DNA from: an uncultured Burkholderiales bacterium
Lineage (GTDB): Bacteria; Pseudomonadota; Gammaproteobacteria; Burkholderiales; Burkholderiaceae_C
NCBI GenBank assembly: GCA_903933115.1
Contig: CAIZIT010000005.1
Location: 1 to 64,000 of the forward strand
Direction of reading: 5' to 3'
DNA: 64,000 nt
The notes under the pieces are model-generated. The model was not told the origin of the DNA. It did not search any database and saw only the letters and a program-made list of their open reading frames with translations. This document shows positions 1 to 64,000 of this stretch, piece by piece (the stretch's first letter is position 1; the number at the start of each line of letters is the position of its first letter). A program made the position numbers and the translations under genes.

Positions 1-90
1 ACCGGGAAAGATCTCAAAAGACAAGCCATTGACCACAGCTTGAGCTGAATAACTTTTGACCAAGTTCTGGCAACTCAACAAAGCTTTCAT
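1..90 (-). CDS. ABC transporter ATP-binding protein, N-terminal fragment
   Basis: Only the first 30 codons are inside the window; the gene runs off the left edge. Reading down from the ATG at 90, the translation is MKALLSCQNLVKSY followed by SAQAVVNGLSFEIFPG. This is the usual first beta strands of an ABC ATPase just before the Walker A loop (x-NLxKSY-x5-V-x-GLSFEIxPG). It lies downstream of hprK on the same strand, 150 bases away. The spacing of the motif fits ABC-2/NodI-type exporters and also LptB, and the fragment cannot separate these. The substrate is unknown. Confidence 0.7.
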   Translation of the reverse strand, partial: MKALLSCQNLVKSYSAQAVVNGLSFEIFPG

Positions 91-239
91 CGTTTTTTTT
101 TGCTTTCTCGTTTTATCTGCTTTGGACAAGATCCTTCGACCTTTCCTGACAAGTGTTCATACCGAGCCTCTTCAAGGGCTCAAAGGCAGAGGGGCCTAGG
201 CATGAGGGCGGCCTTTAAAAGAGCGGCGTCCATGGAGCC

Positions 240-1193
240 CTAGCTGCTGCTCTTCATCATGGCTTGATGGTGGCGAGAGATGAAGTCATCGTAAGTGTTG
301 ATGCCCCTCAACTGAAGAATGGTGTTCCTCACTGCCGCCTCCACCAGCACCGCAATGTTGCGCCCCGCCACCACTTGAATCACCACCTTGCGCACATCGA
401 TGCCCAAGACCTTTTGCGTCAAAGGCTCGTGTGGCAAACGCTCATAATCACGCTCCAAAGTCTCTCTTCTCACCAAGTGAACAATGAGCTTGAGCCTCAT
501 TTTTCTCCTCACCGCCGTCTCTCCAAAGATGGCCCGGATGTCCAGTAGACCAATGCCCCTCACCTCTAACAAGTTGAGGAGCAACTCAGGACAACGCCCC
601 TCAATGGTGTTTTGGTTGATGCGAAACAAGTCCACGGCATCATCGGCCACCAAACCATTGCCCCTGGAGATCAACTCCAGGCCCAGCTCACTTTTACCCA
701 AGCCCGACTCGCCAGTGATCATCACGCCCAAGCCTAAAATGTCCATGAAGACACCATGCATGGTGGTTCGGTCAGCAAAATGCTTGGACAAATAAGCGCG
801 CAAAACATCAATCACATAAGCCGAGGGCTCCTTGGTGAGAAAGAGGGGGATTTGGGCGTTGTCGCACAGTGTGATCAATCGATCTGGGGGCCTTTGGCCA
901 TCGGCCAAAACCAGCATCGGTGGCTTTAAAGTCACGATGCGACCCACGCGTCTTTCGCAGTCTTCTTGTGTCGCGTTGGTGAGGTAACTGATTTCTCGCT
1001 CACCCAAGAGTTGCAAACGGTAGGGGTGAATGTAGTTCAAGTAGCCCACCAAATCGGCCCCCGAGCGTGCTTGCCTCACCATCACCTCATCAAACCGTCT
1101 GTCCGACGCGTTCAAACCCGCGACCCACTGCCAATCGAGTTTTTCTTTAAAGTCTTTGAACAACTCAACAGCGCTGACAACGGTAGGCTTCAT
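240..1193 (-). CDS. hprK: HPr kinase/phosphorylase
   Basis: This bifunctional enzyme phosphorylates HPr on a serine with ATP and removes the phosphate again. In betaproteobacteria it belongs to a regulatory PTS without sugar transport. The 317-residue protein has the normal family length. An N-terminal HprK domain (about 1-130) precedes the kinase domain, with the catalytic-site motif MHGVFMDI (His146), a Walker A loop GESGLGKSE (about 161-169) and the HprK signature [12 protein letters not shown] (about 208-219). It lies 32 bases downstream of ptsN on the same strand, so the two are probably co-transcribed. The call is secure. Confidence 0.97.
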
Positions 1194-1225
1194 CTTGAAT
1201 CCTCAAAGTGTGAAAAGCAAAGCGC

Positions 1226-1693
1226 TCAAAGACTCAGGCTCAGACTGCCTTGAACGATTTTTGCATGGAACTCTTGCTCATCCTTGGCCATCATCAAGCC
1301 CTCACGCAAGGTGCTTTGACTCAAGAAACTCGCGATGTTGGACAAGATCTCCAAATGCCTTTGTGTGGAAGCCTCAGGGACCAACAAAAAAAACAACAAC
1401 TTCACAGGCAACTCATCGGGCGCGTCAAATCCTATTGGATGGGCCAACAAAAAAGCCGCCAACATAGGGGTTTTAAGGCCCTTGATCCGTCCGTGGGGGA
1501 TGGCCACACCGTGCCCCAGCCCCGTGGAGCCCAATCTTTCCCGAGCAAAAAGGCTGTCAGCCACGCTGGCTCTGGCCAAACCATGCAACTCTTCAAACAA
1601 CAAACCCGCCTCCTCAAAGGCGCGTTTTTTACTGGTGAGGTCCAATCCGACCCGAATATGGGTGAGAGGAAGCAAGTTGGGGAGTCGATTCAT
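1226..1693 (-). CDS. ptsN: PTS IIA-like nitrogen regulatory protein (EIIA-Ntr)
   Basis: EIIA-Ntr is the terminal phosphoacceptor of the nitrogen PTS and controls potassium uptake and metabolism through its phosphorylation state. The 155-residue protein is a single EIIA type-2 domain. The phosphorylatable histidine is in GVAIPHGR (His67), after the typical ERLGSTGLGHG stretch. It begins at an ATG (MNRLPNLLPL) and is followed closely by hprK. The hpf gene lies upstream, but a strong terminator separates hpf from ptsN. The ptsN-hprK pair therefore probably has its own promoter in 1694-1844. Confidence 0.96.
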   Translation of the reverse strand: MNRLPNLLPLTHIRVGLDLTSKKRAFEEAGLLFEELHGLARASVADSLFARERLGSTGLGHGVAIPHGRIKGLKTPMLAAFLLAHPIGFDAPDELPVKLLFFLLVPEASTQRHLEILSNIASFLSQSTLREGLMMAKDEQEFHAKIVQGSLSLSL

Positions 1694-1844
1694 AATGGCG
1701 TCACATTATGCATCTTTCAAAGAAGAACTTAAAGGCAAGTTGGGGGGCTTTTGTTTTTTTTCAGCCACAAAGGAGCAAACTTTCATCACACCCGGCATGA
1801 GCATTGCGCGCTTTGGGGCTTTGGGGCTTGGTCACCTTGACCCC

Positions 1845-1884
1845 AAAAAAAAGCGCGAGGGGTCTGCTCAACCGCCTCACGCTT
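1845..1884 (-). terminator. Rho-independent terminator after hpf
   Basis: Read on the minus strand, the ten-base arm AAGCGTGAGG pairs with CCTCGCGCTT (one G-U pair, loop of 14) and is followed directly by a run of eight T. It lies 31 bases after the hpf stop codon. It would separate hpf from ptsN-hprK. Confidence 0.85.
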
Positions 1885-1915
1885 GGTGACGATGTTTTAA
1901 AAATTAGCGCACGCG

Positions 1916-2251
1916 TCAGTGAAAGACCGTGGTCCGCTTGTTGTTGGACTGGTGATTTTGGACTCGCCCCTTGTGTTTGCCCACCTGACGGTCAAGTTTG
2001 TCCACCAAGTCATCCACTGCAGCGTACAAATCCTCGTGTTCGCTTTGTGCAAAGAGATCTCCTCCTGGGACATGAATATTGCATTCGGCCACTTGCCTGC
2101 GCTCTTTTTCCTTGTTGTTCTCCAAACTGAGCAACACTTTCACATCCACCACTTGATCAAAGTGTCTGATCACTCGCTCTAATTTTTGTGTCACGTAGTT
2201 GTGCAGTGCTGGCGTGACGTCTAGGTGATGACCGCTGATCGTTAAATTCAT
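1916..2251 (-). CDS. hpf: Ribosome hibernation promoting factor, short form
   Basis: This small factor binds the 30S decoding centre and promotes inactive 100S ribosome dimers in stationary phase. The 111-residue length is that of the short HPF/YfiA family. It starts with the typical [20 protein letters not shown] and has the central [12 protein letters not shown] and [23 protein letters not shown] segments (read in two parts). A GGAG-like ribosome site (taggagac in minus sense) lies before the ATG. In related genomes rpoN normally precedes hpf, but here the upstream neighbour is the divergent corA. The call is secure. Confidence 0.95.
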
Positions 2252-2340
2252 ATGTAGTCTCCTATGGCCTTAGTGCCCTTATGGCTGGTTAACACAATTC
2301 ATTTGTCCATCTCGCTCATGTGTCCGTCTCTTGGTGAAGG

Positions 2341-2357
2341 GATGGAGACCCTCCATC
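2341..2357. repeat. Inverted repeat GATGGAG-ACC-CTCCATC
   Basis: A perfect seven-base inverted repeat with a three-base spacer. A similar GATGGA/TCCATC dyad occurs again at 2678-2699. Its role is unknown; it could be an RNA hairpin or a protein site. Confidence 0.55.
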
Positions 2358-2636
2358 AAAAGCTGACGGTTCCACTATGCGCTCTTTTGAGCCCAATTGC
2401 AATGACTTTTGTACAACATGCGGTCGCAGCTTGGAGTGCAGTGCACCACAAGGTGTCGCCCCGTGCAGCAGTGTGCCCTTCAACTCGATCCAAAAGGATT
2501 GTGGCTCACCCCAAAAGGGGGATGGCATTTTTCAGGGTGCAGTGCGATAATGCTCGAAGATCAACTCTGGAGTTTTGTCTCTTGGAAACCGCCTCTATCA
2601 TGGGGGTTGCATCTCTTTGATCTCATGGCAAAGGAC

Positions 2637-2655
2637 TTGTCAACTGGCTTGACAA
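2637..2655. promoter_or_regulatory. Candidate operator, TTGTCAA-N5-TTGACAA
   Basis: A perfect seven-base inverted repeat with a five-base spacer (CTGGC), 84 bases before the corA start. The right arm also reads as a -35-like TTGACA, but no good -10 element follows at the right distance. It looks like a binding site for a dimeric regulator; the regulator is not known. Confidence 0.4.
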
Positions 2656-2677
2656 CTCTCCTACCCCAAGAGCATCT

Positions 2678-2699
2678 GGATGGAACCTCCTCTCCATCC
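2678..2699 (+). repeat. Hairpin GGATGGA-N8-TCCATCC in the corA leader
   Basis: A perfect seven-base inverted repeat with an eight-base loop, 39 bases upstream of the corA ATG. It is therefore likely to lie in the 5' untranslated RNA. It shares its core with the dyad at 2341-2357. Confidence 0.45.
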
Positions 2700-2738
2700 A
2701 CATCAATGCCCTTGGGTTTTCATCACGAGTAAATTGCC

Positions 2739-3725
2739 ATGCTCAATATTTTCACGCTGGCCAACGGCCGTTTGTTTCAAGAGGAAATCGAATCCCTTGA
2801 AGAGCTCTCTAAGTTTCAACCGATTTGGGTGGACTTGGAGTCTCCAACCTTAGAAGAAAAACGCTGGATCAAACAGTACTACGGTCTTCAAATCCCGGAA
2901 GACGCCATGGACGAAGACATTGAGGAGTCTGCCCGGTTTTACGAAGAGGACAATGGGGAGCTGCACATCCGAAGTGACTTCTTGATCGCCGACGAGGACG
3001 AGCCCCGATCGGTGCGCGTGGCCTTCATTTTGAACCAGCACAACCAAGAGCTCAAAAGCAAAGGCGTTTTGTTCTCCATTCACGATGAAGATGTGCCTGT
3101 TTTTCGCCTCCTGAGGCTCAGAGCGCGCAGAGCGCCTGGGCTGATTGAAGACGCCAAGGAAGTTTTGCTCAAGCTCTACGATGCGGATGCAGAGTACTCC
3201 GCTGACACGTTGGAGAACATCTACGACCAACTCGAGAAGGCCGGCAAACTGGTCTTGTCTGAAGGGGTCACGGACGCTTTGGCCGGAGAAGTCTTGGGCG
3301 CCATTGCCAGGCAAGAGGACTTGAATGGTCGAATCCGGCGCAACGTCATGGACACCCGGCGTGCGGTGAGTTTCATGATGCGATCGAAAATGCTGAGCGC
3401 TGATCAATTTGAAGAAGCCCGGCAAATTCTTCGAGACATCGAGTCCTTGGACAACCACACGGCCTTTTTGTTCGACAAGATCAACTTTTTGATGGATGCC
3501 ACCGTGGGTTTCATCAACATCAATCAAAACAAGATCATCAAAATATTCTCGGTGGCCTCCGTTGCCCTGCTCCCTCCTACATTGATTGCCAGCATTTACG
3601 GCATGAATTTCCAATTCATGCCCGAACTCAACGCCTCTTGGGGCTATCCTTACGCCATTGTGCTGATGATTGCGAGCGCACTCGTGCCGATGTGGTACTT
3701 CAGGAGACGGGGTTGGCTTGCCTGA
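2739..3725 (+). CDS. corA: Magnesium/cobalt transporter CorA
   Basis: CorA is a homopentameric inner-membrane channel for magnesium and other divalent cations. The 328-residue protein has a long acidic cytoplasmic domain, two C-terminal transmembrane helices and the diagnostic YGMNF motif (GMN at 288-290) at the pore mouth. The basic tail FRRRGWLA is also typical. It starts at an ATG with no strong ribosome site and is divergent from hpf. The long leader contains inverted repeats that could be regulatory. The following gene is convergent, so corA is monocistronic. Confidence 0.95.
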   Translation: MLNIFTLANGRLFQEEIESLEELSKFQPIWVDLESPTLEEKRWIKQYYGLQIPEDAMDEDIEESARFYEEDNGELHIRSDFLIADEDEPRSVRVAFILNQHNQELKSKGVLFSIHDEDVPVFRLLRLRARRAPGLIEDAKEVLLKLYDADAEYSADTLENIYDQLEKAGKLVLSEGVTDALAGEVLGAIARQEDLNGRIRRNVMDTRRAVSFMMRSKMLSADQFEEARQILRDIESLDNHTAFLFDKINFLMDATVGFININQNKIIKIFSVASVALLPPTLIASIYGMNFQFMPELNASWGYPYAIVLMIASALVPMWYFRRRGWLA

Positions 3726-3770
3726 GCAGCCCAAAGAGGACTCTCACCCAATGCACGACAGGACATCATT

Positions 3771-3826
3771 GGGCCTCACAGGGCCTCAGAGGGCCGCAAA
3801 GGCCCTCATATGCGCCCTAGGCCCTA
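3771..3826. repeat. Intergenic GC-rich repeat with hairpin between corA and mtnN
   Basis: Two tandem ten-base units (GGGCCTCACA, GGGCCTCAGA) and a diverged third (GGGCCGCAAA) are followed by the complementary GGCCCTC and AGGCCCT. The strongest stem is GAGGGCC/GGCCCTC (3789-3795 with 3801-3807) around a GCAAA loop. It lies between two convergent genes but has no T run, so it is not a classical terminator. Confidence 0.5.
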
Positions 3827-3839
3827 AGCCAGATGGCAT

Positions 3840-4643
3840 TTAAGCCCGGTCCTGGCCCTTTTGAGACTCACCCCGTTGAGCCACAAAGGCCTCGATCACG
3901 TGAGCACCAAAGGGCGCGGCAACCGTGTCGATGAACTGACCGAAGTCCAAATGCGCGCTGTCATTGGCTCGGTCTGAAATGATTCTTAAGGCGGCAAAGG
4001 GCACACCGTAATCGCTGCACACCTGCGCAACAGCTGCACACTCCATCTCCACAGCCAAAGCACTCGGGAGCTGGCGCTTCAACTCTTCGCTTTTGCTGGC
4101 ACTCGAGATGAACTGGTCCCCACTCAAAATCAAACCCTGATGGAGCGCAATGGGCCTTGCCCTCGAACCCAACTGCTGCCACAAACCCTCCGATTGCATC
4201 TTGCTTTGAATCTCAGGCAAGCATTGGGATACGGCCCCGGTGAGCTCTTGGGTAAGCTGCACATCGGTTGGGAAAATACTCTTGCCAGTGAGGGCAATCT
4301 CGTACTTCGGAAACAATGGAGAGGCGTCCACATCGTGCTGTAAGAGCGCGTTGGCAACAACCACATCACCCACATGAACTTGCGCATCCAAGGAGCCCGC
4401 GACGCCCGAGAAGACCACCTGATCCACACCAAAGTGCTCGATCAAACAAGCGGCGGTGGTGGCTGCAGCAACCTTGCCCACTCTGGAGAGCACCGCCACC
4501 ACAGATTGCCCCATCCACTGTCCTTGCCAATAGGTCCTTGAGCCCCGCTCGATGGGTTGAGCTTGCAAGCGCTCCAAAATACACGACAGCTCTTGCGGCA
4601 TGGCGCTCATCAGCGCCAACTTAGGGAAACCAGGATTACTCAA
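3840..4643 (-). CDS. mtnN: 5'-methylthioadenosine/S-adenosylhomocysteine nucleosidase
   Basis: The enzyme cleaves adenine from methylthioadenosine and S-adenosylhomocysteine, recycling by-products of polyamine synthesis and methylation. The family pattern is present: N-terminal LALMSAMPQEL, SGVAGSLD, the catalytic-glutamate segment AVEMECAAVAQV and the purine-binding aspartate in RIISDRAND. The start is uncertain. The frame is open to TTG codons at 4667, 4664 and 4643 and to an ATG at 4610 that would cut into the first beta strand. I chose TTG 4643, which overlaps the end of pntB by eight bases. The protein is somewhat longer (about 267) than the usual 230 or so. Confidence 0.85.
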   Translation of the reverse strand: MSNPGFPKLALMSAMPQELSCILERLQAQPIERGSRTYWQGQWMGQSVVAVLSRVGKVAAATTAACLIEHFGVDQVVFSGVAGSLDAQVHVGDVVVANALLQHDVDASPLFPKYEIALTGKSIFPTDVQLTQELTGAVSQCLPEIQSKMQSEGLWQQLGSRARPIALHQGLILSGDQFISSASKSEELKRQLPSALAVEMECAAVAQVCSDYGVPFAALRIISDRANDSAHLDFGQFIDTVAAPFGAHVIEAFVAQRGESQKGQDRA

Positions 4644-6114
4644 TTGCCTTGACCATTTCTTCAACAACCTTCTTAGCGTCGCCGAAAACCATCATGGTCT
4701 TGTCCATGTAAAAGAGCTCGTTGTCGAGACCCGCATAACCCGCTGCCATCGAGCGCTTGTTCACAATGATGGTCTTGGCCTTGTAAGCCTCCAAGATGGG
4801 CATGCCGTAGATGGGACTGCCCTTGACCATCGCTGCAGGGTTGACCACATCATTGGCGCCCAAAATGATCGCCACATCAACTTGACCCAACTCCCCGTTG
4901 ATGTCCTCCATCTCAAAGACTTGGTCATAGGGCACTTCCGCCTCGGCCAACAAGACGTTCATGTGGCCAGGCATTCTGCCTGCCACAGGATGGATGGCGT
5001 ACTTCACTTGAATGCCTTTTTCTGTGAGCTTGTCGGCCAACTCCTTGACCGCATGCTGCGCACGGGCAACCGCCAAGCCATAGCCCGGCACAATCACCAC
5101 ACTCTCCGCATGACCCAAAACAAAGGCAGCATCGTCTGCACTGCCCGTCTTCACGCTTCTCTGTGCTTGGGCGCCCGAGCCTTGGGTGACCTCATCACCG
5201 CCAAAACCACCCAAAATCACGTTGAAAAAGGACCGGTTCATGGCCTTGCACATGATGTAGCTCAAAATCGCACCAGAGCTGCCCACCAAGGAACCTGCGA
5301 TGATCAGCATGGCGTTGTTCAAAGAAAAACCAATGCCCGCAGCCGCCCAACCCGAGTAACTGTTGAGCATGGAGACCACCACCGGCATGTCTGCCCCCCC
5401 AATTGGAATGATGATCAAGACCCCAAGGACAAAAGCCAAGGCCAACATGCCCAAAAATAAAGTCCAGTCACCTTGGAGCATGAAGCCCACACCGAGGCCC
5501 AAGACGGACAGGCCCATGAACAAATTCAAATAATGCTGCCCTGCAAAACTCACAGGGGCACCTTGAAAAAGTCTGAATTTGTACTTGCCCGACAACTTGC
5601 CAAACGCAATGACCGATCCACTGAAAGTGATCGCACCGATCGCAGCACCTAAGAAAAGCTCCAATCGGTTGCCCATGGGGATGGGGTCACCGACTTGGTG
5701 AACGATCTGAAACGCTTGGGGCTCTGCAACAGCGGCCACCGCAATGAAGACAGCGGCCAGACCAATCATGCTGTGCATGAAGGCGACCAACTCCGGCATT
5801 TTCGTCATCTCCACCCGACGCGCCATCACCGTTCCTGCCGTGCCTCCCAACAACAAGCCCAAAAGCACATGACCCAGGCCAATCCAAGGTGCACCCATCT
5901 CCTGAGCGCCCATGGCGCCCGCGAGTTGACCGTCTTGGGCAGGCAGCGCCAATTTGTAAATCAAGGCGGCCGTCGTGAAGACCGCTAGCGCCATCCCCAG
6001 CATGCCAAACACATTGCCCCGAATGGAGGTCTTGGGGTGGCTCAAGCCTTTGAGTGCTTGAATAAAGCAAATGCTGGCCACCAAATACAAAAGCGTCACG
6101 AGATTCATGCTCAT
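4636..6114 (-). CDS. pntB: NAD(P) transhydrogenase subunit beta
   Basis: PntB carries most of the membrane domain and the NADP(H)-binding domain III of the proton-translocating transhydrogenase, which makes NADPH from NADH using the proton gradient. The 492-residue protein has about eight or nine membrane helices in the first 300 residues. The C-terminal domain III follows, with PGYGLAVARAQH, GANDVVNPAA and KRSMAAGYAGLDN near the end. Its ATG overlaps the pntAB stop by four bases, so the three pnt genes are translationally coupled. Confidence 0.97.
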   Translation of the reverse strand: MSMNLVTLLYLVASICFIQALKGLSHPKTSIRGNVFGMLGMALAVFTTAALIYKLALPAQDGQLAGAMGAQEMGAPWIGLGHVLLGLLLGGTAGTVMARRVEMTKMPELVAFMHSMIGLAAVFIAVAAVAEPQAFQIVHQVGDPIPMGNRLELFLGAAIGAITFSGSVIAFGKLSGKYKFRLFQGAPVSFAGQHYLNLFMGLSVLGLGVGFMLQGDWTLFLGMLALAFVLGVLIIIPIGGADMPVVVSMLNSYSGWAAAGIGFSLNNAMLIIAGSLVGSSGAILSYIMCKAMNRSFFNVILGGFGGDEVTQGSGAQAQRSVKTGSADDAAFVLGHAESVVIVPGYGLAVARAQHAVKELADKLTEKGIQVKYAIHPVAGRMPGHMNVLLAEAEVPYDQVFEMEDINGELGQVDVAIILGANDVVNPAAMVKGSPIYGMPILEAYKAKTIIVNKRSMAAGYAGLDNELFYMDKTMMVFGDAKKVVEEMVKAIE

Positions 6115-6434
6115 TTGCGCTCTCCTGACTTGGCTTGGGCGGGGGCCGGTTTCTTTTTGAACATTTCAAGCATTCTTCGAGTGACCAAAAACCCACCAAA
6201 CACATTGACCGCGGCCAAGGCCACCGCCAACACCCCCATGGTTTGGCCCAGGGTCGTTTGCGTGAGGGCAGCAGCCAGCATCGCACCCACAATGATGATT
6301 GCAGACACCGCGTTGGTGACCGCCATCAAAGGCGTGTGCAGGGCAGGCGTGACGGTCCAGACCACGTGGTAACCCACATAAATGGCCAAAACGAAAATAA
6401 TCAAATTAAGCACTGTAGGTGAGACCATGTCCAT
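6111..6434 (-). CDS. pntAB: NAD(P) transhydrogenase subunit alpha part 2
   Basis: This 107-residue protein is the small membrane part of the alpha subunit. It has three predicted helices: LNLIIFVLAIYVGYHVVW, then AVSAIIIVGAMLAAAL, then GVLAVALAAVNVFGGFLV. As in Rhodospirillum and many proteobacteria, the alpha subunit is split into a soluble and a membrane polypeptide, so the enzyme is of the three-gene type. It lies three bases after pntAA and overlaps pntB by four. Confidence 0.95.
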   Translation of the reverse strand: MDMVSPTVLNLIIFVLAIYVGYHVVWTVTPALHTPLMAVTNAVSAIIIVGAMLAAALTQTTLGQTMGVLAVALAAVNVFGGFLVTRRMLEMFKKKPAPAQAKSGERK

Positions 6435-6437
6435 TTT

Positions 6438-7553
6438 TTATTTCCTCTTTAGGGTTCCGTCTTGCGTCATCAAGCATGCCGCCACAATATCGTCTTCAGG
6501 GTTCAACTTGAACTGAGCGCCCTCGGGACAGATCAATTTCAAAAAATCCAAAACATTACGAGCGTAAAGAGCACTCGCATCTGCTGCCACCATGGCCGGC
6601 AAATTCGTCTCCCCAACAATCGTGACGCCGTGAACTTGGACCGTCTGATTGGCTTGTGTCAAGGGGCAGTTGCCGCCCTGGGCGGCCGCCAAGTCCACGA
6701 TCACACTGCCCGCTTTCATGGACTTCACCATCTCAGGGCTCACCAAAACGGGGGCAGGTCTGCCAGGGATCAAGGCCGTGGTGATCACGATGTCGGCCAA
6801 AGCCAAGCGTTTGGCCACCTCCATCCTTTGACGCTCCAGCCATGCCGCAGGCATGGGTTTGGCGTAACCGCCTACCCCTTGAGCGGCTTGTCTTTCCTCA
6901 TCGGTCTCGTAAGGCACGTCAATGAATTTCGCCCCCAAAGACTCCACTTGTTCTTTGACACTGGGCCTGACGTCAGAGCATTCAATGACTGCACCCAGGC
7001 GTTTGGCGGTGGCAATGGCCTGAAGCCCCGCCACGCCCACACCCAGGATCAACACTCGAGCCGCTTTCACCGTCCCTGCGGCCGTCATGAGCATGGGCAA
7101 GAATCGCTGGTATTTGTCTGCAGCGATCATGACCGCTTTGTAGCCCGCAATATTGGCTTGAGAAGACAAGACATCCATGCTCTGTGCACGGGTGGTTCTG
7201 GGAGCCGCTTCAAGGGCAAAGGACGTGATCTGGGCCGCAGCCAAACGCTCCAAGCCTTGGGCGTCAAAGGGATTGAGCATGCCCACCAAAATGGCACCCG
7301 GCTTCATCCAAGTCAACTCTTGCTCGCTTGGCGCCCTCACCTTGAGCACCATGTCCTGAGACATGGCCTCTTGAGCGTCCGTGATCTGAGCGCCAGCAGC
7401 CTGATAGGCCTCATCCGTGATGCTTGCGCGCACGCCAGCACCCGACTGCACTTTCACCACATGGCCTTGGGCCAGGTATTTTTTCACCGTCTCTGGCGTG
7501 ACCGAAACACGAGCCTCCCCAGAAAACGTCTCAAGTGGAACACCAATGTTCAT
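6438..7553 (-). CDS. pntAA: NAD(P) transhydrogenase subunit alpha part 1
   Basis: PntAA is the soluble NAD(H)-binding domain I of the transhydrogenase, related to alanine dehydrogenase. Visible features are the N-terminal MNIGVPLETFSGEARVSVTP, the RVLILGVGVAGLQAIATAKR Rossmann loop and VIECSDVRPSVKEQVESLGA after it. I place the start at the ATG at 7553 because a GGAG lies seven bases before it; an upstream in-frame TTG (7559) has no such site. It is the first gene of the pntAA-pntAB-pntB operon. The 7554-7834 gap before the Nudix gene holds only the divergent upstream regions. Confidence 0.96.
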   Translation of the reverse strand: MNIGVPLETFSGEARVSVTPETVKKYLAQGHVVKVQSGAGVRASITDEAYQAAGAQITDAQEAMSQDMVLKVRAPSEQELTWMKPGAILVGMLNPFDAQGLERLAAAQITSFALEAAPRTTRAQSMDVLSSQANIAGYKAVMIAADKYQRFLPMLMTAAGTVKAARVLILGVGVAGLQAIATAKRLGAVIECSDVRPSVKEQVESLGAKFIDVPYETDEERQAAQGVGGYAKPMPAAWLERQRMEVAKRLALADIVITTALIPGRPAPVLVSPEMVKSMKAGSVIVDLAAAQGGNCPLTQANQTVQVHGVTIVGETNLPAMVAADASALYARNVLDFLKLICPEGAQFKLNPEDDIVAACLMTQDGTLKRK

Positions 7554-7834
7554 GAACAAACTCCAAGAAGTCTTTAAGCGTCACGTTTTTATGCAAGCAG
7601 GTCTTGAAAACCATAAAAACCCATTGGGCTGTGCTTTTTTGAGCTCAGGCAATCTTTTCATCAAAAAATCAAAGCCCAACTGTCCATTCTAAAGACATTT
7701 TCGCCTTTATTTTCAGCCTTTTCCTTGGCGTCTTGGCCTGGGAAGTCGCCTCTTTTCACCCAACAATACGGCTCATCCACACCCATTTAACCGCTAAACT
7801 CAACGGCGTCTTCACTCCCAAAGAACCTGACCCC

Positions 7835-8344
7835 ATGCCTCATCAGCCCCTTACCCACCTAGAGCGCTGGCGCCCCAGTGTGACCGTCGCCGCCATCATT
7901 GAAAAGGATGGCAAGTTTCTCTTGATCGAAGAGCACACCCCTGAGGGACTGAGGCTCAATAACCCAGCGGGTCATCTTGATCCGGGTGAGTCGCCCATAG
8001 AGGCTTGCTCGAGAGAGGCCTTGGAAGAGTGCGCCTATGACTTCTCACCCAGCCACTTGGTGGGCATTTATTTGAGCCGCTTTCAGCGTCCGGCCAAGGG
8101 CAACGCGCCTGCCGAGGACGTGACTTACCTGCGCTTTGCTTTTGCTGGCGAACTGGGCGCCTTTCACCCTGAGAGAGCCCTGGACCAAGGCATCGTCAGA
8201 AGCCTTTGGATGACACCAGATGAAATACGCTCAAGCGCTCACCTTCACCGCAGCCCCCTCTTACTTCAATGCATGAGCGATCATTTGAGCGGCCAGCGCT
8301 TTGGCTTAGAGTCGATCTCGACCGACCCGAGCGTTTATCTTTAA
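7835..8344 (+). CDS. Nudix hydrolase, NudJ-like
   Basis: Nudix enzymes hydrolyse nucleoside diphosphates linked to another group; the NudJ type acts on thiamine pyrimidine pyrophosphates and nucleotides. The Nudix box is in GHLDPGESPIEACSREALEE, followed by CAYDF, so the glycine that usually follows EEx is replaced by alanine. I chose the ATG at 7835 (MPHQPLTHLERW), giving 169 residues. The frame is open further upstream, but that part has no family similarity. In related genomes such a gene often precedes mnmA, which is not here. The exact substrate is not deducible. Confidence 0.85.
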   Translation: MPHQPLTHLERWRPSVTVAAIIEKDGKFLLIEEHTPEGLRLNNPAGHLDPGESPIEACSREALEECAYDFSPSHLVGIYLSRFQRPAKGNAPAEDVTYLRFAFAGELGAFHPERALDQGIVRSLWMTPDEIRSSAHLHRSPLLLQCMSDHLSGQRFGLESISTDPSVYL

Positions 8345-8498
8345 TGACCTCTCCCCCGGATCTACGGGGTCTTCCAAGACCTCTTGGATCTGCTCGCAAA
8401 AATCATGACCTTCTCTGAGGGTTTCCATCTCCGCTTGCAATTCGGTACATAATAGTCAATATTGTCAGCAACACCCTTTTTTCTTATTGAGGTAATTT

Positions 8499-10811
8499 GT
8501 GGAATCAACCATTCTGAAATTTGGCAGTGGCCAAGCCGTTGAACGCGTCGAAGACGAGAATTTGCTCAAAGGCAAGGGACAGTTTGCTGACGACATTGAG
8601 CACCCCCACCAACTTCACTTGGCCTTTGTTCGCTCGCCCCATGCTCACGCCCTCATCGAATCCATCGACATCAGTGCCGCTGAAGGAATGCCTGGGGTTC
8701 AATGCGTCCTCACAGGCGCCATGCTCTCAGCCGCTGGGGTCAAGAACATGGCCAAACCGGTCAATTTCAAGCGCGCTGACGGCTCTCCCATTGCCTCAGC
8801 CACAAGAACCATTTTGGCCACTGAAAGAGTGCGCTTTGCTGGCGAAATCGTCGTGGCCGTGGTTGCGGACTCTGTCTTCAATGCCAAGAATGCTTGTGAA
8901 GCGGTGAATGTGGTGTACAAGGAGTTGCCCTGTGCCGTCACCCTTGAAGACGCTTTGAGTCCCCAAGCACCCTTGCTTGCGGATGTGGCAGACAACATCG
9001 TGGCCGAAACGAAATACGGCGACGCTGAAAAAGTCGCCCAAATCTTTGCCTCTGCAGCTCATGTGGTGAAGCTCAACATCGAGCACCAGCGACTGATCCC
9101 CTTGACCCTTGAGCCTAGAAGTGTTCAAGCCCATGTCCAAGATGGCCGCCTCACCGTCAGAATCAGCTCTCAAATGCCCTCTGCGGTTCGCGGCGCAATT
9201 TCAGACCTCTTCAGCATCCCTGGTGAAAACATCCGGGTGATCGTTGGCGATGTGGGCGGTGGTTTTGGGATGAAGACCGGTGCTTACCCTGAAGATCTGG
9301 CCGTGGCCTATTGCGCCCACCATCTGCAAAAACCCGTCAAATGGCAAGCAGAGCGCTCCGAAGACTTCCTGTCTTGCTCCCACGGCAGAGATATTGAGAG
9401 CCATTGCGCCATGGCGCTGGATCAGAACGGTAAAATTTTGGCCCTTCAAGTCCACAATTTGGCCAACGTGGGCGCCTACCCCGGCATGACCGGCGTGGCC
9501 ATCCAGTTGCTCATCGGCCCTTGGGTACAAACCAGTGTTTATGACATTGGTTTGATCGATTTTGACTTCAAAGCCGTGATGACCAACACAGCGCCCACAG
9601 GCGCATACAGGGGCGCGGGTCGACCCGAGGCCATCTTCAACATCGAGCGTTTGATCGACGAAGCCGCTCGAGTCAGTGGCATCGATCGCATTGAGCTCAG
9701 ACGCAAAAACTTCATCCGCCCCGAGCAAATGCCCTACAAAAATGCCATGGGTCAGACCTATGACACGGGGCACTTTGAATCCATCATGGACCAAGCCCTC
9801 ACCCAAGCCGATTGGGCTGGATTTGCCAAGCGTGAAGCCGCCTCCAAGGCCCATGGCAAATGGCGAGGCCTGGGCGTGTCGACCTTTTTGGAGTGGACAG
9901 GCGGCAATGCACTTGAAGAGAAGGTGAACGTGCGCATCTTGGCCGATGGGGTGATCGAGGTCTTTTCTGCGGTCAATGCCATGGGTCAAGGCATTGCAAC
10001 TTCTTTGGCTCAACTGGTGGTGGATGTGTTCGGCGTGGAATTGTCCAAAGTGCGTGTTGTCCTTGGTGACACCGACCGAGGCAACGGCTTTGGCTCTGTG
10101 GGCTCGAGATCCTTGTTCACGGGCGGCTCGGCCGTCTCTGTAGGAGCTCAACAAACCCTTGAGCGTGCAAAAGAGCTGGCCGCTCAATCTCTTGAGAGCT
10201 CTGCCGATGATTTGCTCTATGAAAGCGGTCTCTTTCGAGTCAAAGGGACAGATCTCTCCATCACCTTGGCCGCCTTGGCGGGCAAAGAGCCGACAGGTCG
10301 CATTGAACTCGATTCGACCACGGCAGCGAGTGGCCCCACTTGGCCCAATGCATGCCATATTTCTGAGGTTGAAATTGACCCTCAAACTGGCGTGATCGAA
10401 CTCTCCAAATACTCCTCCATGAACGACGTGGGACGTGTGGTGAACCCCTTGATCGTTCGCGGTCAACTCGACGGTGGAGCCATCCAAGGCATTGGACAAG
10501 CACTCTGTGAGAAAGTGGTTTACGACCGCGAAACGGGCCAACCCCTCACCGGCAGCTTGATGGATTACGCCATCCCCCATGCCGACATCATGCCCGAATT
10601 CTTCACCACCAACATGGACCAAAGCATTCCCAGCACGAACAATGTCCTCGGGGTGAAGGGGGTCGGTGAATTGGGCACGATTGGCGCCACTCCCTCGGTG
10701 ATCAACGCCGTGGCGGATGCGCTGGCAAGAAATGGCTTCATGGGCAAAACCCAGCATCTGCAAATGCCACTCACGCCTTCCAAGCTGTGGGAGTTGTTGC
10801 AATCGTCCTGA
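8499..10811 (+). CDS. Xanthine/aldehyde oxidase family molybdopterin-binding large subunit
   Basis: This 770-residue protein is the molybdenum catalytic subunit of the xanthine dehydrogenase/CO dehydrogenase family. It has an N-terminal aldehyde oxidase domain (about 20-140) and two molybdopterin-binding domains. The active-site loop reads AYRGAGRPE (about 368-376), the form II type, not the AYxCSFR of true CO dehydrogenase. The catalytic glutamate is in GVGELG near residue 722. The start is GTG with a good GAGGT ribosome site at 8489-8493. A near palindrome GTCAAT-ATTGTC at 8455-8466 lies in the upstream region. No [2Fe-2S] or FAD subunit is adjacent. Substrate unknown. Confidence 0.9.
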   Translation: MESTILKFGSGQAVERVEDENLLKGKGQFADDIEHPHQLHLAFVRSPHAHALIESIDISAAEGMPGVQCVLTGAMLSAAGVKNMAKPVNFKRADGSPIASATRTILATERVRFAGEIVVAVVADSVFNAKNACEAVNVVYKELPCAVTLEDALSPQAPLLADVADNIVAETKYGDAEKVAQIFASAAHVVKLNIEHQRLIPLTLEPRSVQAHVQDGRLTVRISSQMPSAVRGAISDLFSIPGENIRVIVGDVGGGFGMKTGAYPEDLAVAYCAHHLQKPVKWQAERSEDFLSCSHGRDIESHCAMALDQNGKILALQVHNLANVGAYPGMTGVAIQLLIGPWVQTSVYDIGLIDFDFKAVMTNTAPTGAYRGAGRPEAIFNIERLIDEAARVSGIDRIELRRKNFIRPEQMPYKNAMGQTYDTGHFESIMDQALTQADWAGFAKREAASKAHGKWRGLGVSTFLEWTGGNALEEKVNVRILADGVIEVFSAVNAMGQGIATSLAQLVVDVFGVELSKVRVVLGDTDRGNGFGSVGSRSLFTGGSAVSVGAQQTLERAKELAAQSLESSADDLLYESGLFRVKGTDLSITLAALAGKEPTGRIELDSTTAASGPTWPNACHISEVEIDPQTGVIELSKYSSMNDVGRVVNPLIVRGQLDGGAIQGIGQALCEKVVYDRETGQPLTGSLMDYAIPHADIMPEFFTTNMDQSIPSTNNVLGVKGVGELGTIGATPSVINAVADALARNGFMGKTQHLQMPLTPSKLWELLQSS

Positions 10812-10871
10812 GCCACAACCAGCGCCATCTTCCAGTTGCGACGGTTGCAGCCCGCTTGACCGAAAGTCATC

Positions 10872-10909
10872 AAGCCTCTTCGCCCATCGGGCGCAGAGGC
10901 TTTATTTTT
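10872..10909 (+). terminator. Rho-independent terminator after the molybdenum hydroxylase gene
   Basis: The long stem AAGCCTCT/AGAGGCTT, continued by CGCCC/GGGCG after one mismatch and closed by an ATC loop, is followed by TATTTTT. It lies between two convergent genes, 60 bases after the upstream stop, and may act on both strands. Confidence 0.85.
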
Positions 10910-10939
10910 ACCCAGAGACGTTAAAGTCTGCGCTTTTGA

Positions 10940-13849
10940 TCAAGTCTTTTTCAAGTGTGCGCTCAACAATCCCGTGATCTCAAACATGGTCACTTGATCC
11001 TTTGCGAACACCGACTTCAACTTGGCATCGCACAAGATGGTTCTCTTGTCTTTCGGGTCTTGTAGCCCAGACGCTTTGATGTAGTCCCACAATTTTTTCA
11101 CCGCTTGCGTGCGCGCGACCAACTCTTGACCGATCACCCCCGCCAAGGCTTCACTGGGCATGAGATTGGCGGTGACTTTTCTAGGGGCTGCAGGGGATTT
11201 TTGCGCGCTGGCCTTGCTTGTTTTAGCAGCAGTCTTCTTGGCAGCTGGAGATTTGCCCGTGGGCTTTTTGGCATAGGCCGCGGTTTTTCTGGGGGGGTAC
11301 TTGCTTGCACGCTCCTCGAACTGGAAAGACACCTTTTGCGCCTCCGCATCCCAAGCCAAAAAGGCTTTGAAGGATCTTCTCGTTCTCATGGAGACAAACT
11401 TTTCCAACAAGTCGGTCTTGCCCGTGGCTAAAAGTTTTTGCAATTGCTCGATTTCAATGGGTTGCTGAAGAACAATTTTCCCCGTTTTAAATTTACAACT
11501 GCTCGTGGCTTGCTCCAGTGTCGGCACTGCTTTCTCGCAAACATACTGAGCACCCAACTCAAACACCTTGGAGCCGCAAGATGGGCAAGCACCCAAAGAA
11601 GTTTGGGCGGAGAAATCATGGAGCTCTCCACTGTCTTCGCCTTTGTCATCTCCAAAATCAAACTCCAGCTTCCAATTGCCCTCTTCTTCATTGAATTTGA
11701 GTGCAATTTCTGCCGCAAAAGGCCAACCTGCTTTGGATCTGAAACCCTCCAAAGGGCCAATTTTCTTATGCTCTAAAAACGACTCCACCTCGGCCACCTC
11801 AAAAGCTCGGCCTGCAGGTGTTTTGCCAAAAGAAAAGCCACAACCGGCACTTTGTCCATCGACACCTTGGCAGGTGTAGCGGCGATAGTTTTCTTTGACT
11901 TGTCCTCCACATTTAGGGCAAGGTGTCTTGAGCGTCACATAATCGCCCGGTACCGTATCTCGGTCGTATTCTTTGGCCTTTTTGACAATATGCTCCGTCA
12001 TTTGAGCAATGTCTTTCATGAAAGCATCTCGACTCAGCTGGCCTTGTTCGATCAAGGCGAGTTTGTGCTCCCACTCGCCTGTGAGCTCAGGTTTGCTGAG
12101 CTCCTCAATGCCCAGCCCTCGGAGCAAGGTCATCAACTGAAAGGCCTTGGCCATAGGGATCAGTTCTCTCGCATCCCTGATGATGTACTTCTCGTTGAGC
12201 AACCCCTCAATGATCGCCGCACGCGTGGCCGGCGTGCCCAGACCCTTTTCTTGCATCGCCTCCCTCAACTCATCATCTTCGACCAATTTGCCCGCACCCT
12301 CCATGGCTCCCAGCAAAGTTGCCTCGGTGTACCGAGCTGGGGGTCTGGTCTTCAAGCCCTTGGGGCTTGCTTGGACGACCAATGCGTTTTCTCCTGGGTT
12401 GACCTTGACCAGCGTTTTATCCGTGTCGTCTTCCTCCGTGGCCTCTTTGCCATAAATCGTCATCCAGCCGGGGTTGACCATGACCTTGCCATCGGTTTTA
12501 AAGTGATGCGTTTTCCCCTTCGCACTCACTTGGGTCATGCGAGTGGTGACCAAAAACTCAGCTGAAGGGAAAAAGATGGCCATGAAGCGCTTGACCACCA
12601 AATCGTAAATTTTTTGCTCAGCCTCTGACAAGCCCTTGGGCTCCTCCAGCGTTGGGATGATCGCAAAGTGATCGCTCACTTTGGAATTGTCAAAAATGCG
12701 CTTGGAGGGCTTGATGTAATTGTTTTTCAACGCCGTGGCCGCAAAGGGCGACAAGTGCTTCATCCCACTCTCAGCCAACATGCCAAAGGTTTGTTTGACA
12801 GTGGGCAAGTAATCCTCCGGCAAGTGCTTGGAGTCTGTTCTGGGATAAGTCAAGGCCTTGTGGCGCTCGTACAAACTTTGCGCAAGCGACAAAGTGGTTT
12901 TGGCGGAGTAACCAAAGCGGCCATTGGCTTCTCTTTGCAGGGACGTCAAATCAAAGAGCGCCGGTGCGGCTTGGGTGGTGGGTTTGCTCTCATCGCTCAC
13001 CACTCCAGTTTGGGCTAAAACGGCTTGAGCAATCTCTTGTGCCTCAGCCTCGGACCACACACGATTGTCTTTTTTCTCGGAATCGTTTTCGTCCTTCTTA
13101 TGCTGGGGGTTGATCCATTTGGCAAGGTATTGGCCGCCCTTGACTTCAAAATTGGCGTGGATTTCCCAAAAATCTCGACTCACAAACTTACGGATCTGCT
13201 CCTCACGCTCCACAACAACGGATAAGGTTGGGGTTTGGACTCGGCCAACGGTGGTCAAAAAGAAGCCCCCATCCCTAGAGTTAAAGGCTGTAAAGGCCCT
13301 TGTTCCATTGATGCCCACCAACCAATCGGCCTCTGAGCGACTTCTGGCCGCATCGGCCAAGCCTTGCATTTGTTGCTCTGAGCGCAAACTCTCAAATCCA
13401 TCCCGAATGGCTTGAGGGGTCATGGATTGGAGCCAAAGGCGCTTGACTGGTTTTTTGGCGTCTTTCTTCGTGGTGGCAAATTGCTCAATCAATCTGAAAA
13501 TCAACTCCCCCTCGCGCCCCGCGTCACAGGCATTGACCAAGCTCGTGATGTCTTTTCTCTTGACCAACTTCACCACCGCATTGAGTCTTGACTTGGTGCG
13601 GTCCACGGGCTTCAAATCAAAATGGGGTGGGATGACCGGCAAATGCGCAAAACTCCATTTGCCCCGTTTGACCTCAAAATCCTCCGGCGCCTTGATCTCC
13701 AGCAAATGACCAACCGCCGAAGTCACGACAACGTCTTCAGATTCGAAATAGTCGTCGAACTTTTCAAACTTGCCTTTTGAAGGTGTTAAAGCTCGCACAA
13801 TATCTTGTGCAACCGATGGTTTTTCAGCAATGACCAGTGTTTTACTCAT
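10940..13849 (-). CDS. topB: DNA topoisomerase III with C-terminal SWIB domain
   Basis: This type IA topoisomerase relaxes and decatenates DNA through a transient tyrosine-5'-phosphate bond. The order of domains is: Toprim (KTLVIAEKPSVAQDI at the start, DAGREGELIFR around 110), the catalytic tyrosine in ALTYPRTDS, two Cys4 zinc ribbons (TPCPKCGG and LGACPSCGS), a Lys/Ala-rich linker, and a SWIB/MDM2-like domain in the last 78 residues (coding 10943-11176). The length of 969 reflects the extra tail; E. coli TopB is about 650. It is divergent from the SET-domain gene. In relatives topB usually follows smg, which is 36 kb away here. Confidence 0.95.
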   Translation of the reverse strand: MSKTLVIAEKPSVAQDIVRALTPSKGKFEKFDDYFESEDVVVTSAVGHLLEIKAPEDFEVKRGKWSFAHLPVIPPHFDLKPVDRTKSRLNAVVKLVKRKDITSLVNACDAGREGELIFRLIEQFATTKKDAKKPVKRLWLQSMTPQAIRDGFESLRSEQQMQGLADAARSRSEADWLVGINGTRAFTAFNSRDGGFFLTTVGRVQTPTLSVVVEREEQIRKFVSRDFWEIHANFEVKGGQYLAKWINPQHKKDENDSEKKDNRVWSEAEAQEIAQAVLAQTGVVSDESKPTTQAAPALFDLTSLQREANGRFGYSAKTTLSLAQSLYERHKALTYPRTDSKHLPEDYLPTVKQTFGMLAESGMKHLSPFAATALKNNYIKPSKRIFDNSKVSDHFAIIPTLEEPKGLSEAEQKIYDLVVKRFMAIFFPSAEFLVTTRMTQVSAKGKTHHFKTDGKVMVNPGWMTIYGKEATEEDDTDKTLVKVNPGENALVVQASPKGLKTRPPARYTEATLLGAMEGAGKLVEDDELREAMQEKGLGTPATRAAIIEGLLNEKYIIRDARELIPMAKAFQLMTLLRGLGIEELSKPELTGEWEHKLALIEQGQLSRDAFMKDIAQMTEHIVKKAKEYDRDTVPGDYVTLKTPCPKCGGQVKENYRRYTCQGVDGQSAGCGFSFGKTPAGRAFEVAEVESFLEHKKIGPLEGFRSKAGWPFAAEIALKFNEEEGNWKLEFDFGDDKGEDSGELHDFSAQTSLGACPSCGSKVFELGAQYVCEKAVPTLEQATSSCKFKTGKIVLQQPIEIEQLQKLLATGKTDLLEKFVSMRTRRSFKAFLAWDAEAQKVSFQFEERASKYPPRKTAAYAKKPTGKSPAAKKTAAKTSKASAQKSPAAPRKVTANLMPSEALAGVIGQELVARTQAVKKLWDYIKASGLQDPKDKRTILCDAKLKSVFAKDQVTMFEITGLLSAHLKKT

Positions 13850-13980
13850 TCAATTGGATTCCTTCTTGCCACGCATTGTGCCGTTTTTTTATAGCGTTTA
13901 CATCTAAAACCTCTAAAATTGTCCAAAACACAAAGTCTACTTTTAACAACAAATACCTTTTTTTGAAACGGATCCCCCAG

Positions 13981-14463
13981 TTGTCCAAGTCATCTAGCAC
14001 CAAAAAAACCGCCAAACGCATTCAAACTCGCCAATCAGGCGTTCACGGCAAAGGCGTGTTCGCGTTGACCGACATTCCCAAGGGAGAGGTGATCATTGAG
14101 TACAAGGGAGAGGTGATCACTTGGAAAGAGGCGCTGAAGCGCCACCCCCATAACCCGTTGGAGCCCAACCATACTTTTTATTTTCACATCAATGAGGGTC
14201 ACGTCATCGATGGCCGAGTCAAAGGCAACAGCGCCAAGTGGATCAACCACTCATGCAATCCCAATTGTGAGGCCGATGAAATCGGTGAACATGTCTTTAT
14301 CAAATCAATCAAGAATATCAAAGCTGGGGATGAACTCAACTACGATTATGGGCTGATCATCGATGAGCGCTACACCCCTAAACTGAAGGCAGAGTACCCC
14401 TGCTGGTGTGGCTCCAAGAAGTGCCGAGGCACCTTGCTTGCACCCAAGAGGGGCAAAAAATAA
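13981..14463 (+). CDS. SET domain protein (putative protein-lysine methyltransferase)
   Basis: SET proteins transfer methyl groups from S-adenosylmethionine to protein lysines. The whole 160-residue protein is a SET domain. It shows the GVHGKGVFA opening, EYKGEVITW, the SAM/knot motif NHSCNPNCE, the catalytic NYDYGL, and a post-SET CWCGSKKCRGTL cysteine cluster (CxCx4C). The start is uncertain: the frame is open to an ATG at 13837 inside topB, which would add a segment unlike the family. I chose TTG 13981, though TTG 13963 is also possible; neither has a strong ribosome site. It is divergent from topB-SWIB. Bacterial targets are unknown. Confidence 0.85.
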   Translation: MSKSSSTKKTAKRIQTRQSGVHGKGVFALTDIPKGEVIIEYKGEVITWKEALKRHPHNPLEPNHTFYFHINEGHVIDGRVKGNSAKWINHSCNPNCEADEIGEHVFIKSIKNIKAGDELNYDYGLIIDERYTPKLKAEYPCWCGSKKCRGTLLAPKRGKK

Positions 14464-14554
14464 GCCTCCTACACTCAGCAACTCCTTACCCAGGCCATGA
14501 CCAAGTTCACCCCATTGTCTTGATCAATTTTATGGCTCTGACTTTGGACATGAA

Positions 14555-15409
14555 GTGACCCCATTACCGTCGAACATTTTGAGCACTCCAGCAGCACATC
14601 AATTGCAATGCGAACTCCAGCAGTCATTCAACACGCTTGACTTGGATTGGGGCGTGGAAGTTTTCCAAAGCATTGACTCAACATCCTCGGAGTTGATGCG
14701 ACAAGCCAAATTGGGGCTCCTTGCACCCAAAGTTGTGATCGCACTGGAGCAAAGTCAAGGCCGGGGTCGAAGGGGAAGGGCATGGATATCGAACGCGAAT
14801 GACTCGCTGACCCTCTCCATGGGGTTGATGCTCGACCCCGTCAATTGGCTCGGTCTGTCCCTTTGTGTAGGCATTGATCTCATCCAGTGCTTAGACCCTG
14901 AGCGAAAACTCGGATTGATGCTCAAGTGGCCCAACGATGTATGGTCACTTCGAGAGGGTCAATACCGAAAAGTTGCCGGTATCTTGATCGAAACTGTGAG
15001 CCCCAGCCCAACGCTTGGATCCAGCCCGACCTCATCTCGCTACTGCATATTGGGTATGGGTGTGAATCTTCACACGCCTCAGTTGCACACGGATCTCCCC
15101 AACCCACAACCCATTGGTTTATCGTCATTGGGGGGTGAGGTCTCTTCTGTTGACATTGTGAAGCATTTGGCCAAGCTTTTACCCGTGAGCCTTCGACGCT
15201 TTGAGCGAGAGGGCTTTGCGCCCTTCAAATCCCAATTTGATGCCCTGAATTGTCTTCAGGGTTTGGATGTGTTTTTGAGCGATGGCAGCACCGGCACATG
15301 CCAAGGCGTGAACGACCAAGGTGAGTTGCTGCTGAAAAAGAACGGCATCGTTCATGCACACCACAGCATGGAGGTGAGCGTGCGACCCTTTGCAAACAAC
15401 ACCGCCTGA
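14555..15409 (+). CDS. birA: Biotin--[acetyl-CoA-carboxylase] ligase
   Basis: The enzyme activates biotin as biotinyl-AMP and attaches it to the biotin carrier protein of acetyl-CoA carboxylase. The GRGRRGRAW biotinyl-AMP loop, LKWPNDVW and KVAGILIE mark the catalytic domain, followed by the small C-terminal domain. There is no N-terminal helix-turn-helix, so this is the non-repressor class (284 residues). It starts with GTG. In many Burkholderiales coaX follows birA; here the next gene is convergent and unrelated. Confidence 0.94.
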   Translation: MTPLPSNILSTPAAHQLQCELQQSFNTLDLDWGVEVFQSIDSTSSELMRQAKLGLLAPKVVIALEQSQGRGRRGRAWISNANDSLTLSMGLMLDPVNWLGLSLCVGIDLIQCLDPERKLGLMLKWPNDVWSLREGQYRKVAGILIETVSPSPTLGSSPTSSRYCILGMGVNLHTPQLHTDLPNPQPIGLSSLGGEVSSVDIVKHLAKLLPVSLRRFEREGFAPFKSQFDALNCLQGLDVFLSDGSTGTCQGVNDQGELLLKKNGIVHAHHSMEVSVRPFANNTA

Positions 15410-15474
15410 GCACGCCTGGAACCCGCCGCCGAGTTGAGGGTCTGCTCTTTAGATGCCCATTCAGTGAAGCTCAT

Positions 15475-16995
15475 TTATGGGGCCAGAGAAAAGACCACCC
15501 TAACGCGAAGACCGCGAGACTTGTTGTACTCGGGCATGCCCATGTTTTGTCCAGCGTGTCCGGTTGGCGAATGCATCTCACGCACATCTTCTAAAAAAAC
15601 TCTCGCATGGTGTTGGTCTGCAATTTCTTTGACGATTGACAAGCCAAGACCCGATCCATCGACTTGACTGGCCACGCCCAAGACTCTGTAAAAGGGCTGA
15701 AAGACCAAGTCTTTTTCTGGCTCTGAGATGCCAGGGCCAGAGTCCTCTATGGTGAAAATGAGCATTTTTTCTGGGTGACTCACTTGCACACTCAAATTGA
15801 TCACCCCTGGGCTTTGAAGATCAGACGGGGTGTAATGGATGGCGTTTTCCAACAAATTGCGAACCATCTCTTTGATCAAGATCGGATTGCCCTCCAAGTG
15901 CATTGCGCCTCTTGAACCCGCAATTTTCTCGAATCCAAGGTCAATGTATTTTTGCGACGCCAATTGCCACGTTTCTTGTATCACCTCCTCCACCAATTCG
16001 GCCAAATCACAGCGCGTCTTGCTCATCGACTGTGCACCCCCTTCGGCACGCGCAAGAGACAGCAACTGATTGACCACTCGGGTTGCACGAACACTGGATA
16101 AACCGATCAGCTTTAAGGTGTGCTTGAGCTCCGTGTTCGACAGGTGCTCGGTTTGCGCCAACTCAGCTTGCATGCGAAGTCCCGCCAAGGGGGTTTTGAG
16201 TTGATGGGCAGCATCTGCAAGAAATCTTTTTTTCGCTTCAATGGAACTCTCCAGTCGGGCAAGTAGCTCATTGATGGAGGCCACAAGCGTCGTGACTTCC
16301 AAGGGCATGACACGCGGGTCCAAGGGACTCAAATCGTCAGACCTTTTCTTTCTGATTTGCTCCTCTAAACTCCTCAAAGGCTGAAGCCCTTTGGCCAGGG
16401 CAATCCACAACAGCAATATGCCCAAGGGCAGAATGGCCAACTGAGGCAACATCACGCCCTTGACAATCTCTTGGGCCAGGGTGCCTCGTCTCTCGTAGGT
16501 CTCTGCGACTTGCACCAAGAGCAATTTGGCTTTTAAATTTCCCTCATTCACATGGCCCATTTTGCCCAATGGTGCAGTGACCCAGCGCTGGGCGACTCGA
16601 ATCTTCTCTCCTTGGTATTGTTCGTCTCGGAATCGAACTTCCGCGTTGGAAAAAACGTCCTCTTCTTGGCTCACTGGAAGCCCGGCTTCACCCACCACCA
16701 ACCCATCCTCGACGCTTTTAACCTGTACATAGGTGCGTTTGGCCCCACTTGACTGAGTCAACAACCTCGCCATCGCTTCAAATGAGGGCACACTGATGTT
16801 GTGCTGTTCGCTCAACAAGGCTTCAACTGTTTGAATGTCTCGCTCCAAGACGCGGTCATACGGCTTATTGGCCACGCCAATGGCCACCAACCAAATCAAC
16901 ACCAAACTGATCGGCCAAAGAAACAAGAGTGGGATCAGCATCCAGTCCAAGATGCCACCAAACAAGGACGGTTGCTCGCGTTGAAATAGATTCAC
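15475..16995 (-). CDS. Sensor histidine kinase, TctE-like
   Basis: This inner-membrane kinase is the partner of the OmpR-type regulator upstream. It has a transmembrane helix near residues 15-42, a periplasmic 2CSK-type sensor, a second helix (about 180-200), a HAMP-like segment, the H-box AAHQLKTPLAGL, the N-box NLLENAIHYTP, and the ATP lid motifs EDSGPGIS and GSGLGLSIV. The start is GTG. It follows the regulator gene after 68 bases, so they form one operon. TctE-type kinases sense tricarboxylates in known cases, but no tctCBA transporter is here, so the signal is unknown. Confidence 0.93.
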   Translation of the reverse strand: MNLFQREQPSLFGGILDWMLIPLLFLWPISLVLIWLVAIGVANKPYDRVLERDIQTVEALLSEQHNISVPSFEAMARLLTQSSGAKRTYVQVKSVEDGLVVGEAGLPVSQEEDVFSNAEVRFRDEQYQGEKIRVAQRWVTAPLGKMGHVNEGNLKAKLLLVQVAETYERRGTLAQEIVKGVMLPQLAILPLGILLLWIALAKGLQPLRSLEEQIRKKRSDDLSPLDPRVMPLEVTTLVASINELLARLESSIEAKKRFLADAAHQLKTPLAGLRMQAELAQTEHLSNTELKHTLKLIGLSSVRATRVVNQLLSLARAEGGAQSMSKTRCDLAELVEEVIQETWQLASQKYIDLGFEKIAGSRGAMHLEGNPILIKEMVRNLLENAIHYTPSDLQSPGVINLSVQVSHPEKMLIFTIEDSGPGISEPEKDLVFQPFYRVLGVASQVDGSGLGLSIVKEIADQHHARVFLEDVREMHSPTGHAGQNMGMPEYNKSRGLRVRVVFSLAP

Positions 16996-17063
16996 AATTT
17001 AGTTGTTGAGGATGCCCATGCCCATCGGCACTCGAGACGTTGTTTCATCGTTTGGCAAGCAGT

Positions 17064-17741
17064 CTAGGGTGTGACAATTTTCTCCAAGCAGTAACCTAAA
17101 CCCCTTACGGTCACAATTCGTATGGGGCCTTTTTCAATTTTTTTTCTCAAGCGATGAATGTAGACCTCAATGGCATTGTTGCTGACCTCTTCGCCCCACT
17201 CACACAAGCGCTCGACCAATTGATCTTTGCTGACCAAACGCCCCGTTCTTTGAAGCAACACCTCCAGCAAGCCCAACTCCCGGGCAGACAAATCAACCAT
17301 CTTGCCCTCAATCGTTGCAACCCTTCCCGCTTGGTCATACTGCATGGGTCCATGCTTGATGAGCGCACTGTTGGCGCCCATGCCTCGTCTGATCAGAGCT
17401 CTTACCCTCGCCTCAAGCTCTTGCAGAGAAAAAGGCTTGGCCATGTAATCATCAGCTCCATAGTCCAAACCTTTGACTCGCTCCTCAACACTGTCTGCAG
17501 CTGTCAAAATCAAGACCGGACATGCACTCCCTCTTGCTCTGAGGCGTTTGAGCACTTCTAGACCGTGGAGCTTTGGCAAACCCAAATCCAAAATGAGCAA
17601 ATCGAACTCGTCCGTGCTGGTCAGAACCGCATCGGCTTCACTGCCGCTGCCCACGTGATCCACCACCGCTCCAGAAGCGCGCAAGCTGCGCAACAATCCA
17701 TCGGCCAACACTTGGTCATCTTCTGCTATCAAAATACGCAC
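17064..17741 (-). CDS. OmpR-family response regulator
   Basis: This two-domain transcription regulator has a receiver with the acidic pocket (EDD near the start), the phosphoacceptor aspartate in LLILDLGLP, the switch threonine in LILTAAD and the lysine in MAKPF. A winged-helix DNA-binding domain follows (ARELGLLEVLLQ, VYIHRLRKKI, IVTVRGLGYCLE). A GGAGG eight bases before GTG 17741 fixes the start at VRILIAEDD; an upstream ATG in frame would swallow that ribosome site. It is the first gene of the pair with the TctE-like kinase. Confidence 0.95.
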   Translation of the reverse strand: MRILIAEDDQVLADGLLRSLRASGAVVDHVGSGSEADAVLTSTDEFDLLILDLGLPKLHGLEVLKRLRARGSACPVLILTAADSVEERVKGLDYGADDYMAKPFSLQELEARVRALIRRGMGANSALIKHGPMQYDQAGRVATIEGKMVDLSARELGLLEVLLQRTGRLVSKDQLVERLCEWGEEVSNNAIEVYIHRLRKKIEKGPIRIVTVRGLGYCLEKIVTP

Positions 17742-17776
17742 AATGAGGACCTCCAAAAATATGAGCAAGCCTCATT

Positions 17777-18289
17777 TTAGAACCCATTGCCCTGGTTGCG
17801 CTCTGAACCTGCGTAAACTTCTAAGCCCAAACTGATGACAGTTGCCACTTCCGAGCTCACCTCCATCTTGAACTCTTGCTCTGCTTGTCCAACGGCCAAC
17901 TCAAATGCCTTGAGCCACGCAAAGCCCAATTCCGTGAATCGAATGCGCTTGGCTCTTTTATCCACCATGTCTTGCTCCTTGGAGATCAATCCCCATGCCT
18001 CACACTGATCGACCAACTCACCCATGGCTTGCTTGCTCATGCCCGCACTGTGGGCCAAATGCGTGAGTTGAGCCCCCTCGATGGGCAAGTGCCTGGTGAT
18101 GTGAATGTGTGCAGCACTGACTTGCCCTTTGCTGGCCAAATTGGACAACGCCAATGGAACCCGTACATCATGAGCCATCAAGTCGTATACCCGCTCATCA
18201 AAGCGACGCATCGCTTGGCCTAACAGTCGCCCGAGATGGCTTTGACGCCAATCTGGAAATGTAGGAGATTTGGACTTTGATTTTTTCAT
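17777..18289 (-). CDS. MarR-family transcriptional regulator
   Basis: This 170-residue winged-helix regulator forms dimers in known family members and usually represses efflux or catabolic genes in response to small aromatic ligands. The helix-turn-helix region is around THLAHSAGMSKQAMGELVDQ, and the wing is around KEQDMVDKRAKRIRFTELG. I chose the ATG at 18289 (MKKSKSKS) because a purine-rich GGGGGG site lies just upstream; an in-frame ATG eight codons earlier would include that site. It lies 36 bases before the response regulator on the same strand and may be co-transcribed with it. The target is unknown. Confidence 0.88.
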   Translation of the reverse strand: MKKSKSKSPTFPDWRQSHLGRLLGQAMRRFDERVYDLMAHDVRVPLALSNLASKGQVSAAHIHITRHLPIEGAQLTHLAHSAGMSKQAMGELVDQCEAWGLISKEQDMVDKRAKRIRFTELGFAWLKAFELAVGQAEQEFKMEVSSEVATVISLGLEVYAGSERNQGNGF

Positions 18290-18334
18290 GGGCCCCCCTT
18301 TGAATTTGATCAAGTAAACTGACTAAATTTTCTA

Positions 18335-18363
18335 TTTACAACATCATACTCTTCGGATAAATT
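18335..18363 (+). promoter_or_regulatory. recA promoter
   Basis: TTTACA at 18335-18340 and TAAATT at 18358-18363 are separated by exactly 17 bases, a good sigma-70 pair. The -10 element touches the LexA box that begins at 18363. Confidence 0.65.
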
Positions 18364-18382
18364 ACTGGTTAAGCATCCAGTT
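18363..18382 (+). promoter_or_regulatory. LexA (SOS) box of recA
   Basis: CTG-N10-CAG at 18365-18380, with outer bases TA and TT, matches the SOS box layout. Compared by eye with the well-known E. coli recA operator, 15 of 20 positions agree, including the inner AGCAT. It overlaps the -10/start region of the promoter, where LexA would block transcription. Confidence 0.75.
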
Positions 18383-18438
18383 GTTTTGGATGCCTTCTCT
18401 CAATTCATACATAAACCACTGATTATTAAGGAATTTTT

Positions 18439-19512
18439 ATGGACGCACCAGTTAAAGGTCTTGCAGCAAATACAGAAAAAAACAAAGCACTTCAAGCTGC
18501 ACTTGCTCAAATTGAGAAGCAATTTGGGAAGGGAACGATCATGCGCTTGGGTGAGGGAGAGGTCATCGAGGACATTCAAGTGGTTTCAACGGGCTCCTTG
18601 GGTCTGGACATTGCCCTTGGTGTCGGAGGCCTGCCAAGAGGGCGAGTCATCGAGATTTATGGCCCAGAATCATCCGGTAAAACAACCCTCACACTGCAAG
18701 TGATTGCGGAGATGCAAAAGCAAAATGGCACTTGTGCTTTTGTGGATGCCGAGCACGCACTGGACATTCAATATGCACAAAAATTAGGCGTCAACTTGCA
18801 AGACCTGTTGATCTCCCAGCCCGACACCGGCGAGCAAGCGCTTGAAATCGTGGACAGCTTGGTGCGCTCTGGCGCTGTGGACTTGATCGTCATCGACTCT
18901 GTCGCTGCACTCACGCCCAAAGCAGAACTTGAAGGGGATATGGGAGACTCTTTACCCGGCCTGCAAGCCCGCCTCATGAGCCAAGCGCTCAGAAAGCTCA
19001 CCGCGACCATCAAAAAAACCAATTGCATGGTGATTTTCATCAACCAAATCCGCATGAAAATTGGCGTGATGTTTGGCTCACCTGAAACCACCACGGGTGG
19101 CAATGCGTTGAAGTTCTACGCCTCCGTTCGCCTTGATATTCGCCGCACAGGAACCATCAAAAAAGGCGAAGAGTCCATTGGCAATGAAACCAAGGTCAAA
19201 GTGGTCAAAAACAAAGTGGCACCACCCTTCAAGACAGCAGAGTTTGATATTTTGTTTGGAGAAGGCATCTCTCGCCACGGAGAGGTGATTGACTTGGGCG
19301 TGACCGCTCGAGTGATTGATAAATCTGGCGCTTGGTATGCCTACAACGGCGAGAAAATCGGCCAAGGCCGCGACAATTCACGCGAATTCTTGCGTGAAAA
19401 TCCCGCCCTTGCTCACGAAATCGAAAACAAGGTGCGGGAATCTCTGGGCATTCCTGCTGTGCCCCAAGCTCTCAGCATGCCCCCTGCCAGCCCATCGACC
19501 AAAGAGGAGTGA
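18439..19512 (+). CDS. recA: Recombinase RecA
   Basis: RecA forms filaments on single-stranded DNA, catalyses strand exchange and triggers LexA self-cleavage. The 357-residue protein has the Walker [10 protein letters not shown], the [19 protein letters not shown] segment, the DNA-binding loop 2 region [20 protein letters not shown] and the typical acidic, proline-rich C-terminus. The start codon follows a GGAA-like site. An excellent promoter with a LexA box lies upstream, so SOS control is very likely. recX follows on the same strand. Confidence 0.98.
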
Positions 19513-19597
19513 AGCAACACGCCTGAACATGCATGTCAGAACATGATTAGACCGTACTCAAAGCTCATACCCTTACATCAACCCCTTGTCTGAAAGA

Positions 19598-19629
19598 CCC
19601 ATTCAAACCTAACTCTAGGTGCGAATGGG
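19598..19629 (+). repeat. Hairpin between recA and recX
   Basis: CCCATTC/GAATGGG (19598-19604 with 19623-19629) encloses ACCTA/TAGGT with an ACTC loop. There is no T run. It ends 20 bases before the recX ATG, so it could limit recX expression or translation. Confidence 0.5.
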
Positions 19630-19649
19630 CATCCTCATGATTGCCATCC

Positions 19650-20147
19650 ATGTTTAATCGCCAAAATAGAAATTTTCCGCTCCTCAGCCTCAAAGCCAGG
19701 GCTCTGAGGGCCCTGTCTCAAAGAGAGTACTCACGCCAAGAGTTGACCAAAAAGTTATCACCCTATGAAACCGAGGAGGGTGAACTGGAGCGCGTCTTGA
19801 ATGAGCTGGTGCTCAAAGACTTTTTGAACGAAACGCGCAATGCGCAATCGATCGCCTCTAGAAAAGAATCGAAATTCGGAGCAAAAAGAATACAAGCCGA
19901 GATGAAACAAAAAGGGGTGCCCATCGAGATCGCTCAAGGCGTGATCGAAGCGTTAAACGGCAGTGAGCTTGAAAGAGCACAATCCCTTTGGCTTAAAAAA
20001 TTTGGCGCCCTACCCACCACCCCCAAAGAAGCCGACCAACAAATGCGCTTCATGCTCTCCAGGGGGTTTTCCATGTCGGTGCTCAAAGCCATTTACACAG
20101 CCTTCAAGGAGGGTGCGATGGATGGCGAAACGCGACTCAGCACTTGA
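19650..20147 (+). CDS. recX: Regulatory protein RecX
   Basis: RecX caps RecA filaments and inhibits RecA activity. The 165-residue protein shows the three-repeat helical RecX fold: LKARALRALSQREYSRQEL near the start, LVLKDFLNETRNAQSIASRK in the middle and RFMLSRGFSMSVLKAIY near the end. I chose the ATG at 19650; a TTG three codons earlier (19641) is also open. It follows recA after 137 bases with a hairpin between, the classical arrangement in which recX is expressed by partial readthrough. Confidence 0.94.
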   Translation: MFNRQNRNFPLLSLKARALRALSQREYSRQELTKKLSPYETEEGELERVLNELVLKDFLNETRNAQSIASRKESKFGAKRIQAEMKQKGVPIEIAQGVIEALNGSELERAQSLWLKKFGALPTTPKEADQQMRFMLSRGFSMSVLKAIYTAFKEGAMDGETRLST

Positions 20148-20166
20148 GCGCCAAGTCGCCAAGTCT

Positions 20167-21099
20167 TTAAGGCTTTAAAGGCTCCAAGTCGAGCATCAGG
20201 TGCAAGTTTTGTACTGCCGCACCACTCGCGCCCTTGCCCAAATTATCAAGCCTCGCCATCAAGACCAAATGCCCCTTTTCAAGATTGTCAAAAACAGCAA
20301 TCTCAAGTCGGTTGCTGTTGTTGAGGACCGTTGCGTCAAAATGCATTTCGGTGGGCTTTGGCAAGACCTTGACGAAACTGTTGGATATTGAGCTGTAATG
20401 GCTGAGGTACGCATCTCGAATCTTCTGGGGGGTCACCCCGATGGGCAACTGCTCCATGTGAAGAGGCAGTTGCACCACCATGCCTTGCTTGAAATTGCCC
20501 ACGGAGGGAACGAACAAGGGGCGCTTCTTCAAGCCGGCGAATTTGACGATTTCAGGAATATGCTTGTGCTCCAGCCCCAAAGCGTAATAGTCCATCAAGG
20601 GCGCTTGCCCGGCCTCGTAAGCCTCAATCATTGCTTTTCCACCACCCGAATAACCGCTCACACTGGGTAGGCTCAGAGGCAAGTCAATTGGCAAAAGTCC
20701 CGCATTCATCAAAGGACGAAGGAGGGCAATGGCTCCTGTGGCATAGCAGCCTGGATTGGCCACTTTCTGAGCCTCTCGAATCTTGCCCTCTTGGTCAGGC
20801 CCCAACTCGGGAAATCCGTATACCCAGTCTTCATGGGTGCGGTGGGCGGTGGAGGCATCAATGATCTTGGGTTTTTTACCCATCATGGAGTCGATCATCG
20901 AAACCGATTGTCTTGCTGCATCGTCGTGCAGGCACAAGATCACCAAATCTGCTTGCTCCATCAGCACTCGCTTGGCATCTGCGTTTTTGCGCTCACTGGG
21001 ATCAATTTGCAAAAGCTCCACGGTGCTGAGCGCTTGAAGTTGGCCTTTAATCTGAAGACCTGTCGTGCCAGCCTCTCCGTCGATGAAAATTTTATGCAT
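20167..21099 (-). CDS. argC: N-acetyl-gamma-glutamyl-phosphate reductase, short (type 2) form
   Basis: ArgC reduces N-acetylglutamyl phosphate to the semialdehyde in arginine synthesis using NADPH. The protein starts [17 protein letters not shown], contains the catalytic cysteine in [11 protein letters not shown] and has about 310 residues, the short type-2 form. The frame is open for 42 codons upstream, but the family N-terminus begins exactly at the ATG at 21099. It converges with recX at a 19-base gap and diverges from sucC. Confidence 0.94.
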
Positions 21100-21287
21100 G
21101 ATTAAGTCTACAATAGCGAAGGGTTGACTGTATATTTGAGCCAATTGTAAGCAAAAGGGAAGACTAATGCATCCGAACATGATACATTTCGATGCGGTAA
21201 AGTTGAGATCCAATTGCTGACCCACATTTACTCAATTTGCGGCCCTTTGGCTCTATTTCCCCCCCTTTTCCGAATCAAGAGAACATC

Positions 21288-22448
21288 ATGAAAATTCACG
21301 AATACCAAGGCAAAGAAATTTTGCGTCAGTTTGGCGTGCCCGTTCCAAGAGGTATCCCCGCTTTCACCGTACAAGAGGCGGTTGAAGCAGCGCAAAAGCT
21401 TGGCGGCCCAGTTTGGGTTGTTAAAGCCCAAATTCACGCCGGCGGACGCGGCAAGGGTGGTGGCGTCAAATTGGCACGCTCCATTGATGAAGTGAAACAA
21501 TTGGCTGGTGAAATTCTAGGCATGCAATTGATCACCCACCAAACTGGACCCATGGGACAAAAGGTGCGTCGCCTGCTGATTGAAGAAGGCGCTGATATCA
21601 AAAAAGAATACTACGTCTCCGTCGTCACCGACCGCGCTTCGCAAAAAGTGGCCATGATGGCTTCTTCCGAGGGCGGAATGGACATTGAGGAAGTCGCTCA
21701 CGCAACGCCCGAAAAGATCATCAAAGTTTTCATCGACCCCCTTGCAGGCCTTTTGGATGCTCAGGCACAAGAAGTGGCACGCGGCATCGGCGTGCCCGAA
21801 GCCTCTCAGGCCGAGGCGGTTCAAGTCATGAAGGGTCTGTACAAGGCCTATATGGAGACCGACTGCTCCTTGGCTGAGATCAACCCCTTGATCTTAGAAG
21901 GCAACGGACACATCAAAGCTTTGGATGCCAAATTCAACTTTGATCCCAATGCCCTCTTCAGACACCCCGAGATCGTGGCCTATCGCGATCTTGACGAGGA
22001 AGATCCTGCTGAAATCGAAGCCAGCAAATTTGATTTGGCCTACATCAGCTTGGATGGCAATATCGGTTGCTTGGTCAATGGCGCAGGCTTGGCCATGGCC
22101 ACCATGGATACGATCAAGTTGTTTGGTGCAGAGCCAGCAAACTTCCTTGACGTGGGCGGTGGAGCTACGCCAGAGAAAGTCACTGAAGCGTTCAAAATCA
22201 TGCTGAAAAACCCCAAAGTGAAAGCCATTTTGGTGAACATTTTTGGTGGCATCATGCGCTGCGACACCATCGCAACGGGCGTGATCACCGCATGCAAGGC
22301 GGTCAATTTAAGCGTTCCTTTGGTCGTGCGCATGAAAGGCACCAATGAGGAGTTGGGCAAGAAAATGCTTGCCGAGTCAGGACTTCCCATCATCAGCGCT
22401 GACACCATGGCTGAAGCGGCTCAAAAAGTCGTTGCCGCATTGAAATAA
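21288..22448 (+). CDS. sucC: Succinyl-CoA synthetase subunit beta (ADP-forming)
   Basis: SucC binds ADP/ATP and succinate in the TCA-cycle enzyme that converts succinyl-CoA to succinate with substrate-level phosphorylation. It has 386 residues, normal for the family. The ATP-grasp domain begins [12 protein letters not shown] and has [17 protein letters not shown]; the C-terminal CoA-ligase domain has [11 protein letters not shown] and [11 protein letters not shown]. The ATG at 21288 matches the family start. It forms an operon with sucD 17 bases downstream. Confidence 0.97.
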
Positions 22449-22465
22449 GCCTCAAGGATTTCAAC

Positions 22466-23359
22466 ATGTCTATCTATATCAACAAAAATACCAAAGTCAT
22501 TACCCAAGGCATTACCGGTAAAACCGGTCAATTCCATACAGAAAAGTGCCAAGAGTACGCAAATGGAAAAGAGTGCTTTGTAGCGGGCGTGAACCCCAAA
22601 AAAGCAGGCGAAAAAATCTTTGATATTCCAATCTACGGATCCGTCAAAGAAGCGGCCCACGAAACTGGCGCAACCGTCTCTGTGATTTATGTCCCTCCCG
22701 CTGGAGCTGCTGCAGCAATTTGGGAAGCGATTGAAGCTGACCTCGACTTGGCCATTTGTATCACTGAAGGCATTCCTGTCAGGGACATGCTTGAGGTGAG
22801 AAACAAAATGAAGGCCAAGGAGGCTGCTGGCGGCAAGAAAACTTTGCTCTTGGGCCCCAATTGCCCAGGTCTCATCACGCCAGATGAAATCAAAATCGGC
22901 ATCATGCCTGGACATATCCATCGAAAAGGACGCATCGGTGTCGTCTCTCGCTCCGGTACGCTGACCTATGAAGCCGTGGCTCAATTGACCGAAATCGGCT
23001 TGGGTCAATCGAGTGCTGTCGGAATCGGTGGCGACCCCATCAACGGCTTAAAGCACATCGACGTCATGAGAGCCTTCAATGAAGACCCCGATACAGATGC
23101 CGTCATCATGATTGGTGAAATCGGTGGGCCCGATGAGGCCGAGGCAGCACGTTGGTGCAAAGCCAATATGAAAAAGCCCATTGTGGGCTTCATCGCTGGC
23201 GTGACCGCTCCCGCAGGCAAGCGCATGGGACATGCTGGTGCATTGATCTCTGGTGGAGAGGACACCGCCGATGCCAAGCTCTCCATCATGGAAGAATGCG
23301 GCTTCAAGGTCACTCGCAACCCTTCAGAAATGGCAAAGTTGCTCAAAGCAATGCTCTAA
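22466..23359 (+). CDS. sucD: Succinyl-CoA synthetase subunit alpha
   Basis: SucD carries the CoA-binding Rossmann domain and the histidine that is phosphorylated during catalysis. The 297 residues start MSIYINKNTKVITQGITGKT. The CoA-binding and ligase segments LLGPNCPGLITPDE and GVVSRSGTLTYEA are present, and the phospho-histidine is in KRMGHAGALISGG (His256). It is the second gene of sucCD and is closed by a strong terminator. Confidence 0.97.
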   Translation: MSIYINKNTKVITQGITGKTGQFHTEKCQEYANGKECFVAGVNPKKAGEKIFDIPIYGSVKEAAHETGATVSVIYVPPAGAAAAIWEAIEADLDLAICITEGIPVRDMLEVRNKMKAKEAAGGKKTLLLGPNCPGLITPDEIKIGIMPGHIHRKGRIGVVSRSGTLTYEAVAQLTEIGLGQSSAVGIGGDPINGLKHIDVMRAFNEDPDTDAVIMIGEIGGPDEAEAARWCKANMKKPIVGFIAGVTAPAGKRMGHAGALISGGEDTADAKLSIMEECGFKVTRNPSEMAKLLKAML

Positions 23360-23367
23360 GCACAACG

Positions 23368-23411
23368 GGCTCGAATTTTTCAGCTCAAGAGTTGGAATTC
23401 GGGCCTTTTTT
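23368..23411 (+). terminator. Rho-independent terminator of sucCD
   Basis: A 12-base stem (GGCTCGAATTTT with GGAATTCGGGCC, including G-U pairs) is followed by six T. It begins eight bases after the sucD stop. Confidence 0.85.
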
Positions 23412-23451
23412 GTCTTCAATTCTCTTGTTTAACTAATCGGTAGTGTTTCTT

Positions 23452-24156
23452 ATGGAATTTTTACAAACTTCAGAATTCTGGATCGGGTTGTTCAACATCA
23501 TACTGATCAACATTCTTCTCTCTGGTGACAACGCTGTGGTGATCGCCCTGGCAGCCAGATCATTGCCACCCAGAGAAAGAAAATTGGCCATTCTCTACGG
23601 TTCTGGTGCTGCAGTGGTATTGAGAATTTTGTTGACCGTTGTGGCGGCCAAATTGCTCGAACTTCCCTTTTTACAAATCATTGGCGGTTTGCTGCTTCTT
23701 TGGATTGGCGTTCAATTGCTCGCCGAGGACGATGACGACGACGAAGGTGAGGCCAAAGAGCACTCCAACTTGCGCTCAGCCATCATCACCATCTTGATTG
23801 CAGATTTGGTCATGAGCTTGGACAATGTGATTGGTGTGGCCGCCGCCGCCAAGGGCTCCATGGTGTTGTTGATTCTTGGCTTGGCCATCAGCATTCCTCT
23901 GATTGTCTTTAGCAGCAACTTGATGATGACGCTCATGGCAAGATTCCCCATCATCGTGACGTTGGGTGCCGCTTTGATTGGTTGGGTCAGTGGTGAGGCG
24001 GTGATCAATGACAGCGCCATTCACGACTGGGTTCACGCCAATGCGGTCATGACGTATCTGATCCCCGCTGCATGCGCACTCTTTGTGGTTCTCATGGGCA
24101 AGTATTTACAAAAGAAATCCTCAACTGAGGAAGAGGCAACGGATAGCCCCTCTTAA
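23452..24156 (+). CDS. TerC-family integral membrane protein (YjbE type)
   Basis: TerC proteins are multi-helix membrane proteins. Some members export manganese or assist metalation of exported proteins, and the family is named for tellurite resistance. The conserved ILLSGDNAVVIALAARSLP with its aspartate lies in the first helices, and its partner ADLVMSLDNVIGVAAAA in the second half. An acidic cytoplasmic loop with five successive aspartates (about residues 87-91) lies between. The start is taken at ATG 23452 (MEFLQTSEFW); a GTG three codons earlier is possible. It lies between two terminators, so it is a single-gene unit. Substrate uncertain. Confidence 0.88.
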   Translation: MEFLQTSEFWIGLFNIILINILLSGDNAVVIALAARSLPPRERKLAILYGSGAAVVLRILLTVVAAKLLELPFLQIIGGLLLLWIGVQLLAEDDDDDEGEAKEHSNLRSAIITILIADLVMSLDNVIGVAAAAKGSMVLLILGLAISIPLIVFSSNLMMTLMARFPIIVTLGAALIGWVSGEAVINDSAIHDWVHANAVMTYLIPAACALFVVLMGKYLQKKSSTEEEATDSPS

Positions 24157-24173
24157 AGAGCATCCCACCCTTG

Positions 24174-24210
24174 AAAAGCCCTTGATTTTTAAACTTCAAG
24201 GGCTTTTTTT
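24174..24210 (+). terminator. Rho-independent terminator after the TerC gene
   Basis: AAAAGCCCTTGA pairs with TCAAGGGCTTTT across a ten-base AT loop and is followed by further T. The symmetric A and T runs allow it to work for the convergent moaC as well. Confidence 0.88.
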
Positions 24211-24215
24211 ATGGC

Positions 24216-24713
24216 TCAACGCGTTAAAGATGGCCGCTCAAAGCTACCTGACTTTCCACCACGCTTTTCTAAAAGACAAACACCCGTCATCACCATCTCT
24301 CGATCAACGGCCTTGCACATGTCATAAACGGTCAACAGTGCGACTTGAACTGCTGTTAACGCCTCCATCTCGACCCCCGTTGATCCAACCGTTTCCGTTT
24401 GAGCTTGGCAGCGAAGCCCATACTCGGCCTTGTCCTCATTGACCACCCAACTCCACTCGATGGTCACACGGGTCAAATACAACGGGTGGCACAAGGGGAT
24501 CAGATCGCTTGTTTTTTTTGCACCTTGAATCCCTGCGATCCTTGCAACACCCAATACATCGCCCTTTTTGGCCTGACCTTGCTGGATCAATTCGAGCGTT
24601 TGTTTGGCCATCAAAATAACGCCCTCAGCCAGCGCCACCCGATGGGTCAAAGGCTTTTGTGATACATCGACCATATGGGCATGCCCTTTGGCATCAAAAT
24701 GTGTAAATTCCAT
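24216..24713 (-). CDS. moaC: Cyclic pyranopterin monophosphate synthase MoaC
   Basis: MoaC converts the MoaA product into cyclic pyranopterin monophosphate in molybdenum cofactor synthesis. The 165 residues contain [50 protein letters not shown] and the CKAVDRxM segment, all classic. The start is the ATG at 24713 ([10 protein letters not shown]), with a GGAG upstream; a longer frame would bury that site. The window also encodes a molybdenum hydroxylase subunit 14 kb away that would need this cofactor. Confidence 0.96.
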
Positions 24714-24819
24714 CACGTCTCCATTTATAGCGTTAATATTCAAACATGGCAAAGTTCAATTCCTCGTATCATAATCAATTGACCGCTTTTTGACCGCACA
24801 CGCTTTGACTTATTCATCC

Positions 24820-26394
24820 ATGTCCCATTCGACTTTTATTCATGCATTGAGAGCATTTTTGCTGGTTGTCTTCATGAGTATCCTGTGTGCACAAGCCCAA
24901 AGTCCAATGCACTCCAGAAAAGATGCGCGACTACCCAGCCTGGGCGATGGCTCAGAAATGGCGCTTGGAGAGGAAAGTCGAATCGGCGAATCGGTCATGA
25001 GGGAAATCTACAAAGATCCCGATTACATCGAGGACCCCATCCTTTTGGATTATTTGCTCTCTATTTGGCAACCCTTGATCGAGGCCGCCAAACTGAGAGG
25101 CGAACTATCGCCTGAAATGGAGCAACGCTATGCCTGGCAAGGCTTTTTGATCAAAGATCCGAGCATCAATGCTTTTGCCCTTCCCGGTGGCTATATGGGC
25201 GTGCACTTGGGCCTCATCGCTGCAGTCTCGAACCAAGATGAATTGGCTTCAGTGCTGGCTCATGAACTCAGCCATATCACCCAACGACACATTTCTCGCT
25301 TGTTTGCTCAACAAGCCCAACAAACACCATTGATGCTGGGTGCGATGATTTTAGGCATCATCGCCGCGGGGAAAAATCCCAACGCAGCAAGCGCACTCAT
25401 GGTGGGCGGTCAAGCCGCAGCAACTCAAAACCAACTGAACTTCTCGCGCGATATGGAGCGTGAGGCTGACCGTGTGGGCTATGCCGTCATGCTGCAAGCT
25501 GGCTTTGAGGGCAGTGGTTTTGTCAGCATGTTTCAAAAACTCCAACAAGCCTCAAGACTCAATGACAATGGCTCTTACCCGTATTTAAGAAGTCACCCCT
25601 TGACCACAGAGCGTATTGCGGACATGGCATCGCGACAAGTTGGCGCATTTGAAGGCGTGAACCCTCAAAACGCACTCCCCCTCAACTGGACACATATGGT
25701 CATGAGCGCAAGAGCCAAAGTACTGACCCGCTCTCAAGCCGACGCCTATCAACTTCACATGGACTTGGCCAAACAAGCCTTGATCAACCCCAAAGAAACG
25801 CTCTCCAACAAAATCGCTCTCCTTTATGCAGGTGCATTGGCGGCCATGAAAGTGTCCAACTTCACACAAGCCAAACAATTTCTCTCCTCCCTTGACACCT
25901 TGTCTTTCAATGCCAAAACACCTGAGTTTGCTTATCAAATGGCGTTGTTGCATGCACAATTTTTTTACCTCGACAATCAACCCATGCTCGCGCTGGGACT
26001 TTTAGAACCACTGGAAAAGACCCGATCGGTGAAGTTCATGATTTGCGAGAATCAATTGAGGCTCAACACCAGCGATTCAAAAGCTTCTTGCAGTTACTTG
26101 TTGCGGGAATGGTTAACGGCTCACCCTAAAGACATCCATGCCTGGGAGCTTCTCTCAGAGGCTCAATTTCAAAACAAAGATGTGTTGAGCTCAATACGCT
26201 CAATGGCTGAGGCTTATGCGCTGAAGTTTGATTACGCCCCTGCCATTGATAGGCTCTATGCAGCGCAATCCCTGTCCAAGGAAATGGCCAAGAAAACGGG
26301 CTTGACCAAATCACAAGAAATGGAGTCCTCTATCATTGACACTCGACTAAGGACTCTCTTGGCTTTGCGCCGAGAACAATCTCTCCAGCGCTGA
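24820..26394 (+). CDS. M48-family metalloprotease, BepA-like
   Basis: BepA-type periplasmic proteases and chaperones control assembly of the outer-membrane LPS transporter LptD and BAM substrates. The protein has a signal peptide (hydrophobic core LRAFLLVVFMSILC, cleavage near AQA-QS), the zinc motif HELSH in LAHELSHITQRH, a downstream glutamate in MEREADRVGY, and a C-terminal helical TPR-like half from about residue 300. I chose ATG 24820, which starts the signal peptide; a TTG ten codons upstream is less likely. The last 48 bases overlap the convergent YvlD-like gene. Confidence 0.9.
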   Translation: MSHSTFIHALRAFLLVVFMSILCAQAQSPMHSRKDARLPSLGDGSEMALGEESRIGESVMREIYKDPDYIEDPILLDYLLSIWQPLIEAAKLRGELSPEMEQRYAWQGFLIKDPSINAFALPGGYMGVHLGLIAAVSNQDELASVLAHELSHITQRHISRLFAQQAQQTPLMLGAMILGIIAAGKNPNAASALMVGGQAAATQNQLNFSRDMEREADRVGYAVMLQAGFEGSGFVSMFQKLQQASRLNDNGSYPYLRSHPLTTERIADMASRQVGAFEGVNPQNALPLNWTHMVMSARAKVLTRSQADAYQLHMDLAKQALINPKETLSNKIALLYAGALAAMKVSNFTQAKQFLSSLDTLSFNAKTPEFAYQMALLHAQFFYLDNQPMLALGLLEPLEKTRSVKFMICENQLRLNTSDSKASCSYLLREWLTAHPKDIHAWELLSEAQFQNKDVLSSIRSMAEAYALKFDYAPAIDRLYAAQSLSKEMAKKTGLTKSQEMESSIIDTRLRTLLALRREQSLQR

Positions 26395-26715
26395 GTCGAT
26401 CACCAAGCCCAAAAAGCTGTAGATCAATGAGCCCAACATGGCATGGGCGAAACTTTGAACCTGAAAGCCTTCGAGAAGCGCTGAGGCCATCCAAAATAAA
26501 AATGCATTGATCACAAATAGAAACAAACCCAGTGAGATCAAGGTCACAGGCAATGTGAGAACCACCAAGACCGGACGTACAAACAAATTCAAAAATCCAA
26601 TGACCAAGGTGGCAATCATGGCCGACTCAAAACCATTGATCGTGATGCCCGCATCAATATAAGACAGGCTCATGAGAGCAAAAGCACTTAAAAACCACTT
26701 GAACAATATTTTCAT
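26347..26715 (-). CDS. YvlD/phage holin family 4-type small membrane protein
   Basis: This 122-residue protein has four hydrophobic helices and belongs to the PF04020-type family (YvlD). Segments such as IGFLNLFVRPVLVVLTLPVT and LGLFLFVINAFLFWMASALL are typical. The function is unknown; despite the database name it is not part of a phage here. The ATG at 26715 (MKILFKWF) is preferred to a longer polar N-terminus. Its 3' end overlaps the metalloprotease gene on the other strand by 48 bases. Confidence 0.85.
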   Translation of the reverse strand: MKILFKWFLSAFALMSLSYIDAGITINGFESAMIATLVIGFLNLFVRPVLVVLTLPVTLISLGLFLFVINAFLFWMASALLEGFQVQSFAHAMLGSLIYSFLGLVIDSALERLFSAQSQESP

Positions 26716-26848
26716 CTTTGAGGCATCTTGTTGGATGGAGGCATTTTCATGGCTTGAACCATGAACGGCTGGTCTCATCTCGGTTGAATGGACACTATAT
26801 CCCCTTTTATTGAGTTTTGGATTGATATGCGATTATGATAGCGCTCCT

Positions 26849-27277
26849 ATGTCTTCTATTCACATCACCGATATCGAGGCGGCCATCAACTTTTGGAGAG
26901 CCAAAGAACCCTCCGAAGACGGTATCACCCTCTCTCCTGCTTTGCGTGCCTTGGCTCATGTTTATGCACTGATGGTTCATTTTCGCGAGGAAGAGGTCTC
27001 CACTGAAGGGTTTCCTGCACCTGCAATGAAGGCATGGCTAGAATGGTATGAACAACTGAGCGATACACCTTGCATTGCGATTTGCTCAACCAGCCAGGGC
27101 GATGAGATCTGTAAAGGCTGCGGAAGAACCTTTGAAGAAGTTCAAGACTGGACCAAAATGGATCCAACTGAGAAACGAAAAACATGGCGCAGAATCACCA
27201 TGGAAAATACAGCTTGGCGCTTCAATCGCTACAGCGAAAGAGCCGCACTGAAAGATGCCAAGGTCCATAGCGCTTAG
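26849..27277 (+). CDS. DUF3717-DUF1289 fusion protein
   Basis: The 142-residue protein joins two small domains. Residues 1-70 (ITDIEAAINFWRAK ... LAHVYALMV) resemble DUF3717, a Burkholderiales helical domain of unknown role. Residues 75-142 resemble DUF1289, with four cysteines arranged as CIAIC and ICKGCGRTFEEVQDW (Cx3C ... Cx2C), probably a metal or Fe-S site. The ATG at 26849 matches the DUF3717 start. It is divergent from the YvlD-like gene and convergent with purB. The function is unknown. Confidence 0.8.
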   Translation: MSSIHITDIEAAINFWRAKEPSEDGITLSPALRALAHVYALMVHFREEEVSTEGFPAPAMKAWLEWYEQLSDTPCIAICSTSQGDEICKGCGRTFEEVQDWTKMDPTEKRKTWRRITMENTAWRFNRYSERAALKDAKVHSA

Positions 27278-27317
27278 CTGGAAGGCTTGCCTCTCTGGCC
27301 ATCGAGGTTTTGGTGCC

Positions 27318-28748
27318 TTATCCCGCTCTTTTGGCCAAAGTACTGGCCATGCCCAAGTAATTGTCGGGTCGCAATTGGAGCAGTCTTTCTTTTTCTGACT
27401 CTGGGATCTCCAGAGATTGAATCAGCTTGGCCAAATCTTCTTGTTTAACTGTTCTTCCTCTGGTCAACTCTTTCAAACTCTCATAAGCGCCGCTCACTCC
27501 ATAGCGGCGCATCACCGTTTGAATGGGTTCGGCCAAAACCTCCCAAGCGCCATCCAAATCTTCCGCCAATTTCACTTTATTGATTTCAAGTTTTGACAAA
27601 CCCGTCAATAACGATTGATAAGCCAAGACCGAATAACCCAATCCCACACCTATATTGCGAATCACCGTGCTGTCTGTGAGATCACGTTGGAATCGAGAGA
27701 TCGGTAATTTTTCACTCATGTGTTTGAGCATGGCGTTGGCCAAACCTAAATTTCCTTCGGCATTTTCAAAGTCAATGGGATTGACTTTATGAGGCATTGT
27801 TGATGAACCAATTTCTCCCTCCTTCAATCGCTGCTTGAAGTAGCCCAAGGAAATATAACCCCAAATGTCACGACACCAGTCGATCAAAATGACATTCATC
27901 CTTGTGATGGCATCAAAAAATTCAGCCATGTAATCATGCGACTCAATTTGAGTACTGTAAGGCTGGAAACAAAGGCCAAGCCCAAAGTGTTGATCCAAAG
28001 CGTCACCCTCTTGATAAACAGGTGACTCAACAACTGAGCGTGCAATGCTCTCCCAGTTGACATCTGGATAAGCAGCCAGTTGAGCGTTGTAATTGCCTAC
28101 AGCGCCATTCATCTTTGCCATCAATGGAATCGCAACGATTCGAGACCTTGCATTTTTTAATCTCACCACAAAGTTTGCAATCTCTTTTCCAACTGAAGTT
28201 GGCGTTGCGGTTTGTCCATGTGTTCTCGACAACATGGGTACCTCAGCATATTCTTGAGACAGCTCTGTCATTTTCCTGATCACGGCATCCACAAAAGGCA
28301 GCACGACATCCTGTCTTGCGGCTTGGATTTGTAAGGCATGGCTGGTGTTGTTGATATCCTCGCTCGTCATCGAGAAATGGACCATCTCTTCGATTCTTGC
28401 CAACTCTTGTTTAATGGCATCCGACAAGTGTTCAGCTTTAAATTGCCTTTTGATCCAATATTCAACCGCTTTGACATCATGATTGGTTGTTTTTTCGATC
28501 TCTTTGATGGACAGAGCATCTTCAATGGAGAATTGACTGTACAACCCCAATAAAAATTCTTTGGTTGGAGCAGATAGGGATGGACACTCCTTCAATCCAA
28601 TTTGGCTCAGGGCCATGAGCCATGTGACTTCAACCTGGACTCGGCGTTGCATGTAACCCATCTCAGACATGATGGGTCTGATTTCTGCCAATTTAGCTGC
28701 ATAACGACCATCTAAAGGGGATAAAGCGAGGAGTGGTGAATTGTTCAT
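27318..28748 (-). CDS. purB: Adenylosuccinate lyase
   Basis: PurB acts twice in purine synthesis, releasing fumarate from SAICAR and from adenylosuccinate. The 476-residue protein has the fumarase/aspartase superfamily signature GSSTMPHKVNPIDFENAEGN with the catalytic serine loop, plus SMTSEDINNTSHA and SRTHGQTATPTSVGKE. It is the longer proteobacterial type (PurB of E. coli). Four other purine genes (purC, purE, purK and the neighbouring tsaC group) are 30 kb away. It is divergent from the glutathione S-transferase gene. Confidence 0.97.
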   Translation of the reverse strand: MNNSPLLALSPLDGRYAAKLAEIRPIMSEMGYMQRRVQVEVTWLMALSQIGLKECPSLSAPTKEFLLGLYSQFSIEDALSIKEIEKTTNHDVKAVEYWIKRQFKAEHLSDAIKQELARIEEMVHFSMTSEDINNTSHALQIQAARQDVVLPFVDAVIRKMTELSQEYAEVPMLSRTHGQTATPTSVGKEIANFVVRLKNARSRIVAIPLMAKMNGAVGNYNAQLAAYPDVNWESIARSVVESPVYQEGDALDQHFGLGLCFQPYSTQIESHDYMAEFFDAITRMNVILIDWCRDIWGYISLGYFKQRLKEGEIGSSTMPHKVNPIDFENAEGNLGLANAMLKHMSEKLPISRFQRDLTDSTVIRNIGVGLGYSVLAYQSLLTGLSKLEINKVKLAEDLDGAWEVLAEPIQTVMRRYGVSGAYESLKELTRGRTVKQEDLAKLIQSLEIPESEKERLLQLRPDNYLGMASTLAKRAG

Positions 28749-28908
28749 TTGAACATTTTAATGCTCGCGAAAGCGAACTTTTGAACGCCTGAAATGTATT
28801 TAAACAAACCAACTTTTTATCCGCTGACTTGATATGAACTCGTCGTTAGCGCACAACACAACACAACCAGCAGCGCTTAAAATTAGAGTCCAGCAACTAA
28901 GCATAAAC

Positions 28909-29526
28909 ATGAAACTAATTGGTGCAATCACAAGTCCATACGTACGTAAAGTTCGGATCGTCATGGCAGAAAAAAAACTAGACTATCAGCTCATTCGTGA
29001 AGACGTCTGGTCCAAAGACACTCAAATTTCTCAGTTCAATCCACTTGGTAAAGTACCTTGTTTGATCATGGAAGGTGGTGAAGCCTTGTTTGATTCCAGG
29101 GTCATCGTTGAATATTTGGACACCCTATCACCAGTCGGCAAATTGATACCAGCCAGCGGGCGTGAGCGTGCAGAGGTCAAAACTTGGGAAGCGCTATCGG
29201 ATGGCGTACTGGATGCCAGTATCTTGGCTCGACTCGAACAAACATGGTCTGGTCGCCTAGATCAAGAACGCTCTCAGGCTTGGATTGATCGTCAAATGGA
29301 TAAAGTAACGACCAGCCTTGTTGCCATGGAAAAAGGCTTGGCGGATAAGCCTTTTTGCTGTGGCATTCACCTCAGCTTGGCCGATATTGCCGTAGGTTGT
29401 GCTTTGGGTTATTTGGACTTTCGCTTCCCTGCCTACAATTGGCGCGACGCACAACCTGAGCTATCGAGATTATTTGAAAAATTGAATTCGCGAAATTCTT
29501 TCATTGAAACAGCGCCCGCTCTATAA
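28909..29526 (+). CDS. Glutathione S-transferase family protein
   Basis: This 205-residue protein has a thioredoxin-like N-terminal half (MKLIGAITSPYVRKVRIVMA, the glutathione-site FDSRVIVEYLD) and an all-helical C-terminal half (SLADIAVGCALGYLDFR), the standard GST fold. The ATG at 28909 starts the first beta strand; an upstream ATG would add 25 residues without similarity. The active-site position near residue 9 is serine/proline (TSPYVRK). Substrate unknown. The gene ends six bases inside the convergent NTF2-like gene. Confidence 0.9.
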   Translation: MKLIGAITSPYVRKVRIVMAEKKLDYQLIREDVWSKDTQISQFNPLGKVPCLIMEGGEALFDSRVIVEYLDTLSPVGKLIPASGRERAEVKTWEALSDGVLDASILARLEQTWSGRLDQERSQAWIDRQMDKVTTSLVAMEKGLADKPFCCGIHLSLADIAVGCALGYLDFRFPAYNWRDAQPELSRLFEKLNSRNSFIETAPAL

Positions 29527-29994
29527 ATTGGCAGAGGCTCTTTTTTTAACCCATCTCAATAAGGCGCCGAGCAGGGGAATTTTTTCATAAACCTCCTCTG
29601 CCGCGTCCCAGTAATCTCTGTGGTTTGAAATGCGCCAAGCCCCTACATCGGCCTCGTACGCCCAAATCAAATGACTCGCACCCTTGATGGTCATGCCCCC
29701 TTTTGAGGGCATTTGGTCTAACGCAAAATAAAACTCCCACGTGATAAAGGTGTGCACGCCTTCGCTTGCAACTTCTTGCACCTTGAACCTTGGATCACGA
29801 AGAGATTCAAACATGTGTTCAAATATTCTTTCAATGCTTTGGATGCCCTTGACATCGTTGAATGGATCTTTAAAGCCTGCATCAAGGGCATAAAAATTCT
29901 TCAATTCCAATAAGTTGCTTTTGGTGATGTTTTCAAAAAAGACAATCAAGCTGTTCACTTGATCTTTGAGCGCTTGATCAGTCAATTCATTCAT
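29521..29994 (-). CDS. NTF2-like (SnoaL-type) protein
   Basis: This 157-residue protein has the cone-shaped NTF2-like fold pattern: an N-terminal helix with LIVFFENITKSNLLELKNFY, then FKDPFNDVKGIQSIERIFEHMF and alternating strands ending in IWAYEADVGAWRISNHRDYWD. It is the last gene of a six-gene operon and lies 12 bases after the SDR gene. A similar NTF2-like protein accompanies SDR, DUF1365 and DUF3833 genes in several proteobacterial stress clusters. No catalytic role can be assigned. Confidence 0.8.
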   Translation of the reverse strand: MNELTDQALKDQVNSLIVFFENITKSNLLELKNFYALDAGFKDPFNDVKGIQSIERIFEHMFESLRDPRFKVQEVASEGVHTFITWEFYFALDQMPSKGGMTIKGASHLIWAYEADVGAWRISNHRDYWDAAEEVYEKIPLLGALLRWVKKRASANL

Positions 29995-30006
29995 GGAATG
30001 GTATCT

Positions 30007-30783
30007 TCAATGTTGATTCTTTGTCGCTTTTGCAACCCATTTAAAGTACAGGGCATATGGCAATAGGCGTAAGAATTTAAGCACCCTGGTGAATCGCTTG
30101 GGAAAATGAATTTCAAACTCGCCCTTTGCCCAGCCCTGAATCATCTCTCTCGCAGCCTGCTCCACCGAAATGATCGCTGGCATGTGAAACTTATTTTGCG
30201 CCGTCAAAGGCGTGTCAACAAAGCCCGGGTTGACCAAACTCACACCGAGACCACGTTCATGAAGATCAAAATACAGGGTTTCCGTCAAATTGATCAAAGC
30301 CGCTTTGGTGGGTCCATAAGCCAAACTCTTGGGAAGCCCCCGAAATCCAGCGACACTTGAGATCACTGAAACATGACCAAATCCTTGCGCCAATAAAGGC
30401 TCCAAGATGAAAGACAGCACTCTACAAAGCCCCAAGTAATTGACATCGTTGTGCTTGAGCATTTCGTCCAAATTGTACGCAGTGGCCGATTGCTCTAAAT
30501 AATGCCCTGCACAATAAACAACCATATCGATCCCCTGGTGCTTGCTCACAGCGTCAAATGCCGCTTCTATACTTGGGGTGCTCATCACATCCATCTGTAC
30601 TGCAAACACCAACGGGTGAGATGCAAAATCTTTGACACGCTCCAAATTTCGAGCTGAAACCGCGACCTTTGCCCCCATATTGACCAATTGCTGAGCGCAC
30701 GCGAGGCCTATCCCACTTGAAGCACCAATCAACCAAACGCTTTTATTGCTCCAGTCCTTGATTTGTGGATTGAATACGGTCAT
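30007..30783 (-). CDS. Short-chain dehydrogenase/reductase
   Basis: This 258-residue Rossmann-fold oxidoreductase has the cofactor loop LIGASSGIGLA (a variant of TGxxxGIG), NVNYLG-type central strand (HNDVNYLGLCR), the catalytic serine in VISSVAGF and the YGPTKAALI (YxxxK) pair. A hydrophobic/basic tail (LRLLPYALYFKWVAKA) suggests membrane contact. Its ATG overlaps the DUF3833 stop (ATGA), so the two are translationally coupled. In ChrR-type clusters this SDR may act on a modified fatty acyl group, but the substrate is not known. Confidence 0.9.
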   Translation of the reverse strand: MTVFNPQIKDWSNKSVWLIGASSGIGLACAQQLVNMGAKVAVSARNLERVKDFASHPLVFAVQMDVMSTPSIEAAFDAVSKHQGIDMVVYCAGHYLEQSATAYNLDEMLKHNDVNYLGLCRVLSFILEPLLAQGFGHVSVISSVAGFRGLPKSLAYGPTKAALINLTETLYFDLHERGLGVSLVNPGFVDTPLTAQNKFHMPAIISVEQAAREMIQGWAKGEFEIHFPKRFTRVLKFLRLLPYALYFKWVAKATKNQH

Positions 30784-31379
30784 GGCTTGCTCGATGGATC
30801 TAACAAGGCGACCTTCTTAAACGACAAAGTGACTTCGCCCAAATAGATCCCCCACTTTGACATCTTGGCCTTGTTCAGTACAACTTCATCATCAATTTGA
30901 AACATCCAGTCCTCAAACTCAACATCCCAGCTTCTGTCATCAACGGGAAGCAAAAGGTGATATTTCCACTGCAAAGCATTGCCGGCACTTTGTCCCAGCG
31001 CAAAACCAACCACATCACCAGCACTGCCTTCGTAGCGACCGTCTCCAAGACTTTTTAATTTCCAAATCCGCTTTTGCTTCGTGCCATCGGAATACAAGAA
31101 ACTTTCGTCCAATACACCCTCTTTGTCATTCCAGTCACATTTCATGTCCACTGTAAATCTTTTTACCACCTTGCCACTTCGGTCTGTAAAAACACCCCAA
31201 GCTTTGACTTGTCCATTGAAAAATTCCTCCAACTTGAAATTGGGTTTTTCGTTTTTATAGTCCACCAGCGATGGAGACGAACAACTGACCAAGCCCAAAG
31301 CCAAGAAAAAAGGCAGTAGCAGGCATTTCAATCGCGAACACACCAGGTGTGTATGAATGTTGAAAAGATATGATTTCAT
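30780..31379 (-). CDS. DUF3833 lipoprotein
   Basis: This 199-residue protein has a lipoprotein signal: hydrophobic LLLPFFLALGLVSC with the lipobox cysteine at about residue 33. The rest matches the DUF3833 type (FKLEEFFNGQVKAWGVFTDR, FLYSDGTKQKRIWKL, GNALQWKYHLLLPVDD), probably a lipocalin-like barrel. The ATG at 31379 is chosen because GGAAGAGA precedes it. It is followed by the SDR with a four-base overlap and preceded by DUF1365 after 75 bases. It is usually found with DUF1365 and FAD oxidoreductase genes. Confidence 0.85.
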   Translation of the reverse strand: MKSYLFNIHTHLVCSRLKCLLLPFFLALGLVSCSSPSLVDYKNEKPNFKLEEFFNGQVKAWGVFTDRSGKVVKRFTVDMKCDWNDKEGVLDESFLYSDGTKQKRIWKLKSLGDGRYEGSAGDVVGFALGQSAGNALQWKYHLLLPVDDRSWDVEFEDWMFQIDDEVVLNKAKMSKWGIYLGEVTLSFKKVALLDPSSKP

Positions 31380-31454
31380 TTTCTCTTCCAATGAGTTTAA
31401 AGTTTGACTTAAAAATCCATCATGAGCGAAGCAGCCCACGAAAAACAACCGTGT

Positions 31455-32243
31455 CTATTTCATGATCGAAATGAATTCACTCGGCAAGGGGGGTGATTTG
31501 TGAAATTTTGTTCCTTTAAACCAAAGCGTCAACGCCTGAACATGAATGCGTAAAATCACACCCAGCGTCAACCAAAAATAGCCCCACAAAGCTTTTCTTC
31601 GGCTCAATGAATTGATCTTTTCCAATGTACCACTGACACTTGTCTTTAACAAGAGTCCATCCGAATCGTAATAATCAATCCGAACCAACGCTTTTTGGCC
31701 CTCTAAATCTTTTTGATTCATTTCTTTTGAGAACATGAATCTAAATTTATAGTCTCCACTGGTTTGAATGAACGGTGAAACATGGAAGACTTTTTCGATG
31801 CAATACTCTCTTCCCAGTTTCGGTGATTCGATCAAATAACAATGACGTTGACCAAAAGTATTGTTCACCTCAACCAAGATGACCTTTAAATCTCCATGTT
31901 TACTGTAACCATACCAAAAACTAACAGGTTTAAAGGTATACCCCCACACTCTTGGAAAACAATGAAGCCAAACTTCACCGTCCACACCTTGAATGCCCTG
32001 TTTTTCTAATACCGACTCAAACCAGTCCAAAGAAGAAACGGCAAGACTTCGACCCGGTTCTCCATGATCCCTGTCGTAAAAGGACAGACCAGAAAACCGA
32101 TTAACACTCAAACACTTGTTGTCCAAGTGCTCAATATGGCGCATCGGCAAAAAAAGAAAATAGGAAGAGTAGCCGAATTGGTGTTTTTTGGGTCGAGACC
32201 TAGAGTGACGAACTTGCCCAAATCCAACATAAGCATTGGCCAT
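31455..32243 (-). CDS. DUF1365 domain-containing protein
   Basis: This 262-residue DUF1365 protein has GFGQVRHSRSRPKKHQFGYS at the start, then RVWGYTFKPVSFWYGY and VEVNNTFGQRHCYL, with a hydrophobic C-terminal segment. The biochemical role is unknown. In other proteobacteria these genes lie with an FAD amine-oxidase-like protein and a cyclopropane-fatty-acid-synthase-like methyltransferase. The start is the ATG that overlaps the stop of the FAD gene in a TGATG junction. Confidence 0.88.
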   Translation of the reverse strand: MANAYVGFGQVRHSRSRPKKHQFGYSSYFLFLPMRHIEHLDNKCLSVNRFSGLSFYDRDHGEPGRSLAVSSLDWFESVLEKQGIQGVDGEVWLHCFPRVWGYTFKPVSFWYGYSKHGDLKVILVEVNNTFGQRHCYLIESPKLGREYCIEKVFHVSPFIQTSGDYKFRFMFSKEMNQKDLEGQKALVRIDYYDSDGLLLKTSVSGTLEKINSLSRRKALWGYFWLTLGVILRIHVQALTLWFKGTKFHKSPPLPSEFISIMK

Positions 32244-33583
32244 CAAACATTGTCCTCAAAGCCCAACTGATGAAGCAAATCGCTGGCCGCCATTTTTCCG
32301 GCTTGAAACCCATCTTCATGAAAGCCACTGCCCAGCCATGCACCTGCATACCAAATTTTAGTGAGGCCAGAAATTTTGTGAATTTCTTTTTGTGCTCGAA
32401 CCGCAACGTCATCAAGTACGGGATGATGGTACTGAATGATTTTTAGTATTTTCTCTTTATCGATGGTTCTCTTTTCATTGAGAGAGACAAAAACGTTTTG
32501 CTGAAAAGGCAAGGGCTGTAATTTGTTGATCCAGTAGTGCAAACACACGCCACCATTCGGTGAAGATCCTGAGACGGCTAAATTTTCAAAATTCCATGCA
32601 GCCCATGCGCTCTTGATAGAGGGCATGACACTTTCATCCGTATGAAGGATGGCTGTGTTGGGTTGTGTTTTGATTGCCCCGAGGATGGATGTTTCTTCTT
32701 GGGTGGGCTGCTGCAACAAAGCCAAAGCCTGTGGTGCATGACAAGCCATGATGGCTGCATCAAACTCCTCAACACCGTCCTTCGTATGTACATATACTTT
32801 CAACTCATTATTAGACCACTTTCGATCAATTTTTATGATTTCAGTGTCAAGTCGCTTGTCAATGATTGAATCGGTAATTTTTTTAACGTAGTTTCTGGAT
32901 CCACCTAAAACCGTAAACCACTGCGGTCTGTTAAGCACTTGAAGTAAGCCGTGGTTATGACAAAACATCGCCAAGCTTTTTATGGGGTAACTCAGCATCG
33001 TTTTCAACTCACAACTCCAAATGCAAGCCAACATGGGCAGCAGGTAGCCTTCTTGAAATACTTCTCCAAACTCATATTTCTTTAAATACGCCTCGAGAGT
33101 CAAAAGATCGTTCTCATGACCTTTATTTAACAATGACTCCTTTACATATTTGGTTGTCAAGCGATTGAACCTCAAAATTTCTCTTAACAGCAACCAAAAC
33201 TTCAAGTTGAAAATATTTCTTCGCTGTGCAAAAACAGTATTCAAGTCGGAACCGCTCCATTCCAAGGTTCGCTTCATCCAAGATACATCTGACTGTACAG
33301 AAAACGACATGTCGGAGGCAGCAGTTTCGACCTGAAGGTCTTTGAACAATTGAATGAGCCCCGGATAAGTTCTCTCATTGAAGACTAAAAAGCCAGTATC
33401 TACAGGGAACGTCTCCTCTTGGTTTTTCTGATTGAGCAGTCGAACGTCTACACTGTTGGCATGACCGCCAAAATAAGAATTTTTTTCGAAGAGCGTAACA
33501 TCTGTTTTGTTTTTTAAAAAATGTGCGGCTGCTAATCCAGATATTCCTGAGCCAATGATTGCAATTTTTTTGCGCATATTCAT
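32243..33583 (-). CDS. NAD(P)/FAD-dependent oxidoreductase, amine-oxidase-like
   Basis: This 446-residue flavoprotein has the dinucleotide-binding loop IAIIGSGISGLAAAHFL, the acidic strand end TLFEKNSYFGGHANSV and a C-terminal FAD motif AGAWLGSGFHEDGFQAG. The type resembles desaturase/amine-oxidase proteins that stand next to DUF1365 genes. In such operons it is thought to act on unsaturated or methylated acyl chains, but this is inference. Its ATG overlaps the glutathione peroxidase stop (ATGA), and its stop overlaps the DUF1365 start, so it is tightly coupled on both sides. Confidence 0.9.
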   Translation of the reverse strand: MNMRKKIAIIGSGISGLAAAHFLKNKTDVTLFEKNSYFGGHANSVDVRLLNQKNQEETFPVDTGFLVFNERTYPGLIQLFKDLQVETAASDMSFSVQSDVSWMKRTLEWSGSDLNTVFAQRRNIFNLKFWLLLREILRFNRLTTKYVKESLLNKGHENDLLTLEAYLKKYEFGEVFQEGYLLPMLACIWSCELKTMLSYPIKSLAMFCHNHGLLQVLNRPQWFTVLGGSRNYVKKITDSIIDKRLDTEIIKIDRKWSNNELKVYVHTKDGVEEFDAAIMACHAPQALALLQQPTQEETSILGAIKTQPNTAILHTDESVMPSIKSAWAAWNFENLAVSGSSPNGGVCLHYWINKLQPLPFQQNVFVSLNEKRTIDKEKILKIIQYHHPVLDDVAVRAQKEIHKISGLTKIWYAGAWLGSGFHEDGFQAGKMAASDLLHQLGFEDNV

Positions 33584-34200
33584 TTATTTTTGTTTTCGCT
33601 CAAAAGAAGTTCTAGGCTCTTCACAAATGAACTGTCTTGTGGGCCTGTCATGCTGCTGTAACTTTTGATTTTCTGCCCGTCTCTTGAAATTAAATATTTA
33701 TAAAAATTCCATTTGGGCGATGTTTTGGTCACTGCGGCCAACTCCTTAAAGAGTTTTGATGCATTTTCACCCTTCACCGATGTCTTGGTGAACATTGGAA
33801 ATTTAACTCCAAATGTGTTCTCACAAAAGTCTGCAATCTGTTCATTGCTGTCAGGCTCCTGCGAAAAGTCATTGGAAGGAAAGCCTAAAACAACCAAACC
33901 ATCGTTCTTGTACTTGTCATAAAGTGCTTCTAAGCCTTTGTACTGCGGTGTAAAACCGCAATAACTGGCTGTGTTCACAATCAAGACGACTCGTCCACTG
34001 TACTGACAAAGGTTTTGAGGCTTTTCGTCTTGCAAGCGCATGACATTTTGATTGAGGATGCTCGGACATGTTGGTGCAGGTAGAGATTCCAACTTTTGAT
34101 TTTGAGCAAAACTCAAATCTGCAAAAGAAAAGGATATGCATGCAGCCAAGACCAGGACCTGACCAAGCTTATCGAACTCGTTTTTCAACACATTTTTCAT
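33580..34200 (-). CDS. Glutathione peroxidase family protein with signal peptide
   Basis: This 206-residue thiol peroxidase has the catalytic cysteine in NTASYCGFTPQYKGLE, the second site GFPSNDF (Asp in place of the usual Gln, a common variant) and KWNFYKYLI with the catalytic tryptophan. An N-terminal hydrophobic signal (LGQVLVLAACISFSFADLSFA) suggests export to the periplasm, unlike cytosolic homologues. The start at ATG 34200 has a GAGGT ribosome site; an in-frame upstream start is not needed. It is the first gene of the six-gene operon, whose promoter should lie in 34201-34338. Confidence 0.9.
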   Translation of the reverse strand: MKNVLKNEFDKLGQVLVLAACISFSFADLSFAQNQKLESLPAPTCPSILNQNVMRLQDEKPQNLCQYSGRVVLIVNTASYCGFTPQYKGLEALYDKYKNDGLVVLGFPSNDFSQEPDSNEQIADFCENTFGVKFPMFTKTSVKGENASKLFKELAAVTKTSPKWNFYKYLISRDGQKIKSYSSMTGPQDSSFVKSLELLLSENKNK

Positions 34201-34338
34201 AATGACCTCACATCCATTGAACATCAGCGACCATGCATTCTTAGACAATTCAGTATAAATGAGGGGCCACTGAATCGAACTTAATCCGATTAAAATACCT
34301 TTTTATCTTATGTTTTTATAACTTAATACCTATTTGCC

Positions 34339-34833
34339 ATGAGCCATCCACTTTTTACTTCAAAAATATTGGAACCACAGGCATTGAGATTGCAGTTGGA
34401 GAATATTAAATCTCTTGGTAGTGTTGTTTTCACCAATGGCGTCTTTGATGTGATCCATAAAGGCCATGTAAGCTATTTAGATCAAGCTCGACAAATGGGA
34501 GACGTTTTAATCGTTGCCCTCAATACGGACCGCTCTGCACGCTTATTGGGCAAAGGACAAGACCGTCCTCTCAACACTTTAGTTGACAGAGCGCATGTGA
34601 TCGCTGCATTAGAAAGTGTTTCATATGTAACTTGGTTTGATGAGAGCACGCCCATTGACATCATCAAACTCATACGTCCTGATCTGATTGTCAAGGGAGG
34701 AGACTATGACATGAGCACTTTAGATGAAACCAAATTTGTGGAGTCTTATGGTGGCAAAGCTGCAGCAATTCAATTTCTAAGCGGATACTCCACCACCGCA
34801 TTGGTTCAAAAAATTCATCAAGGCAAAGGTTAA
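34339..34833 (+). CDS. rfaE2: D-glycero-beta-D-manno-heptose 1-phosphate adenylyltransferase
   Basis: This enzyme makes ADP-heptose, the precursor of the LPS inner core. The 164-residue protein is the stand-alone nucleotidyltransferase half (HldE C-terminal domain) with VFTNGVFDVIHKGHVSYL (HxGH) and DLIVKGGDYDMSTL near the end. The kinase half is not adjacent, so it must be elsewhere. It is divergent from the peroxidase operon and convergent with glnE, with only 14 bases between. Confidence 0.93.
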   Translation: MSHPLFTSKILEPQALRLQLENIKSLGSVVFTNGVFDVIHKGHVSYLDQARQMGDVLIVALNTDRSARLLGKGQDRPLNTLVDRAHVIAALESVSYVTWFDESTPIDIIKLIRPDLIVKGGDYDMSTLDETKFVESYGGKAAAIQFLSGYSTTALVQKIHQGKG

Positions 34834-34847
34834 TTCTGTTTTGAGCG

Positions 34848-37721
34848 TCACCAATAGGGTTTGAAAAAATTCAACCATAGACTTTTTACAGTCTGAATTT
34901 CCACACTATCTTTCTCATCGATCTCAAATTTTTCTTCTTGCAGACTGGCTGCATGTTGTTTTTTTCGTAGATGACGGTATGCGTTGCTGCTTTGCAATCC
35001 CAGTCCACCAGGTATCAAGCCCTTTTCCTCTGCCTTTTTCAACAAGGCAATGTTGCCAATGTTCTGTGTCAACTCGAGGTGTAGGTGAGATTGACTCAAA
35101 ATCAAATATTGAACGACAAACTCGACATCGATCATCCCGCCAGGACTGAACTTACCATGTAAATGTCCTTGCTTATTTTGATGAGCGCTCCAGAGCTTTT
35201 TTCGCATTTCATACACATCTAATTTAAGCTGATTTTCATCTCTTTCTTTGGCCAACACCTCTTGCCTAATTTTTTCAAATCTCTCGCGCAATTTCTCAGA
35301 CCCATAACAAAATCTTGCCCTTGTCAAGGCTTGGTGCTCCCAGGTCCACGCACTGTTCAAATCGATCTGCCTTTGATATTTCTCATAGGCATCGAATGAA
35401 CTTACCAATAATCCAGAGCTGCCATTGGGTCTCAGTGCATTGTCTATTTCATACAAGTCTCCATCAGACGTCTTCATGGTCATCCAAGAAATTAATCTTC
35501 TTGCAAGTAGAGTGATCTCTTCCTTTGATTGAAGCCTGTTTTCATCATAAAGCAGAACCAAATCCAAATCACTTCCATATCCCAACTCTTTGCTGCCGAG
35601 CTTGCCGTATCCAATGATGGCCAATGGTGCTTGATTTTCTGTTTGATCTGAAGAATTATTTTTTAACCTTTCCCAGATCCAGTCCACACAAATGCTCAAA
35701 ACACCCTGAGCCAAAGCAGATAAGTCATCAGAAACTTCTTCGACCGTTAAAAATCCATTCAAGTCCGAGGTCAATATTTTAAAAAGACTGGCATGGTGTT
35801 CACGTCTTACGAGCTTAAGAAGCTGCTCCTCATCGTCAATACCTGTATTTTTATTTTGCGTTTCCTTTCTGTGATTGAGCAACTCCATGAAATCCAACAT
35901 GTTAAAGCGCTCGCTCATCTCCTGATCGTGAACCAACTGCTCAATAACGCTAGGGTAATAGTTCAAATAACGACGACACCAAGATGAAGCGCCCATCAGT
36001 TTCATGATATCTTTTTGAACTTGTGGGTGCTCAATCTGTAGAGCCAGATAGTTGTCTCTTTTGAATATCAGATCGGTCCATTCAAACCAATCACTCAGCT
36101 CGAGCAACTTGATGCTGCCAGAATTAAAACCATCCTTGCACCGCATGATGAGTTCTATGAGCCATTTTTCTTTGATCTTTGTTTGATCCAAATTGCTTGA
36201 GTTGAATTCCACCCCCTGGCGGTTCACATCAAGTGCTTTGGCCCACTTCATGCCCAATTGTCTGATATTCAATGCTATTGCAGTCTTATGCTCTTCATCT
36301 AGACCATGATTTTTATTTTCAAGTATCCGTTGACTCAGCTGCAATGTCATTTCAGTCAGCCGATTGTCCTCACTCTTGTTCATCTCCTCCTTTTTCTCAG
36401 CCCGAAGGTTCTCTTCGTCTGCAAAAGCTATTGCATTTTGCTTAGCCAAAAGCTGATCAAATTCTGTTTGTACATAAGTGTTGACCTTGTCGAGGGCACT
36501 TAAAAACTGCTCTTGACGCTCAAATCCCATTGTTTTCGATATCCATATCCGGTCTTCATCGTTTTGAGGCAAAAGGTGTGTTTGGTGGTCATCTAAATAT
36601 TGAATTCTGTGCTCTATGGTTCTCAGATATCGATATGACATCTCCCAATATGAAGCTTGTTCATTGCTAAGCAATTTGTACTTTTGTAAACATTCAATGG
36701 CTCTGAATGTCGATCTTGTCCTTAACTCTGCCCTGGCACCACCATGAACAACTTGAAACAGTTGCACACCAAATTCAATTTCTCGAATACCTCCTCGACC
36801 TAATTTGACGTCCTTGATGTTTGAATTTTTTTCAGCTTGTTTCTGTATTTTGTTATGAATCTCACGAAGCGAATCCATCAGCTGAAAATCCACATAAGGT
36901 CGAAATACAAAGGGCTCAATGACTGCATAAAGACGCTTTTCCACCGACTTGGCATCATCACTGCCATTTCCAACTGCCCTGGCCTTCAACCAGGCAAATC
37001 GCTCCCACGAACGAGCAGTTTTTTGAAAATACTCCTGTAAAGCTTGAAGTGACAACACACTTGCACTTGAATTGCCATATGGCCTTAAAGCCAAATCGAT
37101 TCTGAATACAAAACCGTGCTCTGTTACTGCACTGATGTACTTGTGCATGCCCTTTGCCCACTTCAGGTAGTATTCTTGATTGCTGATGATTTTCTGATCA
37201 CCATGGCGCTTTTTTGTTTCTCCCTCCTCCTCGTAGACGTAGACCAAATCGATGTCGCTTGAAACATTGAGCTCTTTTGCTCCCAACTTTCCCATGGCAA
37301 TGATGGACATGCTGCAATGCTCACCGTTTGGCTTGCAGGGGCTTCCATAAAGCGCTTCTAACTCACGATTGACCGCATCACTTGCTTGAATAAGGGTGAA
37401 ATCTGCAAGAGCGGATATTTTCTGCATCACCTCTTCCAGGCTCATACCTTGCTCACAGTCCTCCACCAAGAGTCTTTGCAATACAAGCTGCCTTAAAACC
37501 CGAAGTGCAACATCCTGGGGATGTCTTTCTAATAAGGTTTTGTTGACTTCGTCAAAGTTAAAAAAATCAACTTTTTTGCTGTCCAGAGCTTGAAATTCAG
37601 AGTTGTAGCGACGATTGATACGAGCTGAAAACCTGGACCCTCGTGACAAATTTGGATTCTTTTCTATAGAATTTGAATATGGCTCTAAATTGACACCGAA
37701 CCCTGTAATAATTGTATTCAT
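34848..37721 (-). CDS. glnE: Glutamine synthetase adenylyltransferase/adenylyl-removing enzyme
   Basis: GlnE attaches AMP to and removes it from glutamine synthetase under PII control. The 957-residue protein has two nucleotidyltransferase domains: the removing half with GAKELNVSSDIDLVYVYEE and the transferase half with GSKELGYGSDLDLVLLYDE. The linker helices (PII-binding GlnD-like region) lie between. The ATG at 37721 has an AAGGA site; the frame continues to a TTG at 37748, which I reject. Only 26 bases separate it from the yhdP start. The coding sequence is strikingly AT-rich (21 of 60 bases G/C at 36421-36480) for a core gene. Confidence 0.96.
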   Translation of the reverse strand: MNTIITGFGVNLEPYSNSIEKNPNLSRGSRFSARINRRYNSEFQALDSKKVDFFNFDEVNKTLLERHPQDVALRVLRQLVLQRLLVEDCEQGMSLEEVMQKISALADFTLIQASDAVNRELEALYGSPCKPNGEHCSMSIIAMGKLGAKELNVSSDIDLVYVYEEEGETKKRHGDQKIISNQEYYLKWAKGMHKYISAVTEHGFVFRIDLALRPYGNSSASVLSLQALQEYFQKTARSWERFAWLKARAVGNGSDDAKSVEKRLYAVIEPFVFRPYVDFQLMDSLREIHNKIQKQAEKNSNIKDVKLGRGGIREIEFGVQLFQVVHGGARAELRTRSTFRAIECLQKYKLLSNEQASYWEMSYRYLRTIEHRIQYLDDHQTHLLPQNDEDRIWISKTMGFERQEQFLSALDKVNTYVQTEFDQLLAKQNAIAFADEENLRAEKKEEMNKSEDNRLTEMTLQLSQRILENKNHGLDEEHKTAIALNIRQLGMKWAKALDVNRQGVEFNSSNLDQTKIKEKWLIELIMRCKDGFNSGSIKLLELSDWFEWTDLIFKRDNYLALQIEHPQVQKDIMKLMGASSWCRRYLNYYPSVIEQLVHDQEMSERFNMLDFMELLNHRKETQNKNTGIDDEEQLLKLVRREHHASLFKILTSDLNGFLTVEEVSDDLSALAQGVLSICVDWIWERLKNNSSDQTENQAPLAIIGYGKLGSKELGYGSDLDLVLLYDENRLQSKEEITLLARRLISWMTMKTSDGDLYEIDNALRPNGSSGLLVSSFDAYEKYQRQIDLNSAWTWEHQALTRARFCYGSEKLRERFEKIRQEVLAKERDENQLKLDVYEMRKKLWSAHQNKQGHLHGKFSPGGMIDVEFVVQYLILSQSHLHLELTQNIGNIALLKKAEEKGLIPGGLGLQSSNAYRHLRKKQHAASLQEEKFEIDEKDSVEIQTVKSLWLNFFKPYW

Positions 37722-37747
37722 TGCACTTTTCCTTGCATTAGATACCA

Positions 37748-40700
37748 ATGCCCTATATCTCTGGTTTTAAAACATTTAAAAACATTCATGTTTTAAAATT
37801 TCTATGGCTACTTTCCAGTTCCATTTTTTGGCTATTGATCGCCTTATGGTCCATCCTGTTAAGTCTTGGCCTCATTTTGCACTTTTTTTTCATACCCCAT
37901 ATCGATCAATTCAGACCCCGAATTGAGGCCTCCCTTTCCCAAGTTCTGGGCACAAACATTAAAATTGGCTCCATCCAATCTCGCTCCAACAGTTTATTTC
38001 CAAGTCTTGAACTCCTGGACATTACTAGTTCAGACGATCATGACAATAATAGCTTGCACATCAAGCGGGCTTTGGTCTCTTTCTCTGCTCAATCCGTTTT
38101 CAGATTGACTTTGGATAAGTTGCTCATTGATGACTCGGATGTTACCGTCAAGCGACGCATCGATGGTGGTTTTGAAGTCGCGGGTTTCTTACTTTCACCA
38201 AGTACCCATTCAAGCTTCAACGATTCGTTTTTCTCAATTCATGATTTTGAGATCAACAACTCCAGATTATTATGGATCGACGAGCGATTGCATCAGCCTC
38301 CCCTGATGATCTCAGACATCAATTTTTCAATCCAAAATGGCATCAGAAATCATCAATTCCGATTCGATGCAACTCCTCCTTCATTTTTGTCGAAAAGAAT
38401 AAACTTTCGCGCAGAATTTAACCAGCCTCTTTTGAGCCTTCATCCTGGTCAATGGCAAGATTGGTCTGGACAGAGCTATTTCCAAACGGATCATCTGCAA
38501 CTTTCCCATTTGGCCTCCTCCGTGTTGCCAGCCAACACCTTACCCCTGAAAACCGGACAAGGTTGGTTTCGCGCCTGGTCTACCGTCAGCCATGGTGCGT
38601 TCATTCAACATGTGCTTGACTTCGATCTCACAAATATCGAGTCTTCATTATTCAATCCAATCACACCCGTTTTTATTTCTTCTTTGGCGGGCCGTATTCA
38701 AATGGCACCATGGAAAAATGGCCAAGAGTGGACGACCGAGAATTTGACATTCAATTTACGGGGCGAAAAAGAACCATGGGATTTTTCACATTACCGTCTT
38801 GCCCTTTCAAATCTTCAAGATCCTTTCGGCCCAGAGTCTGAGGGTGAAATTGTTTTCAATCAATCCAGTTTTGAACATATTGCACAATTGGCTAAAGCCT
38901 TGTCGCCCAGGCAAGCCTTCAGCACGTTTCTCTATCAATTGAACATCAAGGGTGACATTGAAAAACTTCATGCTTCTTGGGGAAATATCGCGCTTCAAGA
39001 CAGCTCTTTCATCCCTAAATCAGCACTTCACAATTGGATTGAAAACTCCAAAAAATTACTCAACCGTTTTTCCTTGAATAAAAAGTCGGCTTCTTCTGCA
39101 CCATTAGCCAATCAGCTAGAGGCTGCCGAGCCCTCTTTCAACCCTTTTTCAAAAGTTAAACATTTTAAGGTTGACGGTTTCATCACGCATTTGGAACGCT
39201 CTTATGCTTCAACTGTTGCCAAGGAATCATTGCCACAAAGCTCGAACACAAAAATTGACCCCAAAGCCAATTCAAACAGCAAAACGAGCCTTGCATCATC
39301 GTTCTCCTTACAAGATACCTTATCGACCATTCCTCATTTCAAGGGCTTGTCTGCTCAATTTTCTTTGACAGAAAACTCCGGCAAAGCAGAACTGACCCTC
39401 AAGAATGGCTTTCTCGAACTGATCGGAGCCTTAGAGCCGCCCATCGTTGAGATCCAACATTTTTCTTCGATGCTGGATTGGAGCATCTCCAATGGTGAGC
39501 TGGACTTCCATCTCTCCAACGGAGAACTCACCAACACCAATGGCACCGCAGCATTCAACTTCAAATGGTTCAATCCCAATATTGAGCGGTTGAGTTCCTC
39601 CAATCTTGGAGACATTGACTTGAATGCGCAAATCAACTCACTGGATGCTGCTTCGCTTTACAAGTACTTACCTTCTTCTATCAATGCCAACGTCCGAAAC
39701 TATTTGAAAGAAGCCATTTTTTCTGGTTTGATTGAAAAGGGCAAAATCAAAATCAAAGGCCCTTTAGAAACCCTTCCTTATAAGAGCCCCTCAGATGGTG
39801 AATTCACCATCACCGCTCACCTCCATCGAATTGGTTTTAATTATTTCCCAAAAGCTTTTTTTAAGTCGCCCACCATCACTCTCACCGATTGGCCGAATTT
39901 GAGCGATTTAGAAGGTGAGCTTCAGCTCAAAGGAAAAAGCCTTGTTTTGAGCTCTTCGTTTTCCAATCTGGGGTTCGACATGAACTCCGTTCAATTGGGC
40001 AAACTTGAAGCGAAAATTCAGAACTTGTTTGACCCCATTTTAGACATCTCTTCGGACTCCAAAGGATTGATGTCCAACTACCTTTCTGTCTTCAACCGCT
40101 CCTCCTTGAGTCCCAGATTGGGACGCCCCTTGGCTCAAGCCAAGTCCAGAGGCTATGCCGACCTTAAATTAAAACTCACTCTGCCACTCTTACAAATTGA
40201 TCGCTCCAAAGTCCTTGGCAATCTCACATTCATCAACAACGATTTATCCCTGACCCCTGATACACCCTTGTTTCTCAAAACCCGCGGCAGTTTAACTTTC
40301 ACAGAGTCAGGACTTGCCTTTCAAAACGTGCTGACCCATACACTTGGAGGAGAAAGCAAACTCGAAGGCGGCTACCGCCCTTTACCGAATGGACTTGAAA
40401 GCGCACTCCAAATCAGGTCCTCTGGCACTGTCTCTGCAGAAGGCTTGGAGCAATCGTGTGAAATATCTGCTTACGGTAAGTTTGCCTCTTTGGCGAAGGG
40501 TCAAACCAACTACACGTCCTTGATCACGATCAAAAAGTCTGGTATTCCTGAAATCTCCATCTCCTCCAACCTTCAAGGCCTATCGCTCAACGGCCCACTG
40601 CCCTTGAAGAAGTCTGCTGACAGCCCCATGCTTTTTTATTATGAAAATGCTTTGGTCAAAGATCTGGGCCCCTCGCACTTTCTTGAGCGCCAAGCCTTCT

Positions 40701-42136
40701 CTTTGGGTGACCAAGTTGCAATGCGGCTTTATAAAGACACGACGACGGCTCAAAGCAACGTCTTGTCGGGCACGATGCTGATCTCACCCGGTGCCTCCAA
40801 CTCCATTGTTCAAGTACTTCCCCCCAACACATCCACTCCATCCAAACTCATCTCGAACGGCTGGACGGTGAACGCCACTTTGCCAGAATTACCACTCGAC
40901 GACTGGCAGCTCACTTTCAATTCCTTATTTGTCAACCCCAGCAAGTCCAGCAACTGCGGCAATGCCTTTCCTGAATCGTCCCCCATTGAAACCCATCCCA
41001 AAACTCCCGTCCCTTTGTCATCCTCATTGACGCTCCCCAACAGCATCAAAGTCCAGACCGACAAACTCAACAGCCAAGGACGTGTCTTTCATGCAGTGAG
41101 TGTTGTGGCCAACAGGGACGGTAACAACTGGTCCACCAATTTACAGTCTCAAGAGCTCAATGGCAACATTAAACTTCTTTTGGACACCGATCCTGCCTCA
41201 CGGCGCATCAGTGCTCACTTGAACCAATTCACCATCAACCCCATCAAAAACAAGTTCAGCGACCCTTTGATGAGTTCTGAAGAACCATTTTTTCCTTGGT
41301 TGGATGTCGTCATCGACAACCTTCAAATCAAAGACCATGCGTTGGGGCACGTTGAATTCGAAGCTCACAATTCACTCAACCCGAAAGGCGAGCGAATTTG
41401 GCGGCTCAACAACATTCAGCTCACCAACCCCGATGTCTCATTGAAAGCGTCGGCCAAATGGTCCCCCTCGTCTGAGCCCAACACCAAAGGGACTCAGTCT
41501 CAAATCGACCTCTCTTTGGATATTGCCAACTCTGGTCACTTGCTGAGTCGACTTGGCACGCCTGGGGTTGTTCGCGACGGCAAAGGATCTCTCAAAGGAC
41601 AATTGAGCTGGAAGGGCTCTTTGATCAATCCTGATTTTGACTCCCTGTCAGGCGACTTTGTTGTCGATATTGAAAAAGGCCAGTTTCTTAAAACCGATCC
41701 AGGCGCTTCTCGACTTCTTGGTGTTTTAAATCTTCAAGCCCTGCCTCGGCGATTGACTTTGGACTTTAAAGATCTCTTTGGCGAAGGCTTCGCATTTGAC
41801 CTCCTGAAGGGCGACATCGCGGTCAAGGAGGGCACGGCTTCGACTAAAAATTTGATCATGAAGGGTGTTGCAGGGACAGTGATGCTAGAAGGCTCTGCAA
41901 ATATTGGTACTGAAACGCAAGACTTGAGAGTTGTGGTGGTGCCTGAGATCAACGCAGGCACCGCCTCTCTCATCTACAGCACCGTCAACCCCATCGTGGG
42001 CCTCACCAGCTTTTTGGCTCAATACGTGATCCGTCAGCCCCTCATACAAGCCAACACCAGGACATTTCATATCAGTGGCAGTTGGAGCGATCCACAGGTG
42101 ACAAAAATTGACCTTCCCGTCGAAAACATCAAATAA
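37748..42136 (+). CDS. yhdP: YhdP-family AsmA-like protein
   Basis: YhdP is a large inner-membrane-anchored, periplasm-spanning protein that moves phospholipid to the outer membrane. The 1462-residue protein has one N-terminal helix (LWLLSSSIFWLLIALWSILL) and then a long beta-rich repeat domain. The C-terminal part (GQLSWKGSLINPDFDSLSGD, ASRLLGVLNLQALPRRLTLD) is typical of the family and of the AsmA superfamily. A small region around residues 430-540 is serine/lysine-rich and looks like low-complexity insertion. In relatives nit and tldD follow; here mltA does. Confidence 0.94.
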   Translation: MPYISGFKTFKNIHVLKFLWLLSSSIFWLLIALWSILLSLGLILHFFFIPHIDQFRPRIEASLSQVLGTNIKIGSIQSRSNSLFPSLELLDITSSDDHDNNSLHIKRALVSFSAQSVFRLTLDKLLIDDSDVTVKRRIDGGFEVAGFLLSPSTHSSFNDSFFSIHDFEINNSRLLWIDERLHQPPLMISDINFSIQNGIRNHQFRFDATPPSFLSKRINFRAEFNQPLLSLHPGQWQDWSGQSYFQTDHLQLSHLASSVLPANTLPLKTGQGWFRAWSTVSHGAFIQHVLDFDLTNIESSLFNPITPVFISSLAGRIQMAPWKNGQEWTTENLTFNLRGEKEPWDFSHYRLALSNLQDPFGPESEGEIVFNQSSFEHIAQLAKALSPRQAFSTFLYQLNIKGDIEKLHASWGNIALQDSSFIPKSALHNWIENSKKLLNRFSLNKKSASSAPLANQLEAAEPSFNPFSKVKHFKVDGFITHLERSYASTVAKESLPQSSNTKIDPKANSNSKTSLASSFSLQDTLSTIPHFKGLSAQFSLTENSGKAELTLKNGFLELIGALEPPIVEIQHFSSMLDWSISNGELDFHLSNGELTNTNGTAAFNFKWFNPNIERLSSSNLGDIDLNAQINSLDAASLYKYLPSSINANVRNYLKEAIFSGLIEKGKIKIKGPLETLPYKSPSDGEFTITAHLHRIGFNYFPKAFFKSPTITLTDWPNLSDLEGELQLKGKSLVLSSSFSNLGFDMNSVQLGKLEAKIQNLFDPILDISSDSKGLMSNYLSVFNRSSLSPRLGRPLAQAKSRGYADLKLKLTLPLLQIDRSKVLGNLTFINNDLSLTPDTPLFLKTRGSLTFTESGLAFQNVLTHTLGGESKLEGGYRPLPNGLESALQIRSSGTVSAEGLEQSCEISAYGKFASLAKGQTNYTSLITIKKSGIPEISISSNLQGLSLNGPLPLKKSADSPMLFYYENALVKDLGPSHFLERQAFSLGDQVAMRLYKDTTTAQSNVLSGTMLISPGASNSIVQVLPPNTSTPSKLISNGWTVNATLPELPLDDWQLTFNSLFVNPSKSSNCGNAFPESSPIETHPKTPVPLSSSLTLPNSIKVQTDKLNSQGRVFHAVSVVANRDGNNWSTNLQSQELNGNIKLLLDTDPASRRISAHLNQFTINPIKNKFSDPLMSSEEPFFPWLDVVIDNLQIKDHALGHVEFEAHNSLNPKGERIWRLNNIQLTNPDVSLKASAKWSPSSEPNTKGTQSQIDLSLDIANSGHLLSRLGTPGVVRDGKGSLKGQLSWKGSLINPDFDSLSGDFVVDIEKGQFLKTDPGASRLLGVLNLQALPRRLTLDFKDLFGEGFAFDLLKGDIAVKEGTASTKNLIMKGVAGTVMLEGSANIGTETQDLRVVVVPEINAGTASLIYSTVNPIVGLTSFLAQYVIRQPLIQANTRTFHISGSWSDPQVTKIDLPVENIK

Positions 42137-42145
42137 GCCTTCACC

Positions 42146-42286
42146 TCATTGAATCTTGTTGTCTGGTGTTGCGTTCTTTTCCGGCTCTTTTTTTTCTCCT
42201 TTTTGCCGACCTTGAAACATCGTCCACCAAACGATCAAAACCAGTATTGAACCGGCAAGCATCGCTTCCATTAAAATGTACATCAT
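42146..42286 (-). CDS. Small single-helix membrane protein
   Basis: A 46-codon frame too short for most gene finders, starting MMYILMEAMLAGSILV and continuing LIVWWTMFQGRQ, then a highly charged tail (KGEKKEPEKNATPDNKIQ). This is one N-terminal transmembrane helix followed by a lysine/glutamate-rich cytoplasmic tail. The start is either ATG 42286 or the next in-frame ATG 42283. A GAGAGG lies upstream. The start region overlaps that of mltA on the other strand in the palindrome ATGTACAT (42276-42283). I do not recognise the family; it resembles the small hypothetical proteins common near envelope genes. Confidence 0.6.
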   Translation of the reverse strand: MMYILMEAMLAGSILVLIVWWTMFQGRQKGEKKEPEKNATPDNKIQ

Positions 42287-43508
42287 GCGTTTTAAACCCT
42301 CTCATCTTAAGATTTTTAGCGTTTCACTGTTTTTGATCTTTGTCTTCTCTTGCGCCTATCACGAGCCCAAAACGCCCACTTTGCCTGCATACAACGCCAG
42401 CCCCAACACCCCCATCAGCACCGCACAAACGGGCAAAACTGGACAAACCGCGCCCTCTCAGGGCCCATCGGAAGATGCTTTGGCCAATGGTGTGAAGAAT
42501 TTCAACTTTTCTTCAAAAAGCCTTTTCAGACCCGTCAGCTGGAGAGACTTACCCACTTTTGAGTCCACACCCACAGCTCAAATTTGGTCCGATCTTTTAG
42601 AAAACTGCATCAAACCCCACCCCATTTGGTCTCCTTCTTGCAAGGAGATGCGGCCCCTCACCCTTGCAGACGAACAAGAGCAGCGCATGTGGATGTTGAG
42701 TCAACTCCAAGCCTACCGTGTAGAGTCTCTTGAGGGTGACAATACAGGCCTCTTGACCAGCTATTATGAACCCATATTCAAAGCCTCATTGACCCAACAC
42801 GATGGATTCAATTATCCAATTTATGCGCCACCCCCTGGATTGTTGGCAAACAAAAAAAGGGGGGATGCTTGGTACAGTCGACGTGACATTGAAACACTTG
42901 GGACTTTGCAAAATGAACTCCAACATCAAGCACTTGCTTGGCTAGAAGACCCCCTGGATGTCATGATCTTGCACGTTCAAGGCTCGGCGAGACTGCGCAT
43001 TGAATCCACACCCGGTCAAATTCAGGACTACCGGGCCAGTTTTGCTGCGTCTAATGACTTACCCTACCAAAGCATTGCGAAATGGATGTTGGATCAAGGT
43101 TTGACCAAGGACATCTCATGGCAAGGCATTCGAGCGGCCTTAGACAAGAATCCTCAGTGGATCAAGGAAGCCCTTTGGAGCAATCCACGCTACATCTTTT
43201 TCTCGCTTTCAAGTTTGACCGATCCTTCACTTGGACCAATCGGCGCCATGGGCAGCCCCCTAAAGGCCCATCTTTCTGTCGCTGTTGACCCCAAGAGCAT
43301 TCCCCTGGGCATGCCCTTGTGGCTTGAGAGCGAGGGCAGCGCCTCGGTCAAAAAAATGGTTTTGAGCCAAGACACTGGAAACGCCATCAATGGCTCCATC
43401 AGAGCCGACTACTTTGCCGGAACAGGCAAAGAGGCCGGGGACTTTGCCAACAAAATCAAACAAAACTTAAAACTTTGGCTGATTTTGCCTCGAGCTTTTC
43501 ATCCATAA
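42285..43508 (+). CDS. mltA: Membrane-bound lytic murein transglycosylase A
   Basis: MltA cleaves peptidoglycan glycan strands, forming 1,6-anhydro-muropeptides, at the outer membrane. The protein has a lipoprotein signal (hydrophobic LKIFSVSLFLIFVFSC with the cysteine at about residue 23) and then LTSYYEPIFKAS, HVQGSARLRI and the 3D-domain SQDTGNAINGSIRADYFAGT with the catalytic aspartate. I chose the ATG at 42285 (MRFKPSH); an ATG at 42276 adds three residues. It is followed after 176 bases by yajC. Confidence 0.94.
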   Translation: MRFKPSHLKIFSVSLFLIFVFSCAYHEPKTPTLPAYNASPNTPISTAQTGKTGQTAPSQGPSEDALANGVKNFNFSSKSLFRPVSWRDLPTFESTPTAQIWSDLLENCIKPHPIWSPSCKEMRPLTLADEQEQRMWMLSQLQAYRVESLEGDNTGLLTSYYEPIFKASLTQHDGFNYPIYAPPPGLLANKKRGDAWYSRRDIETLGTLQNELQHQALAWLEDPLDVMILHVQGSARLRIESTPGQIQDYRASFAASNDLPYQSIAKWMLDQGLTKDISWQGIRAALDKNPQWIKEALWSNPRYIFFSLSSLTDPSLGPIGAMGSPLKAHLSVAVDPKSIPLGMPLWLESEGSASVKKMVLSQDTGNAINGSIRADYFAGTGKEAGDFANKIKQNLKLWLILPRAFHP

Positions 43509-43684
43509 TCGTGTTTTTCCAAGGTCAAATGACTGTTTTTTCCAGTCCACGCAGGCATACAATCTATGCTTTTGTGTTGACCCAGGTTTTTGGCCCATTC
43601 ACCGGGCTCAAACGGCCTTGTCCTTTGAACATCGGCTCCAATGGCTTGGTGTTTGAGATTCAGTTACTTTTTTAGGAGATTCTT

Positions 43685-44023
43685 TTGTTCATTTCATCTG
43701 CTTACGCGCAATCTGCACCGGCCGCTGCTGCCTCTTCCGATTTGTCTTCCTCGCTCACCGGAATGCTTCCCCTTTTATTGATGTTTGTGGTCTTGTACTT
43801 TGTCATGATTCGCCCACAAATGAAGAGACAAAAAGAGCACAAAACCATGCTCGACGCTTTGAGCAAAGGTGACGAGGTGAGCACTGGAGGCGGCTTTTTG
43901 GGCAGAATCTCCGCTCTTGAGGATCACTACGCCAAGTTAGAGATTGCAAAAGGCGTGGAAATTCAAATTCAACGCTCTGCAATCGCTCAAGTGCTCCCCA
44001 AAGGGACCTTGAAATCACTCTGA
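43685..44023 (+). CDS. yajC: Preprotein translocase subunit YajC
   Basis: YajC is a small single-span partner of the SecDF complex. The 112-residue protein has one helix (GMLPLLLMFVVLYFVMIRPQ) followed by the basic QKEHKTMLDALSKGDEV segment and VEIQIQRSAIAQVLPKG. The start is a TTG with a perfect AGGAGA site at 43674-43679, so the unusual start is well supported. secD follows after 105 bases that contain two alternative hairpins. Confidence 0.95.
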   Translation: MFISSAYAQSAPAAAASSDLSSSLTGMLPLLLMFVVLYFVMIRPQMKRQKEHKTMLDALSKGDEVSTGGGFLGRISALEDHYAKLEIAKGVEIQIQRSAIAQVLPKGTLKSL

Positions 44024-44048
44024 TTTCACTGCACAAGCCTTGGCGCAC

Positions 44049-44084
44049 GATCAAACAGGCTTGATCGCTCTCACCTGTTTGATC
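44049..44084 (+). repeat. Mutually exclusive hairpins between yajC and secD
   Basis: A perfect 11-base stem GATCAAACAGG/CCTGTTTGATC (44049-44059 with 44074-44084) competes with a shorter stem GATCAA/TTGATC (44049-44054 with 44061-44066), because the left arm is shared. No T run follows. It looks like a switchable RNA element or a dimeric protein site, 44 bases before secD. Confidence 0.5.
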
Positions 44085-44128
44085 CTCATGACTTGTATTG
44101 AACCCTTTAATTTTCCATTGGAATTTCC

Positions 44129-46018
44129 ATGAATCGTTACTCAATTTGGAAGTATTTGACAATCGCGTTCGCTTTGATCATCGGTGGACTTTACACACTT
44201 CCAAATTTTTTTGGTGAAGCTCCAGCCGTTCAAATTTCCAGTGCCAAATCGGGTCAAAAGCTCCCTATCGATCTGCCCAGCCAAGTCACCTCCATTTTGA
44301 GTGGCCTTGCCATCACACCAGCGGCCAGCACGTTTGAGCCCACCAATTTTAAAATTCGACTCGATTCCAGCGAAGCTCAACTCAAAGCCAAAGATGCCTT
44401 GCAAGCGGCGCTGAACCCCAACCCAGCCAACGCCAGTTACGTGATCGCCTTGAATCTCGTGTCTCGCTCACCCAACTGGCTCTCCGCCTTTCATGCCTCA
44501 CCCATGTACTTAGGGCTCGACTTGAGGGGTGGCGTTCATTTCATGCTCCAAGTTGACATGGCCTCGGCATTGACGAAAAAGGCCGAGTCCATCGCCGGTG
44601 ACTTGAGACAACAGTTGAGAGAGAAAAATCTTCGACACGCCGGTATCAACCGCGTTGACCAAAGCATTGAAATTTCCTTTCGCGACATGCCCACCCTTTT
44701 GGCCACAAAGGCGCTCATTCAAGATCAATGGCCAGACATCGTCACGGCCGAAAAAACACAAGGCACGGACACCTTGTTGTCCTTGAGCCTCAAGCCAGAG
44801 GCGGCGAGAAAGGTGCAACAACAAGCCCTCAAGCAAAACATCACCACTCTCCACAACAGAATCAACGAATTGGGCGTTGCTGAGCCTGTGATTCAACAGC
44901 AGGGCTTGGACCGCATTGTTGTGCAACTGCCTGGCGTTCAAGACACTGCCAAAGCCAAAGACATCTTAGGTCGAACCGCCACCCTTGAAATCAGGCTGGT
45001 CGATGACTCGAGCGAGGCACGTTCTGCTGAACTGAGCACCACATCCATCGTCCCCTTTGGAGACGAGCGCTATTTGGAGAGGTCCGGCCAGGCGGTGGTC
45101 GTTAAAAAACAAGTTTTACTGACCGGTGAGAATTTGACCGATGCTCAACCCGGTTTTGACAACCAAACGCAAGAGGCCGCTGTTCATTTGACGCTGGATG
45201 CCAAGGGGGCTCGAATTTTTCGCGATGTCACGAGAGAAAATATTGGCAAACGCATGGCCATCTTGTTGTTTGAAAAAGGCAAAGGTGAAGTCGTCACAGC
45301 ACCTGTCATTCGCTCTGAAATTGGTGGAGGACGCGTTCAAATTTCAGGACGCATGAGCACCGTTGAGGCCAACGATGTCGCACTCCTTCTTCGTGCAGGT
45401 TCTTTGGCCGCCCCCATGGAGATCATTGAAGAGAGAACCATCGGTCCCAGCTTGGGCGCAGAAAACATTGAAAAAGGATTCAACAGCGTGACTTGGGGCT
45501 TTGTCGGCGTCGCCGCCTTCATGGTGCTTTACTACATGCTCTTTGGACTCTTCTCGAGTGTCGCCTTGGCGGTGAATCTGCTCTTGCTGGTGGCTCTTTT
45601 GTCCATGCTCCAAGCCACGCTGACCCTTCCTGGTATGGCCGCCATGGCCTTGGTCCTCGGTATGGCCATTGATGCCAATGTACTGATCAATGAGCGCGTG
45701 AGGGAGGAGCTTCGCTTGGGTGTGTCCGCACAGGCGGCCATTCACGCGGGCTATGACCGTGCTTGGGCAACGATCCTCGACTCCAACGTGACCACCCTGA
45801 TTGCCGGTTTGGCTTTGTTGGCCTTTGGCTCTGGACCCGTTAGAGGCTTTGCAGTGGTTCATTGCTTGGGTATATTGACCAGCATGTTCTCCTCTGTCTT
45901 CTTCTCCCGTGGATTGGTCAACCTTTGGTACGGTCGACAAAAGAGACTGCAAAGCGTCTCGATTGGAACCGTTTGGCGTGCTCCGGTCTTGGATTCCAAA
46001 GCCTCCGCCGAGCAATAA
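44129..46018 (+). CDS. secD: Protein translocase subunit SecD
   Basis: SecD and SecF use the proton gradient to complete export of proteins through SecYEG. The 629-residue protein has an N-terminal helix, a large periplasmic domain with GLDLRGGVHFMLQVD (motif D1), EPVIQQQGLDRIVVQLPGV, and five C-terminal helices with GLGMAIDANVLINERVREE-type sequence (VLGMAIDANVLINER). This is the typical two-gene SecD form. It is coupled to secF after 34 bases. Confidence 0.97.
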   Translation: MNRYSIWKYLTIAFALIIGGLYTLPNFFGEAPAVQISSAKSGQKLPIDLPSQVTSILSGLAITPAASTFEPTNFKIRLDSSEAQLKAKDALQAALNPNPANASYVIALNLVSRSPNWLSAFHASPMYLGLDLRGGVHFMLQVDMASALTKKAESIAGDLRQQLREKNLRHAGINRVDQSIEISFRDMPTLLATKALIQDQWPDIVTAEKTQGTDTLLSLSLKPEAARKVQQQALKQNITTLHNRINELGVAEPVIQQQGLDRIVVQLPGVQDTAKAKDILGRTATLEIRLVDDSSEARSAELSTTSIVPFGDERYLERSGQAVVVKKQVLLTGENLTDAQPGFDNQTQEAAVHLTLDAKGARIFRDVTRENIGKRMAILLFEKGKGEVVTAPVIRSEIGGGRVQISGRMSTVEANDVALLLRAGSLAAPMEIIEERTIGPSLGAENIEKGFNSVTWGFVGVAAFMVLYYMLFGLFSSVALAVNLLLLVALLSMLQATLTLPGMAAMALVLGMAIDANVLINERVREELRLGVSAQAAIHAGYDRAWATILDSNVTTLIAGLALLAFGSGPVRGFAVVHCLGILTSMFSSVFFSRGLVNLWYGRQKRLQSVSIGTVWRAPVLDSKASAEQ

Positions 46019-46052
46019 AGCAATCAAGCAATCAACAACAGGTCACTCCATC

Positions 46053-47003
46053 ATGGAATTTTTTAAAATCCGCAAAGACATCCCCTTCATGCGCCATGCC
46101 TTGGCGTTCAATTTGGTGTCTTTCATCACCTTTTTGCTGGCTGTCTTCTTTTTATTCTCCAAAGGACTCAACTTATCCGTCGAGTTCACGGGCGGCACAC
46201 TCATGGAGGTCGCCTATTCACATCCTGTCGACCTGAATCAAGCACGCGGCAAGATTGAAGCGCTTGGCTTTAAGGACGTACAAGTCCAGAACTTTGGAAC
46301 AGCAAGCGATATTTTGATTCGCTTGCCCGCCAGCAAAGGCGTCAGTGCGGCCAGCCAAAATGAGAGCGTCATCCTTGCGCTCAAACAAGCAGACCCCACG
46401 GCCGACTTGCGCCGCACCGAGTTTGTTGGCCCTCAAGTCGGAGATGAATTGGCCGTCGATGGCCTCAAAGCGCTGGCCTTTGTGGTGGTGGGCATCATGC
46501 TTTACTTGGCCGTTCGTTTTGAATGGAAATTTTCTGTTGCCGCCATTGTTGCGAACTTGCACGATGTGATCATCATCTTGGGGTTTTTTGCGTTTTTTCA
46601 GTGGGAATTCTCTTTGCCTGTTTTGGCTGCTGTATTGGCTGTTTTGGGCTATTCTGTGAATGAATCGGTCGTTATTTTTGACCGTATTCGTGAGAACTTT
46701 CGCCGCTACCGCAAAATGAACACGATCGAGATCATCGACAACGCCATCACCTCCACCATGAGCAGAACCATCATCACCCATGGATGTACTCAACTCATGG
46801 TTTTATCGATGCTTTTATTTGGTGGACCCACCCTGCACTACTTTGCACTGGCGTTGACGATCGGTATTTTGTTTGGAATTTACTCATCGGTCTTTGTCGC
46901 TGCAGCCATTGCCATGTGGTTGGGCATCCAAAGAGAAGACTTGATGAAACCAGGCAAGGGGGAGGTTGACCCCAATGACCCCAATTCGGGCGCTGTCGTT
47001 TAA
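46053..47003 (+). CDS. secF: Protein translocase subunit SecF
   Basis: SecF is the second half of the SecDF pump. The 316-residue protein has six helices, the periplasmic VEFTGGTLMEV segment, GYSVNESVVIFDRIRENFRR and TSTMSRTIITHG, all diagnostic. The frame opens upstream inside secD, but the family start is at ATG 46053 (MEFFKIRKDIPFM). It is the last gene of yajC-secD-secF; the next gene, smg, is convergent after 16 bases. Confidence 0.97.
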   Translation: MEFFKIRKDIPFMRHALAFNLVSFITFLLAVFFLFSKGLNLSVEFTGGTLMEVAYSHPVDLNQARGKIEALGFKDVQVQNFGTASDILIRLPASKGVSAASQNESVILALKQADPTADLRRTEFVGPQVGDELAVDGLKALAFVVVGIMLYLAVRFEWKFSVAAIVANLHDVIIILGFFAFFQWEFSLPVLAAVLAVLGYSVNESVVIFDRIRENFRRYRKMNTIEIIDNAITSTMSRTIITHGCTQLMVLSMLLFGGPTLHYFALALTIGILFGIYSSVFVAAAIAMWLGIQREDLMKPGKGEVDPNDPNSGAVV

Positions 47004-47019
47004 GAGGTGTTGCTCTTGA

Positions 47020-47514
47020 TCAGTGTGCGACGCGGTCTGCGTCGTCGCACAACTCGTCCAAAATCAGCGCGTCAGGCTCCAAACCCACACTCCAGTAAAC
47101 CATCAAGACGATGATTTTCAAGTCGTCGATGTTGACCGGTCGACCTGGCACAGCCATCGCACGATCGACCACAATCTCTCGCATATGCGGTGGGAGAACT
47201 TGAGCGGACTCTAAAAAACTGATAAATCCTAAACTGTCTGCACCCAAGTGATCTTGTTCAGCCACGGAGTAGACCCGCAAGCTGTTTCGGGATTGCGCTC
47301 TGGCGCTGGTGTCGTTTTGAACTTGGTGCTGATTGATCTCGATGAGCTCTGTGCGGGTGGAGGCCAAACTGAGGCCCGCCAACCACTGCAACGCTTGCTC
47401 AATTTCATCGGGATCAAAGCCCACGGCGCTTAATTTGCGTCCCAGATGTGTGAGCTCTGGACAAGCATCGCCTCTCCAGTAATTTTCATAGACGTAGACG
47501 AGTACTTCAAACAT
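47020..47514 (-). CDS. smg: Smg protein (DUF494)
   Basis: Smg is a small protein of unknown function, named for its place near dprA and topA/topB in proteobacteria. The 164-residue protein starts MFEVLVYVYENYWRGDACPE and has LSAVGFDPDEIEQALQWLAGL and ILMVYWSVGLEPD-type segments (IVLMVYWSVG). In the usual order dprA lies between def and smg, and topB follows smg. Here the def gene is 127 bases away, divergent, and neither dprA nor topB is present. Confidence 0.9.
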   Translation of the reverse strand: MFEVLVYVYENYWRGDACPELTHLGRKLSAVGFDPDEIEQALQWLAGLSLASTRTELIEINQHQVQNDTSARAQSRNSLRVYSVAEQDHLGADSLGFISFLESAQVLPPHMREIVVDRAMAVPGRPVNIDDLKIIVLMVYWSVGLEPDALILDELCDDADRVAH

Positions 47515-47640
47515 GCTCTCAATATACCTCTTTTATGGGTCTCTGAGACCTTTTAGGATGAACGCCACCCTTTGCAACGACAGCCCTATTTTGCACCATT
47601 TTCTTCAAGTTTTGAATTTTTTTCAAAAACCGAGGACAAT

Positions 47641-48159
47641 ATGGGCATGGCACTTTTACCCATACTCAGTTACCCTGATCCACGCCTGCATACTGTGGCA
47701 AAACCGATCACCGAAATTGGTGAGCATCACCTCGTGCTCATTCGAGATATGTTTGAGACCATGTACGAGTCCAAAGGCATCGGCCTGGCTGCGACTCAAG
47801 TCAATCACCACGAAAGGCTGGTCGTGATGGATGTCTCAGAAGATGCCTCCAAGCCTCTCGTGTTGATCAACCCCAAGATCGTCTCCATGAGCGCTGAGCG
47901 CATCCGAGGAGAGGAAGGTTGCTTGTCCGTGCCTGGAATTTATGACGGGGTGGAAAGAGCCCGAGAAATTCAAGTCTCGTTTTTGAACGAAAAAGGCGAA
48001 GCCAAAACCCTTGACGCTGAAGACATGCTCTCGGTTTGCATACAACATGAATTGGACCACCTTGAAGGCAAGGTCTTCATTGAGTATTTGTCCGCGCTCA
48101 AACGAAACCGAATCAAAACAAAACTGCTCAAAGCGCAAAAAGACGCCGCTCGCAGCTAA
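47641..48159 (+). CDS. def: Peptide deformylase
   Basis: The enzyme removes the formyl group from nascent proteins using an Fe(II) site. The 172-residue protein has all three motifs: GIGLAATQV, EEGCLSVPG with the metal-binding cysteine, and QHELDHLEGKVF with the two metal-binding histidines. The start is ATG 47641 with a GAGGA site; a longer frame from 47572 is not needed. It is coupled to fmt with three bases between. Confidence 0.97.
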   Translation: MGMALLPILSYPDPRLHTVAKPITEIGEHHLVLIRDMFETMYESKGIGLAATQVNHHERLVVMDVSEDASKPLVLINPKIVSMSAERIRGEEGCLSVPGIYDGVERAREIQVSFLNEKGEAKTLDAEDMLSVCIQHELDHLEGKVFIEYLSALKRNRIKTKLLKAQKDAARS

Positions 48160-48162
48160 GAC

Positions 48163-49125
48163 ATGCGCATCATCTTCGCTGGAACGCCAGAGTTTGCAAA
48201 AATTGCCCTCGCTCAGCTCTTGGACGCAGGTCACGAGATCGTCTTGGTCTTGACCCAGCCCGACCGGCCCGCGGGAAGGGGCCTTAAGCTGCAAGCCTCG
48301 AGCGTTAAAACCTTTGCACTGGAACATCACCTGCCCGTGTTTCAACCGAGCAGTCTTAAACTCGATGGCAAATACCCCGATCAAGCCGCCCAGGCCCAAG
48401 CCTTGATGGCCTCACTTGGTGCAGATGTGATGGTCGTTGCCGCTTACGGGCTGATCCTGCCCCCCTGGGCCCTGAAGTCGACTCGGCTTGGATGCCTCAA
48501 TATCCACGCCTCACTCTTGCCGCAGTGGAGAGGTGCTGCTCCCATTCACCGCGCCATCATGGCTGGGGATGCCCAAACCGGCATCTGTATCATGCAAATG
48601 GATGAGGGCTTGGATACGGGTGACGTTTTGCTTCGAGAGAGCATCTTGATTGACCCCTCCGATACCACCGCCACTTTGCATGACAAATTGGCCCAGCTTG
48701 GTGGAGCGCTGATCACCCGTGCTTTGAACGAGTGGGATCAATTGACCCCCACGCCCCAAGACCATGCGGCTGCAAGCTACGCCCATAAGATTTCGAAAGA
48801 AGAGTCGGCGCTGGATTGGCGTCAATCCGCACTTCACTTGCAACGCCAAATTTTGGCCTTGAACCCTTCCCCAGGCTCGAGCACGCAATTGGGACAAGAG
48901 AGCTTCAAAGTCTGGCATGCAAAAGCCCTAGAGACGCCCATCATCCCCGGTGCCTTGTCCTCGCCCAACGGGGCTGTACTTCGGGTCGACAACGAGTTCA
49001 TCGATGTTCAATGTGCGAATGGTGTGCTTCGAATCACCCAATTGCAAAAGGCTGGACACAAGAAAATGCCCCTGTCTGAACTCCTCAAGGGCAATCCCAT
49101 TGCCGTGGGCTCATGCTTCAGCTGA
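48163..49125 (+). CDS. fmt: Methionyl-tRNA formyltransferase
   Basis: Fmt formylates initiator methionyl-tRNA using 10-formyltetrahydrofolate. The 320-residue protein has MRIIFAGTPEFAKIALAQLL at the start, the folate-site NIHASLLPQWRGAAPIHRAI and MDEGLDTGDVLL, then the tRNA-binding C-terminal domain. It lies after def in the normal operon. Its last 13 bases overlap the azlC start. Confidence 0.97.
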   Translation: MRIIFAGTPEFAKIALAQLLDAGHEIVLVLTQPDRPAGRGLKLQASSVKTFALEHHLPVFQPSSLKLDGKYPDQAAQAQALMASLGADVMVVAAYGLILPPWALKSTRLGCLNIHASLLPQWRGAAPIHRAIMAGDAQTGICIMQMDEGLDTGDVLLRESILIDPSDTTATLHDKLAQLGGALITRALNEWDQLTPTPQDHAAASYAHKISKEESALDWRQSALHLQRQILALNPSPGSSTQLGQESFKVWHAKALETPIIPGALSSPNGAVLRVDNEFIDVQCANGVLRITQLQKAGHKKMPLSELLKGNPIAVGSCFS

Positions 49126-49883
49126 TTCGGCTCAACAACCCTCACTTTCGCCAAGGTGCGATTGAGCTCTTGCCCGCTTGCATTGGCATTTTCACGTGGG
49201 GCTTGATGACGGGTGTGGCCATGATCAACTCTGACATGAACTATCCTCAATCTCTGCTGATGACTTTTTGTGTGTTTGCAGGCAGCTCGCAGTTGGCCGC
49301 TTTGCCTCTTTTGGCCTCACATGCACCCATTTGGGTGATCTTGGCCACGGCCTTTTGTGTGAACTTGCGCTTTGTCGTGTTCAGTGCGCATTTGCGTAAT
49401 TATTTAATGAGCCAAACCCGTTGGCGTCGGGTCATGTTTGGCTACTTTACCGCAGACATCAGTTACGTTCAATTCATCAAAACTTTTCCCAACCCGGCAC
49501 CACCCCAAGACACTGGCGATCTGCACACAGGCGTCAACGCCCAACTCTCCTATTTGGCTGGAAGCAACGTCATGAATTGGCTCAGTTGGATGAGCGGCAG
49601 TTTAATGGGCATCTTCTTAACGCAATTCATCCCGACACAGTGGGGACTTGGTTTTGCTGGCATCTTGGCGCTTTTAGGCATTTCCTTGTCACTCGTCTCC
49701 AGCCAATTGCGCCTCTTGGCCGCGGCATTGTCAGCAGCATGCGCCATTTACTTCGTCGATTTGCCCTTCAATTTGAACGTCCTCTTGGGCATTTTGATCT
49801 CCATTGCAATTTGCGATCAACTGTCTTTTCATGGTTCAAAAATCATGCCCTCCAAAGACCAAAGCACTTCTGACAAGACATAA
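49113..49883 (+). CDS. azlC: AzlC-family branched-chain amino acid exporter subunit
   Basis: AzlC and AzlD together export branched-chain amino acids or azaleucine in characterised cases. The 256-residue protein has the AzlC pattern: LLPACIGIFTWGLMTGVAM, FAGSSQLAALPLL and NLRFVVFSAHLRNYL, with several membrane helices. The start overlaps the end of fmt by 13 bases, and azlD follows after one base. In many relatives rsmB follows azlD; here pgk does. Confidence 0.88.
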   Translation: MLQLIRLNNPHFRQGAIELLPACIGIFTWGLMTGVAMINSDMNYPQSLLMTFCVFAGSSQLAALPLLASHAPIWVILATAFCVNLRFVVFSAHLRNYLMSQTRWRRVMFGYFTADISYVQFIKTFPNPAPPQDTGDLHTGVNAQLSYLAGSNVMNWLSWMSGSLMGIFLTQFIPTQWGLGFAGILALLGISLSLVSSQLRLLAAALSAACAIYFVDLPFNLNVLLGILISIAICDQLSFHGSKIMPSKDQSTSDKT

Positions 49884-49884
49884 G

Positions 49885-50223
49885 ATGGATGCTTATTATC
49901 TTTTGTCCATTTTAGGCATGGCCTGCGTGACCGTGATCGCAAGAGCCTTTTTTTTATTCGCCAACGAAAGCTTTCAACTCCCCTCGTGGCTTGAACGCGC
50001 TTTGCTGTTTGCACCGATTGCGGCACTCTCTGCGGTGATTGCGCCCGAGATCTTGATGTCCAACCACCAACTCATCGCCAGCGTTTGGAATGCCAAACTG
50101 GTTGCCAGCTCCAGCTGCGTCCTTTATTTCTTCATTCAACGCCATCAAAAACCCAGCGTCCTCAAAATCATCGTGCTCGGTTTGGCGATCTATTTGCCCT
50201 TGCACCTGTGGCTTGGCATTTGA
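49885..50223 (+). CDS. azlD: AzlD-family membrane protein
   Basis: This 112-residue partner of AzlC has four hydrophobic helices: LLSILGMACVTVIARAFFLF, LLFAPIAALSAVIAPEIL, SSSCVLYFFI and IIVLGLAIYLPLHLWL. Start ATG 49885 follows the azlC stop directly (TAAGATG). It is the last gene of def-fmt-azlC-azlD. The substrate is not shown by the sequence. Confidence 0.85.
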   Translation: MDAYYLLSILGMACVTVIARAFFLFANESFQLPSWLERALLFAPIAALSAVIAPEILMSNHQLIASVWNAKLVASSSCVLYFFIQRHQKPSVLKIIVLGLAIYLPLHLWLGI

Positions 50224-50365
50224 GACTTTGGCGTGTTGATCGCCTCCTCAACCACTGCAAAGCTTAGGACGGCTTTTTTTCGAGGGTTAAAATCTACCTC
50301 TTTTGAGTCACTCCCCTGTTAGGATGACCCATCGCCCTTGATCTTTTTCTTGACTCCCTTTACCC

Positions 50366-51562
50366 ATGAACTTTCTTCGCTTTACTGAACTTTGTCAAAA
50401 AGGCTTGGTTAAAAATAAACGTGTTTTTATCCGTGCAGACTTGAATGTGCCACAAGATGAGAACGGGGTCATCACCGATGACACCCGAATCAAAGCATCC
50501 TTGCCTTGCATCCAACTCGCATTGGATGCGGGTGCAGCAGTCATGGTCACCAGTCACTTGGGACGACCCAAAGAGGGACAATGGAGCGAGGCCGATTCCT
50601 TGGCCCCCGTCGCCCAAAGAATCAGCCAATTGCTTGAACGCCCAGTTCCCTTGTTAAAGGACTGGATCAATGGGGTGAGCGTTCAAGAGGGTCAAATGGT
50701 TTTGCTTGAAAACTGTCGCTTCAATGTGGGCGAAAAAGCCAACGATGCTGAATTGTCTAAAAAAATGGCACATCTTTGTGACATCTTTGTACACGATGCC
50801 TTTGGCACAGCCCACCGCGCCGAATGCAGCACATATGGCATCGCACAATTTGTCAACGTCGCCTGTGCTGGCCCCCTCTTGTCTGCTGAGATCGAAGCGA
50901 TCTCCAAAGCCTTGTCCTCTCCTCGACGCCCACTGGCCGCCATTGTTGCGGGCTCGAAAGTGTCCACCAAATTGACCATTCTCAAATCATTGGCTTCCAA
51001 GGTAGACCAGTTGATTGTGGGTGGTGGAATCGCCAACACCTTCATGCTCGCGAGTGGTTTGCCCATTGGCAAAAGTCTTTGCGAACCCGATTTGGTGGAA
51101 GATGCAAAACGTGTGATCCATGACATGAAGGCTCGTGGTGCAGAAGTGCCCATACCCGTCGATGTCGTTGTGGCCACCTCTTTTTCTGCTGATGCAGTGG
51201 CCACCATCAAAAGCTCGAAAGATGTCAAAAGCGATGAATTGATCTTGGACATTGGGCCTGAAAGCACCCAACACCTTGCCACCCAACTGCTCAAGGCTGG
51301 AACCATTGTCTGGAACGGTCCTGTTGGCGTGTTTGAATTTGACGCCTTTTCAAAGGGCACTCAAGGCGTTGCACACGCGATCGCCCAGTCCAAGGCCTTC
51401 AGTCTTGCTGGTGGCGGAGACACTTTGGCCGCCATTGCCAAATACGGCCTGACCGATCAAATTGACTACATCTCTACGGGTGGTGGCGCGTTTTTAGAGG
51501 TCCTGGAAGGTAAAACCCTGCCCGCTTTTGAGATTCTCTCTCAACGTGCTGTGAGCCTATAA
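50366..51562 (+). CDS. pgk: Phosphoglycerate kinase
   Basis: Pgk transfers phosphate from 1,3-bisphosphoglycerate to ADP in glycolysis and works in reverse in gluconeogenesis. The 398-residue protein has [47 protein letters not shown] and the C-terminal nucleotide-site [13 protein letters not shown]. It ends with a strong terminator. In the family of related genomes pyk and fba follow directly; here a desaturase gene on the other strand is inserted. Confidence 0.98.
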
Positions 51563-51580
51563 ACCCAGCAAGGACTCAGC

Positions 51581-51630
51581 AAAAAGCCTGCGCTTGCACC
51601 TTCTCAGGTGCCAGGGCAGGCTTTTTCTTT
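51581..51630 (+). terminator. Rho-independent terminator after pgk
   Basis: The outer stem AAAAAGCCTG/CAGGCTTTTT, with a second inner stem GCACC/GGTGC (loop TTCTCA), is followed by TTTCTTTT-like sequence. It stands between convergent genes and may serve both. Confidence 0.85.
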
Positions 51631-51643
51631 TCGGCTCGAATTG

Positions 51644-52729
51644 TCAAGCAGGCAAAGGCGCTGGGACAGAGGTCGAATGGCCTTGATAGTTCGTCCAGCA
51701 ACGCTTGGTGAAGTCGTAGAGCTTACAGCTCTTGGCGGTTTCAAAATACCAAGACCATGAGAAGGGCTGAACAATGATGCGCTCAGGCAACATGGTCTCG
51801 AGCATGCTTTGCGCGGATTTCAATTTATACAAAGGAATGCTCATGTCCACGTGGTGGGCCGTGTGCTCCATGATGTGATGCATCATCGCACCAATATTGA
51901 AAGGGAAGGTCAAGTGAACCGTGGTGGAGACAAAGGGCTGTGCCTTGGACCAAGCTGTCCGCTCATCGTGCCAAGACACCTTGACATGGGTGTGGTGGAC
52001 ATACACCACAAAACCAATCATGGTGCACCAAAAGAAAAACGGGATCAGCACTGAAAACAAGCCCAGCACCCAAATGGATTGCTCGGTGGCTTGAGCCAGG
52101 CTGTAAATGGCACCCAACCAAATCAATCCAAAGGCACTCACCAGCAAGTTGTCTTTGATGAAAATGGGTCTGCGAGTTGGCATGTTTTTCTTGTTGGGAA
52201 AGAACATTTTGTTCCACCAAATCTCAATCATGTAATACAAGCCTGGCGCCCAGCCACTTCTGTACACACGGTCAAGCATCCTCCCAACAGGGCCCAGCGC
52301 TTCAAACTCGTCCTTGGTCAAAGGGGCCCAGACGAAATCAAAACCCTTCAAATTGGTATACCCGTGGTGCACGACATTGTGTCCAATGTCCCACAAGCTG
52401 TAAGGGGTCAGAGAGGGCAAAAAGGCAATTCTGCCAATCCACTTGTTCAAGTTGCGATGAGGCGTCAAGCTTTGGTGGCAGGCGTCATGCCCAATGATGA
52501 AAAGTCGTCCAATGGTAAAACCCGCACCTGCGGCACAAATCAACTTGAGCCACCAAGACTCAAAAGCCACGGTGCCCGCCAAAAACAGGCTCCAAATGCA
52601 AAGGTCAAGAATCAGTAAAAAAATGGCAGTTGCTGTGGTGCGCTCAGACAAGGGGACAAGCCACTCACGAATCACCTTGCGGTGGGGCATCGGTTGGTCT
52701 ACAGGAATTGGAGTTTCTATGGTTTTCAT
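51644..52729 (-). CDS. Fatty acid desaturase
   Basis: This membrane di-iron desaturase introduces double bonds into acyl chains. The 361-residue protein shows the three histidine boxes: HDACHQS, HNVVHHGYT and HHIMEHTAHHVD, plus two pairs of hydrophobic segments. The start is ATG 52729 (MKTIETPIPVDQPM); the frame is open for 33 codons upstream without similarity. It sits between pgk and pyk on the opposite strand, next to an AT-rich 462-base gap, so it looks like an insertion into a conserved gene run. The exact substrate and position of desaturation are unknown. Confidence 0.9.
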   Translation of the reverse strand: MKTIETPIPVDQPMPHRKVIREWLVPLSERTTATAIFLLILDLCIWSLFLAGTVAFESWWLKLICAAGAGFTIGRLFIIGHDACHQSLTPHRNLNKWIGRIAFLPSLTPYSLWDIGHNVVHHGYTNLKGFDFVWAPLTKDEFEALGPVGRMLDRVYRSGWAPGLYYMIEIWWNKMFFPNKKNMPTRRPIFIKDNLLVSAFGLIWLGAIYSLAQATEQSIWVLGLFSVLIPFFFWCTMIGFVVYVHHTHVKVSWHDERTAWSKAQPFVSTTVHLTFPFNIGAMMHHIMEHTAHHVDMSIPLYKLKSAQSMLETMLPERIIVQPFSWSWYFETAKSCKLYDFTKRCWTNYQGHSTSVPAPLPA

Positions 52730-53191
52730 CGATAAGGACGTCAGTTTTGCCAGATATGACCCTTCAGCTTGGCACGACAAGAGGCTCACGCTCAAAGGCA
52801 AAGGACCACTACCAGGGGCAAATTTCAAACAAATTTACATTTCGAAATTCAAAAATCTAAAATTTCTTTATTTCACTACACATTATCCTCTTTACCAAGA
52901 AAATCCCAAAATGCCTTTATGAAAATGACTTAGTCGATCAGGGCTTTTGTATTTTCATGTACTACTTTAATACTATTTATGTCGCATTTACGTTTGTGAC
53001 TTTTTGCGCGAGCAGCATTTCTCACCTTCTTGAGATCTTCGCTTTTTTTTCCTACCGCTTGGGGTCCATCGCAGGTGAGCGTTCTTGGCCAGGGCCTTCT
53101 ACCCCCAACTCAAGCCCGCAGATCATGACCCCCTCTAAAAAGGCGGGCCATGCGTGCAGTGAATGCGAGCTTTCATGGGACAATCTGAATC
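52730..53191. other. 462-base gap between the desaturase and pyk genes
   Basis: No gene is recognised. The part at 52820-53000 is very AT-rich and holds the ten-base palindrome ATTTCGAAAT (52839-52848), a possible operator about 110 bases upstream of the desaturase start. The 53000-53191 part is of normal composition and should carry the pyk promoter and leader. No terminator-like or tRNA-like structure is seen. Confidence 0.55.
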
Positions 53192-54643
53192 ATGTCTATA
53201 TCTAAAAATCCTCTTCTGAGATCCACAAAAATTGTTGCCACTCTGGGGCCTGCCTCCAACTCTGCTGAGATGCTGGAGGCCATGTTCAAAGCTGGCGTGA
53301 ACGTGGTCCGACTGAACTTCTCCCACGGCAGTGCGCAAGACCACATCGACCGCGCGAGCATGGTCAGACTGGCGGCTTCAAAAGCAGGCGTTGAAGTGGC
53401 CATCATGGCCGACCTACAAGGCCCCAAGATCCGTGTGGGCAAGTTTGAAAACTCTCGCGTGCAGCTGGAGAATGGCAAGCCTTTTGTGCTGGATGCTTCC
53501 CGTCAGGCTCTGGGCGATGAGCACGGCGTGGGTTTGGATTACAAAGAGTTGCCCAAGGACGTGAAATCCGGCGACATTTTGCTGCTCAACGATGGTTTGA
53601 TTGTTCTCGAAGTGACCCAAGTCAAGGGCGAGCAAGTGCACACCAAAGTTGTGGTCGGTGGCGAGCTCTCCAACAACAAGGGCATCAATAAAAAAGGAGG
53701 CGGTTTGACCGCTCCTGCATTGACCGCCAAGGACATGGACGACATCAAAACAGCCATGAGCTTTCAAGCCGATTACTTGGCCGTGAGTTTTCCAAAAAAC
53801 GCAACCGATATGGAACTGGCCAGACAGTTGGCCAACGTTGCGTCCGCCCCCTACAAACACAAGACCAGCTTGATCGCCAAAATCGAGAGGGCAGAAGCCA
53901 TTCCCCATTTGGAGGAAATTTTAAAATCCAGCGATGGCATCATGGTCGCGCGGGGTGACTTGGCGGTCGAGGTGGGCAACGCTGCGGTCCCCGCCTTGCA
54001 AAAGCACATGATTCGTCTCGCACGTGCCCATGACAAAGTGGTCATCACCGCCACCCAAATGATGGAGAGCATGATCACCAATCCCGTGCCCACCCGTGCT
54101 GAGGTGAGTGATGTGGCCAATGCCGTTTTAGACGGAACCGATGCGGTCATGTTGAGTGCCGAAACCGCGGCGGGCAAATACCCCTTAGAGACCGTCATTG
54201 AAATGGCTCAAATTTGCCAAGCTGCAGAATCGGCCGAGCAAGTGGAATTGGATGCAGACTTTTCTGGCAAAACCTTCCACCGCATTGACCAAACCATTGC
54301 CATGGGGGCCCTCTTCACGGCGCACCACTTGGGCGCCAAAGCTTTGGTCGCCTTGACCGACTCGGGTTCGACCCCCCTGTGGATGAGCCGACACCGCATC
54401 CACATCCCCATCTACGCTTTGACCAGCAAATTGAGCACTCAAAGAAAAATGGCCCTGTACCGCAATGTCACCCCACTGCTCATGGACACCAGTGCTGACC
54501 GAGACACCGCTCTCAGCCAAGCGGAGGGCCACCTCAAGAGCAAACACATTGTGAGCGCGGGGGACGTCTACGCCATCACTTGCGGTGAACCCATGGGCTC
54601 ACCAGGAGGCACCAATATGCTGAAAATTTGCCAAGTGGGTTGA
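53192..54643 (+). CDS. pyk: Pyruvate kinase
   Basis: Pyk makes pyruvate and ATP from phosphoenolpyruvate. The 483-residue protein has TKIVATLGPASNSAEMLEAM, VVRLNFSHGS, MADLQGPKIRVG, the catalytic IEDLLKSSDGIMVARGDLAVE-type segment (ILKSSDGIMVARGDLAVEVG) and VMLSAETAAGKYP. The start is at MSISKNPLLRSTKIV. fba follows after 55 bases. Confidence 0.98.
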   Translation: MSISKNPLLRSTKIVATLGPASNSAEMLEAMFKAGVNVVRLNFSHGSAQDHIDRASMVRLAASKAGVEVAIMADLQGPKIRVGKFENSRVQLENGKPFVLDASRQALGDEHGVGLDYKELPKDVKSGDILLLNDGLIVLEVTQVKGEQVHTKVVVGGELSNNKGINKKGGGLTAPALTAKDMDDIKTAMSFQADYLAVSFPKNATDMELARQLANVASAPYKHKTSLIAKIERAEAIPHLEEILKSSDGIMVARGDLAVEVGNAAVPALQKHMIRLARAHDKVVITATQMMESMITNPVPTRAEVSDVANAVLDGTDAVMLSAETAAGKYPLETVIEMAQICQAAESAEQVELDADFSGKTFHRIDQTIAMGALFTAHHLGAKALVALTDSGSTPLWMSRHRIHIPIYALTSKLSTQRKMALYRNVTPLLMDTSADRDTALSQAEGHLKSKHIVSAGDVYAITCGEPMGSPGGTNMLKICQVG

Positions 54644-54698
54644 TTTTTTTCTCAGTTTAAAATATCTCTATCTTCTCTCATTCGTTTAGGAAATAAAT

Positions 54699-55763
54699 AT
54701 GGCACTCGTCTCCATGCGTGAACTCCTCGATCATGCTGCTGAAAACGGCTATGGCTTGCCCGCTTTCAACGTCAACAACCTTGAACAGGTCCAAGCGATC
54801 ATGGAGGCGGCCGATGAAACGGGCTCCCCAGTCATCATGCAAGCAAGCGCAGGTGCACGTAAATATGCCGGTGAAGTCTTTCTTAAAAAGCTCATTCAAG
54901 CCGCCATTGAATCCTACCCTCACATCCCTGTCGTGATGCACCAAGACCATGGACAAAGCCCACTCGTTTGCCAAGGTGCGATCGATCTTGGGTTCTCATC
55001 GGTCATGATGGACGGCAGTCTCATGGAGGACGGCAAAACCATCGCCTCTTACGAATACAACTTGGAAGTGACCAAAAAGGTCGTTCAAATGGCCCATAAA
55101 CTGGGCATCACGGTGGAGGGTGAATTGGGCTGCTTGGGATCCCTCGAGACCTTGAAGGGTGACCAAGAGGACGGACACGGCTCAGAGGACGTGCTCACCC
55201 GCGAGCAACTGCTCACCGATCCCGAGCAAGCTGCTGACTTTGTTCAAAAAACCCAACTGGACGCCTTGGCCATCGCCATTGGAACCAGCCACGGCGCTTA
55301 CAAATTCTCCCGCATGCCCACAGGCGACATCTTGGCCATTGATCGCATCAAGCAAATTCATGCACGCATTCCCAACACCCACTTGGTGATGCATGGCAGC
55401 TCCAGCGTGCCGCAAGACCTTTTGAGCAAGATTCGTGAATTCGGTGGCGACATGAAAGAAACCTACGGTGTGCCCGTTTCTGAGATTCAACACGCCATCA
55501 AGTTTGGGGTTCGAAAGATCAACATCGATACCGATATTCGCTTGGCCATGACGGCTGCGGTTCGTGAGTTCATGGCCAAGAACCCCAGCAAATTTGATCC
55601 TCGCGAGTTCTTGAAGCCCGCCAAACTCGCAGCCAAAGCCATTTGTAAAGAACGTTATGTTCAGTTCGGTTGTGAAGGCCAAGGTGCAAAAATCAAAGGC
55701 GAATCGCTTTTGTTCGTTGCGGCCAAGTACAGCAGTGGTCACTTGTCGCAAGTGGTTGCATAA
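54699..55763 (+). CDS. fba: Fructose-bisphosphate aldolase class II
   Basis: Class II aldolase uses zinc to split fructose 1,6-bisphosphate in glycolysis or to make it in gluconeogenesis. The 354-residue protein begins [20 protein letters not shown], with the zinc ligands in HQDHG and in GTSHGAYK, and with [10 protein letters not shown] near residue 230. The subgroup is the CbbA-like type of beta- and alphaproteobacteria. It follows pyk and is closed by a perfect terminator. Confidence 0.97.
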
Positions 55764-55795
55764 ACGCGCAACCCGCACTTGAACCGTCCACGCCA

Positions 55796-55824
55796 AGAGC
55801 TCTAGATTTTCTAGAGCTCTTTTT
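55796..55824 (+). terminator. Rho-independent terminator after fba
   Basis: The perfect 11-base stem AGAGCTCTAGA/TCTAGAGCTCT with a TTT loop is followed by TTTT. It starts 33 bases after the fba stop. Confidence 0.92.
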
Positions 55825-55903
55825 CATCTAAAGCCCTACAAACGGCTCACAGCAGCACCCTTACACAGCACCCTTGCGCAGCCCCCTTTTGGAGTCACTC
55901 ACC

Positions 55904-56797
55904 ATGCAATCGCTTTTTTCATCTGACATCCAGTCTTTGCCTCTGCTGGCCAGGGGCAAAGTTCGTGACAACTACGCCGTAGGGGATGACAAAATTTTAA
56001 TGGTCGCAACAGACCGAATTTCTGCATTCGATGTGGTGATGGGTCAAGCCATTCCAGGCAAAGGCATCTTGCTCACGCAAATGGCCCTTTTTTGGTTTGA
56101 ACAGCTCCAACATCTTTGCCCCAATCACCTCACGCACCAAGCCCCCGAATCGGTCGTGAAAGAGGAGGACCATGCACAAGTTCGAGAGCGCTCCATGCTG
56201 GTCAAACGTCTCAAGCCCTTGCCGATCGAAGCCGTCGTTCGAGGCTACCTTGCTGGAAGCGCCTGGAGTGAATACAAAGCCCACCAAACCGCTTGTGGCA
56301 TCGCTTTGCCCAAAGGCTTGCAAAACGCAAGCGAACTGGCCCAACCCATCTTCACGCCGGCCACCAAAGCAGCCGTGGGTGATCATGATGAAAACATCAG
56401 CTTTGAGCAAACCGTCTCCTTGATCGGGCGCGATTTGGCCCATCAAGTTCGCGAAGTGAGCATTGCCCTTTACACCCAGGCCAGGCGCATTGCCCTCCAA
56501 AAGGGGATCATCATTGCGGACACCAAATTTGAGTTTGGTTTGAATGAAAAGGACGAGCTTGTTTTGATGGATGAGATACTGACGCCAGACTCCTCTCGCT
56601 ACTGGCCGCTTCAGACCTACAAGGAGGGCTTCAATCCACCCAGCTACGACAAACAGTACCTGCGTGACTGGCTTGAAAGCGCTCAAGTCGATGGCGCACC
56701 TTGGAATAAATCCGCACCAGCCCCCACCTTGCCGCAACAGGTGATCGAAGAGACGGCCAAAAAGTATGAAGAGGTCTGGGACCTCTTCAAGTCCTAA
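55904..56797 (+). CDS. purC: Phosphoribosylaminoimidazole-succinocarboxamide synthase
   Basis: PurC joins aspartate to CAIR in purine synthesis using ATP. The 297-residue protein has the family motifs LARGKVRDNYAV at the start, VATDRISAFDVVMGQAIPGK and IIIADTKFEFGLNE. The ATG at 55904 has a GGAG nine bases upstream. It precedes purE and purK in the region, though the YbbN gene stands between on the other strand. Confidence 0.97.
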   Translation: MQSLFSSDIQSLPLLARGKVRDNYAVGDDKILMVATDRISAFDVVMGQAIPGKGILLTQMALFWFEQLQHLCPNHLTHQAPESVVKEEDHAQVRERSMLVKRLKPLPIEAVVRGYLAGSAWSEYKAHQTACGIALPKGLQNASELAQPIFTPATKAAVGDHDENISFEQTVSLIGRDLAHQVREVSIALYTQARRIALQKGIIIADTKFEFGLNEKDELVLMDEILTPDSSRYWPLQTYKEGFNPPSYDKQYLRDWLESAQVDGAPWNKSAPAPTLPQQVIEETAKKYEEVWDLFKS

Positions 56798-56855
56798 GCC
56801 TCATCTTGCCCAGTGGCGAACAAGAACGCCCTGCTTTCTTGCCTGATGCGACCCC

Positions 56856-57812
56856 TCAATTCAAGGCCATGCTGAGTTTTCTCCTGTATTTGGAGACCAA
56901 CTCTGCCTGAGGGTCGTCGGCTTGGGGGATGTGGCCCGCCAGCTCTATGCCGCCTTGAGTCGTGTTGGACTGGGGCTTTTCTTTTTGCGCCTTCACAGGA
57001 CTCATCAACTCCAGCAAGGCCACGTAGAGCTTTCTTGCAATTTGATCTGACCACGACTTGTCTCTCATCACGATTTCAAGCAACTCGTCCATCGCAGCAG
57101 TCAACTCGCCCACCGCCACCAAATACCGCGCCTTGGCCAAACGGGTCTCAAAGTCTCTCTTGTCTTTGGCCAAATGGGCATCAAACTGCTCCATGCTCCA
57201 CTGCGCTTTTGCATCGGTTTGCATGAATTGGAAACAGGCCAACCAATGCCTGAGTGCCTCAAACCTGAGCTGCAAGGGAATTTGTGCCAAAGCGGGCGCA
57301 AGCACCATCTCCGCGGTTTGCAACTCACCCGATTTGATCAAGAGCTTGGCGTAATCGTACCTCGCCTCATCATTGGCAGGATTCATCGCCAAGGCCTCTT
57401 GCAATTTGACCAAAGCCTCCTCATCGTTGCCTTCTTCCAAGAGTGCCTGAGCCTCTTGGGCGTCCTCTTGAGCAATCAACTCCTCCACGGAAGGCAAATG
57501 CTTGTCTAAAAACTCTTTGATCTTGCCCTCTGGCAAGGCGCCCATGAAACCATCAACGGGACGCCCCTCTTTCAACAACACACATGTCGGAATGCTTTTG
57601 ATGCCAAAAGCGCCAGCCAACTGCTGCTCTTCGTCGGAGTTGATCTTGACCAATTTGAATCTACCTTGGTAATCCTCCTCCAAGCGCTCCAACATCGGGC
57701 CAATGGTCTTGCACGGACCACACCAAGGGGCCCAAAAGTCCACCAAAACCGGCGTTTGCATAGAAGCGGCCATCACTTCGAGCTCAAAATTTTCTACCGT
57801 TACATCCATCAT
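56856..57812 (-). CDS. ybbN: Thioredoxin-TPR co-chaperone YbbN/CnoX-like
   Basis: The YbbN/CnoX proteins are holdases that protect proteins from oxidation and pass them to chaperonins. The 318 residues have an N-terminal thioredoxin domain with VDFWAPWCGPCKTIGP (intact CGPC, whereas E. coli YbbN has SxxC), then TPR-like helical repeats (AQALLEEGNDEEALVKLQEA and later units). The intact CxxC suggests redox activity. The gene is convergent with purC and divergent from purE. Confidence 0.93.
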   Translation of the reverse strand: MMDVTVENFELEVMAASMQTPVLVDFWAPWCGPCKTIGPMLERLEEDYQGRFKLVKINSDEEQQLAGAFGIKSIPTCVLLKEGRPVDGFMGALPEGKIKEFLDKHLPSVEELIAQEDAQEAQALLEEGNDEEALVKLQEALAMNPANDEARYDYAKLLIKSGELQTAEMVLAPALAQIPLQLRFEALRHWLACFQFMQTDAKAQWSMEQFDAHLAKDKRDFETRLAKARYLVAVGELTAAMDELLEIVMRDKSWSDQIARKLYVALLELMSPVKAQKEKPQSNTTQGGIELAGHIPQADDPQAELVSKYRRKLSMALN

Positions 57813-57876
57813 TTCAATCCACTCCTAGCAAAACCTTAAAATAGCCGACAATTGTCACATTATTTAGGCCACCACA

Positions 57877-58365
57877 ATGACACCAGCACTGATCGCCGTC
57901 GTCATGGGCTCCCAATCCGATTGGGACACCATGCAGCATGCCACCCTGATCTTAAAAGAATTTGAGGTTTCTTTTGAAGCGAGCGTCTTGTCGGCACACC
58001 GCATGCCCGATCAAATGTTCAGCTTCGCAGAAGCCGCCAAAGCCCGAGGTCTGAAGGCCATTATCGCTGGTGCGGGAGGCGCCGCCCACCTGCCAGGCAT
58101 GCTGGCCGCCAAAACGACCCTGCCCGTCTTGGGCGTTCCTGTGGCCAGTCGGCACCTCCAAGGGGTGGACTCCTTGCACAGTATTGTTCAAATGCCCAAA
58201 GGCATTCCCGTGGCCACCTTTGCCATCGGTCAAGCCGGAGCCGCCAACGCTGCGCTCTTTGCCATTTCTCTTTTGGCACTTCACGACCCCAGGCTCGCTG
58301 AAAAACTCGATCTGTACAGGCATACGCAAACGGCATTGGCTCAAAATTCAAAACTGGACCTTTAA
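57877..58365 (+). CDS. purE: 5-(carboxyamino)imidazole ribonucleotide mutase
   Basis: PurE converts N5-CAIR to CAIR. The 162-residue protein has [12 protein letters not shown], the SAHRMPD motif with the catalytic histidine, [12 protein letters not shown] and [15 protein letters not shown]. This is the bacterial mutase class that works with PurK, which follows 126 bases later. Confidence 0.97.
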
Positions 58366-58491
58366 ATGCGCTTGCGCATCACGCCTGCTGGAGTGTTCCA
58401 ATGGAGGCCTTGAAAGTCTTTGACCCCATGAACCTTTTCACGCAGCTGAACGATTCAACCGTACCCCAACCACCCCACACACCCTTTGCTC

Positions 58492-59763
58492 ATGAACACC
58501 GCACCCAGCACACTTGATTGTTTATCGCCCCCAGCTTGCATTGGGGTCTTGGGTGCAGGTCAACTGGGCCGAATGCTGGTGCATGCCGCTCAAGCCATGG
58601 GTTATCAAACTGTGGTCTTGGACCCCGATGCCAATGCGCCAGCGGCTCAAGTCAGTCAAAACGCGCTGCAATACGCCTACGATGACCCCAAAGGCATTGC
58701 ACACTTGGCCCGCCTTGCCGCTCGAGTCACCACTGAATTTGAAAACGTACCGGCCCTCACCTTGACCCAACTGAGCGAACACTTGCTTGTTCGTCCTGGG
58801 GCTCAAGCGGTGAGCATTGCACAAGACCGAATTGCAGAAAAAAACATGATTCGCTCTTGCCATCTTCAAACGGCGCCCTTTCACATCATTGAAAGCGCTG
58901 AAGATGTGCTTACGACCCCCCCCGATCTCTTACCCGGTATCTTGAAAACAGCACGCCTGGGCTACGACGGCAAAGGACAAGTCCAAGTCAAGACCTTGGA
59001 GGATTTGTCCTTGGCCTATGCGTCGATGAACGCCGCGTCCCCAGAAAAGCAAAACGGGGCCCATTTGAGCTGCGTGCTGGAGAAGAAACTTCCCCTCTTG
59101 GCTGAATACTCCGTGATTTTGGCTCGCAATGAGCTCAACCACATGGTGAATTTGCCCATCCAATGCAACCAACACCTCCACGGTATTTTGCACCTGAGCA
59201 CCGTCTTCAAGGGCAGTCTGCCCAGCGGTCTCGAGCATGAGCTGATCTTGGCAGCACAAACCATTGCTCAAAAATTGTCCTATATCGGGGTGCTGTGTGT
59301 GGAGTTTTTTGTTTTGCAAGATCCTGCCCCTCATGGCCTTGCCACCAAGTGGGTGGTCAATGAAATCGCCCCGCGTCCACACAACAGCGGCCACCACAGC
59401 TTGAACTCTTGCGACATCTCTCAGTTTGAACTTCAATTGAGAACGCTTTGTGGATTGCCCCTCACAGCACCAAGACAGCACAGTCCCTGTGTCATGCTCA
59501 ATTTGCTGGGAGACCTCTGGCTCGAGCCTGAAGGCGCTCAGCCCGTGGAGCCTGCCTGGGCAGATATCTTGGCGCTCCCCGGCACGCATTTGCATTTGTA
59601 TGGAAAGAGTGAGCCTCGAAGGGGGCGCAAAATGGGTCACCTCAACATCACAGGATCGCGTCCAGAGGACACCTTAGAGACCCTCGAACAATGTCTCTCC
59701 CTCTTGGGCTTGCCCCCAGTGAGTCCCGCCTTCTTGGACCAGCACTTTAGACATGATCATTGA
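58492..59763 (+). CDS. purK: 5-(carboxyamino)imidazole ribonucleotide synthase
   Basis: PurK carboxylates AIR to N5-CAIR with ATP and bicarbonate. The protein of about 423 residues is an ATP-grasp enzyme with IGVLGAGQLGRMLVHAAQ, TTEFENVPA, TARLGYDGKGQ and NEIAPRPHNSGHH. The start is ATG 58492; a TTG two codons earlier also fits. It overlaps tsaC by 11 bases, so the two are translationally coupled. Confidence 0.96.
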   Translation: MNTAPSTLDCLSPPACIGVLGAGQLGRMLVHAAQAMGYQTVVLDPDANAPAAQVSQNALQYAYDDPKGIAHLARLAARVTTEFENVPALTLTQLSEHLLVRPGAQAVSIAQDRIAEKNMIRSCHLQTAPFHIIESAEDVLTTPPDLLPGILKTARLGYDGKGQVQVKTLEDLSLAYASMNAASPEKQNGAHLSCVLEKKLPLLAEYSVILARNELNHMVNLPIQCNQHLHGILHLSTVFKGSLPSGLEHELILAAQTIAQKLSYIGVLCVEFFVLQDPAPHGLATKWVVNEIAPRPHNSGHHSLNSCDISQFELQLRTLCGLPLTAPRQHSPCVMLNLLGDLWLEPEGAQPVEPAWADILALPGTHLHLYGKSEPRRGRKMGHLNITGSRPEDTLETLEQCLSLLGLPPVSPAFLDQHFRHDH

Positions 59764-60811
59764 ACACCCCACTCCCGTTGAGCTCCAACATGCGGCCCAC
59801 ATGCTCAAAGAGGGTCAGGTGTTGGCTTTTCCCACAGAGACCGTTTACGGTTTGGGTGCAGACGCAGACAACCCCAGCGCGGTCGCTTGTATTTTTGAAA
59901 CCAAGGGGCGCCCCAAGGACCACCCTTTGATCGTTCATGTCGGGGAAGCTGCAAGCGTTGCGCATTTTGCCCTCACCATCCCCCCCTTTGCCAAAGTTCT
60001 GATGCAAAAATTCTGGCCAGGTCCTTTGACCCTGATCCTGCCCAAACGCCCCGGTGTTGCCGATGCGGCAAGTGGAGGTCATGCCACCATTGGCTTGAGA
60101 ATGCCCTCCCATCCCCTGGCTTTGTCCTTGCTGGAGTGCTCAAAGCGCCTGGGTGTCTTTGGTGTCGCGGCACCCAGTGCCAATCGGTTTGGACGTGTGA
60201 GCCCCACACGAGCCGCGCATGTGGAGGAAGAATTCGGCAAGGATTTGATGGTTTTGGATGGTGGCCCATGCACCATTGGCATCGAGTCGACCATCATCGA
60301 TTGCACCAGAGATGCACCTATTTTGTTAAGGCCAGGTCAATTGAGCTTGGAGCTGATAGAGCTCGCCTTGGGGGAGAAGGTTTACGCTCAACTGATCGAT
60401 CAAGAGCATCCTGAGTCCGCACAGAACTTGCCCGGCCCCTTGACGCCGCTCAACGCCTTGACCCCTTCCGAAGCGCCCAAGGCGTCTGGTCGATTATTGG
60501 CCCACTACGCGCCAAGTGCCAAAGTCGAGCTCTTGGAACCCCAAGCTTTGTTGGAGCGCCTGTCCACACATGCGCACCAACCCAACGCACGCATTGGCGT
60601 TTGGAGTTTTGAAGATGGCACCCAAGGCAACCCCACCTATCTTTACAAAGCCATGCCCACTCATGCGGATGCATGTGCCCATGAACTCTTTTCCACCTTG
60701 AGAGAGTTTGACCATGCGGGCGTGCAGGAAATTTGGATCCAACATCCCCCTCACTTGGCCCAATGGCTGGGGGTTTATGATCGCTTGAAAAGAGCGTCGA
60801 GTGCTCAATAA
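59753..60811 (+). CDS. tsaC: L-threonylcarbamoyladenylate synthase, Sua5-type
   Basis: The enzyme makes threonylcarbamoyl-AMP, used for the t6A modification at tRNA position 37. The 352-residue protein is the long Sua5 form: a YrdC/TsaC domain (AFPTETVYGLGADA, KGRPKDHPLIVH, PGPLTLILPK, GLRMPSHPLAL, DGGPCTIGIEST) followed by a linker and a C-terminal Sua5 domain from about 240. Another t6A gene, tsaB, is at the window's right end. It overlaps purK by 11 bases. Confidence 0.96.
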   Translation: MIIEHPTPVELQHAAHMLKEGQVLAFPTETVYGLGADADNPSAVACIFETKGRPKDHPLIVHVGEAASVAHFALTIPPFAKVLMQKFWPGPLTLILPKRPGVADAASGGHATIGLRMPSHPLALSLLECSKRLGVFGVAAPSANRFGRVSPTRAAHVEEEFGKDLMVLDGGPCTIGIESTIIDCTRDAPILLRPGQLSLELIELALGEKVYAQLIDQEHPESAQNLPGPLTPLNALTPSEAPKASGRLLAHYAPSAKVELLEPQALLERLSTHAHQPNARIGVWSFEDGTQGNPTYLYKAMPTHADACAHELFSTLREFDHAGVQEIWIQHPPHLAQWLGVYDRLKRASSAQ

Positions 60812-60886
60812 TTTCGTTTTTTGTGACTTCGATCCCCCTTTGGCTGGAACTACAAGTAAACTACTGGCACTTACCGGAGTGAATAG

Positions 60887-61810
60887 ATGATGATGAAGTT
60901 GCTCAAATGGCCCACCTCAGGCATTGTGATCGGCGCACTGAGCTTGATGCTTGGTTTGGCTGGTTGTGGATCGAGCTCAAAATACGACGAGTTCTTCCCC
61001 ACTCGAATTGTCTCCGTGGGCGACTTCTTGAGTTATCAAGGCACTTTGGCCAACGGCTACAACGACAAGTTGACCGTGAACGACCAAACCATCAACAATT
61101 GGGTCACACAACTGGCCACCAGTTACAACATTGTTTTTGACCCCAGCGATTCAGGTCTTGCAACACCCAATGCCACGGTGGCCACCTTGGCTCAACAATT
61201 GAACGGCTTTATCCCCAAAGCAGGTGACATGCTCGTGATCAATGCCGGCATGAACGACATCTTGAATCACACGAACGACGTGATCAATAAAAAGGAAACG
61301 CCCGATCAGGCCATTGCCACCCTTGGCGCACTGGGCACCACCTATCAACTGTTTGCCAGAGATCAACTCAAAAATTTTGGTCACATTTTGATTTTGAATG
61401 CCTACGACTTGAAAGGGAGCCCTTTTGCCCAAAAGAATGCCGCTCAATTCGCAGCGGCTTGGCCCACCTACAGTGGAGGACTTGCGCAATTCATCCAAGA
61501 CGAGACGCGCAACTTCAACAACAAAATCATCTCCAACGCTGGCACTTACGTATCCGGTCAAGGCGTGCGACTCTTTGATGCTGAAGTGCTTTACTTGAGT
61601 GCCGATTTCCAAGGCTACGGCATCACAACGGCAGGTCTCACCTTGGCCGCATGCCCAGGCACCACTGCGGGCATCAATTGCACGGCAAGCACAGCAGACA
61701 CCAACTACAACACCTATTTGTACGCCGATGACATCAACGTCTCCCCCGTTGCACAACGCTTACTTGGTGCATACGCCTACACCTTTTTGAGAAGCGCAAA
61801 GGGCTGGTGA
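60887..61810 (+). CDS. SGNH/GDSL-fold lipoprotein with degenerate active site
   Basis: The 307-residue protein has a lipoprotein signal (IGALSLMLGLAGC, cysteine about 27) and an SGNH-hydrolase-type layout. Block I reads VSVGDFLSYQG, where the family has GDSLS, so the nucleophile serine position is Phe47. Block III is intact (GMNDI, Asn123). Near the C-terminus DDINVSP stands where DxxHP is expected, giving Asn284 for the catalytic histidine. Esterase activity is therefore doubtful; it may be a binding or structural protein. It is convergent with dacB. The start at 60887 is MMMKLLKWP. Confidence 0.8.
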   Translation: MMMKLLKWPTSGIVIGALSLMLGLAGCGSSSKYDEFFPTRIVSVGDFLSYQGTLANGYNDKLTVNDQTINNWVTQLATSYNIVFDPSDSGLATPNATVATLAQQLNGFIPKAGDMLVINAGMNDILNHTNDVINKKETPDQAIATLGALGTTYQLFARDQLKNFGHILILNAYDLKGSPFAQKNAAQFAAAWPTYSGGLAQFIQDETRNFNNKIISNAGTYVSGQGVRLFDAEVLYLSADFQGYGITTAGLTLAACPGTTAGINCTASTADTNYNTYLYADDINVSPVAQRLLGAYAYTFLRSAKGW

Positions 61811-61827
61811 TCCATGGCGCCAAGCGC

Positions 61828-63363
61828 CTACTGGTTCGCCACCCATTGAATCAAAGCCTCCAAGACCACTTGTCCCTCTTTGGCCTTGGGGTCATTGATG
61901 ATGGCCACCAAAATATGACGCTTTTGTCCTCGGTCTTGCACAATACCAGCCACCCCGTTCACATCTTTTAAACTTCCCGTTTTCAAATGTGCGGGCGCAA
62001 TGCTTTGACGCGACTTCAACGTTCCATCAACACCACTGATGGGCAACGAAGCCATGACCTCAGACATGAAAGGCGACAACCACATGTGATCGAGCAAGTC
62101 GCTCAGTCCTTGTGCACTGATGCGCTCGCTGCGACTCAGGCCTGAGCCTTGCTCAATGATCAAAGGGGTTGATGAAACCTTCTCACGCCACCATCCTTGC
62201 ACCACTTCTCTGGAGACATTTTCATTGGCAGCGCGCGGCATGTCCGAACTGGTGTTCAAGCTCAAGCTCAAAAAGAGATGCTGTGCCATCACATTGTTGG
62301 AGTATTTGTTCATGTCCTTGACCACATCGCTCAATGGGGGTGAGCTCTCCGTCCAAAGTAAGCGGGCCTGGGCGGGCAGAGCACCCACTTTAAACACCCC
62401 TTCAATTTCTCCCTGTAAGCTCTTCCAAAGTCCAGCGAGTGCACGCTGTGTGAATTCTTGTGGCTTGGCAAAGGCCAAGGGCCAGACTTTGGTGCCACAG
62501 GCTTTGGCATAACTGCCCGAAAAGGTGATGCCCAAGGGTTGAGCGAAATCTGCTCGAAGCTCCTTTCTGTAGTCCAGGCAATTGCTGCCCGACAAAGGAA
62601 CCCCTTTGGGGTAGGTCAATCCCGCCAGTGGGGGCTCAATGCTCACGTGCGCCACGCCGCTCCAGGGGTCGGGGGTGAAGGTCATCAAAATCGCATTGAA
62701 GTTGATGAGCAGTGCATCGGCAGCAACGTTGTAGGGCTTCAGAGGCTCCCCATCAAATTGTCCCGGATCCCTCGCTGGCTCGTCCAACATGCTTTTATCA
62801 ACAATGACATCGCCTTTTATTTTCTGTACACCCATGGCTCTTAGCTTTTGCAACAAGTGGGTCGCGCTCTCGACACTCAGCTTGGGGTCCAGTCCACCTC
62901 GAATGATCACATCCCCAACCAAAAGGCCAGAGGGCTCAATGGGCCCAGTGATGTAGACCTCGGTTTTCCATGTGTAATTGGGACCCAGCATGTCCAGCGC
63001 AGCTTGAGTGGTCACCAACTTCATGAGAGAGGCTGGCGTGCGCAGTTGGCTGGGCAAGTGCGACATTTCGATGCGGGGGAGCCGTGCTGGAGTTCTGTCT
63101 TGCCCTTTTAAGCTGTTGCCCAAATGGGGCCTCTCGCTTGGCAGCTCCTTCACCATCACACTCAAAGAGGAGGGGGCGATGCCCACGTTTTTCAAGAGCT
63201 GCACAATGGGCTCAGGCAAGCCAGGTGGCTCGAGCTTTGCGCGTTCGCGCAACGCCTCAGCCCCAGGGCCTTCGATGGCTTTGGCCCCAAGCGTTTGCGC
63301 TGACAAGAGCAAAAAAAGGCCCAAAAATGCATATTTGGCTTGGGTTTGAGTGCTTGATTTCAT
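61828..63363 (-). CDS. dacB: D-alanyl-D-alanine carboxypeptidase/endopeptidase (PBP4)
   Basis: PBP4 removes terminal D-alanine and cuts peptide cross-links in peptidoglycan of the periplasm. The 511-residue protein has a signal peptide (AFLGLFLLLSAQTLGAKA), SxxK in TPASLMKLVTTQ, SxN in KYSNNVMAQ and KTG in LKTGSLKDV, so the active site is complete. It has the insert domain typical of the PBP4 class. It is divergent from tsaB, with 129 bases between. Confidence 0.96.
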   Translation of the reverse strand: MKSSTQTQAKYAFLGLFLLLSAQTLGAKAIEGPGAEALRERAKLEPPGLPEPIVQLLKNVGIAPSSLSVMVKELPSERPHLGNSLKGQDRTPARLPRIEMSHLPSQLRTPASLMKLVTTQAALDMLGPNYTWKTEVYITGPIEPSGLLVGDVIIRGGLDPKLSVESATHLLQKLRAMGVQKIKGDVIVDKSMLDEPARDPGQFDGEPLKPYNVAADALLINFNAILMTFTPDPWSGVAHVSIEPPLAGLTYPKGVPLSGSNCLDYRKELRADFAQPLGITFSGSYAKACGTKVWPLAFAKPQEFTQRALAGLWKSLQGEIEGVFKVGALPAQARLLWTESSPPLSDVVKDMNKYSNNVMAQHLFLSLSLNTSSDMPRAANENVSREVVQGWWREKVSSTPLIIEQGSGLSRSERISAQGLSDLLDHMWLSPFMSEVMASLPISGVDGTLKSRQSIAPAHLKTGSLKDVNGVAGIVQDRGQKRHILVAIINDPKAKEGQVVLEALIQWVANQ

Positions 63364-63492
63364 GTTTCAACTTTGCCCAAGAATGCTTGCCTTGTCAAGA
63401 AAGAAGCGCCTCTTGCGCTGGGCCGTCTTCCAAGGGCTTGCCTGCAGAGGCCATGCGCATCAAATCGAATCCGCTTGGAGGATAATAGGGTG

Positions 63493-64000
63493 ATGAACTT
63501 CTTAGCCCTTGAGTGCAGCAGCGAAACTTTATCCTTGGCCGCATCCAAGCTCACTCAAAACTGGTATTTTGAATGTGCAGGTGGCCCCCAGACTTCAAGC
63601 ATCTTGGTGCCTCAGTGCCTTGAGGGTTTGGCGCGTTTGAAATTGTCCATGGACGAACTCGACGCCATCGTTTATGCGCGAGGACCCGGTTCTTTTACGG
63701 GTCTTAGAACCGCGTGCTCCGCTGCTCAAGGTTTTTCTTTCGCTCACCAAACGCTCACCCTGGGCGTGGACTCATTACTGGGTTTGGCGCATACGGCACA
63801 CCGCTTGAAACCTGCTTTCAATAGGGTCTTGTCGGTCCTCGATGCTCGCATGGGCCAACTCTATGTAGGCGCTTACAGCTTCACCTCTGGCTTTTGGGAA
63901 GTGCACCAAGCCCCTCAGTTGATCGATCCCCCCGAAGCCTTACTGCCCAAGGCGTGGACTTTGGAGAACCCAACAGCGCCTTTCCTTTTGGTCTGCAACA
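63493..64000 (+). CDS. tsaB: tRNA threonylcarbamoyladenosine biosynthesis protein TsaB, 5' part
   Basis: TsaB partners TsaD and TsaE in t6A synthesis. The coding sequence from ATG 63493 runs off the right edge, giving 169 codons. It shows MNFLALECSSETLSLAAS, the ARGPGSFTGLRT motif and VLSVLDARMGQLYVGAY, all typical of TsaB (related to TsaD/HSP70-type folds). The C-terminal part is outside the window. tsaC lies 3 kb upstream on the same strand. Confidence 0.95.
   Translation, partial: MNFLALECSSETLSLAASKLTQNWYFECAGGPQTSSILVPQCLEGLARLKLSMDELDAIVYARGPGSFTGLRTACSAAQGFSFAHQTLTLGVDSLLGLAHTAHRLKPAFNRVLSVLDARMGQLYVGAYSFTSGFWEVHQAPQLIDPPEALLPKAWTLENPTAPFLLVCN

Follow-up and report, generated by a model that had tools for sequence, protein, structure and literature searches.

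Six minus-strand genes of the window (the whole 64,000-nucleotide stretch analysed here, from an uncultured Burkholderiales bacterium) likely form the UfaD/UfaO arm of the furan-fatty-acid (FuFA) pathway together with a glutathione peroxidase (GPx), with the missing methyltransferase (MT) being the UfaM-type gene at C70:3302-4567, elsewhere in the genome. The genes are of a known bacterial kind whose product, by analogy, is probably light-protective furan lipids. A broader proposal drawn from sequence is more tentative, and we give it slightly less than an even chance: that an Ala/Gln (usually Ser/Ala/Gln) active site marks a distinct DUF1365-tied MT family, spread over alpha-, beta-, and gamma-proteobacteria and devoid of the histidine bicarbonate ligand, and that a freshwater-type clade runs the pathway from two loci, with neither known type of photo-regulator in the window's genome.

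Organization of the operon

The genes and their surroundings are as follows.

28834..29526, plus strand: GST gene, marking one side of the conserved locus, outside the operon
29521..29994, minus strand: SnoaL/NTF2-like protein, final operon gene; PF12680 (SnoaL_2), E 1.2e-9
30007..30783, minus strand: short-chain dehydrogenase/reductase (SDR); PF00106, E 8.2e-36
30780..31448, minus strand: DUF3833 putative lipoprotein; PF12915, E 6.4e-69, one match in the genome
31380..31454, minus strand: intergenic stretch separating DUF1365 from DUF3833, occupied in relatives by the MT and, variably, by Chalcone_3-like and MFS genes
31455..32246, minus strand: UfaO-like DUF1365 protein; PF07103, E 5.7e-69
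32243..33583, minus strand: UfaD-like NAD/FAD-binding oxidoreductase; PF01593 (Amino_oxidase), PF13450 (NAD_binding_8)
33580..34248, minus strand: GPx, operon gene 1; non-selenium glutathione peroxidase, PF00255 (GSHPx), E 9.5e-33
34249..34338, no strand: upstream region common to GPx and hldE2, without a LitR-type gene
34339..34833, plus strand: HldE2/RfaE2-like gene (CTP_transf_like), marking the other side, outside the operon

Open reading frames and a domain search show that the six genes overlap or abut. The junctions are ATGA between GPx and the FAD oxidoreductase, TGATG between the latter and DUF1365, and ATGA between DUF3833 and the SDR, with 12 bases separating the SDR from the NTF2-like gene, which itself overlaps the 3' end of the convergent GST gene. 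Frames, domains, and junctions thus bear out the six-gene operon with overlaps or short gaps described in the initial annotation, and the neighbouring frames, read by eye and with their domains, agree with it that no MT, sigma factor, or ChrR-type anti-sigma gene adjoins the operon. Its periplasmic peroxidase “fused in front” is literally wrong, as the GPx is a separate frame with a 4-base overlap.

Inspection by eye suggests that the GPx probably starts at an inner ATG at 34200 and has a signal-like N-terminal stretch; its solved relatives are yeast Hyr1 and phospholipid-hydroperoxide GPx. The nearest solved relative of the FAD oxidoreductase by sequence is LkcE, and its gene lies immediately upstream of DUF1365 both here and in relatives. 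DUF1365 is single copy in the genome. In fold searches the best Foldseek match had an E of 0.01, and the top VIA-align hit was nitrobindin (Z 7.4, rmsd 4.3, 133 aligned), a likeness that may reflect just a common barrel and is kept as a lead. The DUF3833 protein has a lipobox-like LVSC and a likely start at an inner ATG at 31379, both judged by eye. NCBIfam assigns no family to the DUF1365, DUF3833, or NTF2-like proteins.

Many congeners carry the same operon at the same place, between GlnE-HldE and GST-PurB, so the arrangement is more than chance. The leading GPx, taken initially as a peculiarity of a variant, recurs in this position in congeners and is found in 47 genus genomes among the stretches retrieved; a GPx is also reported in the Shewanella RpoE2-ChrR regulon (PMC4336711).

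Location of the methyltransferase

A family profile and a protein search find one operon-type MT in the window's genome, the C70 gene, which has a CMAS match of 286 bits and lies directly before DUF2237, a photolyase, and a second GPx gene. Both an MT and the FAD gene occur in 56 of 61 congeneric genomes, counts that set aside seven MT paralogues of 29-35%, one MT fragment, and one FAD fragment. The MT is inside the operon in 53 of the 56, being adjacent to the FAD gene on one contig in 48 and beside DUF1365 at a contig end in five (G004, G012, G034, G078, G083). Likewise, at named loci the MT lies no more than 400 bases downstream of DUF1365 in 79/80, the last (L188) ending there.

The three genomes with the MT outside the operon, that of the window (G000), G018, and G029, belong to one clade, and each has a single MT of the operon family beside a dehydrogenase-like gene. 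The same gene adjoins the MT of G062, a 91% complete genome in which the MT is outside the operon and the FAD gene has no match; sister genomes G005, G021, and G032 have this gene with no MT beside it. The adjacency of MT, DUF2237, and photolyase occurs in G000 only, the MT being on a different contig from, or apart from, DUF2237-photolyase in G018, G029, and G062. One MT per genome is no strict rule of the genus, because G022 and G023 each have two full-length MTs of the operon kind.

Active site of the methyltransferase

Alignment of the C70 MT to the E. coli enzyme (6bqc) places Gln at His266, Ala at His240, and Ser at Cys139. Gln replaces His266 in 60/60 genus and order MTs and in 77/78 named MTs (the other has a gap there), two sets that may share genomes. 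Among 138 operon-type MTs, all have Ala at His240 and 129 have Ser at Cys139, the remainder having Ala or Gly. The Ser/Ala/Gln triad is also found in 9/9 DUF1365-linked MTs from alpha-, beta-, and gamma-proteobacterial plasmid records. The family so marked is defined by linkage to DUF1365 rather than by MTs with a proven UfaM product.

Cyclopropane synthase binds bicarbonate through Glu239, His266, and Tyr317 (PMC11387697). The C70 MT keeps Glu239 and Tyr317 and has Gln for His266; by its sequence, it is not a canonical cyclopropane synthase. Absence of the histidine ligand would explain the formation of an allylic methyl alkene, the furan precursor, instead of a ring. The Halomonas UfaM expressed in E. 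coli is reported to yield 11-methyloctadec-12-enoate, with cyclic fatty acids detected in the ufaM strain as well (PMC12089945).

Proposed pathway

The functions of UfaD, UfaO, and UfaM have been described, and UfaO contains DUF1365 (PMC7380195). All three have counterparts here: the single-copy PF07103 protein for UfaO, the FAD oxidoreductase joined to it by TGATG for UfaD, and the Cfa-like C70 MT with its Ser/Ala/Gln triad for UfaM. UfaD and UfaO are assigned by domains and by that published description. By analogy with R. sphaeroides, the MT would methylate cis-vaccenoyl chains in phospholipids to 11-methyl-12-trans-18:1, the UfaD-like enzyme, a predicted fatty-acyl desaturase, would add a conjugated double bond, and the UfaO-like protein, the predicted furan-forming oxygenase, would insert oxygen derived from O2 to close the ring. 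The furan lipid would scavenge singlet oxygen, while the GPx, if exported, would remove (lipid) hydroperoxides. The DUF3833, SDR, and NTF2-like proteins are presumably accessory, and the two loci would be expressed jointly.

Regulation

An rpoE-chrR pair is found neither beside the operon nor in the genome, an absence that is not absolute in a draft. Four Sigma70_r4_2 matches are present, none adjoining a cupin gene and one adjoining NrsF. The best Cupin_7 protein, a double cupin on C24, was rejected as ChrR because it has two Cupin_7 domains and is not preceded by a sigma region-4 match; the gene lies 455 bases from a contig end. The sigmaE promoter TGATC-N18-CGTA reaches at best 7/9 upstream of the GPx and 6/9 upstream of the C70 MT. 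Although 10/48 GPx promoters reach 8/9, versus 9.6% in shuffles, most of these strings are near-identical and apparently inside LitR-like coding sequence, and a sigmaE-type promoter was discarded. The NrsF-type ECF sigma (C58) is a possible regulator, but the promoters scanned lack GTAACC/GTAACG/GGTTAC, its presumed motif, which draws on the sequence upstream of the sigma gene itself.

Beside the operon of congeners, the regulator, if present, is a LitR/CarH-like MerR protein and not sigmaE-ChrR. Its gene adjoins the GPx, divergently, in 29/47 genus genomes and falls within the stretch of 18/80 named loci; MerR and B12-binding domains were demonstrated on one congener protein (P0003). LitR-like matches occur in 40/61 genus genomes, some of them weak or away from the operon, and in the window's genome there are none at E<=1e-10. 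Upstream of the window's operon, a scan extending beyond 34249..34338 finds no TGTC-N3-GACA palindrome, and the T(G/A)TA(C/T)A-N12 repeat reaches at best 9/12 (shuffle p 0.85); in G018 it reaches 12/12. The comparison of palindromes with LitR covers promoters of at least 150 bases, G053 excepted, and counts LitR as present only at E<=1e-60; G018, G029, and G069, whose matches are distant or weak, are scored without it. A second LitR beside the photolyase of G018, G033, and G072 was rejected, the match covering just 56-83 DNA-binding residues.

Comparison with known systems

In Rhodobacter sphaeroides, UfaM (RSP2144) and the RSP1091-1087 operon (UfaD, UfaO, and three others) are reported to be under sigmaE-ChrR control (PMC7380195; PMC12089945). 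There too, the FAD enzyme and DUF1365 share an operon with further genes and the MT is distant, so separation of the MT is not new. The window's genome differs in that no sigmaE-ChrR was found, the GPx leads the operon, and the MT precedes DUF2237, a photolyase, and a GPx. A literature search found no paper on ufaM relocation or the active-site Gln, which is not proof that none exists.

Plasmid pAZKH of Azoarcus sp. KH32C shows the gene order deduced for the ancestral form of the window's operon (AZKH_RS26025-25985: MerR, FAD, DUF1365, Cfa-like, chalcone isomerase-like, MFS, DUF3833, SDR, NTF2). Unlike the window, this cluster retains the MT, the chalcone-like and MFS genes, and a divergent MerR, and has no GPx. 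The Class II LitR regulon described in Pseudomonas putida/mendocina (phrB, SDR, FAD oxidoreductase, ufaM, fol genes) has related content under a B12-type MerR repressor (PMC9758184), a gene that the window's congeners carry and the window's genome lacks at the threshold above. In Shewanella oneidensis, the RpoE2-ChrR regulon is described as uniting the periplasmic GPx pgpD, a photolyase, and a Cfa-like gene (phrB-cfa operon) in one response, with pgpD in its own operon under ECF sigma and ChrR (PMC4336711), whereas in the window the GPx is within the ufaD-ufaO operon. The claim that such a photo-oxidative lipid-modification set accompanies ECF sigma-ChrR elsewhere is confirmed in Rhizobium tropici, R. 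daejeonense, and Azospirillum; in Paracoccus, a sigma/anti-sigma pair lies beside such a set.

Alternative explanations

The operon may instead have shed its MT, with a related MT of the same function, acquired from a different lineage within the genus, taking its place (xenologous replacement); we consider this unlikely. Quick and careful free trees place the single clade (100/100) comprising the G000, G018, G029, and G062 MTs away from the MTs of G026/G005/G021/G034, whose genomes are the sisters according to operon and flank genes. However, constraining the two groups together costs just 1.2 log-likelihood units (AU p 0.42), and a reduced-set tree unites all eight with support 0. Suggested by the quick tree, horizontal replacement is neither supported nor rejected by the later ones. 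The MT trees contain long branches.

A variant pathway in which the FAD and DUF1365 enzymes act on unmethylated chains, the C70 MT being unrelated, is very improbable. The MT does lie apart, and no convincing motif is common to the operon and C70 MT promoters; however, the genome keeps one operon-type MT with an Ala/Gln signature, unlike cyclopropane synthases, and in R. sphaeroides the distant ufaM is reported to be needed with the other two for furan formation (PMC7380195; PMC12089945). The variant of the initial annotation survives in that the MT has gone from the operon, but not as a pathway without one. Against it stood the prospect that the missing genes lie elsewhere as one regulon, which is half borne out, because MT and photolyase are together at C70 and the sigma/ChrR pair was not found. 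Scarcely more probable is that the operon is a remnant of little function, on its way out after MT, MFS, Chalcone_3, and regulator left the locus. The missing LitR-like match and palindrome in G000 are consistent with decay, as is G006, which has neither an MT nor a FAD match at 97% completeness, but G000, G018, and G029 each retain six closely spaced open frames and all four clade genomes keep the family MT.

Implications

With the UfaM-type gene assigned to C70, an apparently incomplete pathway is explained: the enzyme is present, but elsewhere in the genome. Public annotation gives both kinds of MT one name, and a cheap sequence rule, Ser/Ala/Gln versus Cys/His/His, would separate probable furan-lipid MTs from the cyclopropane type. 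In humic lakes, light is reported to generate singlet oxygen (PMC3965437). The findings suggest that furan-lipid production may be widespread in Comamonadaceae, a family with many lake bacteria.

The operon and its predicted product

The genome that holds the window (G000) comprises 2.82 Mb in 119 contigs and is 99% complete and 1.2% contaminated. The genes discussed here are:

29521-34248, minus strand: operon of, in order, glutathione peroxidase (GPx), FAD oxidoreductase, DUF1365, DUF3833, SDR and SnoaL/NTF2-like genes
34200, minus strand: likely start of GPx
31455-32246, minus strand: DUF1365
51644-52828: frame about 17 kb from the operon that presumably resembles a membrane fatty-acid desaturase, with His-box-like motifs
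C70:3302-4567 (another contig of G000): Cfa-like methyltransferase

The six genes are joined closely, as initially described, by ATGA and TGATG overlaps, a gap of about 75 bases ahead of the likely DUF3833 start, a further ATGA overlap, and 12 bases. The GPx forms its own separate frame and is not "fused in front" in the literal sense; its N terminus is signal-like when read by eye, and its structure matches are Cys-type and phospholipid-hydroperoxide GPx. The best named relatives of the window DUF1365 are from Comamonadaceae (top identity 52–53%), so the host is probably related to this family. AlphaFold models this DUF1365 protein, at a mean pLDDT of 89, as a beta barrel with a long C-terminal helix. 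Its closest structural matches, nitrobindin-like heme barrels, score a Z of 7.4, under the level showing kinship. A heme or lipid cavity in UfaO, the DUF1365 protein of furan fatty acid (FuFA) synthesis, would be a lead only.

In Rhodobacter sphaeroides, UfaM (RSP2144) gives 11Me-12t-18:1, UfaD (RSP1091, NAD-FAD-binding) gives 11Me-10t,12t-18:2, and UfaO (RSP1090) forms 9M5-FuFA using O2, while RSP1087-1089 are dispensable and singlet oxygen exposure leads to loss of 9M5-FuFA (excerpts of PMC7380195). The core sigmaE-ChrR regulon includes furan-lipid synthesis genes (excerpt of PMC6852236). In R. sphaeroides, ufaM is distant from ufaD and ufaO, whereas the three are consecutive in Halomonas, whose ufaM yields 11-methyloctadec-12-enoate in E. 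coli, in a strain also having cyclic fatty acids (excerpts of PMC12089945). By domain and order, the window's gene set fits this pathway, and a furan lipid would be its product.

Location of the methyltransferase

The initial annotation saw no methyltransferase next to the operon, which holds, but the genome has one elsewhere. The missing METHYLTRANSFERASE, a Cfa-like methyltransferase, lies on a 137 kb contig of G000, near a photolyase; the genome search suggested for both genes thus found them, with a gene between that we take from its sequence to be DUF2237. At L050:785-4567, the methyltransferase is closely followed on the same strand by DUF2237, the photolyase (PF00875/PF03441) and a second, cytosolic-type GPx with no signal by eye, possibly a second photo-stress operon.

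The DUF2237-photolyase pair occurs without the methyltransferase in several congeners. A double-cupin ChrR-like protein is encoded beside the photolyase in G006 (L270); in some other genomes, such as G019 and G027, the coordinates place the two close together on one contig. Near the pair in G018, G033 and G072 (L260, L262, L271) is a MerR-type DNA-binding stretch, of which 56–83 residues match P0003, a LitR-like regulator of G009 with MerR and B12-binding domains, at 34–39% identity.

Among 61 congeneric genomes, the methyltransferase matches in 58 and the FAD protein in 56. Where both are present (56), they are adjacent on one contig in 48; in five (G004, G012, G034, G078, G083) a contig end separates FAD from DUF1365, which the methyltransferase adjoins; and in three (G000, G018, G029) the methyltransferase is elsewhere. 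G008 and G062 have a methyltransferase match without FAD, and protein searches matched neither in G002, G006 and G031, of which G006 is 97% complete and has a photolyase. G022 and G023 carry two full-length operon-type methyltransferases apiece, a possible duplication in drafts that are 4–6% contaminated. In named loci, the methyltransferase is at most 400 bases downstream of DUF1365 in 79 of 80 (the L188 sequence stops there). The usual order in the congeners read, with gaps, is GlnE, HldE, [LitR-like MerR], GPx, FAD, DUF1365, methyltransferase, (Chalcone_3-like), (MFS), DUF3833, SDR, NTF2, GST, PurB.

Possible origins of the separately located methyltransferase

A single clade (100/100) unites the methyltransferases of G000, G018, G029 and G062, all of which adjoin the same gene, which we name 2-hydroxyacid-dehydrogenase-like. 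Orthologues of this gene at about 50% identity occur in G005, G021, G032 and G026. In the first three, its downstream neighbours are those seen in the clade but the methyltransferase is absent, so the latter arrived at this spot in one clade; the gene upstream of the dehydrogenase-like gene in these three genomes is inverted and on the far side in the clade. The methyltransferase is within the operon in G005 and G021, and likewise in G032 as far as split contigs show.

Either the old operon gene moved, or a related gene replaced it. Trees of FAD+DUF1365+SDR+NTF2 and of PurB+GST+HldE both place G000, G018 and G029 with G026, G005, G034, G032 and G021. Methyltransferase trees leave the grouping of the clade with this sister lineage undecided, and joining them is not rejected (AU p 0.42). 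Replacement is possible; a move of the old operon gene is favoured as the simpler reading.

Regulation

As first noted, no sigma/anti-sigma ChrR pair is beside the operon, and none was seen in the draft genome of G000 among four Sigma70_r4_2 matches inspected: a FliA-like gene and a response regulator (both presumed from sequence), an ECF with an NrsF anti-sigma, and an ECF without cupins next to it. The NrsF-linked ECF (L046:2441-4292) is divergent from an MKDSM-like repeat protein whose frame leaves the contig end.

Of the 47 genus genomes for which the GPx stretch was retrieved, 29 have a LitR-like gene adjoining GPx; among the 80 named loci, 18 have one within the stretch covered. No LitR-like match was found in G000; those in G018 and G029 are distant (34–35%) and lie apart from the operon, and that in G062 is weak. 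The palindrome TGTC-N3-GACA stands upstream of GPx in 20 of the 30 genomes whose LitR match is close, versus 3 of 17 without such a match (Fisher p 0.002, ignoring kinship; background 0.4% per shuffled promoter), and is absent there in G000, G018 and G029. The T(G/A)TA(C/T)A-N12 repeat, the class II LitR consensus (excerpt of PMC9758184), is perfect in G018 (shuffle p 0.01), 11/12 at the same place in G029 (p 0.085), and at best 9/12 at a different place in G000 (p 0.85).

Active site of the methyltransferase

E. coli cyclopropane synthase holds bicarbonate by Glu239, His266 and Tyr317 (excerpt of PMC11387697). In an alignment to 6bqc, a solved chain of the E. coli enzyme, Glu and Tyr are kept in the C70 methyltransferase, which has Gln at His266, Ala at His240 and Ser at Cys139. 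The latter two positions presumably matter in the E. coli enzyme. The residues recur in two sets, which may overlap in genomes: 60 genus and order methyltransferases, four of them relocated (Gln and Ala in all 60 at the first two positions, and Ser in 58 or Ala in 2 at the third), and 78 from named loci (Gln 77 with one gap, Ala 78, Ser 71/Ala 5/Gly 2). Seven genus paralogues differ, three being Cys/His/His (in the order 139/240/266) as in true synthases and four Cys/Gln/Gln, another type.

In 12 plasmid records picked by eye from 169 and 60 search matches, Ser/Ala/Gln is in all nine DUF1365-linked methyltransferases (Azoarcus, Burkholderia, two Rhizobium, Paracoccus, Plesiomonas, Azospirillum, Salinivibrio, Aeromonas), in a Cupriavidus enzyme near such genes, and in a lone Roseicitreum one. 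Second methyltransferases at three of the plasmid loci are Cys/His/His; in Burkholderia anthina, Rhizobium tropici and Cupriavidus (L277, L278, L286), an enzyme of this type is encoded close to the DUF1365 cluster and adjoins a DUF1295 gene, perhaps for another lipid modification. A Methylophaga plasmid methyltransferase (L283:6902-8140), unlinked to DUF1365, has the intermediate Cys/His/Gln, with a gene for a fatty acid cis/trans isomerase nearby. Judged from these aligned genus, order, named-locus and plasmid sequences, the Ser/Ala/Gln enzymes would constitute a putative furan-type methyltransferase family.

In G000, the predicted furan-lipid set has its methyltransferase at a separate locus and lacks the local light regulator. 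The set is of a known kind, real, well conserved and mostly ordinary, in a little studied host. Of the side results, the active-site rule is the most useful.
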